Below are positions 1-39,347 of a DNA stretch of 39,347 bases, piece by piece. Every line of letters starts with the position of its first letter. Positions within the stretch are counted from its first letter, which is position 1. Under the pieces are notes generated by a model, which was not told the DNA's origin, made no database searches, and worked only from the letters and a program-made list of their open reading frames with translations. Position numbers and translations under genes: made by a program. Source of the DNA: a virus; IMG/VR virus record IMGVR_UViG_3300045107_000057, positions 1 through 39,347 of that record; one strand, given 5' to 3'.

Positions 1-127
1 AAGAAAAAAGTCTAGTGCAAAAGCAAAAAGAAAGGAGCGAGAAAGACTGCCATTTCTCGCCCCTGTATTTACAACTTACGCTGCTTACGCTGCTTACGCT
101 GCTTACGCTGCTTACGCTGCTTACGCT
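1..127. repeat. Direct terminal repeat, copy 1 (circular assembly overlap)
   Basis: Identical base for base to 39221-39347. The length, 127, equals the largest k-mer commonly used by de Bruijn assemblers, so the simplest reading is a circular contig overlap rather than a biological terminal repeat. The genome is then 39,220 bp and the minus-strand operon is continuous across the join. A circularly permuted or longer terminally redundant virion genome would assemble the same way. Confidence 0.93.
37..60 (-). terminator. Hairpin with U-rich tail between SSB-like gene and DNA polymerase
   Basis: Perfect 8-bp stem (37-44 with 53-60, GCGAGAAA/TTTCTCGC) and an 8-nt loop. Read on the minus strand it is followed by a pyrimidine-rich tract with several T runs. 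It lies downstream of the gene at 130-576 and upstream of the polymerase gene starting at 39216 on the circle. The T runs are interrupted, so it may be a partial terminator or attenuator, or an mRNA processing or stability element. The same hairpin reappears at 39257-39280 because of the terminal repeat. Confidence 0.5.
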
Positions 128-137
128 ACTTACGCTA
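75..137. repeat. Tandem array of seven 9-bp units
   Basis: Seven perfect-length units: five CTTACGCTG (75-119) followed by two CTTACGCTA (120-137). The last unit contains the stop codon and final residues of the minus-strand gene at 130-576. On the minus strand every unit carries TAA in that gene's frame, giving a series of in-frame stops. The copy number may be collapsed by the assembler because the contig ends inside the array. Confidence 0.9.
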
Positions 138-576
138 CTTGAATGTTAGTAACAGTCGCGTACACCTTGTCAGGGTCGTTCTTGTCTTTGCGTTGCTTGA
201 CAACTGCCGTGACAGTAACTCCTTTGATTTCTTCAATCAATGCCCCAATGGAGGATTGATTGAAGGTTGCCTGAAAAGGTGCCAGAAACTTTTTCAGATT
301 CCCTACTCCATACTGATTGCCAAGCATGAAAGGAACAGAAAACTTATCACCCACCATCGGTGGCTTGTCGCTGGAATCTGCCAGCTCTACAGTCTCGACA
401 ACTGTAAACTCAGCTTCCACTGCGTCTTTGTCATTGATGGTTTTGACACCACAAGTAACAGAGAGCACATACGCACCGGGAGGCGGAACGCCAAAACTTG
501 GTAGATCAGCAAGATCATCAAAATTAGCGGAGAGCACGTCGTTGGTAGAAGCAAACGTGTTTTTACCTGTAGTCAT
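130..576 (-). CDS. DUF669-like candidate ssDNA-binding protein
   Basis: 148 aa. The N-terminal half reads like the phage DUF669-type proteins that accompany Sak4 ATPases: an acidic start (NFDDLADLPSFGVPPPGAY), then alternating beta segments, a central PPMVGDKFSVPFML stretch, and a C-terminal VTAVVKQRKDKND...YATVTNIQV pattern typical of a small beta-barrel. The binding role is inferred from this pattern and from the neighbours (Sak4 ATPase and DUF6378 upstream, DNA polymerase downstream across the circular join). The start ATG at 576 has only a weak purine-rich upstream sequence. The C-terminus runs into a 9-bp tandem repeat that supplies several consecutive in-frame stops. A non-binding replication accessory is possible. 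Confidence 0.6.
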   Translation of the reverse strand: MTTGKNTFASTNDVLSANFDDLADLPSFGVPPPGAYVLSVTCGVKTINDKDAVEAEFTVVETVELADSSDKPPMVGDKFSVPFMLGNQYGVGNLKKFLAPFQATFNQSSIGALIEEIKGVTVTAVVKQRKDKNDPDKVYATVTNIQVA

Positions 577-638
577 AACTTAAGTCTTTCGTGAAAAGGG
601 TGTTAAATAAAAAAAAAATAACAAATGCCGCTGTCAAA

Positions 639-1010
639 TTAACCTCGTGGGTCAATTGTTGCACCGAGTAGCGGAGTCTCGGCATTACGCTCGTGCTGCA
701 ATTTGTCATAGCAGCCAGCGTAACCTGCAATATCAAGAATCGAATCTTTATGATCGGGAGACTTTGCAAGTCGTGCAATTTTTACTTGCATCATACAAAG
801 TGCTACATCTTCTGGTGTAATAGCAAACCCAGGCTGCAACTTTTTTGCGAGAGTTCCCTGCCAAAGCATTGCAATCTGAGAGAAATTTTGTAGCTTATCT
901 CCATAGTCTGCCTGGCGACTGCCATTGATTAGCTCTTCTGCCCGGTGCAGCATAGGAGGCGGTGGTTGTAGCGCAGGTACTTTATCAGTGCTGCGATTTC
1001 GTGAGTTCAT
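639..1010 (-). CDS. DUF6378 family protein
   Basis: 123 aa. Matches the DUF6378 pattern from memory: RQADYGDKLQNF followed by QIAMLWQG, then ITPEDVALCMMQVKIARL and DSILDIAGYAGC. The spacing of tyrosine, aspartates and the GYA motif is typical of this phage/prophage family, whose helical core is thought to resemble MazG-type folds; no reaction is established. Its start ATG (1010) overlaps the stop of the Sak4-like gene by 4 bp (ATGA) and has a GGAG ribosome-binding site 8 nt upstream, so it is translationally coupled. A role in nucleotide metabolism during replication is plausible but inferred. Confidence 0.75.
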   Translation of the reverse strand: MNSRNRSTDKVPALQPPPPMLHRAEELINGSRQADYGDKLQNFSQIAMLWQGTLAKKLQPGFAITPEDVALCMMQVKIARLAKSPDHKDSILDIAGYAGCYDKLQHERNAETPLLGATIDPRG

Positions 1011-1804
1011 ACAAAAAGCTCCAGAAGTTTAGGATTCTCGCTCTTCTCCAACTCTTTGCCAGTGCGAGACCCAAGAACAATAGACCCACTGTAGGTAGTG
1101 GAACTGGCAAACCTATGCTTTTTATTTACAATCTCAGCGTAGACTACATCATCAAAATACTTAGCAAATGTTTTGCTAAATTGACTGCTGCCGCTAATAG
1201 GAACTAGCTTCTTCTTGCCGTCCTCCATCTCTACTAGATTCTCGTGAGAGATACAGACGAAATTAAACGGTGCTTGTTGGAGAATGCTAAACACGCGGTC
1301 AAGAATTCTACCTTGCTTGAAGTAGTCATCCCACTCAGGCTTCTTATCAAAGTTATCTTTCAGAATGATATCACGTTGAATGTAATTCATAACAGACGCA
1401 CTAAGCTGACTGACAGAATCAACTACCAAAACATCTTCCGATGTAAACTCGCTAGTGTTAATGATGGAGAACGCAGTGGGTTTTGCAGCTTTGCAACGAG
1501 CGCAGTTAACTTGTCCGTGCTCATGACAAATAGCTTGTGGGCCACCCTTAATAACTTTGAGAAGAGTCTCAATAGCAACAGGGTAAGTCTGAGTGTCTGC
1601 CAGTTTAAAATACTCGATGCGCTCCAGCCAAGGCTTCTGCAAGCGCGGAGAATGCAGTACAGTTTTGATGCCATCTTCTAAATCAAACCACCATAGCTTT
1701 TTACTTTCAGCTAGGCCGGCTACAAACTCAGTTTTTCCAGTTTTCGGCGCACCATAAACAAGGACTTTTCTTGCTACTGTATCTTCATATGCCGTGAGTT
1801 TCAT
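1007..1804 (-). CDS. Sak4-like RecA-fold ATPase (AAA_24)
   Basis: 265 aa. Walker A GAPKTGKT at residues 18-25 and Walker B DVLVVDS ending around residue 130 (D129) place it with phage AAA_24/Sak4 ATPases, which act in single-strand annealing or strand-exchange recombination with a phage SSB. Between them lies a short Cys/His cluster (C93, H96, C101, C104) that could bind zinc. The late KYFDDVVYAEI segment also fits the family. The ATG at 1804 has AAGGA 8 nt upstream. Its neighbours (Cas4-like exonuclease upstream, SSB-like gene and polymerase downstream) make a coherent recombination/replication set. Confidence 0.82.
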   Translation of the reverse strand: MKLTAYEDTVARKVLVYGAPKTGKTEFVAGLAESKKLWWFDLEDGIKTVLHSPRLQKPWLERIEYFKLADTQTYPVAIETLLKVIKGGPQAICHEHGQVNCARCKAAKPTAFSIINTSEFTSEDVLVVDSVSQLSASVMNYIQRDIILKDNFDKKPEWDDYFKQGRILDRVFSILQQAPFNFVCISHENLVEMEDGKKKLVPISGSSQFSKTFAKYFDDVVYAEIVNKKHRFASSTTYSGSIVLGSRTGKELEKSENPKLLELFV

Positions 1805-1848
1805 TGGGTTTCCTTAGTGAGGTTGTTTACTTTGTTTAAATGTACCTG

Positions 1849-2112
1849 TCAAGCAGGCAGTGAATAGTTTAGAGTTAGTTGCTCCGGGAGATTTGCATGG
1901 TAGCGAGAATCTTTAACTTTTTGTATCGCGTCAGTTAGCAGACTGTTAATCTGCCGCAATGTAGCATCCAAGCTGGCGGCTTCAGGGTACCTCTTGTAAT
2001 AATGAGTAGCAAGTGTTTGCAATCGTGTAAACAGCGTCTGAATGTGTACCAGCATACCAAGCAAAGCAGACCGCCGTGCATAAAAATGCTGTGATGGGGA
2101 ACTAGTTTTCAC
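1849..2112 (-). CDS. Hypothetical helical protein, GTG start
   Basis: 87 aa, not recognised. Predominantly helical by composition: Leu- and Thr-rich (MLVHIQTLFTRLQTLATHYYKR), then a second helix-like segment (LDATLRQINSLLTDAIQKVKD). No cysteines or catalytic motif are visible. The GTG start at 2112 begins two bases after the stop of the exonuclease gene, implying coupled translation; an internal ATG at codon 20 is an alternative start. The location between exonuclease and Sak4-like genes suggests a small replication/recombination accessory, by context only. Confidence 0.6.
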   Translation of the reverse strand: MKTSSPSQHFYARRSALLGMLVHIQTLFTRLQTLATHYYKRYPEAASLDATLRQINSLLTDAIQKVKDSRYHANLPEQLTLNYSLPA

Positions 2113-2114
2113 TA

Positions 2115-3212
2115 TTACGCTTTCTGTGCAGCTACTAATTCAGCTAGTGTAAATTTAAAATCTACCGCTTTTAAGCCTTCGATGCTTGCCGCTAGCGGAA
2201 GCTTTTCTAGCGTAGGAAACAGCCCTTCGTTGCTAATGCTGCAAGTGCCATACCACTTACACTGTTTGCCATACTTATCAATACAAGAGTCTCCGCGCTT
2301 TGGAAAGAATTTCAACTCTTGATATTTAGAAATCATGGCATGAGAAAGCAGCAGATCTTGCAACCACTCAGCCCGCTGAGTCTTAGACTTTGGGAACGGC
2401 AGCAGTTGAAACTCTCGCGCTTTTGTAGAGTATACTACATAAAAGACTTCGTAATCTGCGGTGGGTAGATTAAACTCTTTACTGATTGCGTCTACCACTA
2501 CAGAATAGCCAAGGGCTTGGTAGCTATTTCCGTAAGCTGCCTCGCTGATGTTTGCTAGTCCTGTAGTCTTTCCTTCCCAGACAGCGAGGCGCTTAAGAGT
2601 TTTGTGAATCAGCACTGCGTCGATATGACCGAAGTGAAAAAATCCGTTAGAAGTATCTACTGCAAATGATAGCTCCACCGCAGGCCTGCCTGACGGAAGT
2701 CGAAGAATCTCATACTCTGCAAGCTCAGAAGTTTGGTAAAAGAAGTCAAACTTCTCAAGTGCGTGAACTGCCCATGCAAGGCTCTTACCAGTAGGATTGC
2801 CGCGAGCGTCTAGTTTCTCCTCGTCTAGCGGCCCGTGCCATGCAAGCATTGCAGAAAAGATGCCTGCTTGTAAGCTGCCAGTAGCAAGGATAGTTTGCAG
2901 CCCGGAGCCTATGGCATGGCCGAATGCAAAATCAATATTGAAAACAACGTCATCCTGAATTGGAACTTCTGCCGCTGCACGAAAGGCTTCTAACTCTAAC
3001 AATCGTGGGCATTTATGCAGCAAGGAAAGTTTACTGTAGCTAGTGCAGTTTACGTTACGCATTAGCTTCCGGTATTCTTTGTCCGACGTGCTGTTAGCAA
3101 TTGCCTTAGCTTCTCCAATGGCGTCAACGAAAGCGCCAAGCTTTTTGATATCAATGAGTTTGTTGAGATCTTCATAAACTCTGCTAGCTTCTTGTCCAAA
3201 TAAGTATCCCAT
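2115..3212 (-). CDS. Cas4/RecB-like PD-(D/E)XK exonuclease with Fe-S cysteines
   Basis: 365 aa. TSYSKLSLLHKCPRLLEL (C68), an FGHAIG motif (H99), GHIDAVLI (D198), EGK (E213, K215) and YQALGY (Q232) reproduce the PD-(D/E)XK nuclease order of the Cas4/RecB family. Three C-terminal cysteines (C310, C318, C324) plus C68 match the four ligands of the 4Fe-4S cluster in these nucleases. It probably resects dsDNA ends for the Sak4-like recombinase. Start choice: the ATG at 3212 has GGAG 7-8 nt upstream and the first 50 codons have strongly coding composition (about 40% G at position 1). An internal ATG at 3062, overlapping the stop of the preceding ORF as TAATG, would give 315 aa. Confidence 0.82.
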   Translation of the reverse strand: MGYLFGQEASRVYEDLNKLIDIKKLGAFVDAIGEAKAIANSTSDKEYRKLMRNVNCTSYSKLSLLHKCPRLLELEAFRAAAEVPIQDDVVFNIDFAFGHAIGSGLQTILATGSLQAGIFSAMLAWHGPLDEEKLDARGNPTGKSLAWAVHALEKFDFFYQTSELAEYEILRLPSGRPAVELSFAVDTSNGFFHFGHIDAVLIHKTLKRLAVWEGKTTGLANISEAAYGNSYQALGYSVVVDAISKEFNLPTADYEVFYVVYSTKAREFQLLPFPKSKTQRAEWLQDLLLSHAMISKYQELKFFPKRGDSCIDKYGKQCKWYGTCSISNEGLFPTLEKLPLAASIEGLKAVDFKFTLAELVAAQKA

Positions 3213-3619
3213 TCTTCACTCCAATCTATTACTGCAAACCTTACAGTGTTTTCCCAGACGAAAAAGTATTGATGCTTTTCGAGTTCTGTAAGAGATTCAA
3301 AGGTCTCGGTGCATCTTTCACAAGTGAACAGCAGCGGTGTATCAGTTTCCTGTGCGCCGCAAAAAAAGCACCTAGCTGGGGTAGTGCCCCATAAGCTTCT
3401 AGTTTTACGGTAGTTGCTGGGTGGCCAGCAAGCTTCATCGAGTCCAACCGCCCTTGCAAAGTAAAAATAAGTGTCTCGTGATGGGCAATGAGTCGGGAGC
3501 ACTGACGTTCTAGTGCTTTCAAGAAGTCCAAAGTCCCAGGGGAGTTGGAGAAATCTGCTTCTAAGAGCGGAGAGATAGACTCTAGCATTGTTGCACTCCG
3601 CGCCCTCATTAAAGCTCAT
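3062..3619 (-). CDS. Zinc-ribbon hypothetical protein overlapping the exonuclease gene
   Basis: 185 aa, not recognised. The middle carries a clear zinc ribbon: CFFCG followed about 11 residues later by CERC, then an acidic helix (ESLTELEKH). ATG at 3619 overlaps the stop of the previous gene (TGATG) and has GGGAG 8 nt upstream. The last 50 codons overlap the exonuclease start and look non-coding in composition. A competing frame, 3241-3588, also has a good ribosome-binding site and a plausible N-terminus, and the two frames meet at a run of seven T on the minus strand (3361-3367). The exact gene structure is therefore unsettled (see findings). Confidence 0.55.
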   Translation of the reverse strand: MSFNEGAECNNARVYLSALRSRFLQLPWDFGLLESTRTSVLPTHCPSRDTYFYFARAVGLDEACWPPSNYRKTRSLWGTTPARCFFCGAQETDTPLLFTCERCTETFESLTELEKHQYFFVWENTVRFAVIDWSEEWDTYLDKKLAEFMKISTNSLISKSLALSLTPLEKLRQLLTARRTKNTGS

Positions 3620-3915
3620 CACAAATCTCCCAGTGAAAGAGTAGCTGCTTTCTTACCAGCAGCCGTCTTAGCACCTTTGCCGGTGACAGCAGCAACAAGA
3701 GTAGTCTGTGTGATAATCTGCTGCCCCTGCACAATCTTACCAATCTCATCTTCAGACAGTAGATGTACTAGCTCTTCGTACTTGATAAGCATGGCGTGAA
3801 TCTCTTTAAGATGCTGCTTCATAAGCGGATCTTGCGATAACAGCGCAGCTTCCAAGTCAGCTAGTTTTTGCTTGATAGAAACTTCTTGCGGTGTTTGTGG
3901 TGTTTGCGGTGTCAT
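3619..3915 (-). CDS. Hypothetical protein with Lys/Ala-rich C-terminus
   Basis: 98 aa, not recognised. It begins with a low-complexity TPQTPQTPQ segment, continues as an amphipathic probable coiled coil (IKQKLADLEAALLSQDPLMKQHLKEIHAMLIKYEELVHLL), and ends in a basic GKGAKTAAGKKAATLS tail that could contact nucleic acid. Start ATG 3915 overlaps the upstream stop by 4 bp and the stop overlaps the following ATG at 3619, so it lies in a tightly coupled operon. Function unknown. Confidence 0.7.
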   Translation of the reverse strand: MTPQTPQTPQEVSIKQKLADLEAALLSQDPLMKQHLKEIHAMLIKYEELVHLLSEDEIGKIVQGQQIITQTTLVAAVTGKGAKTAAGKKAATLSLGDL

Positions 3916-4337
3916 GCTGAAACTCCCCGAGCGGTGCGAAGAAAAGAAAGAAACTCTTTGCAGATTGCATCTACTTTATTCGTGTCAAACTGAATCTTTA
4001 ATCCAGTGAGATCATTCATCTGCTGGACAAACTGCGGCCCATTGTTTGCCATGGCCCAGCCAACATGGGTAAACAAGACTGGCCAGTAATCGTGAAGCTC
4101 TCGACGCAGTGCGTTATAAGACTCTGGAAACATATAGATTTTCTCATCAAAGTTCTTAGCACGTTCTGCGGCGCCCGTAGCAACCTCTAAAGTTGCAGCA
4201 TCATCCTCGCTAGTGAGAATCTTTTGCGGCTTGAAAGCTGCAACTTCTTCATCAGCTGCAATCTGTAACTTTTTTGCAAACTCTGTAGCTTTGTCGCCAG
4301 TAACTTGAATGCTAGGGTTAGGATTAGCTTTGGTCAT
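3912..4337 (-). CDS. Conserved-looking hypothetical protein
   Basis: 141 aa, not recognised. An acidic N-terminal helix (ATEFAKKLQIAADEEVAAF) is followed by an aromatic block (YMFPESYNALRRELHDYWPVLFTHVGWAM) and a C-terminal FLSFLRTARG segment. No membrane segment, zinc site or NTPase motif is seen. ATG 4337 has AGAGG 9 nt upstream, and that ribosome-binding site lies inside the small ORF at 4324-4479. The stop overlaps the next start by 4 bp. Early-operon accessory of unknown role. Confidence 0.72.
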   Translation of the reverse strand: MTKANPNPSIQVTGDKATEFAKKLQIAADEEVAAFKPQKILTSEDDAATLEVATGAAERAKNFDEKIYMFPESYNALRRELHDYWPVLFTHVGWAMANNGPQFVQQMNDLTGLKIQFDTNKVDAICKEFLSFLRTARGVSA

Positions 4338-4479
4338 TACAGTTTACCTCTGGAAATTTTTTGTATTTAAAAAGTTGAGCAGCCAAATCTTCGCACTGAT
4401 TAATGCAATACTCTAGAGAGCATGTTTCTAGTGTGTCTCCGTAGTGAGCACAATCAAATAGCCTGCGCTTGTAGTCCAC
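4324..4479 (-). CDS. Small Cys-rich ORF, GTG start
   Basis: 51 aa, GTG at 4479, TAA at 4324. The product begins VDYKRRLFDCAHYGDTLE and contains five cysteines, several in pairs spaced like metal ligands (C-x4-C-x3-C around residues 24-32). It fills most of the otherwise empty gap between 4501 and 4338 and overlaps the next gene by 14 bp, with that gene's ribosome-binding site inside it. Its own Shine-Dalgarno is weak (AGGA well upstream), so the call rests on composition and fit in the operon. Confidence 0.5.
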   Translation of the reverse strand: MDYKRRLFDCAHYGDTLETCSLEYCINQCEDLAAQLFKYKKFPEVNCNDQS

Positions 4480-4500
4480 TTTTTTCTATAATCCTGTTCA

Positions 4501-4794
4501 TCATAGTCGCCTTCCGTCCCATTCCAGGGAAAAATTAAGAATAACAAACTCAGCATCTTTTTTGTCTGGAGTCTCAGTGATAATCAGCTTGCCAGCAGCA
4601 AACATACCGAGCCTTTTTCTCTCAGCAGTTTCTCTGCTCTTCTCTTTACATACAGCTTGTCGAACTGTCTTGGCAGCCGTTTCATGTACGCGCACAGAAA
4701 CAATCTTTCCTACTTCCGCCGCGGATATTGCGTCCCAAATAGCTGCATATTTACGGGGCTGTGGTTTTGTAGGATATTGTCTAGTGCGCGCCAT
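4501..4794 (-). CDS. Basic hypothetical protein
   Basis: 97 aa, not recognised. Strongly basic N-terminus (ARTRQYPTKPQPRKY) and a Lys/Arg-rich middle (KEKSRETAERKRLG) suggest nucleic-acid contact, with beta-like segments (KIVSVRVHE; KLIITE; AEFVILNFSLEW) between. ATG 4794 lies 11 bp after the preceding stop and has only a GAGA-like upstream element. Possibly a small DNA- or host-RNA-polymerase-binding early protein, but that is inference from charge and position alone. Confidence 0.68.
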   Translation of the reverse strand: MARTRQYPTKPQPRKYAAIWDAISAAEVGKIVSVRVHETAAKTVRQAVCKEKSRETAERKRLGMFAAGKLIITETPDKKDAEFVILNFSLEWDGRRL

Positions 4795-4805
4795 TATTAA
4801 GTATC

Positions 4806-5063
4806 TCAGTCTAGTAAAAAGTATTCTACGGCTGCCTGTTTTCTAGGTCGTAGAAAATACGTCGTTTGTTCCTCTGTGTATTCCATAGAAACTACTGCTG
4901 TTTCCAGCGCCGGTTCAAGCCAGCCTAGGGTAGACACTTGTTTTTTATAGTCTTTAAACTTGCGAATGATAGAGACTCTTAGCGACTCCGCCTGAGTTTT
5001 AGTAAGCCGCAGCTTTACCTGTTTCTCTTGCAGCAGTTGGTAAAAGACTTCTTCAAGTTTCAT
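4806..5063 (-). CDS. Hypothetical helical protein
   Basis: 85 aa from ATG 5063, not recognised. KLEEVFYQLLQEKQVKLRLTKTQAESLRVSIIRKFKDYKKQ looks like two amphipathic basic helices, possibly DNA-binding, followed by GWLEPALETAVVSMEY. The frame is open upstream to an ATG at 5177, but that extension would have to translate the terminator hairpin at 5087-5128 and its ATG has no ribosome-binding site, so I prefer the internal start just downstream of the terminator. The start itself has only a weak purine element. Expression may depend on read-through. Confidence 0.6.
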   Translation of the reverse strand: MKLEEVFYQLLQEKQVKLRLTKTQAESLRVSIIRKFKDYKKQVSTLGWLEPALETAVVSMEYTEEQTTYFLRPRKQAAVEYFLLD

Positions 5064-5086
5064 TTTAAGATAAGCCCTTACTAATA

Positions 5087-5128
5087 GAAAAACCCCTGGA
5101 GCCAGTATTGTTACCAGCGCCAGGGGTT
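5087..5128 (-). terminator. Rho-independent terminator after the 215-aa gene
   Basis: Perfect 9-bp stem AACCCCTGG (5091-5099) with CCAGGGGTT (5120-5128). Read on the minus strand the 3' arm runs directly into a five-T tract (minus-strand complement of 5088-5092). It lies about 125 bp downstream of the stop at 5251 and just upstream of the start at 5063, closing the transcription unit that starts at 6003-6031. Confidence 0.82.
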
Positions 5129-5250
5129 GCTTCAAGGTTCTAGCTTTCAGTATCTTCTTTACTAACGAATGCCGCATCTACGCGACTGAAAGACCTAGCA
5201 GTCTATTTAGTGTCCACTGCCACTGACATAGCTCCATGTGCGGAGGAAGC

Positions 5251-5898
5251 TTACAGATTATCCATCGTAATCTTTTCTTCCGTTTTCAGCAGACGATCGA
5301 GGCGAGAGCCGAAATACTCCACCACTTCGATATGCTCTTCCACGGCGTCACCAAGGGTAACAACAAACACTTGCAGTGCATTGACAAACATTTCCAGAAT
5401 GTCTTTCTGCCCGCGCTGTTTCTTGAAGACAGTAGTGAAGCACACGATATGGTTCTCGATGTTTTGCTGCGGCTTGTTGAGAGCAGCAGGCATAACACGC
5501 AAGTAAGTATCCAAGAATGCCTTGATATCTGCTTCCGAAGGAACAGACGAACCACGCTCTGCTTTGGGCATGTTAGCAATAGCAGTCCAATCCAGCTTGT
5601 CGTAGTTCAGAACTGCGGCAGTAACAGTAGCGTCTTTGTTGTTTTCACGGAAGTCATTGATCTGCACTCGTGCAATACGATACACTTGGTCAAGCATCGT
5701 GCTTTGCAGCAGTTCAACCTCTTTTGCGTAAGTTGCGGGGTCAGCAATCCAAACAGCAATCTGTTCCAAAGAAGGTTGCGGCAAATCCAGTTCAACACTA
5801 GGATGCTTTTTACCCTCACCAATCACTTCGTTCTTTTCATTGCGAAGCTTTTCAGTCTTAAAATGGAATGTTTGTTTGACCATAGTTGCAGAAGTCAT
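5251..5898 (-). CDS. Conserved phage protein in its own transcription unit
   Basis: 215 aa. I recognise the style of a conserved early phage protein (KHPSVELDLPQPSL; QINDFRENN; YDKLDWTAIANMPKAERGSSVPSEADIKAFL) but cannot name a function. It is mostly soluble and acidic-helical in the C-terminal half, with no NTPase or nuclease motif. ATG 5898 has GGAG 6 nt upstream. It is the only early gene flanked by both a strong promoter (6003-6031) and a strong terminator (5087-5128), with a 5' stem-loop on its mRNA, which suggests a protein needed in quantity, for example a DNA- or host-factor-binding protein (inference). An antisense ORF over the same stretch was rejected. Confidence 0.75.
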   Translation of the reverse strand: MTSATMVKQTFHFKTEKLRNEKNEVIGEGKKHPSVELDLPQPSLEQIAVWIADPATYAKEVELLQSTMLDQVYRIARVQINDFRENNKDATVTAAVLNYDKLDWTAIANMPKAERGSSVPSEADIKAFLDTYLRVMPAALNKPQQNIENHIVCFTTVFKKQRGQKDILEMFVNALQVFVVTLGDAVEEHIEVVEYFGSRLDRLLKTEEKITMDNL

Positions 5899-5952
5899 TT
5901 ATATCTCCAGTACGCCGTAGCGTGGTTGCAGTTAAGGAAGGGAAAAGTGAAA

Positions 5953-5995
5953 CCTTGAAAACTTGAAACTTCAAAGAAGCTATAAAATTTCAAGG
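5953..5995 (-). promoter_or_regulatory. 5' mRNA stem-loop / possible operator
   Basis: Inverted repeat CCTTGAAA (5953-5960) / TTTCAAGG (5988-5995) with a smaller TTGAA...TTCAA dyad inside (5963-5974). The outer arm starts almost exactly at the expected transcription start (about 5996) of the promoter at 6003-6031, so the mRNA would begin with this hairpin. Such 5' hairpins stabilise mRNAs; repressor binding to the repeated TTGAA half-sites is an alternative. Confidence 0.5.
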
Positions 5996-6002
5996 AACAT
6001 GA

Positions 6003-6031
6003 AGTCTACCACGGAAGCGTAGGCTTGTCAA
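6003..6031 (-). promoter_or_regulatory. Sigma70-type promoter (leftward)
   Basis: TTGACA (complement of 6026-6031), 17-bp spacer, TAGACT (complement of 6003-6008). The -35 box contains the TGA stop of the upstream gene (6028-6030). It shares the 11-mer CCACTTGACAA with the early promoter at 10642-10670. Drives 5251-5898. Confidence 0.75.
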
Positions 6032-6372
6032 GTGGGATTTGAGTTTGCTGCTTGCAGAAACTTTTCTGCATCTTCTTTATATTTTGCCATTAGCTCCGTA
6101 ACATCTACGTTAGCAGCTTCTAGTCGCAGCAAAGATGATTGAATCATCATTGTCAGATACTCCTGTAGTTCAGTTCCGCGAACATACGTCGTAGCTGTGA
6201 GACTGGTTCCGTGGAATTGATACTTTGTTTGCAGCTGCACGTCGGCCGCACCGTTTGCTGTTAGCGCCAGGTCAAAGCGTAACAAGCTAGTAAGCTTAGT
6301 AAGCTCTGGCATAAGCTCCATCAACGCAGTTGCTGCTAGAGTAGAAGAAAGAGTAGGAAGTGCGTTATTCAT
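6028..6372 (-). CDS. Hypothetical protein
   Basis: 114 aa, not recognised. An alanine/leucine-rich N-terminal helix (LSSTLAATALMELMPELTKLTSLL) precedes a short beta region (AADVQLQTKYQFHGTSLTATTYVRG) and a C-terminal helix (ELMAKYKEDAEKFLQAA). ATG 6372 has AAGGA 7 nt upstream and overlaps the stop of the preceding gene by 8 bp. Its own stop codon lies inside the -35 element of the next promoter. Confidence 0.7.
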   Translation of the reverse strand: MNNALPTLSSTLAATALMELMPELTKLTSLLRFDLALTANGAADVQLQTKYQFHGTSLTATTYVRGTELQEYLTMMIQSSLLRLEAANVDVTELMAKYKEDAEKFLQAANSNPT

Positions 6373-6790
6373 GAAAGTTCCTTGCATTTGAATAGTTGTT
6401 AACAGTGCCTACAGTGGGTGGAGTTTTTATGCTCCAAACTTTGTAGACTATAAAACTCTCACCGTTCCAGGTGCGCCTTGATACCAGCACTGCGCGGCAA
6501 GCCAACAGCAGTGCAATGGGCAAATCTCCGTGGACTAGCACACTCTTTGTTTTTGCTAGATACAAAGCAGTAGAAGCATCTGCCCCTGACAGCAGTTCAA
6601 ATGGCTGTACTTTGATGCCTGAATTTTCTGCTTTCATCAAAGAAGGCGGAAGAAAAAGAACAGTACGAAGTGTTTCGTAGATTAGCTGATGTCTAGCGTT
6701 AGGTGTAAAGGCGTTGTTTTTAAAGTTAAAAAGCTCCTTTCCAAGAGTTTCCGGAAGAGTCTCAGAATTAAAAATAGCTTTAGTTGTCAT
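6365..6790 (-). CDS. Hypothetical protein
   Basis: 141 aa from ATG 6790, which overlaps the end of the 398-aa gene and has GAGGAG 7 nt upstream. Not recognised. Segments TLGKELFNFKNNAFTPNARHQLIYETLRTVLFLPPSL and DLPIALLLACRAVLVSRRTW suggest a small alpha/beta globular protein. No zinc or NTPase motif is visible. Translationally coupled on both sides. Confidence 0.72.
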   Translation of the reverse strand: MTTKAIFNSETLPETLGKELFNFKNNAFTPNARHQLIYETLRTVLFLPPSLMKAENSGIKVQPFELLSGADASTALYLAKTKSVLVHGDLPIALLLACRAVLVSRRTWNGESFIVYKVWSIKTPPTVGTVNNYSNARNFHE

Positions 6791-7976
6791 ACAAATTCTC
6801 CTCATCATCATCAGTATTTGGAGTGTTAAGATTAAGAAGGCCCGACAGTTCAGTGATAGAATCTCCAGTACCTATGAAGGGTGTTATGTCGGGAACGTAA
6901 GAAGGAGACACTGTAACAGTGGCTTGTTTGTTAATGGCAGCGTCCCGATTCTTAGAGAGATTCGTGTGCGCCAATTTCCATTTAGAGTGTGCAACAATCC
7001 ACTTCACCTTAGAAGGGAAGTCTTTTAGCTGGGGTTCAATCTCTGAAATGCCGCCAGAATCTTTCTCTTGTTGCACTGCCTCTGGAATAAGAATCTCAAA
7101 AGTAGAGAACCGAGTTTGCAGTAATTTTCTCTTGTACGTTAGCCGTTCTAAAAAAGCATGGCTGATAGAAGTACCAAGAGGAAGTTCACAAAGAACAATC
7201 TCCTCGAACAGGTCAATGTCAGCCAGTGTAAACTGTATAATTTCTTCTTCAGTCTCTGCATCAAACAAGTCCCACATCCAGCCCTCAGTATCTCTAGAGT
7301 ATCGGGGAGGAATATGAGCAAGAAACCAGCGCCATAATAGCTTTTTGCTTTTAGGTGCTTTGGTAACTAGATCGTTACGGATGGCCACCAGTGCAAGCTC
7401 TGCGCTTTTTAGCTTCTCTAGTTCTACCGCTTCTTTGACTTTTGTTTCGTAGTCTTTCTTGACTTGCCAGCAGACTTGCAGAAAAGGTTGAAGCTCTACA
7501 GCAGGTGTATCTTGTCCGTAGCGTTTAGAGATTCTAAGCCCTGGAAATTTAAAGCGGTGAGATTCAAGGTAGTTTTTCCAGTAACTCAGTTGCATCAAGG
7601 AAGTCCAGCAACCAGAAACTTCTTGGATAGTAGGAAGCCAGGGCGTGTCTTGTTTAACATCTGCCATAGCATGTAACAATGCAAGGGCAGTTATTTGCAG
7701 TAGCTTCTCTTGTTTTGCTGTTAGTGCTGCATCTGCTGCTTGCTCTGGAGTCAGGGAACAAAAGTTTGTCCATGCATTGTGTGCAAACTTTAAAAGTGCT
7801 CCTGGTTCTAAAGAGAACAGAGGATGCAAAGTCTGTGTTTGTTTCCAGTGTGTCATGTACGGAACATGACCAGCAACTGTAATTAGCTCTAGCTTTCCGA
7901 GATAACTGCCACTGTATTGGCATGTTAGCACGTGAGTTTGCAGCTTTGAGCCCGTAAAAAAAAGTTCAGGTGTCAT
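6780..7976 (-). CDS. 398-aa early protein with acidic C-terminal tail
   Basis: 398 aa from ATG 7976 (AGGAG 6 nt upstream); the longer frame back to 8126 would overlap the helicase and is not needed. Not recognised by motif. The middle is helical and basic (QVKKDYETKVKEAVELEKLKSAEL; KAPKSKKLLWRWFLAHIPPRYSR). The C-terminus is a low-complexity tail ending TPNTDDDEENLYDN, resembling protein-interaction tails of SSBs and replication loaders. Placed directly after the helicase and micropeptide, it is a candidate replication initiator, helicase partner or primase substitute, because no other gene fills those roles. That role is inference. Confidence 0.75.
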   Translation of the reverse strand: MTPELFFTGSKLQTHVLTCQYSGSYLGKLELITVAGHVPYMTHWKQTQTLHPLFSLEPGALLKFAHNAWTNFCSLTPEQAADAALTAKQEKLLQITALALLHAMADVKQDTPWLPTIQEVSGCWTSLMQLSYWKNYLESHRFKFPGLRISKRYGQDTPAVELQPFLQVCWQVKKDYETKVKEAVELEKLKSAELALVAIRNDLVTKAPKSKKLLWRWFLAHIPPRYSRDTEGWMWDLFDAETEEEIIQFTLADIDLFEEIVLCELPLGTSISHAFLERLTYKRKLLQTRFSTFEILIPEAVQQEKDSGGISEIEPQLKDFPSKVKWIVAHSKWKLAHTNLSKNRDAAINKQATVTVSPSYVPDITPFIGTGDSITELSGLLNLNTPNTDDDEENLYDN

Positions 7977-7999
7977 TCTTACTCCTAGTGGTGCGCGGG

Positions 8000-8080
8000 T
8001 TACAGGAAGCTTGCAAAGAAGAAGATTGCAAGCACAAGAAGAAACGCCATGAACAGCTTCAAGTCTGGGTGTAGTTTCAT
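8000..8080 (-). CDS. 26-aa single-TM micropeptide
   Basis: ATG 8080, TAA 8000. The peptide has a short polar start (MKLHPDLK) and then one continuous hydrophobic helix (LFMAFLLVLAIFFFASFL) to the C-terminus, a typical single-span membrane peptide with the basic end inside. A strong ribosome-binding site, GAGGAG, lies 8 nt upstream within the last codons of the helicase gene. It fills the gap between the helicase stop (8086) and the next gene's ribosome-binding site. Possible roles are a small early membrane effector or anchor; nothing more can be said. Confidence 0.65.
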   Translation of the reverse strand: MKLHPDLKLFMAFLLVLAIFFFASFL

Positions 8081-8085
8081 TGGTT

Positions 8086-9897
8086 TTACTCCTCGGTAGT
8101 TTGGGCTTCGCTCGCTTCTTTTGCAAACTTCTCTTTCAGAGAAATTAGCTTTTCTGCAAGCGTGTTTCCTTTCAGTCGTGGAGATTTTGCAGCTTTTGTT
8201 AGTGTCCCAGCTTTCACGCCACGATCAGGTTCGCAGATGATTAGCAGTTCTTTAGATGCTCTGGTGATTGCAGTGTAGAGCAGTTCTCTGCTGCACATTT
8301 GTGCATGTTTGCTGTGAAGGATTAGCAAAACTTTTCTCCACTCTGAACCCTGGCTTTTATGTACTGTTGTTACATAGCCAAAGAGCATGGCATTCAGTTC
8401 TGCTGCGGTGTCTAGAGTATCTACTTCGTAATCTTCTACAGTCAGCTCTGAGTCAGACGGACTCCAATCAGCAGGATTACTGCCATTAAGATAGCGGATA
8501 GTAACTGCGTGGCTTGCTTGATGGCTACGATCTTCTATCTCACTGTGCGTGCTTACCATTTGCTGTAGTAATGCATCAACATCAGTGCTTGCAAGAGACT
8601 CTTGCCACTGAGATGCATTACTATTTGCAATTTTTACCGCCCCGCCCCAGCGGTCTATTTTGTAGACTAGGGGAGAAAGCGGCAGCTTGCCGCTGTAGCT
8701 TCTGTTTCTGGCAATGTTTGTAATGACAGCCTCTCGCTTATTAACAAAGACCTTGTCACCCACTGCAAAGTAGAGCTTGTTAAACCCGGCCACTATCTCA
8801 AAGACTTCCGCCCCACGTTCGCGGCCAAGCCAGTCTGCAATTCTTTGGTTAAGTTCAATAGTTCCAAAGCCTACATTGAATGGACAAAGAATCATGTCTT
8901 GGTAGACATCAAGCACTTGTTCTTTAATTGCAGCTTTGCAAAAGTTACCGGCTTTAGTTAGTGCATCTTCCCAAGAGATTGATTTGCTCCAGGGCAAAAT
9001 AGAAAGCTTACCATGCTCTCCTTTATCAATTACAATCTTCTCCGTCACGGGGATTGTTTTGCCGTCTTTCATCTCAGTAGCAAGGCTGATAATTGGAGAT
9101 TCTAGGGCTTGCCTGTAGACTTGGGTAAGTTCTACAATTGGAAGCTCTAGCAGTTTTTTGCCAAGGATAGGCCCACCGTACACTGGCGGCAGTTGGTTAA
9201 GATCACCAAGAAACAACCATTGCACAGCACCAGGGTTTGGCAGTGCGTCTATTAACAGATCAATGAGCGCACAATCAACCATTGAACTTTCATCAACTAC
9301 TATTGTGCGTAGACTAGCAGGCAGCGGATTGAACTTGTTCTTAGCAGGCTCAAATCGCATTGTTTTCTTAAGCTCTTTAGTTACTGGATCTTCTATTTCA
9401 TAGGGCACTGGCCGAAACTCTAGCACTTTATGAATAGTTGCGATTGTAACGTCAGAAGAAAAATGCTTTGCAATCTGCCGCACTGCCATGTTAGTGAAAG
9501 AACAAAGAACTATGCCAGGCTTTCCTGGCAACAAATACTTTGTTGCTTCTCGCCCTTGAATTATTGGCAGCCGGTTGTTTGCAATCAAAGAAGATACTAG
9601 CCCTTTTAGGGTGCTAGTTTTTCCAGTACCTGCCGCTCCGATAAGGCAGAAAGATTTGCCTTCCAGGCCAGTGGTGATTCCTAACAACTGCTCAGAGTTC
9701 CAATCTCTAGATTGGTCTACTTTCCAACGATTAAGCGTAGCTTCTTGTTGGACGGGTGTAGCTGTAAGATGGGCAGAAAGAATAGCAGCTTCTTGTTGTT
9801 TCTGTGCTTCTGTGCGCGCCTGGGCAGCAGCTGCTAATCGTGCCCTTGCTGCTGCTATCTTAGCTTGCAAAGCTGCGGGTAGTTGATTGTTACTCAT
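8086..9897 (-). CDS. SF1B RecD/Dda-like DNA helicase
   Basis: 603 aa. Superfamily 1 motifs in order: Walker A GAAGTGKT (87-94), motif Ia LCSFTNMAVRQ (about 131-141), Walker B VVDESSM (D202, E203), motif III GDLNQLPPVY (231-240), motif IV LTQVYRQ (257-263), and near the C-terminus GYVTTVHKSQGSEW plus LLYTAITRASKEL (motifs V and VI). This is the 5'-3' SF1B layout of RecD/Dda/Pif1. The first 50 residues are an Ala/Gln-rich probable coiled coil. ATG 9897 overlaps the preceding stop by 4 bp. No DnaB-type helicase is found, so this enzyme probably serves replication-fork or origin unwinding. Confidence 0.92.
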   Translation of the reverse strand: MSNNQLPAALQAKIAAARARLAAAAQARTEAQKQQEAAILSAHLTATPVQQEATLNRWKVDQSRDWNSEQLLGITTGLEGKSFCLIGAAGTGKTSTLKGLVSSLIANNRLPIIQGREATKYLLPGKPGIVLCSFTNMAVRQIAKHFSSDVTIATIHKVLEFRPVPYEIEDPVTKELKKTMRFEPAKNKFNPLPASLRTIVVDESSMVDCALIDLLIDALPNPGAVQWLFLGDLNQLPPVYGGPILGKKLLELPIVELTQVYRQALESPIISLATEMKDGKTIPVTEKIVIDKGEHGKLSILPWSKSISWEDALTKAGNFCKAAIKEQVLDVYQDMILCPFNVGFGTIELNQRIADWLGRERGAEVFEIVAGFNKLYFAVGDKVFVNKREAVITNIARNRSYSGKLPLSPLVYKIDRWGGAVKIANSNASQWQESLASTDVDALLQQMVSTHSEIEDRSHQASHAVTIRYLNGSNPADWSPSDSELTVEDYEVDTLDTAAELNAMLFGYVTTVHKSQGSEWRKVLLILHSKHAQMCSRELLYTAITRASKELLIICEPDRGVKAGTLTKAAKSPRLKGNTLAEKLISLKEKFAKEASEAQTTEE

Positions 9898-10130
9898 GGC
9901 ATGTATCCAGGCTTTACAGTTTGCAAAACAGTAGAATCAACTGCTACTGTCATGTATTTGTAGGCTTCATGGACTTGAATCTCCGCTTGAAGCGCTTCTT
10001 TCAACAGCTTGTTTGCAGGGTGCATCACTGGCAAAGAAGCCAAGACTTCTTGTAAGTCTTGGATCCGCTGGAAAGATTGCAGTCTTAGCATTCCAACCCA
10101 AGAACTTGGGCGCTGAGGGTTTGTTAACAT
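9894..10130 (-). CDS. Short early protein downstream of a TTTC repeat
   Basis: 78 aa from ATG 10130; not recognised. Helical and mildly basic (LRLQSFQRIQDLQEVLASL; ANKLLKEALQAEIQVHEAYKY). The leader just upstream is six GAAA repeats on the coding strand, which serve as the only purine-rich ribosome-binding element. A TTG start at 10202 in the same frame would translate the repeat as Lys/Glu/Arg-rich residues and overlap the upstream gene by 35 bp. The stop overlaps the helicase start (ATGA), so slippage in the repeat could affect both genes. Confidence 0.65.
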   Translation of the reverse strand: MLTNPQRPSSWVGMLRLQSFQRIQDLQEVLASLPVMHPANKLLKEALQAEIQVHEAYKYMTVAVDSTVLQTVKPGYMP

Positions 10131-10135
10131 GATTG

Positions 10136-10159
10136 TTTCTTTCTTTCTTTCTTTCTTTC
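10136..10159. repeat. Tetranucleotide repeat (TTTC)6
   Basis: Six uninterrupted TTTC units, ending 6 bp upstream of the ATG at 10130 on the minus strand, where they read GAAA. Such repeats are prone to slipped-strand mispairing. Confidence 0.9.
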
Positions 10160-10167
10160 GGTTAGGT

Positions 10168-10554
10168 TTAGGACATCGTACGCAGCTTGTCCCGGGTTTC
10201 AAAAATCACGGTAAGATCGTAGCCTCTGTCTATTCCCAGGACTAGCAACTTATGGGACCAACCGCTGGGCGCAATGTTATCGTGAATCCTTTGTAGCTCC
10301 ATCAGCAGATTTACAATCTTTGGAGATATCTGCACAGTTTCTTTCAGTGCCTCCAGTACTTCAGGTCCTGTGCTTGGCAAGCCCTCCAGGCTTGGAGAGT
10401 ATTTAGAGTCTGGAATCAAACAGCCAATAGCGCATTTTTTTCCGTCAGCACTGCGATACACGCAGCCATTAAATTCACAACTCCAAGATACTGCACCTTG
10501 TGTCATTAAATGCTCAACGACAACATCAAAGACTTGTTGCTCAGTGGTAAGCAT
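10168..10554 (-). CDS. First early protein, Cys-rich CAIGCLIPD family
   Basis: 128 aa from ATG 10554 (AGAGG 8 nt upstream); the longer open frame to 10776 would cross the promoter and is not used. The segment C-x4-C-x9-C-x3-C (within SWSCEFNGCVYRSADGKKC and AIGCLIPD) recalls a family of small phage/prophage proteins with a YRSADGKKCAIGCLIPD-type signature and no known function; the cysteines could bind a metal. The rest is helical (LEALKETVQISPKIVNLLMELQRIHDN). As the first gene after the strong early promoter it is a candidate host-takeover protein by position only. Confidence 0.75.
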   Translation of the reverse strand: MLTTEQQVFDVVVEHLMTQGAVSWSCEFNGCVYRSADGKKCAIGCLIPDSKYSPSLEGLPSTGPEVLEALKETVQISPKIVNLLMELQRIHDNIAPSGWSHKLLVLGIDRGYDLTVIFETRDKLRTMS

Positions 10555-10583
10555 AGTGTTTCCTCTCTCTCTATGGCCTCTGC

Positions 10584-10600
10584 TTCTGCACTTTGCAGAA
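10584..10600 (-). promoter_or_regulatory. Hairpin/dyad in early leader
   Basis: Perfect dyad TTCTGCA-CTT-TGCAGAA in the 80-nt leader between the early promoter and the ATG at 10554. It could be an mRNA hairpin or an operator. Confidence 0.45.
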
Positions 10601-10641
10601 ACTTCCGGGGCGCTTGGGACGCAATTTCCCAGGCACTCACG

Positions 10642-10670
10642 ATGATATCGCATTGACCCCGTTTTGTCAA
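10642..10670 (-). promoter_or_regulatory. Major early leftward promoter (sigma70)
   Basis: TTGACA (complement of 10665-10670), exactly 17 bp, TATCAT (complement of 10642-10647). Predicted start near 10635, about 80 nt before the first gene. It shares an 11-bp block (complement of 10664-10674) with the promoter at 6003-6031. Confidence 0.82.
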
Positions 10671-10840
10671 GTGGTTTTTGCTTTACACTGGGCAGTTTTT
10701 GTTGATAGCTTGCTACTGCTGTACGTGGCGCGCAGGCTCGTGGATTCTCTTTCGTCAGGATTCCCCTGTAATCCATGTAACTCTGTAACTATGTAACGAG
10801 GGGGTGCCCTGCCCTGCTACCCTCTCGCCCCGGGCGTACC

Positions 10841-10880
10841 CTCACACTCTGCTACTGCCGGGCTCTCTCACACTCTGCTA
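10841..10880. repeat. 14-bp direct repeat within the palindrome
   Basis: CTCACACTCTGCTA occurs at 10841-10854 and again at 10867-10880, a 26-bp period (about 2.5 helical turns). An inverse relative of its core lies at 10989-10996 in the other arm. Confidence 0.8.
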
Positions 10881-10997
10881 GTTATGGCACCCTATTTTGT
10901 GGTTTGATGTATATTTGAACCCCCTCTTTAATTTTAAAAGTCAAAGAGAGGGATAGGGAGAGATACTAGGAGGGAGAGAGATACTAATAGAGTGTGC

Positions 10998-11029
10998 GGG
11001 AGAGGGGGGTGCGGGAGGGGAGGGGGGGG
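10998..11029 (+). other. G-quadruplex-like tract
   Basis: Five runs of 3-8 guanines within 32 nt on the plus strand (10998-11000, 11004-11009, 11013-11015, 11017-11020, 11022-11029), with loops of 1-3 nt. It lies at the right end of the palindrome beside the inner iteron arm. Confidence 0.7.
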
Positions 11030-11234
11030 TATGTTACATAGTTACAGTGTTACAAGCATTACAGAGTTACAGAGGAATCCTGAGAAAGCGAGAAAGTGAG
11101 ACTTGTTTACGTTAGCTTTTAATGCCGGAGAAAGAGGACAGGCCTGCTATTAGCAGTTTTCTTACTAACAGTGCGTAGTGATAGTTACAGACTATGATAA
11201 CAGCAGAGACAGGAAAAAGCTATCATACCGGCAG

Positions 11235-11257
11235 ACCGATTAGAAAATACAATCGGT
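11235..11257. promoter_or_regulatory. Dyad upstream of rightward promoter
   Basis: ACCGATT (11235-11241) and AATCGGT (11251-11257) separated by 9 bp, ending 15 bp before the -35 of the rightward promoter. Candidate operator. Confidence 0.4.
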
Positions 11258-11272
11258 TTGGAGCAAAAAAAC

Positions 11273-11302
11273 TTGAACAAATGCAGCTAGTTGTGCTCTA
11301 AT
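11273..11302 (+). promoter_or_regulatory. Rightward promoter for the 229-aa gene
   Basis: TTGAAC (11273-11278), 18-bp spacer, TCTAAT (11297-11302). Predicted start near 11309, so the transcript would begin with the CTGGCA-ATAG-TGCCAG hairpin at 11310-11325. Weaker match than the early leftward promoter. Confidence 0.55.
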
Positions 11303-11309
11303 TGAGGTG

Positions 11310-11325
11310 CTGGCAATAGTGCCAG
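11310..11325 (+). promoter_or_regulatory. 5' mRNA hairpin
   Basis: Perfect 6-bp stem CTGGCA/TGCCAG with loop ATAG at the predicted 5' end of the rightward transcript. Confidence 0.45.
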
Positions 11326-11361
11326 TGCAGCAAACGCCCTAAGCGGCAGAAAGAACCTATC

Positions 11362-12051
11362 ATGAAAGTTACTACGCATCCGACCACCGGTCAAAACATG
11401 TTCACGATTGACACCGCGCCCACGGGCCTGCAAGTCGGCGAAATCCTTGTGAGTGCTGATCGTCGGCAAAGCAGCAAAGGCCCTCAGCTAAGTGATGCTG
11501 AGCGCATACGTCGAGTGATCCTACCAGCAGGCTTTTGGGGCCCGTTCGAGGTCACTAGCAGCGGGCTGCGAAGCCCGCACAGTACTGCGCTGGCTGAACT
11601 CTTGGTGCAGAGCCTTCGCCGCATCGCCGGAGAATTTCTTCGTGACTACCTAGCCGAGCATCCGATGGCCCGCACAGTCAATGTTAGCAGCTTCCTGCCG
11701 GGCCCGCTGTTGGCCTGGCACACAGCTAACGCTGCTAGCGGAGGCTCTATCACGTTCACTCGTGAGGAGGTCGAAGAGTGGTTCCCAAGCAGCAAGCTGC
11801 ACGCTGTCATGGCGGCCAAGGGCCCAGACTTTGTGGTGTTTATGGTCAAGCGCCTAGCAGCGCTGGCTGCGAAAAACCACGGCCTGAAAACTGAGCAGGA
11901 GGCCGATAAGCTCATTACTTTGCTGGCTGCCGACGCCGAAGCTGCTGATGCTCCTCAACTCGTGCTGGACCTGGTGCAGCGCCTGAACCACATCAGCAGA
12001 AGCCTCGCGGCCAGGAAGGATGAGCGGGCCTTGACGCTGGACGACTGCTGA
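11362..12051 (+). CDS. Unrecognised 229-aa protein, high G+C
   Basis: 229 aa, ATG 11362, TGA 12049-12051. Not recognised. Soluble and mostly helical: a polar N-terminus, a middle segment LAELLVQSLRRIAGEFLRDYLAEHP, then REEVEEWFPSSKLHAVMAAKGPDFVVFMVKRLAALAAKNHG, and a helical acidic end. No zinc or NTPase motif is seen. Sample lines give about 60% G+C against about 45% in neighbouring genes, a sign of recent acquisition. No clear Shine-Dalgarno. It has its own weak promoter, sits beside the putative origin, and is followed by hairpins rather than by the late operon. It could be a moron, an anti-defence factor or an origin-binding protein; none is supported directly. Confidence 0.72.
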   Translation: MKVTTHPTTGQNMFTIDTAPTGLQVGEILVSADRRQSSKGPQLSDAERIRRVILPAGFWGPFEVTSSGLRSPHSTALAELLVQSLRRIAGEFLRDYLAEHPMARTVNVSSFLPGPLLAWHTANAASGGSITFTREEVEEWFPSSKLHAVMAAKGPDFVVFMVKRLAALAAKNHGLKTEQEADKLITLLAADAEAADAPQLVLDLVQRLNHISRSLAARKDERALTLDDC

Positions 12052-12063
12052 GCAAGCCAGCAG

Positions 12064-12096
12064 CTAGCAAGCCCAGTGATTAGCTGGGCTTGCTAG
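12064..12096 (+). terminator. Strong hairpin after the 229-aa gene, no T-tract
   Basis: Perfect 13-bp stem (12064-12076 with 12084-12096) and a 7-nt loop, starting 12 bp after the stop codon. No T run follows, so it is not a canonical rho-independent terminator. It may protect the mRNA 3' end, assist Rho-dependent termination or be processed. Confidence 0.5.
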
Positions 12097-12130
12097 TAGC
12101 AAAGCACCAAAACAGTGCAAAAAATCGCCC

Positions 12131-12202
12131 TCGCTACGCTCGGGAGTAAGCCAGAGTTTGTTACTTCGTTCGCTACGCTCACTCGTACAAACTATGGCTT
12201 AC
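12131..12202. repeat. Nested repeats: 16-bp inverted arms and 11-bp direct repeat
   Basis: Arms 12146-12161 and 12187-12202 are inverted repeats with one mismatch in 16 bp and a 25-nt loop. TCGCTACGCTC occurs at 12131-12141 and again at 12170-12180, inside the loop. No gene here. The structure lies between the foreign-looking gene and the late promoter. Confidence 0.7.
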
Positions 12203-12329
12203 GAAAGCTTCGCAGCACAACCATAGTAGGGGGTAGGGGGGAGGCTTTTTTACGCTGTGGTGAAAAAATATACCTAAGAAATCTTCTAAAATTTTCTAAA
12301 AAATTTACAGCTTTTACTGCTTTCCTCTG
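12203..12329 (+). promoter_or_regulatory. G-rich then AT-rich stretch (probable UP element)
   Basis: No gene. A G-rich patch (12228-12242) is followed by an A/T-rich block (12259-12312) with several runs of A and T just upstream of the late promoter, in the right place for RNA polymerase alpha-subunit (UP element) contacts. The whole 12052-12393 interval is non-coding. Confidence 0.45.
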
Positions 12330-12358
12330 TTGCAACTACTAGCCTCCAACAGTATACT
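12330..12358 (+). promoter_or_regulatory. Late promoter (sigma70) for the virion operon
   Basis: TTGCAA (12330-12335), exactly 17 bp, TATACT (12353-12358), with an AT-rich upstream block. The expected start point, 7 bp after the -10 box, is A12365, which is the first base of an ATG. Confidence 0.75.
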
Positions 12359-12364
12359 ACTTAC

Positions 12365-12397
12365 ATGCTTTCAATCCTTCAGTCCTTTAATCCATGA
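12365..12397 (+). CDS. Possible leaderless 10-codon leader peptide coupled to TerS
   Basis: ATG at 12365 opens a 10-codon frame (MLSILQSFNP) whose TGA (12395-12397) overlaps the TerS start as ATGA. The ATG coincides with the predicted transcription start, and TerS has no Shine-Dalgarno, so TerS might be translated by re-initiation from this leaderless mini-ORF. Prediction from sequence layout only. Confidence 0.35.
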   Translation: MLSILQSFNP

Positions 12398-12963
12398 GTG
12401 CCAACACTGCTGTTCGTGAAAAGTTGCTGGGATTCTTAGCGGCCAAAGTCCCGCAAACCACCGCGGCCGCGGCTGCCGGTGTTTCCGACGCCTACGTTTC
12501 GCAACTTATGCGAGAACCGGACTTCTTAGCAGAACTAGCTGCTAGATCTGCGGGCTCCCTGGAAGCTGACATTAAACATGACAGCACCATAGAATCTGTA
12601 GAAGCTAAAGCTCTTGAGACGTTGGAGAAGAAACTGCCATTTGTACGGAGCGCCCTGGAAGCTGGCAGAATCTTTCAAATTCTTAACAGTGCTAAAAAGC
12701 GTGCTACCATAGACCCTGCAAGTGCTGGACTTGCTGGCGCTGCAAGAACCGTAACTATTGTGCTTCCTGCTGCTTCTCGCCCTGGCCTTAAATTTAACAG
12801 TGACAATCAAGTGATTGAAGTAGAAGGTCGTGTTATGGCTCCGCTCCCTAGCAGAGAGCTGCCAAATCTTGCAAAGCAAGCAGACGAAGAACGAGCCGCA
12901 GCTTTTTTAAGTACTGTGGCGCCTTTAAACACCGTCATTGGCGGCGTAGTAAAGGTGCTATAG
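12394..12963 (+). CDS. terS: Terminase small subunit
   Basis: 189 aa. The N-terminal helix-turn-helix (TTAAAAAGVSDAYVSQLMREPDF, about residues 22-44) is typical of small terminase subunits that recognise the packaging site; a helical oligomerisation segment (SVEAKALETLEKKLPFVRSALEAGRIFQIL) follows. It is the first gene of the late operon and sits 7 bp before TerL. There is no Shine-Dalgarno upstream of ATG 12394. Assigned by HTH and position, since TerS sequences diverge widely. Confidence 0.8.
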   Translation: MSANTAVREKLLGFLAAKVPQTTAAAAAGVSDAYVSQLMREPDFLAELAARSAGSLEADIKHDSTIESVEAKALETLEKKLPFVRSALEAGRIFQILNSAKKRATIDPASAGLAGAARTVTIVLPAASRPGLKFNSDNQVIEVEGRVMAPLPSRELPNLAKQADEERAAAFLSTVAPLNTVIGGVVKVL

Positions 12964-12970
12964 CGGTGCT

Positions 12971-14506
12971 ATGAATCCTCCAACTGATCACGCAGCAGAA
13001 ATAGAAAACCGCATTCTTGCAGTTGCAGCTTCTGTAGATGAGATTTCTGAAGCCGCCCAGGAAAATCTTGATTTTCTTGCTCAGCTTGTTCTTACTGATC
13101 TCTACGCTTATGGTTATCCCCCACTGTTTCACGCAATGTGGCAGCTTATTTGCGCCGAAGCTAATGCAAAAGAGGGAAAACCTAAGTACGCACTAGGTAT
13201 TCCTCGTGGATTTTCAAAAACTCTGGTGCTCAAGCTTTACGTAGTTTGGACAATTCTGTTCTCTAATCGTCGCTTCATTCTTGTTGTTTGCAACACCGCC
13301 ACTCTGGCAGAAAACTTTCTCAGCGATGTAGCAGACATGCTGGAGCACGCTAACATTGTTTCTACTTTTGGACACTGGTACGCAGCAGGAGAGCAAGACA
13401 CCCGAGCATTTAAAAAGTTTGCTTATCGTGGCCGTGACATTGTGCTTGCGGCGCTCGGAGCCGGCAGTTCCTTGCGCGGCCTTAACCTTAAGTTTCGTCG
13501 TCCTGATATTGTTATTATGGATGATATGCAAAACAGAGACGAAGCAGCAAATCCAGAAGTAGCCAAAGAACTCCTGATCTGGATGCTTGGTACTCTCATG
13601 AAAGCCTGTGATCCGCATCGCTGCGTTTTCATCTTTGTAGGAAATATGTATCCTTTCGAGGGTTCTATTCTTCGCAAACTAAAACATAGCAAAGAATGGA
13701 TAAGTTTTATCACTGGCGGCATTCTTGCAGATGGTCAAAGTTTGTGGCCCGAGCATCGCTCAATTTCCGACTTGCTCTCCGAGCTTCGCAGTGACACAGA
13801 GATGGGGCACCCTGAAATCTTTTTTTCCGAGGTGATGAATGATGAAGATTGCGGAACTGCTAGTGGTGTTGATGTAGGAAAAATTCCACTGTGCCCGCAA
13901 TTTCTTGACACAGTAGAGCATCAAGGCGGCTTTGTTATCATTGACCCGTCACTAGGAAAAAAGAAAGGTGACGATCTTGGTATTGGAGTAGTCCTCCTGT
14001 ACGATGGCATTCCGGTAGTTCGTGAGGTTATCTCTGAAAAGATGGATCCCGGAACCACTATTCAGAAAGCAACCCTACTAGCTGTAAAATATCACCTACA
14101 GTTGATTATAGTAGAAGGCGGTGCGTATCAAGCAACTTTGATTTTCTGGTTTAATTTTATCTACGCACAGCTAGGAGTGCAGGGCATCCATGTAGGTGAA
14201 ATCACCACAGGTGGAATGCAAAAAAATGCCAGAATCGGTGCAGCTTTAAAACTACTGCTGCCCACTGGCCAAGAAAAGCAGCCTAAGATCTATCTTCACA
14301 AAGATGCACGGGCTGCTGTAATCTATCAAATTACTCAATGGAAGCCTCTTAAAGCTCAAAACAAAGACGAGCTTCTTGATATCATTGCCTATGTTTATGC
14401 TGTCATAGAAAAGTTTCCTGACCGGCTTCCTGTGTTGCTACTAGCAAATGAAAATGATAGCATGAACGAAGCTTCTAGTAGCTCGACCCTAGAGCTAGCT
14501 TTTTAA
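12971..14506 (+). CDS. terL: Terminase large subunit
   Basis: 511 aa. N-terminal ATPase with a deviant Walker A GIPRGFSKT (76-84) and Walker B VIMDD (181-185, catalytic acidic pair), then a VFIFVGNMYP coupling segment. C-terminal RNase H-like nuclease begins FVIIDPSLGKKKGDD (D325, D334/D335) and ends with the acidic KDELLDIIAYVYA motif. The enzyme packages DNA into the prohead through the portal encoded next. The sequence style suggests a podovirus terminase; the packaging strategy cannot be read from it. Confidence 0.93.
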   Translation: MNPPTDHAAEIENRILAVAASVDEISEAAQENLDFLAQLVLTDLYAYGYPPLFHAMWQLICAEANAKEGKPKYALGIPRGFSKTLVLKLYVVWTILFSNRRFILVVCNTATLAENFLSDVADMLEHANIVSTFGHWYAAGEQDTRAFKKFAYRGRDIVLAALGAGSSLRGLNLKFRRPDIVIMDDMQNRDEAANPEVAKELLIWMLGTLMKACDPHRCVFIFVGNMYPFEGSILRKLKHSKEWISFITGGILADGQSLWPEHRSISDLLSELRSDTEMGHPEIFFSEVMNDEDCGTASGVDVGKIPLCPQFLDTVEHQGGFVIIDPSLGKKKGDDLGIGVVLLYDGIPVVREVISEKMDPGTTIQKATLLAVKYHLQLIIVEGGAYQATLIFWFNFIYAQLGVQGIHVGEITTGGMQKNARIGAALKLLLPTGQEKQPKIYLHKDARAAVIYQITQWKPLKAQNKDELLDIIAYVYAVIEKFPDRLPVLLLANENDSMNEASSSSTLELAF

Positions 14507-14532
14507 CATTTTTCTTTTTGTAAGGATTCACT

Positions 14533-16437
14533 GTGCCCACTCCTAACACTCCGATGCCCATTGGCCCCGATGCGCAGGCGGCTGTTTGCAGTTATCTTGA
14601 ATCTGCTATCTCTGCATACTCTACTTCTTACAACATCCGAAACCAGATGTTGCAGCGAGACTTGGCATATTATCGAACCAATGATGCTACGTCACAGCAA
14701 AATCTAGCAAAAAATGCAAACGCCCAGGGCGACCCGAAAAAAATTCAAAACATCATTATGCCGGTGGTGATGCCACAAGTGGAGTCGCGACTAGCGTCTC
14801 TTCAAGAGATCTTTCTTAGCGGGCACCCAATTTTTGCAAGTGTTGCACCGCCTACGCAGCAAAATGCTATCAAGCAAATGGACGCCTTGATAGAAGATAA
14901 CAGTGTTCGCGGTAAATGGCCAAACGAACTTCTTTTAACTATGCGCGATGGCCTAAAATATGATCTTGGCGCTATTGAAGTGGTTTGGGAAAATCGTAAA
15001 CTTTTCACTATTGGAACTCCCCAGAGCACAGATCTTTCAGAGGGCGTACCAGTAGAAAGTTACTACAAAGGTAATTTCCTTAAACGTCTTAACCCATACA
15101 ATCTGTTGCTAGACACCCGCGTATCTCCTGAAGTAAATCATGAAAAAGGAGAATTTGCGGGATACACTGACGTTATTTCTAGGATTCAACTAAAGAAAGA
15201 AATGGAGGACTTGAATCCCCTGGGCTGCATGAATTTTAGAGCAGCTTTTGAATCTCCTGGCCCGGCCACCGCCAATTCTACTGACATTAACGCGCCTTAT
15301 TTCATTCCCTCTGTTAATCCTGATGCGCTGCTGCCTACGGAAAATCGGCGCGAGCATGATTGGATGGCTTGGGTACAAGCAACACCTAAAGAAGCAGGCA
15401 TTAACTATAAAAACGCCTACGAGCGTACCATCCTGTATTGCCGTATTCTTCCTAGTGATTTTAAAATCACCACGCGTAACAGAAATCACGTGCAAATCTG
15501 GAAGTTTATCATCATCAATCGTAGCGTTGTGATTTTTGCAGAGCGTCAAACTAACGCACATAACTTCCTGCCCATTGTTTGTTGCAAACCTTCCAATGAT
15601 GGGCTGGAGTGGCAAAGCAAAAGCTTTGCAGAAAACGCAATGCCCTTTCAAGCAGTGGCTTCTGCTCTTGTAAATTCTGCGCTTGAGTCTCAGCGGCGTA
15701 AAGTTTATGATCGACTGCTTTACGACCCCAGTAAAATCAACAAACGAGATATTGATGATGTATCTCCGGTAGCTAGAATTCCAGTAAAGAACTCTCATTA
15801 CGGAAAAGCTCTTGGAGAAGCAGTGTATCAACTCCCATATCGAGATGAAGGCGCCGCAGACATTATGGCAATGGCGCAACAATACATTCAGCAGGGAGAT
15901 ATTGCTCAAGGGCAAAACCGCGTGCAGCAAGGGCAGTTTCAAAAAGGAAATAAAACTCGTAGAGAGTTTGAAACTGTTATGAGCAATGCGAGCAATCGTG
16001 AGCGCATGATGGCCCTAGGTTTGGAGTTTACCTTCTTCATGCCAATAAAAGAAATCATTAAAACTAACATTCTTCAATATCAGCCGCCTTCGACTCTTGT
16101 TAACAGGGACTCTGGCGAGTCTGTAGAAATTAACCCTCAAACACTGCGAGAAGCTGCTCTTGAGTTTAAACTTGCTGATGGTTTCCTGCCATCTGACAAG
16201 ATTATCAGCCCTGACGTTGTCAGTGCTATGTTTAACGCAGCTGCGGCAGATCCCCAGATTCGCGTAGAATATGATTTGATGGGAATGTTTCTTTACTCTC
16301 TTAAACTGCAAGGAGGCTCTTGGGTAACAGATTTTAAACGCACGCCTGAACAGCAGCAATTAGTTATGGCTCAAATGCAACAAACTGCTGGTATGCGATC
16401 TGGTAGTCCGCCGGCCCCTAGCCCTAGTCAATCATGA
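14533..16437 (+). CDS. Portal protein
   Basis: 634 aa, GTG start at 14533 with AAGGA 6 nt upstream. Length and position right after TerL match podovirus head-tail portal proteins. Visible features: LKRLNPYNLLLDTRVSPE (the recurrent portal NP-x-NLL-x-D segment), a Gln-rich region around residues 445-475 (MAMAQQYIQQGDIAQGQN) that fits the helical barrel, and a Pro/Ser-rich C-terminus. It forms the dodecameric channel for DNA entry and exit. The stop overlaps the next start by 4 bp. Confidence 0.87.
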   Translation: MPTPNTPMPIGPDAQAAVCSYLESAISAYSTSYNIRNQMLQRDLAYYRTNDATSQQNLAKNANAQGDPKKIQNIIMPVVMPQVESRLASLQEIFLSGHPIFASVAPPTQQNAIKQMDALIEDNSVRGKWPNELLLTMRDGLKYDLGAIEVVWENRKLFTIGTPQSTDLSEGVPVESYYKGNFLKRLNPYNLLLDTRVSPEVNHEKGEFAGYTDVISRIQLKKEMEDLNPLGCMNFRAAFESPGPATANSTDINAPYFIPSVNPDALLPTENRREHDWMAWVQATPKEAGINYKNAYERTILYCRILPSDFKITTRNRNHVQIWKFIIINRSVVIFAERQTNAHNFLPIVCCKPSNDGLEWQSKSFAENAMPFQAVASALVNSALESQRRKVYDRLLYDPSKINKRDIDDVSPVARIPVKNSHYGKALGEAVYQLPYRDEGAADIMAMAQQYIQQGDIAQGQNRVQQGQFQKGNKTRREFETVMSNASNRERMMALGLEFTFFMPIKEIIKTNILQYQPPSTLVNRDSGESVEINPQTLREAALEFKLADGFLPSDKIISPDVVSAMFNAAAADPQIRVEYDLMGMFLYSLKLQGGSWVTDFKRTPEQQQLVMAQMQQTAGMRSGSPPAPSPSQS

Positions 16438-16703
16438 CAGATACTTCCTCACTCTCAGAAGCTCAGATTCTTGCAGGCAGCTGCCTTTCACCAGCTACTG
16501 TGCTGCTGCTTCAAGATAAAGTAATCAATGCAAAAGAAGCCCTTTGCAATGTAAAATTTGATGCTGACCCTGTCAGCAGAGAAGAAGCAATTCTTGCTTA
16601 CGTAGAGCTGCAAGCAAAACGTAATGCTTGGATGGAACTGCTAGATGCGCATTACGATGCGATGCAACGCCTGGCAGAGCAAGATGCCCACCTTGGCAAA
16701 TAA
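16434..16703 (+). CDS. Small hypothetical protein between portal and scaffold
   Basis: 89 aa, not recognised. Almost entirely helical and acidic (ILAGSCLSPATVLLLQDKVINAKEALCNV; REEAILAYVELQAKRNAWMELLDAHYDAMQRLAEQ). Its start overlaps the portal stop (ATGA), indicating stoichiometric coupling. A small head-assembly factor is likely from position. Confidence 0.7.
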   Translation: MTDTSSLSEAQILAGSCLSPATVLLLQDKVINAKEALCNVKFDADPVSREEAILAYVELQAKRNAWMELLDAHYDAMQRLAEQDAHLGK

Positions 16704-16741
16704 CTTTTATTTTTCACCCTGCCCTCACTTAGGAGTTTATC

Positions 16742-17500
16742 GTGTCTGGTTTTTTTAATTCTCTCTTTTCTGCGAATAGCACTGCTACTCCCGGAGTTGC
16801 TCATAATGGGCCGCCACCCGCACCAGTGCCAAGCTCTCAAGCTGCTCCAGTAGCTGCGCCTCCCACACAAGAAGCACCCGCTCCTGTAACTCCAGTTTCC
16901 CAACTTGACCAGTTTGCAGCCTTGTGGCAGAATCCTACCAGTGCTGACGGAAAACCTCAACCTATTCCGGCAGACCCGCTAACACAACCAATCTATTCGC
17001 TAGACCCTGCAAAAATTCAAGAGAGTGTCGGTAAGATTGATTTTACTGCTGGCATCCCACCAGAAACACTAGGAAAAATTGCAGCTGGCGGCCAAGAAGC
17101 TGTCTCTGCATTTGCAGAAGCTCTTAACATCGGACTGCGACAAGCAGTAGCAGGACTAGCAGTGCAACAAGGCACTGTTCTCAATCAAGCAATGCTGGCT
17201 AACAATCAACGACTTGTTAGTACATTGCCCTCTCATATCAATAAGACTCAGTTGCTAAATGAAGGGTCTGATGACCCTGTAATGGCGCATCCAGCAGTCC
17301 AACCACTTGTCAATTCCCTTAAGCAAATGGCTTTTGCTAAAAATCCTTCGGCTAACCCGGCGGAAATTAACAAACAAGTCACTGATTATCTTAAGGGTCT
17401 TTCAGCTGCTATTACAGAAACTTCTCCTACTGCCGTGGCTGCCCGCACTGCGGCTGCTGCTAAAGAACAGGATTGGAGTTTGTTTCTTGATGGCAAATAA
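16742..17500 (+). CDS. Scaffolding protein
   Basis: 252 aa, GTG start 16742 with AGGAG upstream. A Pro/Ala-rich disordered N-terminal third is followed by a helical segment (LGKIAAGGQEAVSAFAEALNIGLRQAVAGLAVQQGTVLNQAMLANNQRL) and a second Ala-rich helix near the C-terminus. This disordered-plus-helical build and its place before the capsid gene are those of podovirus scaffolds, which direct procapsid assembly and then leave. No protease gene is evident, so it probably exits intact. Confidence 0.8.
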   Translation: MSGFFNSLFSANSTATPGVAHNGPPPAPVPSSQAAPVAAPPTQEAPAPVTPVSQLDQFAALWQNPTSADGKPQPIPADPLTQPIYSLDPAKIQESVGKIDFTAGIPPETLGKIAAGGQEAVSAFAEALNIGLRQAVAGLAVQQGTVLNQAMLANNQRLVSTLPSHINKTQLLNEGSDDPVMAHPAVQPLVNSLKQMAFAKNPSANPAEINKQVTDYLKGLSAAITETSPTAVAARTAAAAKEQDWSLFLDGK

Positions 17501-17529
17501 GTTTACTACTTTTCTTTTTGGAGGCTTTT

Positions 17530-18168
17530 ATGGCTGTTTTTCGTGCTCGCGTAGATTTGGGTGGTAACAACGTCCAGTCTCAACCACCTGGCGGTGCTGT
17601 GCTGTCACAGACTCTGATCTCTTCTCTTACTACGGCAGGTGCTGGCTCTATCACTGTTGCTATGTTGCTTGGCGGTATTCTTAATCGCAGCGGCCCCACA
17701 GGTGGTTACACTGATACGTTTCCTACCGCTACTGACGTTCTTAATGCTCAGCCTGAGCTGTCTGTTGGTGATAGTTTTGACTTCATCTTCCGTAACACTG
17801 TAGCTCAAGCTATGACTGCCGCAGCAGGTGAAGGCTGCGTCCTTGGCACACACGTGGATATTGCCGCATCTTTGGTGCGTGAGTATCTTGTCACTATTCT
17901 GGGCACCGGCCCTCGACAAATTACCAGCGGTACTGTCACTAACGGCTCTGCTACTGTGACCGCTATTCCACTGGCGGCAGCCGCGCTCATTCAGCCGGGG
18001 CAAGGTGTTACGGGTACTAACGTTCCTGCTAACACCTTTGTGACTGCTGTAAATGCAGCAACTGGCGTAGTTACGATGAGCGCCAACGCCACTCCTGGTA
18101 GCGGCAACGTGTCTCTTACGTTCTTCCCGCGGTATCAGTTGCAAGGTGTGCGATCTTCCACGCTGTAA
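17530..18168 (+). CDS. Head decoration-like structural protein
   Basis: 212 aa from ATG 17530 (GGAGG 5 nt upstream; the in-frame ATG 12 bp earlier overlaps that site). Gly/Thr/Ala-rich and beta-predicted. The C-terminal half has the pattern GQGVTGTNVPANTFVTAV...ATGVVTMSANAT found in virion surface domains. Lying between scaffold and major capsid genes, it most likely decorates the capsid. I cannot exclude a second minor capsid component. Confidence 0.65.
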   Translation: MAVFRARVDLGGNNVQSQPPGGAVLSQTLISSLTTAGAGSITVAMLLGGILNRSGPTGGYTDTFPTATDVLNAQPELSVGDSFDFIFRNTVAQAMTAAAGEGCVLGTHVDIAASLVREYLVTILGTGPRQITSGTVTNGSATVTAIPLAAAALIQPGQGVTGTNVPANTFVTAVNAATGVVTMSANATPGSGNVSLTFFPRYQLQGVRSSTL

Positions 18169-18203
18169 CTTTTTAATTTCTATTCTATTCTTAAGGAGCT
18201 ATC

Positions 18204-19412
18204 ATGCCTGTTGGTATTTTTAACACTGCGGTAATTCCGCCTGATCTCGCAAAGAAATCTTTTGCTGCGATGATTACCCGAATCATGCCTAACGGGCAAG
18301 CACCGTTATACGGCATGACCGCACTTTTGAAAGAAGAAACTGCACTGCAAATTGAGCACGGTTTTTACAGCAAAACCATGATCTTTCCGTCTTTGCAGCT
18401 GACTGCTAACGCTGCTGTTAGCGACACTGTTTTTAACGTAGCCAATACGAATAACATCCTTCCTGGGATGCTTGTTCGTAGCGATTCTACTAATGAAAAC
18501 ATCTTGGTGACTGGTATCGTTTCTCCGACGCAAGTCGCGGTGCAGCGTGCCATTGGCAGTGTTGCTCCTGCTACCATTAACTCAGGTGTAAATCTGTGGA
18601 TGGTTGGAAACGCATATGAGGAAAGCTCGATTCGTCCGCCTTCTCTCATTATTATTCCGCAGCGCGTCACTAACTTGACGCAGATTTTCCGTAATACGTG
18701 GGCAGTTTCTGAGACTACTCGTGCTACGGTGACGATCGCAGGCGATACGACCGTTGCAGAATCTCGTACCGACTGCGCCGCATTCCACGCAGTAGATGTC
18801 GAAAAAGCCCTGATTTTTGGTCAGCGCTTCTTCGGTACTCGCAACAATCAACCCTTTCACACGATGGATGGTTTGATTTCTGCCGTCACTCAAAACGTGC
18901 CTGGCAACGTCAGCACGCTGGGAGCTACTACTAGCTACAGCCAGCTAGAAGCTGCTCTTGACCCGTGCTTTAACCAAGTCACTGACCCTAAGAGCATTGG
19001 AGAGCGCACACTCTTTGTTGGTGGTTTTGCTCGGCGCGTCCTGCACCAGATCTTTCGCTTGAATGGCACGTACTTTATTGAAGATGGTCAAACTAGCTGG
19101 GGTCTGCAATTCGATAGTTTTAAGATTCCTCGCGGACGTTTTAACATTGTCGAACATCCTCTGTTTAACGCTTACGGGCAGACCAGTACTTGGGCGCGTA
19201 TGGGGCTAGCAATGGACTTGTCCACGTTTAACACTGCTTATATGACTGGCCGCAAGACCACGAATAAAGAGTTTAACGTGGACGGTGGAGCTGCGGTTGA
19301 TAATGGAATTGATGCTGTTGGTGGAACTCTTACTACTGAGCTGACTTGCTTGGTTAAGAATCCGGCTGCAGATGCAATTCTGTATAACTTTACCGCCGGT
19401 ATTCAAGGTTAA
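18204..19412 (+). CDS. Major capsid protein (SU10/DUF5309-like)
   Basis: 402 aa with AAGGAG 7 nt upstream of ATG 18204. It resembles the SU10-type HK97-fold capsid family (DUF5309): an early MPNGQAPLYGMTALL segment, an Ig-like insertion around residues 65-135 (VSDTVFNVANTNNILPGMLVRS...GVNLWMVG), RVTNLTQIFRNTWAVSETT in the spine region, then FFGTRNNQPFHTMDGLISAV and a C-terminal RGRFNIVEHPLFN. A strong terminator follows directly, consistent with a very abundant product. Confidence 0.87.
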   Translation: MPVGIFNTAVIPPDLAKKSFAAMITRIMPNGQAPLYGMTALLKEETALQIEHGFYSKTMIFPSLQLTANAAVSDTVFNVANTNNILPGMLVRSDSTNENILVTGIVSPTQVAVQRAIGSVAPATINSGVNLWMVGNAYEESSIRPPSLIIIPQRVTNLTQIFRNTWAVSETTRATVTIAGDTTVAESRTDCAAFHAVDVEKALIFGQRFFGTRNNQPFHTMDGLISAVTQNVPGNVSTLGATTSYSQLEAALDPCFNQVTDPKSIGERTLFVGGFARRVLHQIFRLNGTYFIEDGQTSWGLQFDSFKIPRGRFNIVEHPLFNAYGQTSTWARMGLAMDLSTFNTAYMTGRKTTNKEFNVDGGAAVDNGIDAVGGTLTTELTCLVKNPAADAILYNFTAGIQG

Positions 19413-19430
19413 TTAACTTTGAATGATGCA

Positions 19431-19466
19431 GCAAGCAAGGAGCTTACACTTCTTGCTTGCTTTTTT
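19431..19466 (+). terminator. Rho-independent terminator after the capsid gene
   Basis: Perfect 9-bp stem GCAAGCAAG (19431-19439) / CTTGCTTGC (19452-19460) followed immediately by six T (19461-19466). It lies 18 bp after the capsid stop. T7 has a terminator at the same point (after gene 10), where partial read-through sets the capsid-to-tail ratio. Confidence 0.9.
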
Positions 19467-19491
19467 CAACCCACGCACTCACTCACATATC

Positions 19492-19896
19492 ATGACTACT
19501 GTCACCTATCGTCATCTTATTGCAGGCTCTGTCGTTCATTTTCAGAAGCGTGTTCCAGACGCTAAAGACAATCCGCAGCCTGTCAAAACTCTTACGTTTG
19601 GCGGCCCCAAGGGCGGCTCAGGATTTTATGAAACTCCCGATGCAGATGAAATTGCTTTCTTGGATGCACTAGCAAATAACCCTCAAGTGCAAGTTTTTCG
19701 AGTAGAGGCTCCTCTAGAAAAAGCAATTGATGAGTTGTCTAAGGCTCCTACAGTTAAGCAAGATTTGGCAGCAGAACAAGTAGTGCAAGAAATTCAAGAT
19801 CGCGCAGGGGCTGTAGTTGACCCGCAAGTTTCAGCCGCGCATAATAATCTTGCAACTTTGATTGCAAGTGCCAAAGCTTCTGCAGCAGCTAAATAA
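19492..19896 (+). CDS. Hypothetical head-completion-region protein
   Basis: 134 aa from ATG 19492; an earlier in-frame ATG (19423) would sit in the terminator stem. Not recognised. N-terminal beta segment (TYRHLIAGSVVHFQKRVPD), a Gly-rich stretch (FGGPKGGSGFYETPD), an acidic middle and an Ala-rich helical C-terminus. No Shine-Dalgarno is visible in the short space after the terminator. Position between capsid and adaptor suggests head completion; function unknown. Confidence 0.65.
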   Translation: MTTVTYRHLIAGSVVHFQKRVPDAKDNPQPVKTLTFGGPKGGSGFYETPDADEIAFLDALANNPQVQVFRVEAPLEKAIDELSKAPTVKQDLAAEQVVQEIQDRAGAVVDPQVSAAHNNLATLIASAKASAAAK

Positions 19897-19907
19897 GTTA
19901 ATGTTTT

Positions 19908-20528
19908 ATGAGCGCACAAACTGAGTTATACGATAGCGTTTTTAACGATGTAGTAGCACTGACAGCGCGGCCTGATCTAGAAACAGAAACAGCCTTAGCT
20001 ATTCGTACTGCTACACAGTCTATGCACTCGCGCTATCTGTGGCCGCGAGACTCAGTTGTGCAGCTCGTAAAATTTACAAATGCCACCAACGTAGTAGCAC
20101 TAGATATTCCTACGCTGTTTCCTCGTTTGCGTGGTATTTCTACTCTGCAGGGCTTAGATGTTAATTTTGCTCCTGTAACCTCTCCAGAAAACTTTATCGA
20201 GATAGTAGAGTTAGGAGATATCAAAGACCCGCTATATGGGCAACTAAAGAATAACATTGCGTACATTGCAGGTACAAATCTTAATGTACGCAGCTACGCT
20301 GCAATATATGGTGTGTTGGTAGAGTATTTTCAACTTCCAGTTCTTTCGCGCGACCGCTATCTTTCTTGGATAGCTCAGTTAGCTCCCGATATAATCGTGT
20401 ATAAAGCTGCGAGCATTGTGCTTTCTACTAATGGTAATGAGGAAAAAGCCAGTGCTTATGCTGGTATGGTAGAAAAGCAGTTGCTGCCTGAACTTGTGTC
20501 AAATTATCTTACGAGTGCTGCTCGCTAA
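19908..20528 (+). CDS. Tail adaptor (tail tubular protein A-like)
   Basis: 206 aa. The segment TALAIRTATQSMHSRYLWPRD near the N-terminus and the later DIIVYKAASIVLSTNGNEEKASAYAGMVEKQLLPELVSNY match the helical core of T7 gp11-type adaptors that join portal to nozzle. Size and position (after capsid, before the nozzle and internal proteins) agree. Confidence 0.77.
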   Translation: MSAQTELYDSVFNDVVALTARPDLETETALAIRTATQSMHSRYLWPRDSVVQLVKFTNATNVVALDIPTLFPRLRGISTLQGLDVNFAPVTSPENFIEIVELGDIKDPLYGQLKNNIAYIAGTNLNVRSYAAIYGVLVEYFQLPVLSRDRYLSWIAQLAPDIIVYKAASIVLSTNGNEEKASAYAGMVEKQLLPELVSNYLTSAAR

Positions 20529-20540
20529 TTAGGAGTAAAC

Positions 20541-20930
20541 ATGCCAGCTTTTAATGTTTGGGGTATCGTTGGAAATGAAGGATACGCGGTTCCAATGGTG
20601 CGTGTTCAGCCGTTTGATACTACTACTAAGCAGTTGCTTGGTTGGAATCCTACAGAAGGTGCATTAGATTATCTTCCCATGCAAGTTGACGCGATCACCG
20701 GAGCTATCACTGCTTCGGGTGATTTGTCTTTTTCCGGTGCGCGCACTGTCCGCATTAACGGGGCCCAGGTACTTACTACTAGGCGCACGGGGTGGGCAGC
20801 CCCTACTGGCGTAGCTACTAGAACTGCCTTTGACCCTGCTACTGTTACTCTTTCGCAACTTGCAGAGCGGGTTAAAGCACTGGTAGATGATTTGACAGCC
20901 CATGGACTTATTGGAGCTACTGCACCATGA
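20541..20930 (+). CDS. Small virion protein with phage fibre-type C-terminus
   Basis: 129 aa, AGGAG upstream of ATG 20541. The C-terminal half (RTGWAAPTGVATRTAFDPATVTLSQLAERVKALVDDLTAHGLIG) is a recurrent domain at the ends of phage fibre, neck or spike proteins; the N-terminus is beta-like. It is probably a structural component exposed on the tail or neck. The stop overlaps the next start. Confidence 0.7.
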   Translation: MPAFNVWGIVGNEGYAVPMVRVQPFDTTTKQLLGWNPTEGALDYLPMQVDAITGAITASGDLSFSGARTVRINGAQVLTTRRTGWAAPTGVATRTAFDPATVTLSQLAERVKALVDDLTAHGLIGATAP

Positions 20931-21151
20931 TTTCTACGCCTATTCAACTCACAGACCGCGAACTAGCGATTGCTGAAAAAGCAGCAGCGTTAGCCGCTGA
21001 AAAAGCTGCTAAGCTAGCAGTTGCCGAAATAACTAAAAACTTTCATGCAGAGGTGGGAAAAACAGTTCTTCAACGTGGATTAATTATCTTAGGTGCGCTG
21101 ATCGTGTCATTTGTACTCGGCCGCAGCAGCTGGGATAAACTGGGAGGCTGA
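20927..21151 (+). CDS. Small membrane protein, single TM (lysis-associated?)
   Basis: 74 aa. An Ala/Lys/Glu-rich coiled-coil-like N-terminal half (ELAIAEKAAALAAEKAAKLAVAEI) is followed by one hydrophobic span (GLIILGALIVSFVLG, about residues 51-65) and a short polar tail. This build fits a small holin-like or antiholin/spanin-type protein upstream of the holin and endolysin, or a virion membrane anchor. The evidence does not decide. Confidence 0.62.
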   Translation: MISTPIQLTDRELAIAEKAAALAAEKAAKLAVAEITKNFHAEVGKTVLQRGLIILGALIVSFVLGRSSWDKLGG

Positions 21152-21154
21152 GTC

Positions 21155-21388
21155 GTGTCTTATATTCCAAACCCCACGGATGCCACGCAACCTGTGGGTA
21201 CTGTTAAAGCTAAAACTGCGGCAGCTGAGTTCCGCGCAATTAAAGCGTATCTCAATAGCATTGTTGCAGCTGGATTGCCGCCCCTAGTCGGCATTGCCGG
21301 GGCTTCCCTTACTGTGAATGATACCGGCACGGCTGCTACTTGGTCCTCTCAGCCGAATACAATTCGTGGCTTTGAACTCTTTATCTAA
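21155..21388 (+). CDS. Short tail-fibre-like protein
   Basis: 77 aa, GTG start 21155 with GGGAGG upstream. The N-terminus (YIPNPTDATQPVGTVKAKTAAAEFRAIKAYLNSIV) is a pattern common at phage fibre-protein N-termini, usually at the head of a long fibre; here it stops after 77 residues. It may be a remnant or a genuine short structural subunit. Confidence 0.65.
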   Translation: MSYIPNPTDATQPVGTVKAKTAAAEFRAIKAYLNSIVAAGLPPLVGIAGASLTVNDTGTAATWSSQPNTIRGFELFI

Positions 21389-21403
21389 CAAAAGGAACTT
21401 ATC

Positions 21404-21787
21404 ATGGCATCACAAGCTCAGTTTGCAGCTACACCCATTAACGCTGCTGTGCAAATCTCCACTGCTAATACTGCCCGTGATGGCACTGGTACTGTTGCAA
21501 TACTTTACACCGCTCCAGCCACGGGCGCGCGAATTGATGAAATTGCAATTAAAGCCGGGGTTACTACTACTGCTGGCATGGTTCGCTTGTTTCTTCATAA
21601 CGGCTCTGCTTTCTTTCTTTGGAAAGAGGTGCCAATAACCGCTATTACTGCGTCAGGGACAGTTCCTAGTTTTGAGGCGGTACTTGGAAATCTAGCGCTG
21701 GTCCTCTCTAGTGGTTGGAGCATTCGAGTCAGCACAAACAACGCAGAAACTTTTAACATTAGTGTTTCTCGTGGCGGGGTGTTCTAA
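21404..21787 (+). CDS. Beta-rich virion protein
   Basis: 127 aa. ANTARDGTGTVAILYTAPATGARIDEIAIKAG and TTTAGMVRLFLHNGSAFFLWKEV are typical of a small phage structural protein family of predicted all-beta fold. AAGGA upstream of ATG 21404. The stop overlaps the next start by a single base. Probably a tail or receptor-contact component. Confidence 0.7.
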   Translation: MASQAQFAATPINAAVQISTANTARDGTGTVAILYTAPATGARIDEIAIKAGVTTTAGMVRLFLHNGSAFFLWKEVPITAITASGTVPSFEAVLGNLALVLSSGWSIRVSTNNAETFNISVSRGGVF

Positions 21788-22332
21788 TGAATGCCGGACT
21801 TCTTTCTTGGGCAGGTAATGGCCAAGATTTTGGCACACATGTTGATTTCATACTTGGGCGAGATCTAGTTTTTCCTGCTGTGTGGTCAATTCCATTTACT
21901 GCTCCCGTAAACTCCGTCGTTGATTTTGACTTTGACTTGAGTGGTGCATCAGTAGCTAACCCCCGAGTAGGATTTCTTGTTAATAACCGCGACCCTGCGG
22001 AGCATAGTCAGCAAGTGTTGGCTGCAAACAATACTACGGTGTTCACTGACAGCTCTACAGGGTCTTTTACGTTTACGTATATAGATAACGGCAGTAGCAG
22101 TGTCGGTACTGGCCAGCTTATTATTCGGGCTAGCAGAATAACTTATACTGCAGTATCTACTATATACGTACCTTCTATAGCTGTTCGAGTGCAGGGCGGA
22201 GGACTTAACACGGCTGCTAATGCAGGAGGGCCGCTAACCGACATAAAACTAGCTTTACAGGCAGCTGGAACTATTGCTCGCGGCTCTAGAGTTTCTTTTA
22301 GGCGGCCTCGCGTAATCAACACAAACGGATAA
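21787..22332 (+). CDS. Beta-rich tail/receptor-region protein
   Basis: 181 aa, not recognised. Jelly-roll-like alternation of beta strands (SIPFTAPVNSVVDFDFDLSG; STGSFTFTYIDNGSSSVGTGQLIIRASRI), no helices or catalytic motif, Gly/Asn/Ser-rich. Its place directly before the lysis genes and after other short fibre-like ORFs suggests a host-contact protein. Confidence 0.65.
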   Translation: MNAGLLSWAGNGQDFGTHVDFILGRDLVFPAVWSIPFTAPVNSVVDFDFDLSGASVANPRVGFLVNNRDPAEHSQQVLAANNTTVFTDSSTGSFTFTYIDNGSSSVGTGQLIIRASRITYTAVSTIYVPSIAVRVQGGGLNTAANAGGPLTDIKLALQAAGTIARGSRVSFRRPRVINTNG

Positions 22333-22335
22333 CTT

Positions 22336-22854
22336 ATGATTCCAGCAGTTCTTGCTCCTTTGCTTGCTACTTTGGCGTCTAACGGGCTTACTACTCTTGT
22401 TTCTGCCATTTCTGCAAAAGGCAAAGAAGTAGTGGAAGCCAAGCTAGGTGTCGATCTTGATGCTGTAGCTGCTACTCCTGAAGGTATTTCTCGCTTGCGA
22501 GAACTAGAAATTGCGCACGAAGAATTTCTAGTTACGGCTTCTCTCAAACAAGCTGAGCAGGATTTGGAAGCAGAGAAACTTGCAGTGGCTGATCGTGACT
22601 CTGCACGGCAGCGAGATTCTCGCGTACAGGAATCTGCTAATGCTTCGTGGCTTGCAAAGAATGTAATGCATGTGTTGGCATTAGTAGTGGTTATTGGCGG
22701 CGGTGCAGTGCTTACCAGCACAAATGAAGCTGATGTACGAACTGCTATCGTAAGTCTTATGACTATGGTGCTCGGTTTTTACTTTGGCAGCTCTGCGAGC
22801 AATCGCCGTAAAGATGACACGATTCAACTGCTTTCTAACAGGGGCGAGAAATGA
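22336..22854 (+). CDS. Holin (3TM-type)
   Basis: 172 aa. A hydrophobic N-terminal segment (MIPAVLAPLLATLASNGLTTLVS), a long charged helix with the ADRDSARQRDSR motif, then two membrane spans (VMHVLALVVVIGGGAVLTS and AIVSLMTMVLGFYFGSSAS) and a basic tail. The DRDSAR motif plus C-terminal spans match the Holin_3TMs group. It would form inner-membrane lesions releasing the endolysin encoded next (ATGA overlap). Confidence 0.78.
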   Translation: MIPAVLAPLLATLASNGLTTLVSAISAKGKEVVEAKLGVDLDAVAATPEGISRLRELEIAHEEFLVTASLKQAEQDLEAEKLAVADRDSARQRDSRVQESANASWLAKNVMHVLALVVVIGGGAVLTSTNEADVRTAIVSLMTMVLGFYFGSSASNRRKDDTIQLLSNRGEK

Positions 22855-23195
22855 GCATGGTAGCTGAGCAGATGGCTTTTGCAAAAGATATTTCTACTCT
22901 CATTCTGTACGTCTTTGAGCAGCCCGGCTGGGGAGTTACGCTAGGAGAAGCGTACAGGACTGTTGAGCAGCAGAAACTTCATGTTCAAGCTGGCCGTTCT
23001 CTTACGATGAATAGCCAGCACATTAAACGATTAGCAGAAGATCTTATGTTTTTTAAAGATGGTAAGCTAATCTGGGAAAAAGAACTTATTAAGCCGTTTG
23101 GTGAAAAGTGGAAATCGCTCTCTCCAGGAAAAAATCGCTGGGGCGGAGATTTTACTCGCTTGGTAGATGTTCCACACTTTGAGCGTATAGGATAA
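22851..23195 (+). CDS. Endolysin, M15-type peptidase
   Basis: 114 aa. GEAYRTVEQQK (32-42), the zinc-binding SQHIKRLAEDL motif (H57, D64) and WGGDFTRLVDVPHFE with H109 are the landmarks of L-alanyl-D-glutamate (M15) endolysins, which cut the peptide stems of murein. The small single-domain form lacks a signal peptide or wall-binding domain, so it needs the holin. Start overlaps the holin stop. Confidence 0.88.
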   Translation: MSMVAEQMAFAKDISTLILYVFEQPGWGVTLGEAYRTVEQQKLHVQAGRSLTMNSQHIKRLAEDLMFFKDGKLIWEKELIKPFGEKWKSLSPGKNRWGGDFTRLVDVPHFERIG

Positions 23196-23199
23196 AGCT

Positions 23200-24825
23200 G
23201 TGGCAAAGTATCGGTTTCAAGGGGCGCTCAATGCTGCCACTTTTCCGCTTTTGTCTCTTTTACAGCCTCGCACTGTTTTAGATAATAAACTTGACAGTAA
23301 CGTCCGCACTCCTGAATCTTTTTACGGCACAAAAGAATCTGCAAACTTTGGAGTACCTCAAATACTCTACGCAGAAAATATAGTTCCTACCGCAGAAGGT
23401 GTGATGAGCTGTGGTTATAATAACATTGTACCTCCCACAAGCTTTTCAGACTTCGATCAAGTGATTACGCTGCGGGATGTAGATGAGAATAATTATTTGT
23501 TTGCTCCAGCAGCAGGTAAGAATTACATATATACAGGAAATAAACCTACTTGGCGTAGTATTAATCCTATAGATGCATCGGGGCGCGCAGTGTCTCGTGC
23601 GTACGTTAACGGCCGCACATTTGTTTGTTATGAAAACCTCGGTATCTATGAGTACAATGCGTTAGCCGACACGTTTACATTGCAAGTAGTGACCGGACTA
23701 GCAAACACTGACATCCGCGGAATTGGCGCTAGCAATAATTACCTGATTGCCTACACTGATATTACTGTGTACTGGAGCAGTCTAATTAATCCTCTTGACT
23801 TTCTTCCATCTATCAACACGGGCGCAGGGTTTGCAATTCCTCAAGACGTAAAAGCTAAAATTACTGCAGTCACCGGAACTGCTGGTGGTTTTATTATCTA
23901 CACTGCTAAGAATGCAGTAGCTGCTGTGTATAGTCAGAACATTCGCGCACCATTTAACTTTAAAGAAATTGCAAACGCCGGCGGTGTCAGCTCTTACGAA
24001 CAAACTACCAGTGATCAAAACTCAGGGCCTCAGTACACCTGGGGCACTTCAGGGTTTCAAAAAGTCACCACTCAACAGGCCGAACCACTCTCCGCAGAAC
24101 TGAACGATTTCTTAGCAGGTAAAGTGTATGAAACTTGGGACGCTGTAAACAAGCGCATAGTGCCGCAAACTGCAGATTCTTATGAGTTTCAGGTAAAAGT
24201 TACGTACATTGCCAGTCGGTATCTTATTATTTCTTATGGGTTGCTTAATAGCGGCAATTATGAGTATGCACTGCTCTATGATACTGCGTTGAAACGCTGG
24301 GGTAAGTTAAAAATTACGCATGTAGATTGTTTTCAGTATCCTTATCCTAATGTTACAGGTGATCTGTCCTACGATGAGCTTGGAAACACTTCATATGAAG
24401 ATTTAGGAGACACCAGTTACGCAGGTCTAGCTTTTGGGATTAAATCTACTCAGCCGTCTAAAAGAACCATAGCGTTTCTTAACGCACAAGGAGCAATTTT
24501 TATTCTTGAAGCCGACTATGCCAAAGCTGACCAGGCGGGCATTGTTGTTCTTGGAAAGTTTCAACTTACGCGCTCTAGACTCATGACGATTCAGCAACTA
24601 GATTTAGAGGCGATATACGGAACTAATGACGTGCAAGTCACGGCTATTTCTTCTATAGAAGGCAAAGAGCTAGACTATAAAAATCCAATGAAGTTGCTTA
24701 AAGATGGCCAGTTTTTACATAAATATGCTCGCCGCCAAACCGGAACTAATATCTCTATTGCCATTGAAGGTGCCTTCTCTCTGACTTCTTACATTCTTGA
24801 AGTTCAGAATGACGGAGATCGCTAA
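23200..24825 (+). CDS. Tail nozzle (tail tubular protein B-like)
   Basis: 541 aa, GTG start 23200 with AGGAT upstream. Beta-propeller-like content (VNGRTFVCYENLGIYEYNALADTF; NNYLIAYTDITVYWSS; GFIIYTAKNAVAAVYS) matches the nozzle proteins of podoviruses, though shorter than T7 gp12. Around residues 387-410 there are three 7-8-residue repeats of the pattern (L/T)SY-x-x-LG, an unusual local duplication in the DNA at about 24361-24430. The stop overlaps the next start. Confidence 0.75.
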   Translation: MAKYRFQGALNAATFPLLSLLQPRTVLDNKLDSNVRTPESFYGTKESANFGVPQILYAENIVPTAEGVMSCGYNNIVPPTSFSDFDQVITLRDVDENNYLFAPAAGKNYIYTGNKPTWRSINPIDASGRAVSRAYVNGRTFVCYENLGIYEYNALADTFTLQVVTGLANTDIRGIGASNNYLIAYTDITVYWSSLINPLDFLPSINTGAGFAIPQDVKAKITAVTGTAGGFIIYTAKNAVAAVYSQNIRAPFNFKEIANAGGVSSYEQTTSDQNSGPQYTWGTSGFQKVTTQQAEPLSAELNDFLAGKVYETWDAVNKRIVPQTADSYEFQVKVTYIASRYLIISYGLLNSGNYEYALLYDTALKRWGKLKITHVDCFQYPYPNVTGDLSYDELGNTSYEDLGDTSYAGLAFGIKSTQPSKRTIAFLNAQGAIFILEADYAKADQAGIVVLGKFQLTRSRLMTIQQLDLEAIYGTNDVQVTAISSIEGKELDYKNPMKLLKDGQFLHKYARRQTGTNISIAIEGAFSLTSYILEVQNDGDR

Positions 24826-25391
24826 TGTCAGACTCATCTGTTATTCAACTCGGACTGCCTGCGCTTCCTGATGATAACATTCCGTCCAATCTTTATGATA
24901 ACTTCTTTCAGCTGCATCGAGCAATACAAAATTTAGCTCGCGGAGTTTCTAGATATTGCGGGATAGACGCGCCAAGTCGTGACCTTTGGGCGCAAATACC
25001 CGCAAGTGAGACGCTCCTCTCTGGAAATCTTACTCGTTTCTATCCTGTAGCAAGTGCAGCAATTACTCGTGGTCAAGTAGTTAATCTTCATGACAACGCA
25101 GGAGTGCTGAGCGCGCGGCTAGCAGTTGCTACTTCTGCATCCACGATGGCTCATGGAGTAGCAAATACTGCGGCTGCTGTCGGAGAGCGTGTAGAGATAA
25201 ATCTGATGCGTGGGCTTCTCGACAGTATTGGAGGTATGACCATTGGCACTCTTTACTGGCTATCAACGACGCCTGGAGCAGTTCAGAACGTGGCGCCCAG
25301 TGTTGCGGGTCAGATTCAACAACCTGTAGGATTAGCCTTAGGTACAACAACAATGCTGTTAGAGACTTCTCTATACTATAGACAGTTGTGA
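24825..25391 (+). CDS. Tail-associated beta-domain protein
   Basis: 188 aa. A helical N-terminal attachment region (NLYDNFFQLHRAIQNLARGVSRY) is followed by a DUF2190-like beta-barrel pattern (PVASAAITRGQVVNLHDNAGVLSARLAVATS...IGTLYWLST) ending in a strand-rich C-terminus. Likely a nozzle- or fibre-attached structural protein and a candidate receptor-contact subunit. Start overlaps the nozzle stop. Confidence 0.65.
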   Translation: MSDSSVIQLGLPALPDDNIPSNLYDNFFQLHRAIQNLARGVSRYCGIDAPSRDLWAQIPASETLLSGNLTRFYPVASAAITRGQVVNLHDNAGVLSARLAVATSASTMAHGVANTAAAVGERVEINLMRGLLDSIGGMTIGTLYWLSTTPGAVQNVAPSVAGQIQQPVGLALGTTTMLLETSLYYRQL

Positions 25392-25410
25392 TTGTTGCTT
25401 AATTCCTCAG

Positions 25411-25439
25411 CTGACTTTATCGTGCGTATTCCTTATACT
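25411..25439 (+). promoter_or_regulatory. Second late promoter before internal virion genes
   Basis: CTGACT (25411-25416), 17-bp spacer, TATACT (25434-25439) in the 77-bp gap upstream of the first internal virion gene. The -10 box is identical to that of the main late promoter; the -35 is 4 of 6. Confidence 0.5.
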
Positions 25440-25468
25440 GTTTTTAACCTGCCCCTTTAGGAGCTATC

Positions 25469-27082
25469 ATGACAGTTGCCTTGAAAGAGTTTACCAGCCC
25501 ACTAATGCAGTTTCTTCCTATGCTTATGGGAGAAAAACAAAATACATTGCAGACTGTAACTGGAGACACAAATCCTTTGCAGTCTGTATTCAGAACTGCC
25601 TCGCAGCCTATGAGCATGGAAGCGTATAATGCGCTTATTGCTAACATTTTTGATACTGCGTCTGCTCAAGTTCCAGAACTAACTTCGGCGCTAGCAAATG
25701 CCGCAGGCACCCGCAGTTCTAATAACAGCCCTCTTGCGCTTGCTCTAGATCAACAGCGCCAGCGCGCAGGCACTGCGGCTGCGGATAAAATTCTCTCATA
25801 TAATCAGCGGGGTAACGAAATCGCCGCACAAGCTGCTAGAGGAATTGCAGATACTACCCGAGGCGTAACAACTACTCAAGTTAAAGGAAGCGCTACTAAT
25901 CCCTTACTGCCAATATTGGCAGGTTGGGGACTTAACCAGTTTGATAAGCTGGGTGGCAGTAAAAAAGTAGCTGATGCAGTTGGCAGTGTTTTTAATCCTG
26001 TTAATTCTTCTGCATTTCAAATGCCGGTATCTCTTATGGGGCCGGCAATGACAGATAGTTTTGGAAACTTTGCTCCTATGGGAGTTTCTGGCCCTGGAGA
26101 TTTTATTGATTTGCAGGCGCCTGCTGATTTCTTTTTTCCTACTTCTTCTGCCGCAGATGCTTTAGGCTCGTTTGCAGGCATCAGTAATGGCGTGTATGAT
26201 GCAGTATCTAACATCGGAAGCGGTGTATATGATGCAGTGTCTAACGTCGGTAGCAGTGTGTTTGATGGATTAAGTAGTCTCTTTAGTAGCTGGTTTGCAG
26301 ACGGGGGCACAATCCGTAATCGTAACTACATGGGAAACCCCGAAACTCGTATGGGAGTCAACGCACTTAATAGAGAAGATTTTGCGGGTGCCGGGCCAGG
26401 CGGCAATGCAGTTACCAGTGATTTTCTGACTAAGCTACTGGCTAGTAATTACGTCGCCCCCGGGCTTAATACTTTTGCTACTGAAAGAGCGGACGGAGTT
26501 GGCCAGTCTACCGCAGTTGGCGGTCTTGGTACTCCTGGTCAAAACTCTGCTGCTATGAATGCTTTTGGCCTTGCGGCTCTTAGCATGGCAGTTCCTGCAC
26601 TTGCTCCTGCAATTGCTATTGCACAGGCACTTTCACAGACGCCATCTGTTTCTACACTTGCAATGCAACAACTAATGGAAGCTGTTAGCGAGTCTATCGG
26701 AGGCATTGGTACCGGAGATGCTAGTAACAACGCTGATGGGCTAGAAGGCGCTACTCCTGATGGCACTGTTAGTGTAGAAGGGATGAGTCCAGACAGCCCC
26801 GGAGACGCAGGAACTGGCACGTCAGACGGAATAGGTATTGGAGACGCTAGCAGCAGTGATGGAAGTGGTGTTGGCGGAGATAGCTATGCTAATGGTGGCA
26901 TGATTTACGGCCCTGGAACTGGAGTCTCTGACTCCATCCTTGCTACGTCTCGTACACCCGGAGAGTCTCCCGTGCGCTTCTCTGCCGGAGAAGTAATTAT
27001 TCCCCGAGATACGGTTGAAACTTTTGGCGAGCAGTTTTTTCTTGATCTTATCAAGAAAACGCATAAGCCAGTGCGCCGATGA
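25469..27082 (+). CDS. Internal virion / tail protein (first of three)
   Basis: 537 aa, AGGAG upstream of ATG 25469. Low-complexity Ala/Ser/Gly-rich protein. Around residues 240-265 it repeats YDAVSN-(I/V)GS. The C-terminal MIYGPGTGVSDSI...RFSAGEVIIPRDTVETFGEQFFLDLI is a recurrent ending in podovirus internal or ejection proteins. Long Gly/Asp/Ser stretches (about residues 410-475) look disordered. Together with the next two genes it corresponds in position to T7 gp14-gp15-gp16. Confidence 0.72.
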   Translation: MTVALKEFTSPLMQFLPMLMGEKQNTLQTVTGDTNPLQSVFRTASQPMSMEAYNALIANIFDTASAQVPELTSALANAAGTRSSNNSPLALALDQQRQRAGTAAADKILSYNQRGNEIAAQAARGIADTTRGVTTTQVKGSATNPLLPILAGWGLNQFDKLGGSKKVADAVGSVFNPVNSSAFQMPVSLMGPAMTDSFGNFAPMGVSGPGDFIDLQAPADFFFPTSSAADALGSFAGISNGVYDAVSNIGSGVYDAVSNVGSSVFDGLSSLFSSWFADGGTIRNRNYMGNPETRMGVNALNREDFAGAGPGGNAVTSDFLTKLLASNYVAPGLNTFATERADGVGQSTAVGGLGTPGQNSAAMNAFGLAALSMAVPALAPAIAIAQALSQTPSVSTLAMQQLMEAVSESIGGIGTGDASNNADGLEGATPDGTVSVEGMSPDSPGDAGTGTSDGIGIGDASSSDGSGVGGDSYANGGMIYGPGTGVSDSILATSRTPGESPVRFSAGEVIIPRDTVETFGEQFFLDLIKKTHKPVRR

Positions 27083-29298
27083 AACCAGGAACAACTCAGT
27101 TTCCTGTATCTGACGTGATGCAGGAGATAGAAAAACAGGCAGCTCAAGCTGGGGTAAATCCAGACTGGGCTAAAGCTATTTTTGTAGCTGAGAATTCTCA
27201 TGATGGGATTCTCCGCCGTACTGTTGTTGATGGTGCCGCCCGCTCACCTAAAGGTGCTCGCGGTGTTATGCAAACAATGGAAACTACGGAAAATCTGCTA
27301 AAGCGCGCGGGCTTTTTACCGGCAGCTTGGCAGTATAATCCAGCAGATTTGTCGGGCCAAGTACAAGCTGGCATTGCAGCTATCAGAGAAAAATCTAGTC
27401 GTTTAAAAGACCCTTCTGATCTTTATGAGCTTGCTGCTATGTATAATGGCGGCACTGAGTCTTGGCAAAACTACCGCGCAGGGCTGATAGATAAATTGCC
27501 TGCAGAGACTCGGCAATATTTTGATAAACTTAGAGTAGCTACCAGTTCCGGGAGATCTAGAATGTCGCCAGAAGATATTAAATTTATTGGTGGTGTGATG
27601 GCTCCAGCCCCTGCTGCGCCTCCAGGCGGTCGCACCACTACAAGTTCTACTACTGTTCGCAGCACAGCTTTTGACCCCGAATTTCTTACGGGTGCGCTAA
27701 GTGCTGGCTACGAACTTGTTAAAAGCGGAGGTGGTATTGATACTGCAATTAACAGTATTAATGCAGCCGCGTCAGCGCGTACAGCGGCAGAACAAGCACA
27801 GCTTACTGCAATTCAGCAGCGTGCGCAAGCAGAAGGCGCATTGGCGGCAGCCGACTCGGCAGTAACAGCTAGTGCTGCCGCCCGTAGAAATAACATTCTT
27901 CGTATTGCAAACTTGCAACCAGAAACTGTAGGTAACGCAGCAGAAGCTGCAATGCAAGCTGTAATTGCAGGAACTTCTGAGCTTGAAACTCTTGGTTCTG
28001 AGATTGATAAGCGGCAAGCTGTCGGCCTTTTTGACAATCCATTCCAGTGGCTTATCAATCAAACAAGACTGCCAGGAATGATAGGGCAGTATAATGCCAA
28101 AGCAATGGAGCAAAATCGAAAAATCGAAGCAGCTAAGAATCTGCAATCACTGGCAGCTACGCAAATTACGCTGTCTCAAGGCGTAGACGCTGACCTTATT
28201 ACTCGCCAGGGCGCAGCAAAAGCCGCAGAAGCAGCCGCCCGTGCCCAAGAGCAGCTTACTCAAGTGCAGCAAGCTATTGCTGGAAACGCTGTCCGAGACG
28301 CTAATCAAGCAGTGGTGATGGCAGGGCAGAAGTTCAAAACTATTACTGACATGGCGCAGTTAACAAAAGAAGTGCGCTCAGAAAATCAAGGTGCCACGGA
28401 GCAACAAATTAACAAGCTAGCTCAAGAAAGGCAACTAGAGAGTGTCAATAAGTTTCTTAAAATGGTCGGCTCTACTACGCAGTATGATGTTGTTACATTT
28501 AAAATGCTCCCAGCTAAAACACGAGAGCAGCTACTAGAAGTTGCAGGAACCGGCAAGATGGGCGCGACCCTGTACGATACTCTTATGAACGTGCAAAATC
28601 TTGGAAATAGCCGTACTCTGGCAGCTGAGGGTGATGCGGCTGCTGTTGCTTGGATGCAGGGAGTGCTCGGTGAAGCCAATAAAATAATGACGACCGAATT
28701 AAAAATTGCAAGAGATATTGCTTTTCGTACTGGCAAGCCTGTTAAAGAAGAAGAGTTCTTTAAGCAAGCAGTAGATAAGCTGCAAGCTCAGTTTAACGCA
28801 GAAACGCTAGATATGCGAACTGCCTCAGAGCTGAATCCTTACAAGATTTCTTACGCTGCGCTGCTTAAAGACCCGATTGCTGCAAAGAATCCAGTTGGTC
28901 AGTTTCTTTCGCAGTACGGGCCTACATCCGCAGAGCCACTGTTTAACAAGGTAGATGAAAAATTTATTCTTGATAAAATGGTCGCAGATGTTGGGGCTGG
29001 CAAACTTCGTAGTGGCCAGGCAGCTGCCGCTATTAGCGAGTTTTATCGCCTGGGAACAAAGCAACAAGAAAAGATCACACGCTATCCGCTCATGGGACTC
29101 CCCGGCCCCGCGAATGGCTATACTGTAGTAATTCCGGCTTCTGGTTTTTTTGATAAACCTATGGTAGGCGGCACTGTTGATCTTACAAACAGTGCCGCCG
29201 TGGAAGAATATATCATTAAAAATGTAGCAAGCCAGCGCCCTCGCGGGCTTATAAACACTAACCCGCGTCCAGGGCTTTCTGAGGTGGTGGCACCATGA
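27079..29298 (+). CDS. Internal virion protein with lytic transglycosylase domain
   Basis: 739 aa. The first ~150 residues form a soluble lytic transglycosylase domain: catalytic-type glutamate in IFVAENSHDG (E38), KGARGVMQTM (GVMQ 62-65) and AMYNGG (122-124). The rest is long Ala/Gln-rich helix (for example SARTAAEQAQLTAIQQRAQAEG), suited to a protein ejected into the periplasm. It opens murein at the start of infection. In T7 this domain sits on the largest protein, gp16; here it is on the middle one. Starts with an ATGA overlap. Confidence 0.85.
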   Translation: MKPGTTQFPVSDVMQEIEKQAAQAGVNPDWAKAIFVAENSHDGILRRTVVDGAARSPKGARGVMQTMETTENLLKRAGFLPAAWQYNPADLSGQVQAGIAAIREKSSRLKDPSDLYELAAMYNGGTESWQNYRAGLIDKLPAETRQYFDKLRVATSSGRSRMSPEDIKFIGGVMAPAPAAPPGGRTTTSSTTVRSTAFDPEFLTGALSAGYELVKSGGGIDTAINSINAAASARTAAEQAQLTAIQQRAQAEGALAAADSAVTASAAARRNNILRIANLQPETVGNAAEAAMQAVIAGTSELETLGSEIDKRQAVGLFDNPFQWLINQTRLPGMIGQYNAKAMEQNRKIEAAKNLQSLAATQITLSQGVDADLITRQGAAKAAEAAARAQEQLTQVQQAIAGNAVRDANQAVVMAGQKFKTITDMAQLTKEVRSENQGATEQQINKLAQERQLESVNKFLKMVGSTTQYDVVTFKMLPAKTREQLLEVAGTGKMGATLYDTLMNVQNLGNSRTLAAEGDAAAVAWMQGVLGEANKIMTTELKIARDIAFRTGKPVKEEEFFKQAVDKLQAQFNAETLDMRTASELNPYKISYAALLKDPIAAKNPVGQFLSQYGPTSAEPLFNKVDEKFILDKMVADVGAGKLRSGQAAAAISEFYRLGTKQQEKITRYPLMGLPGPANGYTVVIPASGFFDKPMVGGTVDLTNSAAVEEYIIKNVASQRPRGLINTNPRPGLSEVVAP

Positions 29299-32200
29299 GT
29301 CTTTTTGATGATGCCGTTGTATACGGCGCTAAATCTACTGCTGCTCAAGCTGGCAATATTTCTTTTGGCGACAAGATTCTCGCTGTCGGCGCAGGCGCGC
29401 TCATTTCAGGAATAAGCTCTGTATATAACACAGCAGTAGCTGCTGGAAATCTTGCGGGCTTAGGTGCCGAAGAGTGGTCTACAGCAAATACACTGAAGAA
29501 GTTAGATAGTGACTGGGCAAACTATTATGAAGATAATAAGCTTGCCATTGATTTAGTCGGCTTTGTTGGAACTGCGCTCGTGCCTGGCACTCTTGCGGTG
29601 CGTGGACTAAATATGTTGCGGAGTGGTACTAGCGTAGGGCCGCTAGGCCGCAGTCTTAACTTTTTTCGCACCAAGCAAAATGAGGCGCTTGATAGTGCAA
29701 TGCTAGAGCTTGCAAAAGAGGGAGGCTCTGTATTCACTCGATTTAATAAAAACAAGTTAGCAGCTATGACCTGGGAAACTGCTGATCAGACTCTCCAGGC
29801 TGCGGTGTTTGAGCTTGGCGTAGCTCTTACTATGAAGCAGTCCCCTTTGCTTGCAGACGATAACTGGTGGGATATCAGTAAAGGCATTATTACCGGCGCG
29901 GTGCTTGGTGGAGCACTGGGCGGGAGCATTAACTCTCTTGCTATTAATCGAGGATTTAAACAAGCAGTTGAAAAAGTAGATGCAAAAAAGAACATCTATA
30001 GTGCTATTTCTGGGGTTGGTAATCTTAGGCTAGACGAGGGAGATAAAGCATACGCACTCATTAATTCAGTGTTAAAACTGCCTAAAGAAATTACAGAGCA
30101 GGATAAGCTGTTAGAAGTTACTTTTAAACTCGGCAGTGGCCCGGTCACAAAAAGTGCAGATATCACGCAAGTTTTAACTAACGTCACCAAACAAAGTACT
30201 AAAGTTGCCCTAGATGAGTTTGCTATTGCACTTCGTGGGCTTGTCTCTAAAGATACTAAAGGCGCACTAGATGACGTACAAACGCCCTTTGCTGAGTTTG
30301 TACTTAATCGTTACACTTCATTGGTAGCTAAGAATGCTAAGCCATCTCAGATTGCGGAAGAGTTGGGTGACGTTCTTTTTAATTTGAAAAGTGTCCGAGC
30401 AGCCACTGCAGAAGCGCCTGTGCGTGCAGAGGATTTGTTTTATTTTGCAAAAAACATTCCTGAAGATCGTTTGGCTAAAGTAAGAAGCGTCGAAGATTTG
30501 CGAGATTTGCAAGTATCTACTACGCCGCTAGGTGAAAACCAAAAATATAAAGACGCATTTATTTATACTGGCCAAGACTTGCAAACAGAGAGGATTGCGC
30601 TAGTTGGAAGAAGCGGAGAAAACGGCGTTACTTCTCTTAAAGATGCTTGGGAGCGGGGCTACAATCTTGCGATTGCACCTAATGGAACTATTGCAATTAA
30701 CCAAGCTAGCGGTGTGTGGAAAAAAGCACAAGACCCTGTGTTTGGCACCAGTCGTTATCTTAACACCCGGACAGGAGCATTGACAGAAAATACGGTGCTC
30801 ACGGCTGCTGATCGTGCGGCCCCGGGGAAGCGACTGCTCACTACGGACACTGCTGTAGAAATTCCAATTACTGTAGGTACTAAACGGATTCAGATGACAG
30901 ACCCGTTTAATCCCGCAGGAGATTTAACGTATGCTACTGCCAGGCACGCCTGGGCAGGTAATCTAGCAGATGCAGCAGTGCCGCGAGAAGTTTCGTCTCT
31001 TGATATCTCTTTGCTTGAACGCGTTAACAAATTGCCAGCAGAGCTGCAAAAAAACATTGATATCATAACTCCTGAAGGTGCAATCACTTCTGGCCTTGAA
31101 GTTAAATCTGTGCTACTTAACTCCAAAGTAGAACAGATTCAAAGTGCGCTTAACGCTGGCACTCAGGACATTCGAGAACTAGCATATCGTTTTAATGTCA
31201 CTGAGCCGTGGCTAGAAAAACTCATAGCTAGTGAGTTTGGTGCGACTGTTAAAAATCTAGACGAGCTTGGAGAGGGTGCAAGTCGTGACCTGCAAAGCTA
31301 CTTAAAAAGAGAAAACGTAATTGCGGAATATAGCCGGCCGCAGCAATTTACTGCGCTGGATACGCTCTCTGCTAACATGAGTTGGAAAGAGCAGCGAGAT
31401 GCTATTATGGCGCAGGCACGGGAGACTGGCGGGCAGTTTGTAACCGGAGAACTTGCATATGTCTACAGAGTTCAAAATGCAGTACGGGCACTTGACAACG
31501 CAAGCTCCGCAGTTCTTGGATTTGAAAACTGGAGTAAACTTCCTGATTTGCAGCAAGATGCTGCAAAGCTTGCAAACTCCCTGGGCGCTGGAGCCAGTTT
31601 GCTTGGCGCTAGTAATGCTTCCTACGGTGAAGTGTTAAAACTTGCAGCGCAAAATATTGGTAAATTTACCCACAGCTGGATACAAAAAGCACAAGAAAAC
31701 GTAGCTGCTGCTTTTTCTTCTGTGGGAACTAAGATTCAAGAAAACAAAGCAGCTGCTGCTGAGCTTGGAATTGTCGAGAACATTCTTCGTAATGACCCAG
31801 GGAAGTTTGTATGGGAAGCTACAAAGCGTAACGGCCATCAATTAGTGCTGCGAGAACTAGCAGATATTAAAGACCCTGCTATACGAGCGGCAAAAGAACT
31901 TGAACTGTTAGAAGAAGGCCGTCGCGTAAGCATTGACTTTATCCACAAAGAAGTGGTAGAGTTTTTACAGCTGCATACTCGCCTTAACGGCTTGCGGATA
32001 GAAAAAGAAACAGTGCTGCTAAATGCAAGAGGATTTACTACAAATAAAGACCCTCGTGTTGTGTACGCTCCTCCGATTGACACAAACTATTTTCAGCATT
32101 TTGCTTTTGTTCGTCCTGTTGATCGTAAAGCTTTTGGCACTAGCGAAGTTGCTATGGTGTTTGGCAGAGACGCGAAAGAACTGCAAGCTCGTATTGCTAG

Positions 32201-34382
32201 AGTAGACAGAGAAGTTTTTGATGTATTTACTAAAACAGATGGTGAGCGGTATTTTAAAGCTAAAGGCGACTATGACTTTGATCAAACTATCAACGAAAGA
32301 ACTATTGATAGTGAGTTGCGCCGCAGTGGCGCACTGAGTAACTTTTTTCCAGAAACTAGAGCTGCGAACATTCTTGAAGATTTTTTGCGCTTCCATCAAA
32401 ACCAAGAAAGTAAACTTATTAGAAACGCCGTGGAAAGTAAATACGGCCAGCAAATTGCAGAATTGAGAAACATGGGGCGCGCCTATGTAGAAGATGCGAC
32501 TAGCAAATTTTCTGGCACTCTTAAAGACAGCAAGAGTGAGATTATTGATCCATATGATGATATTGTTAAAACAATGCTCGATGTTTCCAAGCGTTCGCAG
32601 TATCGTCTTTTTTCCGAAGCTAATGAGTTTGTAGATGCTCTAGGTACGCGTGCGTACGACATGCTAAATTCTATTACGGGCAAAGCAAAAACTGGGTTGA
32701 TTTCTTGGGAAGATGCTAACGTAATAATGGAAAAGCACGGCATTAAAGGAATTTATCACTATCGAAACTCTGACGATTACTTTCTAAGTAACGTACCGCG
32801 TGACCGAAATCTGATTAAAGAGTATGTTGCAAAAGCTAATACACTTCTTTCTAGTCTTTTTTTGCGATTTGATTTTGCGCAATCTGCGATAAACGTGGTT
32901 AGTACGCCACTGCTTCTTAGCACAGAGCTTGCCAGTATTAGAACGCTAGTTGCTCAAGACTCAGAACTTGCTGGCGCCCTGCGAGAACTTACTCATGTCG
33001 CTGTACCAGGAACTAATGGCGCCGTAGGGGTGCCTAGCACTTTAAAGCTACTTAATCGCGCAATAGCAAACTTTCACGGCCCCGAAAAAGACGCGCTGAT
33101 TAAACGTTACACTGACAACGGAGACATTAAAGAAGTTTTGGCGCTCTATCAAAGTACTATTAGCGATCTTGCACTGTCTCCGAATTTTAAAACTTTTTCA
33201 GCAGGCGTGGAAAAAGCAACTGAAAAAGTTGCAACGCTTACTCTTAACAACTGGTCAGAGCAATTTACTCGCTTTATTTCTGCTGATGTAATGCGTCAGC
33301 TTACAGACCCGCTAGTAGCTGCCGGGAAGCTAGATGTTAAAACCCAAAATAGCTACATCAGTACCTTTGTAAATCGGGTTCAAGGGAACTATATTTCTAG
33401 CCAGCGCCCTATTATTTTTCAGGGTGTTATAGGGGGAGCTATCGGACTGTTTCAAACTTACAGCTTCAACCTGCTTCAGCAGCTTTTGCGGCATGTAGAA
33501 AATAAAGACAAACGTGCAATTGCTACGATGTTTGGAATGCAGGCTGGATTGTTTGGCTTGAACGGCACGCCACTTTTTGACGCGATTAACACGCATATTA
33601 TCGGAACTGCCGCAGTTAACGACGGCCATTACGACGCATATTCTATTGCCCCGCAGCTTCTAGGAAAAGAAGTGGGAGACTGGCTGATGTATGGCACTGT
33701 TAGTGCTATGCCTGGATTTACTGGTAGCTGGCCGGCACTTTACACACGGGGAGACATTAATCCTCGGCACATTACAGTGCTACCAATTCTTCCACAAGAT
33801 GTTCCTGCGGTTGATGCAGCTATGCGAGTAGTCAGTAACATCAAAGATATTGGAAGTAAGTTGATTGGCGGCGCAGACATTAGCGAAACTTTGCTGCAAG
33901 GCTTAGAGCATAATGGACTAAATCGGCCACTGGCAGGACTAGCACAAGTGTTAGCTAAACAAAGTACCACTTCACGAGGAAGTTTAATCTCAGCTAGTAG
34001 TGACTTTGATTTGATAGCTACGGCTAGCAGAATCATGGGAGCAAAGCCTATGGACGAAGCTATAGCATTGAATAACCTCTATCGCCTGAATGCGTATAAA
34101 GCCTCAGATAGAGATAGAATGGAGAAGCTAGGAGAACGTGTTAAAACGTCACTAGTGCGGAATCAAGTTCCAGACACAGAAACTGTAGAACAGTTCTTTC
34201 AGGATTATACCAGCATTGGCGGGCGCCCTGAGCAGTTTAATGCTGCACTCCAGCGCTGGATGAAAGATGCTAATATCAGCGTCGTAGAAAAAATGCGTGC
34301 TAACATGCACAGTCCCATAGGTCAACGACTGAATGAGATTATGGGCGGAGTGCCGCTAGAAGATTCTATGAACGCGCAGTAG
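29295..34382 (+). CDS. Large internal virion (ejection) protein, 1695 aa
   Basis: The largest gene, 1695 aa, starting with an ATGA overlap. No catalytic motif is seen. Two hydrophobic stretches occur near the N-terminus (GDKILAVGAGALISGISSV; LAIDLVGFVGTALVPGTLAV) and a Gly-rich one around residues 195-215 (GIITGAVLGGALGGSINSL). Most of the remainder is helical with beta patches. Length, position and helical build match gp16-like proteins that line the DNA ejection conduit across the envelope. The 3' end overlaps the convergent gene at 34366 by 17 bp, and no terminator is evident there. Confidence 0.78.
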   Translation: MSLFDDAVVYGAKSTAAQAGNISFGDKILAVGAGALISGISSVYNTAVAAGNLAGLGAEEWSTANTLKKLDSDWANYYEDNKLAIDLVGFVGTALVPGTLAVRGLNMLRSGTSVGPLGRSLNFFRTKQNEALDSAMLELAKEGGSVFTRFNKNKLAAMTWETADQTLQAAVFELGVALTMKQSPLLADDNWWDISKGIITGAVLGGALGGSINSLAINRGFKQAVEKVDAKKNIYSAISGVGNLRLDEGDKAYALINSVLKLPKEITEQDKLLEVTFKLGSGPVTKSADITQVLTNVTKQSTKVALDEFAIALRGLVSKDTKGALDDVQTPFAEFVLNRYTSLVAKNAKPSQIAEELGDVLFNLKSVRAATAEAPVRAEDLFYFAKNIPEDRLAKVRSVEDLRDLQVSTTPLGENQKYKDAFIYTGQDLQTERIALVGRSGENGVTSLKDAWERGYNLAIAPNGTIAINQASGVWKKAQDPVFGTSRYLNTRTGALTENTVLTAADRAAPGKRLLTTDTAVEIPITVGTKRIQMTDPFNPAGDLTYATARHAWAGNLADAAVPREVSSLDISLLERVNKLPAELQKNIDIITPEGAITSGLEVKSVLLNSKVEQIQSALNAGTQDIRELAYRFNVTEPWLEKLIASEFGATVKNLDELGEGASRDLQSYLKRENVIAEYSRPQQFTALDTLSANMSWKEQRDAIMAQARETGGQFVTGELAYVYRVQNAVRALDNASSAVLGFENWSKLPDLQQDAAKLANSLGAGASLLGASNASYGEVLKLAAQNIGKFTHSWIQKAQENVAAAFSSVGTKIQENKAAAAELGIVENILRNDPGKFVWEATKRNGHQLVLRELADIKDPAIRAAKELELLEEGRRVSIDFIHKEVVEFLQLHTRLNGLRIEKETVLLNARGFTTNKDPRVVYAPPIDTNYFQHFAFVRPVDRKAFGTSEVAMVFGRDAKELQARIARVDREVFDVFTKTDGERYFKAKGDYDFDQTINERTIDSELRRSGALSNFFPETRAANILEDFLRFHQNQESKLIRNAVESKYGQQIAELRNMGRAYVEDATSKFSGTLKDSKSEIIDPYDDIVKTMLDVSKRSQYRLFSEANEFVDALGTRAYDMLNSITGKAKTGLISWEDANVIMEKHGIKGIYHYRNSDDYFLSNVPRDRNLIKEYVAKANTLLSSLFLRFDFAQSAINVVSTPLLLSTELASIRTLVAQDSELAGALRELTHVAVPGTNGAVGVPSTLKLLNRAIANFHGPEKDALIKRYTDNGDIKEVLALYQSTISDLALSPNFKTFSAGVEKATEKVATLTLNNWSEQFTRFISADVMRQLTDPLVAAGKLDVKTQNSYISTFVNRVQGNYISSQRPIIFQGVIGGAIGLFQTYSFNLLQQLLRHVENKDKRAIATMFGMQAGLFGLNGTPLFDAINTHIIGTAAVNDGHYDAYSIAPQLLGKEVGDWLMYGTVSAMPGFTGSWPALYTRGDINPRHITVLPILPQDVPAVDAAMRVVSNIKDIGSKLIGGADISETLLQGLEHNGLNRPLAGLAQVLAKQSTTSRGSLISASSDFDLIATASRIMGAKPMDEAIALNNLYRLNAYKASDRDRMEKLGERVKTSLVRNQVPDTETVEQFFQDYTSIGGRPEQFNAALQRWMKDANISVVEKMRANMHSPIGQRLNEIMGGVPLEDSMNAQ

Positions 34383-34572
34383 TAGTTAGCTGAAAGAGAG
34401 TGTTTGGTTTAGCGGCTGTTTTAGCTAGCAGCTGAGCCCTACTAATACCGCCCTTAATCGGAAACCTGTGAATTACATACTGAAATCGCCCTGCATACAT
34501 TCGAGGTTCTGGCTCGACAGTTTTCCAGTGCATTACATTAAACAAGTCTAGCTTGTGAGTGTTGACTGGCAT
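34366..34572 (-). CDS. Last gene of leftward operon, small basic protein
   Basis: 68 aa, not recognised. Basic and aromatic (MHWKTVEPEPRMYAGRFQYVIHRFPIKGG), C-terminus helical and basic. ATG 34572 has an AGAG element 5-6 nt upstream. Its stop lies inside the convergent large virion gene. Unknown function. Confidence 0.6.
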   Translation of the reverse strand: MPVNTHKLDLFNVMHWKTVEPEPRMYAGRFQYVIHRFPIKGGISRAQLLAKTAAKPNTLFQLTTTARS

Positions 34573-34574
34573 AG

Positions 34575-34856
34575 TTACTCTTTTCTGCGGGGCGCAAGAC
34601 TGTGCTGTGTTGGATCAGTGTAGAGTGGTAGTGCAAGTTCTATGTCGTTCCACTGCTCTACATACTGAGGCTCGTTGTCAGAGACAAACCATCCGCCGCC
34701 CTCTTTTTTATAGCGCCACGCTACAGGCGTCGCTTGCTCTGCATCTGCGATGGCTTGGCGTAGCTCTAGCATTGCGACCTTTGCCACGAGGAAAGGCATT
34801 GCGTCGTCGACTAGTTTTAGGGCGTCAAGCGCCAGTTTCATTGCGTTAACGCTCAT
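34575..34856 (-). CDS. Small phage protein of PVAWRY...PLYT type
   Basis: 93 aa with AAGGAG upstream of ATG 34856. A helical N-terminal half (MKLALDALKLVDDAMPFLVAKVAMLELRQAI) is followed by the sequence TPVAWRYKKEGGGWFVSD and PLYTDPTQ, a pattern seen in many small phage proteins of unknown function. It precedes the 68-aa gene by 2 bp. Confidence 0.72.
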   Translation of the reverse strand: MSVNAMKLALDALKLVDDAMPFLVAKVAMLELRQAIADAEQATPVAWRYKKEGGGWFVSDNEPQYVEQWNDIELALPLYTDPTQHSLAPRRKE

Positions 34857-34910
34857 AGTGGGCTCCTTGCGGCTAGTTTTTAGTTACGTCATCGAGATTA
34901 ATGAGCTTTT

Positions 34911-35606
34911 TCATACTGACTTTGTCGCTGTGTACATTTCAATAAGAAGCTGTTTAATCTTTGGTTCTGGCCTCCAGTAATTCGGGCCTTTCTGTACTTT
35001 ACCGTCTCTAATAATTGGCAAGCCATCGTCACCCAACTTACTAGCATTACTTTCCATTATAATTGTAAGTATCTCTTGAGGAGGAAGTTGCCAACGCAGC
35101 ATTTCACTGCGGCAGTAGACTTGCATGTCGCCTAGAAAATCTGCAAGATCAGCAAGAAAATCTACTGGCGTTTCATACTGACGAGAAGTGATTTTTTCTT
35201 TGATTTCTTGTAGCTCGCTAAGTTCTTCACCGAGCATCTTGTAAAACTCATCTAGCCTCTCAATGACATTAGATCGAATAAGTGCTTGAACTGGAAACTC
35301 ACCCAGCCCATACATGGCATTGAACTCTTGCGCCTGCGTAGTAAATAAATCTTTTGTAGGTGCAGGTGCAGGTGCAGGTGCTGGCTCAGGCAAATTAATA
35401 GCCTTAGTCACAGAAACAGTCTCAGGAATGTTTGCCAAAGAGTAATAGTCTTGCATCGCGCGTCCCTCAGTAATCAAATCTGCAATCACTTTAATGCCAG
35501 GAGGCGCAGAGTCCCAAGTATTAATGCCTCGGCGCACAAGCTCTTTAAATCCAGCCCAGTCACTAGCGTGGATTTTAACGTCTGCCGGTTTAGATTGATC
35601 ACTCAT
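34911..35606 (-). CDS. MazG-like nucleotide pyrophosphohydrolase with N-terminal extension
   Basis: 231 aa. The C-terminal ~140 residues show the all-alpha NTP-PPase pattern: FYKMLGEELSELQEIKEKI with the E-x-x-E pair and a second acidic helix FLADLADFLGDMQVYC, with ESNASKLG and a terminal KGPNYWRPE, as in phage MazG-like dNTP or (p)ppGpp hydrolases. The first ~75 residues are a separate region joined by a PAPAPAPAP linker encoded by four 6-bp repeats (35359-35382). Likely role: adjusting nucleotide pools during replication. Confidence 0.8.
   Translation of the reverse strand: MSDQSKPADVKIHASDWAGFKELVRRGINTWDSAPPGIKVIADLITEGRAMQDYYSLANIPETVSVTKAINLPEPAPAPAPAPTKDLFTTQAQEFNAMYGLGEFPVQALIRSNVIERLDEFYKMLGEELSELQEIKEKITSRQYETPVDFLADLADFLGDMQVYCRSEMLRWQLPPQEILTIIMESNASKLGDDGLPIIRDGKVQKGPNYWRPEPKIKQLLIEMYTATKSV
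35359..35382. repeat. Four 6-bp repeats encoding a Pro-Ala linker
   Basis: Three GGTGCA units plus one GGTGCT on the plus strand; on the coding (minus) strand they encode the Ala-Pro linker of the MazG-like protein. In-frame expansion or loss would change linker length only. Confidence 0.8.
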
Positions 35607-35617
35607 TTTAAATCCTC

Positions 35618-36943
35618 TCAGTCTTTCAGTAAGTTAAAGTCAACATATAGTGCCTTTCCAGACACTGGCTTTTGTGCCGGAAGAAATCCGGCCGGGTTAG
35701 AATCACGTACATATTGTATCTTTCCAGCAGTTTGTAACCCCGCAAGAATATCTACAAGCTGTTCTTTCCTGTCTAAGTCTCTGCTAACCACATTCCACAA
35801 ATCTGGAATCATGGGCAGAGGCTTCTTAGCTTCATAAAGTCTGCTCATGATTGCCTGAGCAGCTTCGCTATTTTTACTTTTACCGAACTCCCCTAGAGCT
35901 TTTGGCATTGAATGCTCTGCATGAGTAAGTAGCGTATTGGCAAGTAGCACATCTTCACTGTCAATGGTTGAAGATAATCTAGCAGCAGAGCATACAAGTG
36001 TTAGCTTAAGCAGGTGCGTGAAGCGTCTTGTAGAGTAGTGTTTAAACCTGTAATCTTCTAGCTCCTGCCACGTGCGATATATCATGTCTAATGCATTGGT
36101 AGCTTTGCTTGTTAGTTTAGCTTCCCCCACTACTTTTGTTTTAATTTCGCCAATAAACTCTGAAATTCTGTCTCCGAGTTCTTCGGGAGGCTTTGAAGGA
36201 AATGATATTTTTTTGCCACTTGGCTCACCATGTATGAATAAAAGTCTTGACATGAAGCCCTGTCCAACGGCCTCAGCAGGAAATCCTTGTTGGATTCCAG
36301 TATGCGTATTACCCCCAAGGATGGATATCGTAGGCTGATATATGGATACACTTTTACTGTTTTTGAGTCGATAGCGATAGCTCGAACTGTCATCGTCCCA
36401 ATCCCACAATGCACCGAGCAATGAGAAGAAATCAAGATTTCCGCTGCCTGTGTACTCGTTAAATTCATCAGCGCAAATAAAGACTTCTCTAGGGCCTTTA
36501 TTATCATCTCCTGCGTCTGAGGAAAGCTCAAGAGTTCTAAGCACATCCTCAGGTGAAATACCTTTATCTCTGTCAGCTCTGTATCGTCGGGCGGTTCTAT
36601 CACCATAGTTAGTATCTCCAAAAGTTTCTGGCAAACCTTCTAAGTCAAGAAGAAATTTTTCTTTAGTAGTTTTCTCGGCACTAAAGTGGGTGTATCCAGC
36701 TTTAGACAGTAGCTTCTTTACAGTTTTAATTGCGCTGCTTTTTCTTGTGCCCGGGTTTCCTACAAGCATGATGTAAGAATTTGGAAAAATACGATTGGTT
36801 CCGTAAGGAAGGTAGTAGCCTCTGCCAAGCAGGGCACTAATGGCTGCAATTAAACTCCAACGATGAAACTGAGTGGGTGCTTCTGTGTCTTTAACGTAAG
36901 TAAAATACAAATCAAAGATTGTTTTATTTAAGAGGCCGCTCAC
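35618..36943 (-). CDS. DUF3987-like AAA+ ATPase, putative replication helicase/initiator
   Basis: 441 aa, GTG start at 36943 overlapping the polymerase stop. N-terminal helical segment RWSLIAAISALLGRGYYLP, Walker A GNPGTRKS (62-69), Walker B REVFICADEFNEY (D159, E160), a sensor-1-like ILGGNT (N212) and an arginine after QGFMSR (R233). This matches DUF3987-type proteins encoded in plasmids and phages beside replication genes. The C-terminal third is helical with a DNA-binding look (MSRLYEAKKPLPMIPDLWNVVSRDLDRKEQLVDIL). It may load or act as the replicative helicase. Confidence 0.75.
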   Translation of the reverse strand: MSGLLNKTIFDLYFTYVKDTEAPTQFHRWSLIAAISALLGRGYYLPYGTNRIFPNSYIMLVGNPGTRKSSAIKTVKKLLSKAGYTHFSAEKTTKEKFLLDLEGLPETFGDTNYGDRTARRYRADRDKGISPEDVLRTLELSSDAGDDNKGPREVFICADEFNEYTGSGNLDFFSLLGALWDWDDDSSSYRYRLKNSKSVSIYQPTISILGGNTHTGIQQGFPAEAVGQGFMSRLLFIHGEPSGKKISFPSKPPEELGDRISEFIGEIKTKVVGEAKLTSKATNALDMIYRTWQELEDYRFKHYSTRRFTHLLKLTLVCSAARLSSTIDSEDVLLANTLLTHAEHSMPKALGEFGKSKNSEAAQAIMSRLYEAKKPLPMIPDLWNVVSRDLDRKEQLVDILAGLQTAGKIQYVRDSNPAGFLPAQKPVSGKALYVDFNLLKD

Positions 36944-39216
36944 TTTAGTTCACTCCAACGAGATTTTCCAGCAGATATATCTGAAGGAATTCGCATAACT
37001 CGTGTCACTTTATCGGGCGCGGTCACAGCCACGGCAGTTTGCATGATGCCACAAACTATCTGCGGAAGGTCAGGCTGCTCTTGTCTGTATTGGAAAAATA
37101 CGCTATCGTGAATCTGCGCTTTAATTCTAATTTTTTCACGCAGGTCACACACTACCTCTTTTTTATCTTTGTAATAACTGCCGTAAACTTGACTTCTCCA
37201 CACACGATAAAATTCTTGGTTGATAATTGCAACTGATAGGTTCTGCGGCGGGTGAGCCACTGCGGCATTAAGCATAGGCTTGTTTTGTCTAGATGGCTTA
37301 CCAAAAAATACCCTAGTCCAGCCAGTAGGCGACACAAGGCATCCAGTCTTTGCTACTTCTGCAATAATTGAATCATACCACGACCCTTTGATTTTAGGGT
37401 ACGTTTTTGCATATACCGCAAGCATGTAAGCACAGACTTCTTTTAAGCTCCAAGCTGATGGTAGTTTTAGAATCTGCTTAGCATGAGCAACCTTGGCTGG
37501 CCCCATAGTTGCAAGCATAACGCCCGGCCCCATGTTGTAGTTAGCCCCGTGATTTGTACGCTTTGCAAGATCACGAAGCTCTTTATTAAGTGTTTTCTTC
37601 GTCACCTCGTCATAAATCTGGTCATAAGGAACGCCAAAAAAAGCAGCAGCATTCCAACTATGATAATCATGTGGCCCTTCCACCAATTCAATTAGTTTCT
37701 CTTCGCCGCTAAGATAACCTACGCACCTTGCTTCTGACTGTGCTTTATCAATTTCACTGAGTAACCAGCCGGAATCGGCAATAAGGCACTGCTTAACTGA
37801 ATCGCCTCTAGGGATGTTTTGAATTTGGAGTCCGCACCAGTAACTGCTTTCAGCACTTGCGAGTCTGCCAGTATCTGTACCGGCAGGGTTAAGCTTGTAG
37901 TAGAGTCTACCGTTCCAAATTTTATTCTCAGCAAAATATGTACTGAGAAGTTTCTTCTCTTTTTTAATGGTCGCAAGTTCAGTGAAGATTCTATTATTCA
38001 GTGGGTGGGACGCCTGGGCCACCAGCATGTTTGCTGCGTCTGTGCTTGCTAAATGCCCAAGACCGCAGACTTTAAATAGTTGCTTGACTTGCTGCGGCGA
38101 GTTAAGATTAAAAGTAGGGGAAGCAATCATTTTGCGGAAGTTTGCTTCCTTCTCTACTACGGCTTGCTCTTTCGCAGCTTTCACCAACTTCATTCTTTCG
38201 GTATCTACCTTTATACCTTCTAACTCACAGGTGATACATGGAAAGACTAAAGGAAATTCTTGAAGGTAGTTAGCAATGGCGTAAGGCTTAGCATCCCGTA
38301 GCAGAGAAAGAAAAGAATTAACTGTAGCCCAGCAATCCCTAGCATTGTACCTATAATAATCTTGGATTGAGCCGGACTTCCCATCATCTTTCCAGTATCG
38401 GATATTCCTGAGAGCAAAAGCTGAAATGAAATCCAAACGTTTAGGATACTCAGAGAACATAGAATGAAACAAATGCTGAGTATCGTACAGCCAATTATAA
38501 ACTGGACAGTTGTAGCGAAGAAGGTAAACATTGTCGTAAAGCCCGTTCTGAAAAACTTTAGGTTGAGGAAGAAAACACAGCTTTCGTACCCAGGCAAGAT
38601 TGCCAAGATCATTGAAAGGAACTACTACGCACTCAGTCGTATGAGTAGCGGGAAAGTAGGCAGCAAATCCTACGCAATTGATGCGGCGCAATGGGTCGCC
38701 CACTATCGTCTCAATGTCAATTGAGATTAATGAGGCTGACTCTTTCCAGCGAGCGTAAATACCAGGAAGCGTAGCAACTGTACCAAGTTCCCAAGTGAAT
38801 GGAGTAGCAACGTACCAACTAGCAGGCTTAGACAGCTTACTAATAAATCGAACGGCCGCAGGCGTTGCGTATGGCTGAGTTACAAGATTCTCAAGCGGGT
38901 TAAGAAAAACTACAGGTATGCCTTTAGGCGTGTGCAGTAAGGAGCCTTGGTACTCATCTAATGTTACGCCGCGTCTATTGTTTGGCGGTGTGTAGTCTGG
39001 CTGGATATGCAGCAGTTTTTCTAAAAACACTTTATTTGTGCAGACAATTCCCTGTACGCCGCCAGGAATAGCGGCGCACGCCATATCTATTTCTGCTACC
39101 GTAGTAGGAGTAGACAGTTTTGTTTTCCAGGCTACGTCTTGTCCTGCAGAAACACTAGCCAGCCGATACTGGTAGGAAGCATCTTCAGGTGTGCCAAGGT
39201 GAAGCAAAATAGTCAT
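36940..39216 (-). CDS. polA: Family A DNA polymerase with 3'-5' exonuclease
   Basis: 758 aa. 3'-5' exonuclease: SIDIET (D167, E169), FQNGLYD (D228) and YNARD (Y290, D294). Polymerase: TDTGRL (447-452), LQIQNIP (463-469), motif A EIDKAQSEAR (D490), motif B R548-K552-H556-Y560 at the canonical spacing of four, motif C HDS (703-705). H556 stands where E. coli Pol I has Phe762, and S705 replaces the usual Glu of HDE; both are uncommon. No 5'-3' exonuclease domain. The start ATG (39216) has a U-rich leader and no Shine-Dalgarno. Replicates the phage genome with the neighbouring ATPase and SSB-like protein. Confidence 0.94.
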   Translation of the reverse strand: MTILLHLGTPEDASYQYRLASVSAGQDVAWKTKLSTPTTVAEIDMACAAIPGGVQGIVCTNKVFLEKLLHIQPDYTPPNNRRGVTLDEYQGSLLHTPKGIPVVFLNPLENLVTQPYATPAAVRFISKLSKPASWYVATPFTWELGTVATLPGIYARWKESASLISIDIETIVGDPLRRINCVGFAAYFPATHTTECVVVPFNDLGNLAWVRKLCFLPQPKVFQNGLYDNVYLLRYNCPVYNWLYDTQHLFHSMFSEYPKRLDFISAFALRNIRYWKDDGKSGSIQDYYRYNARDCWATVNSFLSLLRDAKPYAIANYLQEFPLVFPCITCELEGIKVDTERMKLVKAAKEQAVVEKEANFRKMIASPTFNLNSPQQVKQLFKVCGLGHLASTDAANMLVAQASHPLNNRIFTELATIKKEKKLLSTYFAENKIWNGRLYYKLNPAGTDTGRLASAESSYWCGLQIQNIPRGDSVKQCLIADSGWLLSEIDKAQSEARCVGYLSGEEKLIELVEGPHDYHSWNAAAFFGVPYDQIYDEVTKKTLNKELRDLAKRTNHGANYNMGPGVMLATMGPAKVAHAKQILKLPSAWSLKEVCAYMLAVYAKTYPKIKGSWYDSIIAEVAKTGCLVSPTGWTRVFFGKPSRQNKPMLNAAVAHPPQNLSVAIINQEFYRVWRSQVYGSYYKDKKEVVCDLREKIRIKAQIHDSVFFQYRQEQPDLPQIVCGIMQTAVAVTAPDKVTRVMRIPSDISAGKSRWSELK

Positions 39217-39220
39217 AGAA

Positions 39221-39347
39221 AAGAAAAAAGTCTAGTGCAAAAGCAAAAAGAAAGGAGCGAGAAAGACTGCCATTTCTCGCCCCTGTATTTACAACTTACG
39301 CTGCTTACGCTGCTTACGCTGCTTACGCTGCTTACGCTGCTTACGCT
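39221..39347. repeat. Direct terminal repeat, copy 2
   Basis: Exact second copy of bases 1-127. It begins 4 bp upstream of the DNA polymerase start codon (39216) and ends inside the 9-bp tandem array, so the array is cut short here but complete at the left end. Confidence 0.93.

Follow-up and report, generated by a model that had tools for sequence, protein, structure and literature searches.

How the circular small terminase subunit (TerS) selects viral DNA is debated, with wrapping and threading as the two proposals and weak or non-specific binding recorded in vitro (PMC9611059, PMC11331095, PMC4737164). In the pacL-pacC-pacR region of SPP1, TerS binds two regions that flank the site cut by the large terminase subunit (TerL), and these lie beside terS and promoters (PMC6316719). 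The pac site of P1 carries two groups of repeats, HEXA4 and HEXA3, which flank the cut and are bound by the pacase PacA/PacB (PMC10028697). The TerS protein of HK97 reads a single short site with the DNA threaded through its channel (PMC11331095), whereas the purified DNA-binding domain of SF6 TerS exhibits little sequence specificity (PMC4737164). For the Caulobacter phage Kuura, direct terminal repeats (DTRs) of 606 bp were determined with PhageTerm (PMC9959647).

We analysed a viral DNA record of 39,347 nucleotides (IMGVR_UViG_3300045107_000057), called the window here, which carries an imperfect palindrome of 329 bp (window 10755–11083) between its early and late genes. An earlier note on this DNA had read the palindrome as a probable phage origin or, failing that, as a protein-bound divergent switch. 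Our analysis makes it probable that the palindrome is instead a pac-type, genome-terminus-forming site at which this podovirus initiates DNA packaging.

The palindrome resembles P1 pac in having two groups of short repeats, although an end has been mapped between such groups in Kuura only. The repeats of P1 pac are TGATCA/G elements with a Dam site, seven of which occupy 161 bp inside pacA along with an IHF site. In contrast, the palindrome has longer, mirrored arrays of repeats (iterons) at a pitch of 8–9 bp, its TGTAAY words are without GATC, it is intergenic and upstream of terS, and it combines a strand-switch core with words that change rapidly between phages. The likeness to the SPP1/SF6 type of pac would be one of general working, wherein two regions surround a cleavage centre. 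However, the box repeats of SPP1 are few and mutually unlike and are hardly preferred by the SF6 DNA-binding domain (PMC4737164), whereas the palindrome arrays are regular and mirrored, and SPP1-type pac sites overlap the terS promoter and start, which the palindrome does not. Lambda cosB and HK97 cos share with the proposed site the character of a TerS-recognised packaging signal adjoining terminase genes (PMC9611059, PMC11331095), but are without mirrored iteron arrays. At the DTR boundary of Kuura, inverted GGGCAGT iterons surround an A-rich core, and this iteron element had not been described before. Kuura differs in being a distant relative, in its iteron pitch of 9–10 bp and in an extra minus-strand gene between the element and terS. 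The palindrome lacks TGATCA/Dam elements and neither resides in nor overlaps terS. As a packaging site it would thus be neither P1-type nor SPP1-type, but a variant of its own.

Genome organization around the palindrome

Self-comparison of the contig reveals that the ends of the record overlap by 127 bases, and thus the genome as assembled is a circle of 39,220 bp. The contig closes within a tandem TTACGCTGC 9-bp repeat (window 77–127 and 39297–39347), and the repeat count in the assembly may therefore differ from the true one. The virus is a podovirus whose relatives are the Pseudomonas phages PaP2/PaMx41 (Fredfastierviridae), Polaromonas phage Tiera, Aeromonas phage P5 and EBPR podovirus 3.

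Replication and early genes run leftward from about 10.7 kb and encode a family A DNA polymerase, a DUF3987 helicase/primase, an AAA_24 ATPase, a PD-(D/E)XK nuclease and a Dda-like helicase. Many of these phages also keep, in their replication region, a protein (f448; 448/398 aa, window 6780–8126) that is without a family or fold match and might initiate replication or act as a loader.

Structural genes run rightward from 11.36 kb, in the order f229, TerS, TerL and then a portal. The first late gene, f229 (11362–12051, + strand), encodes a 229-aa protein without assigned function and adjoins the palindrome in most relatives. The 189-aa TerS (12394–12963, + strand) was assigned by homology to the annotated TerS proteins of PaMx41 and Tiera and by its position adjoining TerL, the motor/nuclease (12971–14506, + strand). 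Its N-terminal helix-turn-helix (HTH) carries the recognition helix GVSDAYVSQ, which includes Asp32. The right end of the palindrome and terS are 1.3 kb apart, and f229 occupies the interval. Measured from the palindrome centre, terS lies 1.47 kb to the right, and this distance is 0.15–3 kb in the complete relatives measured.

Architecture of the palindrome

The nested dyads, iterons, direct repeat and opposite strand biases that the earlier note had described are all present. The 10-bp outer boundary arms are TCAGGATTCC (10755–10764), with a GATTCC motif common to many relatives, and GGAATCCTGA (11074–11083). Inside them, exact 15-bp arms (10783–10797 and 11033–11047) sit in a 32-nucleotide pair that is 91% complementary (10766–10797 and 11033–11064), and the palindrome also includes the dyad pair CACACTCT/AGAGTGTG and a core dyad, CCCTCTTT/AAAGAGAGGG.

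The left iteron array, TGTAATCCA-TGTAACTC-TGTAACTA-TGTAAC (10767–10797, + strand), consists of four TGTAAY units that start at positions 10767, 10776, 10784 and 10792, a pitch of 9-8-8 bp. The right array (11033–11071, − strand) consists of five inverted TGTAAY units, which read RTTACA and start at positions 11033, 11041, 11049, 11058 and 11066 (pitch 8-8-9-8 bp). As in iteron-type origins, the iterons adjoin an AT-rich segment.

Between the arrays, the strands switch from pyrimidine to purine at the palindrome centre. The pyrimidine-rich left half (10800–10919, 37% purine) holds two direct copies of the 14-bp sequence CTCACACTCTGCTA, which recur with a period of 26 bp (positions 10841 and 10867). 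The purine-rich right half (10936–11032, with 83% purine at 10936–11030) contains a run of eight G nucleotides at 11022–11029. The core, TTTTGTGGTTTGATGTATATTTGAACCCCCTCTTTAATTTTAAA (10896–10938), includes an ACCCCC-CTTTAA part that is recognisable across relatives with different iterons.

These features exceed what is found when the segment is shuffled with its dinucleotides preserved. Its top-scoring inverted repeat reaches 23, against a mean of 9.4 and a maximum of 18 in the shuffles, and nine iteron words are present where shuffles yield a mean of 0.28 and a maximum of 3. Furthermore, blind scans of the whole 39.2-kb circle place both the top dyad (16 pairs, against a genome mean of 0.08) and the top purine switch (114, with the next at 66 and a standard deviation of 18) at a centre near 10.92 kb. 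Folding of the segment as single-stranded DNA, a check that the earlier note had proposed, is 6.7 standard deviations better than that of shuffles (z = −6.7).

Conservation of the architecture in relatives

Loci from relatives were gathered via TerL and f229, and complete relatives and cultured phages were added. About 30 related phages, including the cultured phage Tiera, share mirrored arrays at a pitch of 8–9 bp and a core near ACCCCC-CTTTAA, located at the early/late gene boundary and upstream of terS; the strand switch is also kept. Many relatives have GATTCC...GGAATC borders, and in the closer ones the core is recognisable as ACCCCC(A/T)C-TTTAA-TTT. The earlier note had held that poor conservation of the iterons and arms in close relatives would speak against its reading, but the element is conserved.

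The iteron word differs strongly between phages and usually matches between the two arms of one phage. TGTAAC is the word of the window phage, G001, G002, L045 and L163, and GTAGC that of G004, L040, L043 and L205; others are GTGAC (G005), TGTGC (G006), TGTTC (G024), AATCAT (L189 and L204) and AGAAAC (L171). The 4-mer cosine is 0.67 between arms of one phage versus 0.15 between phages, and an arm's own partner is its best match in 26 of 34 cases, a count that includes one locus (L218) with only one arm sequenced. The pitch is mostly 8–9 bp and usually mirrored, with L043 using 7; the two arms have the same pitch in G004 and L040 (9-8-8), G005 (9-9-9-8) and L006 (9-9-8-8). Arm-matched words at a mirrored pitch of 8–9 bp are the signature of sites for a DNA-binding protein with repeated domains.

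The palindrome used directly as a DNA query against annotated phages gave no match, because its sequence evolves too fast. A search of viral contigs with the core DNA pattern returned only L006 and the L009/L010 pair besides chance matches. We also considered whether G-runs mark the right half as a conserved asymmetry but rejected this, since the difference (13 phages versus 7) is not significant. In the PaMx41/PaP2 phages, inspection by eye yields a degenerate candidate only (L015, 1970–2170). Its repeats are direct and CCTGGCTAA-like, and its core resembles that of the window inverted relative to terS.

Genome ends at the equivalent position

The Kuura record contains the exact 606-bp repeat. 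Relative to position 1, GGGCAGT iterons are located at −170, −161, −151 and −141, the A-rich core at −68 to −43, and inverted iterons at +35 and +108. In the 10.7 kb of Kuura sequence examined, GGGCAGT occurs seven times, six of them at this element. These positions place the virion terminus, the mapped left end, between the core and the right iterons of an element that, in so distant a phage (27% major capsid protein (MCP) identity), is assigned to the class by resemblance of layout and not by homology.

A corresponding break is observed in contigs of relatives. In four contigs of 34.7–43.5 kb (G014, G015, G016 and G025), one end contains the left array and the core, and the other opens with the right array; contig G018 likewise begins at the right array. 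We treat these breaks as supporting evidence only, since the contigs were chosen for having ends near TerL, and assemblies might also break at G-runs or inverted repeats. The Kuura virion end, along with breaks at the equivalent spot in five relatives, points to DNA packaging. By analogy, the terminus or cleavage zone of the window phage would be the purine-rich right half (10936–11032).

Against the packaging reading, PaP2/PaMx41-type records begin about 2 kb from their IGR, although this record start may not be a physical end. The PaP2-like phage Shea is reported to be terminally redundant and episomal (PMC13348215), and for Tiera no virion ends are reported.

Covariation of TerS with iteron words

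Among 28 phages with scorable iterons, TerS carries Asp32 in all seven whose words end in AAC and in none of the other 21, a grouping that was defined after seeing the TerS alignment and that sets aside phages with mixed or unclear words. Asp32 is the second position of the HTH recognition helix. No column of TerL, f229, the portal, gp252 or the MCP matches the AAC trait as well as this TerS position. The association spans five lineages, the trait changes five times on the TerL tree, and word and helix change together in three sister pairs: L191 (TGTAAC, SDSYVSQ) versus L205 (TGTAGC, SESYVSQ), L163 (TGTAAC, DDSYISQ) versus L164 (TGTACC, DPSWISQ) and L045 (GTAAC, SD) versus L043 (GTAGC, TP). 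In a regression corrected for relatedness that included all phages, Asp32 gave the strongest result for AAC among 3,477 tests (t = 5.6).

The rule is imperfect. Phage G024, which uses TGTTC words, also has Asp32 and is the one clear out-of-sample case, in which the rule failed; the words of G019 are mixed. Asp32 is thus associated with AAC but is not sufficient for it. Moreover, a partial correlation in sliding windows of eight columns ranks residues 94–106 of f229 first and the TerS HTH 259th of 1,426. Weighing the Asp32 association against G024 and this window correlation, we regard binding of the iterons by TerS as likely.

Two other candidate binders were rejected. The single f448 column that had matched AAC vanished with more genomes and equalised coverage, and the protein has no helpful family or fold match. 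For f229, there is no AAC-discriminating column and no helpful family or fold match, and its A2 alignment is too diverse for a scan.

A model for packaging initiation

In the model that we propose, oligomeric TerS would bind the two inverted arrays of 8–9-bp iterons with one HTH per iteron, and the paired TerS complexes would present the strand-asymmetric core to TerL. The cut by TerL would then fall between the core and the right array, generating the first packaged end. The display of HTHs on a ring is known for TerS (PMC4737164), and together with the 8–9-bp pitch it leads us to place HTHs on successive iterons. The low sequence specificity of the SF6 TerS domain (PMC4737164) speaks against such binding. 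The cut in the window phage would lie as in Kuura, where published read data map the end, with the contig breaks as support.

A possible extension, which we hold tentatively, is that TerS rings directly read a mirrored tandem iteron code, with two rings around the cut and a code that drifts quickly along with the recognition helix. If so, each phage would have a private packaging address, and this form of terminase recognition would be unlike the threading of HK97 or the non-specific binding of SF6. Mirrored arrays that apparently change with a TerS residue would make sequence readout by an HTH ring directly testable, with the natural variants serving as a ready-made mutant panel for TerS readout. 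The architecture also offers a means of predicting where packaging sites and genome ends lie in contigs of uncultivated phages, and it cautions against taking mirrored iterons at an early/late gene boundary for an origin by default.

Alternative functions for the palindrome

Inverted protein-binding repeats with an AT-rich spacer, located between divergent transcription units, characterize iteron origins and those of the HSV oriL/SV40 type. We consider it unlikely that the palindrome is primarily a bidirectional replication origin at which an initiator, either f448 (encoded beside the helicase genes) or f229, would bind the iterons and melt the AT-rich core. The iterons, the core and the switch in strand asymmetry at the early/late divergence are what such an origin might show, f448 is conserved in the replication neighbourhood of many relatives, and an f229 segment correlates best with iteron similarity in one test. 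Also, episomal persistence is reported for Shea, a PaP2-like phage (PMC13348215). However, f229 and f448 are without a known initiator fold at the sensitivity available, and with coverage equalised none of the f448 columns follows the AAC trait.

The GC-skew data are similarly divided. The cumulative minimum is near the site in G003, G004 and P5, and the maximum is near the antipode in most genomes, but the minimum is 6–13 kb away in six of 12 genomes, with offsets across the 12 ranging from −6.6 to +12.9 kb and only a few within about 1.5 kb. In the window genome, where the earlier note had proposed skew as a check, the minimum falls about 8 kb to the right of the palindrome. Skew was therefore rejected as an origin test, being inconsistent between genomes. 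An origin also leaves the Kuura virion terminus and the contig breaks in the right half unexplained.

Thus, the palindrome departs from these origin types in that no initiator was found, the skew minimum is inconsistent and the terminus evidence points to packaging. The absence of a recognisable initiator gene beside the palindrome, remarked on in the earlier note, holds among the proteins scanned. What survives of its origin reading is a conserved, presumably protein-bound iteron element at the early/late divergence point, whereas the assignment to replication is not supported by the initiator search, the skew, the Kuura end or the contig breaks. An origin function could coexist with packaging.

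More doubtful still is an operator or divergent switch, wherein a phage regulator on the iterons would control early transcription to the left and late transcription to the right. The palindrome does separate divergent transcription units and has promoters to either side. In SPP1, promoters overlap the packaging site, and TerS acts as a repressor of its own synthesis (PMC6316719). However, the strongest sigma-70-like promoters are mostly outside the arms (for example at −250 and −334 to the left and at +260 and +443 to the right) and point away, which weakens the switch. In the window, the early promoter TTGACA-17-TATCAT (10642–10670, − strand) lies outside the palindrome and points away from it. 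Strong promoters occupy comparable places in G001, L006, G002 and G005, the outward promoter of G001 and L006 being TTGACA-17-TATACT, and rightward sigma-70-like promoters are located at +443 in G001 and +260 in Tiera. Matches inside the palindrome are weaker in most phages, are not in register and are not conserved in position; central divergent sigma-70 promoters were rejected because their spacing is not conserved among phages. Two long mirrored arrays and a conserved core also exceed the needs of an operator, which would leave the termini unexplained. Of the switch reading in the earlier note, the presumable protein binding is kept, and the switch itself is weakened. As in SPP1, an operator function may add to the proposed packaging function.

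It is very improbable that the element goes unrecognised by proteins and is only an RNA or DNA structure (divergent leader hairpins or an R-loop region) or a degenerate inverted insertion: the favourable single-stranded folding and the purine-rich outward strands would fit, but the mirrored 8–9-bp pitch and the arm-matched, phage-specific words in most phages indicate protein sites, and the constant position next to terS across many divergent phages speaks against chance insertion.

Additional features near the palindrome

Beyond the right outer boundary of the palindrome, the window carries a CTTGTTTATTCTA-like element (11103–11115) that is also conserved in L006, L010, L040, L041, L043, L044 and L045. 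The neighbouring gene f229 is on the opposite strand yet still adjacent in G005, L189, L191, L204 and L205, and weakly so in L056 (157–846); it is also present in L047 (2350–2970). The predicted fold of its product is without a clear match, and the protein may be a second packaging or regulatory factor.

In Tiera (L109, OQ067478.1, record 43928–44072), the right half of the palindrome contains an exact tandem duplication of 73 bp. The two inverted iterons of Kuura (+35 and +108) are also 73 bp apart, an apparent tandem duplication.
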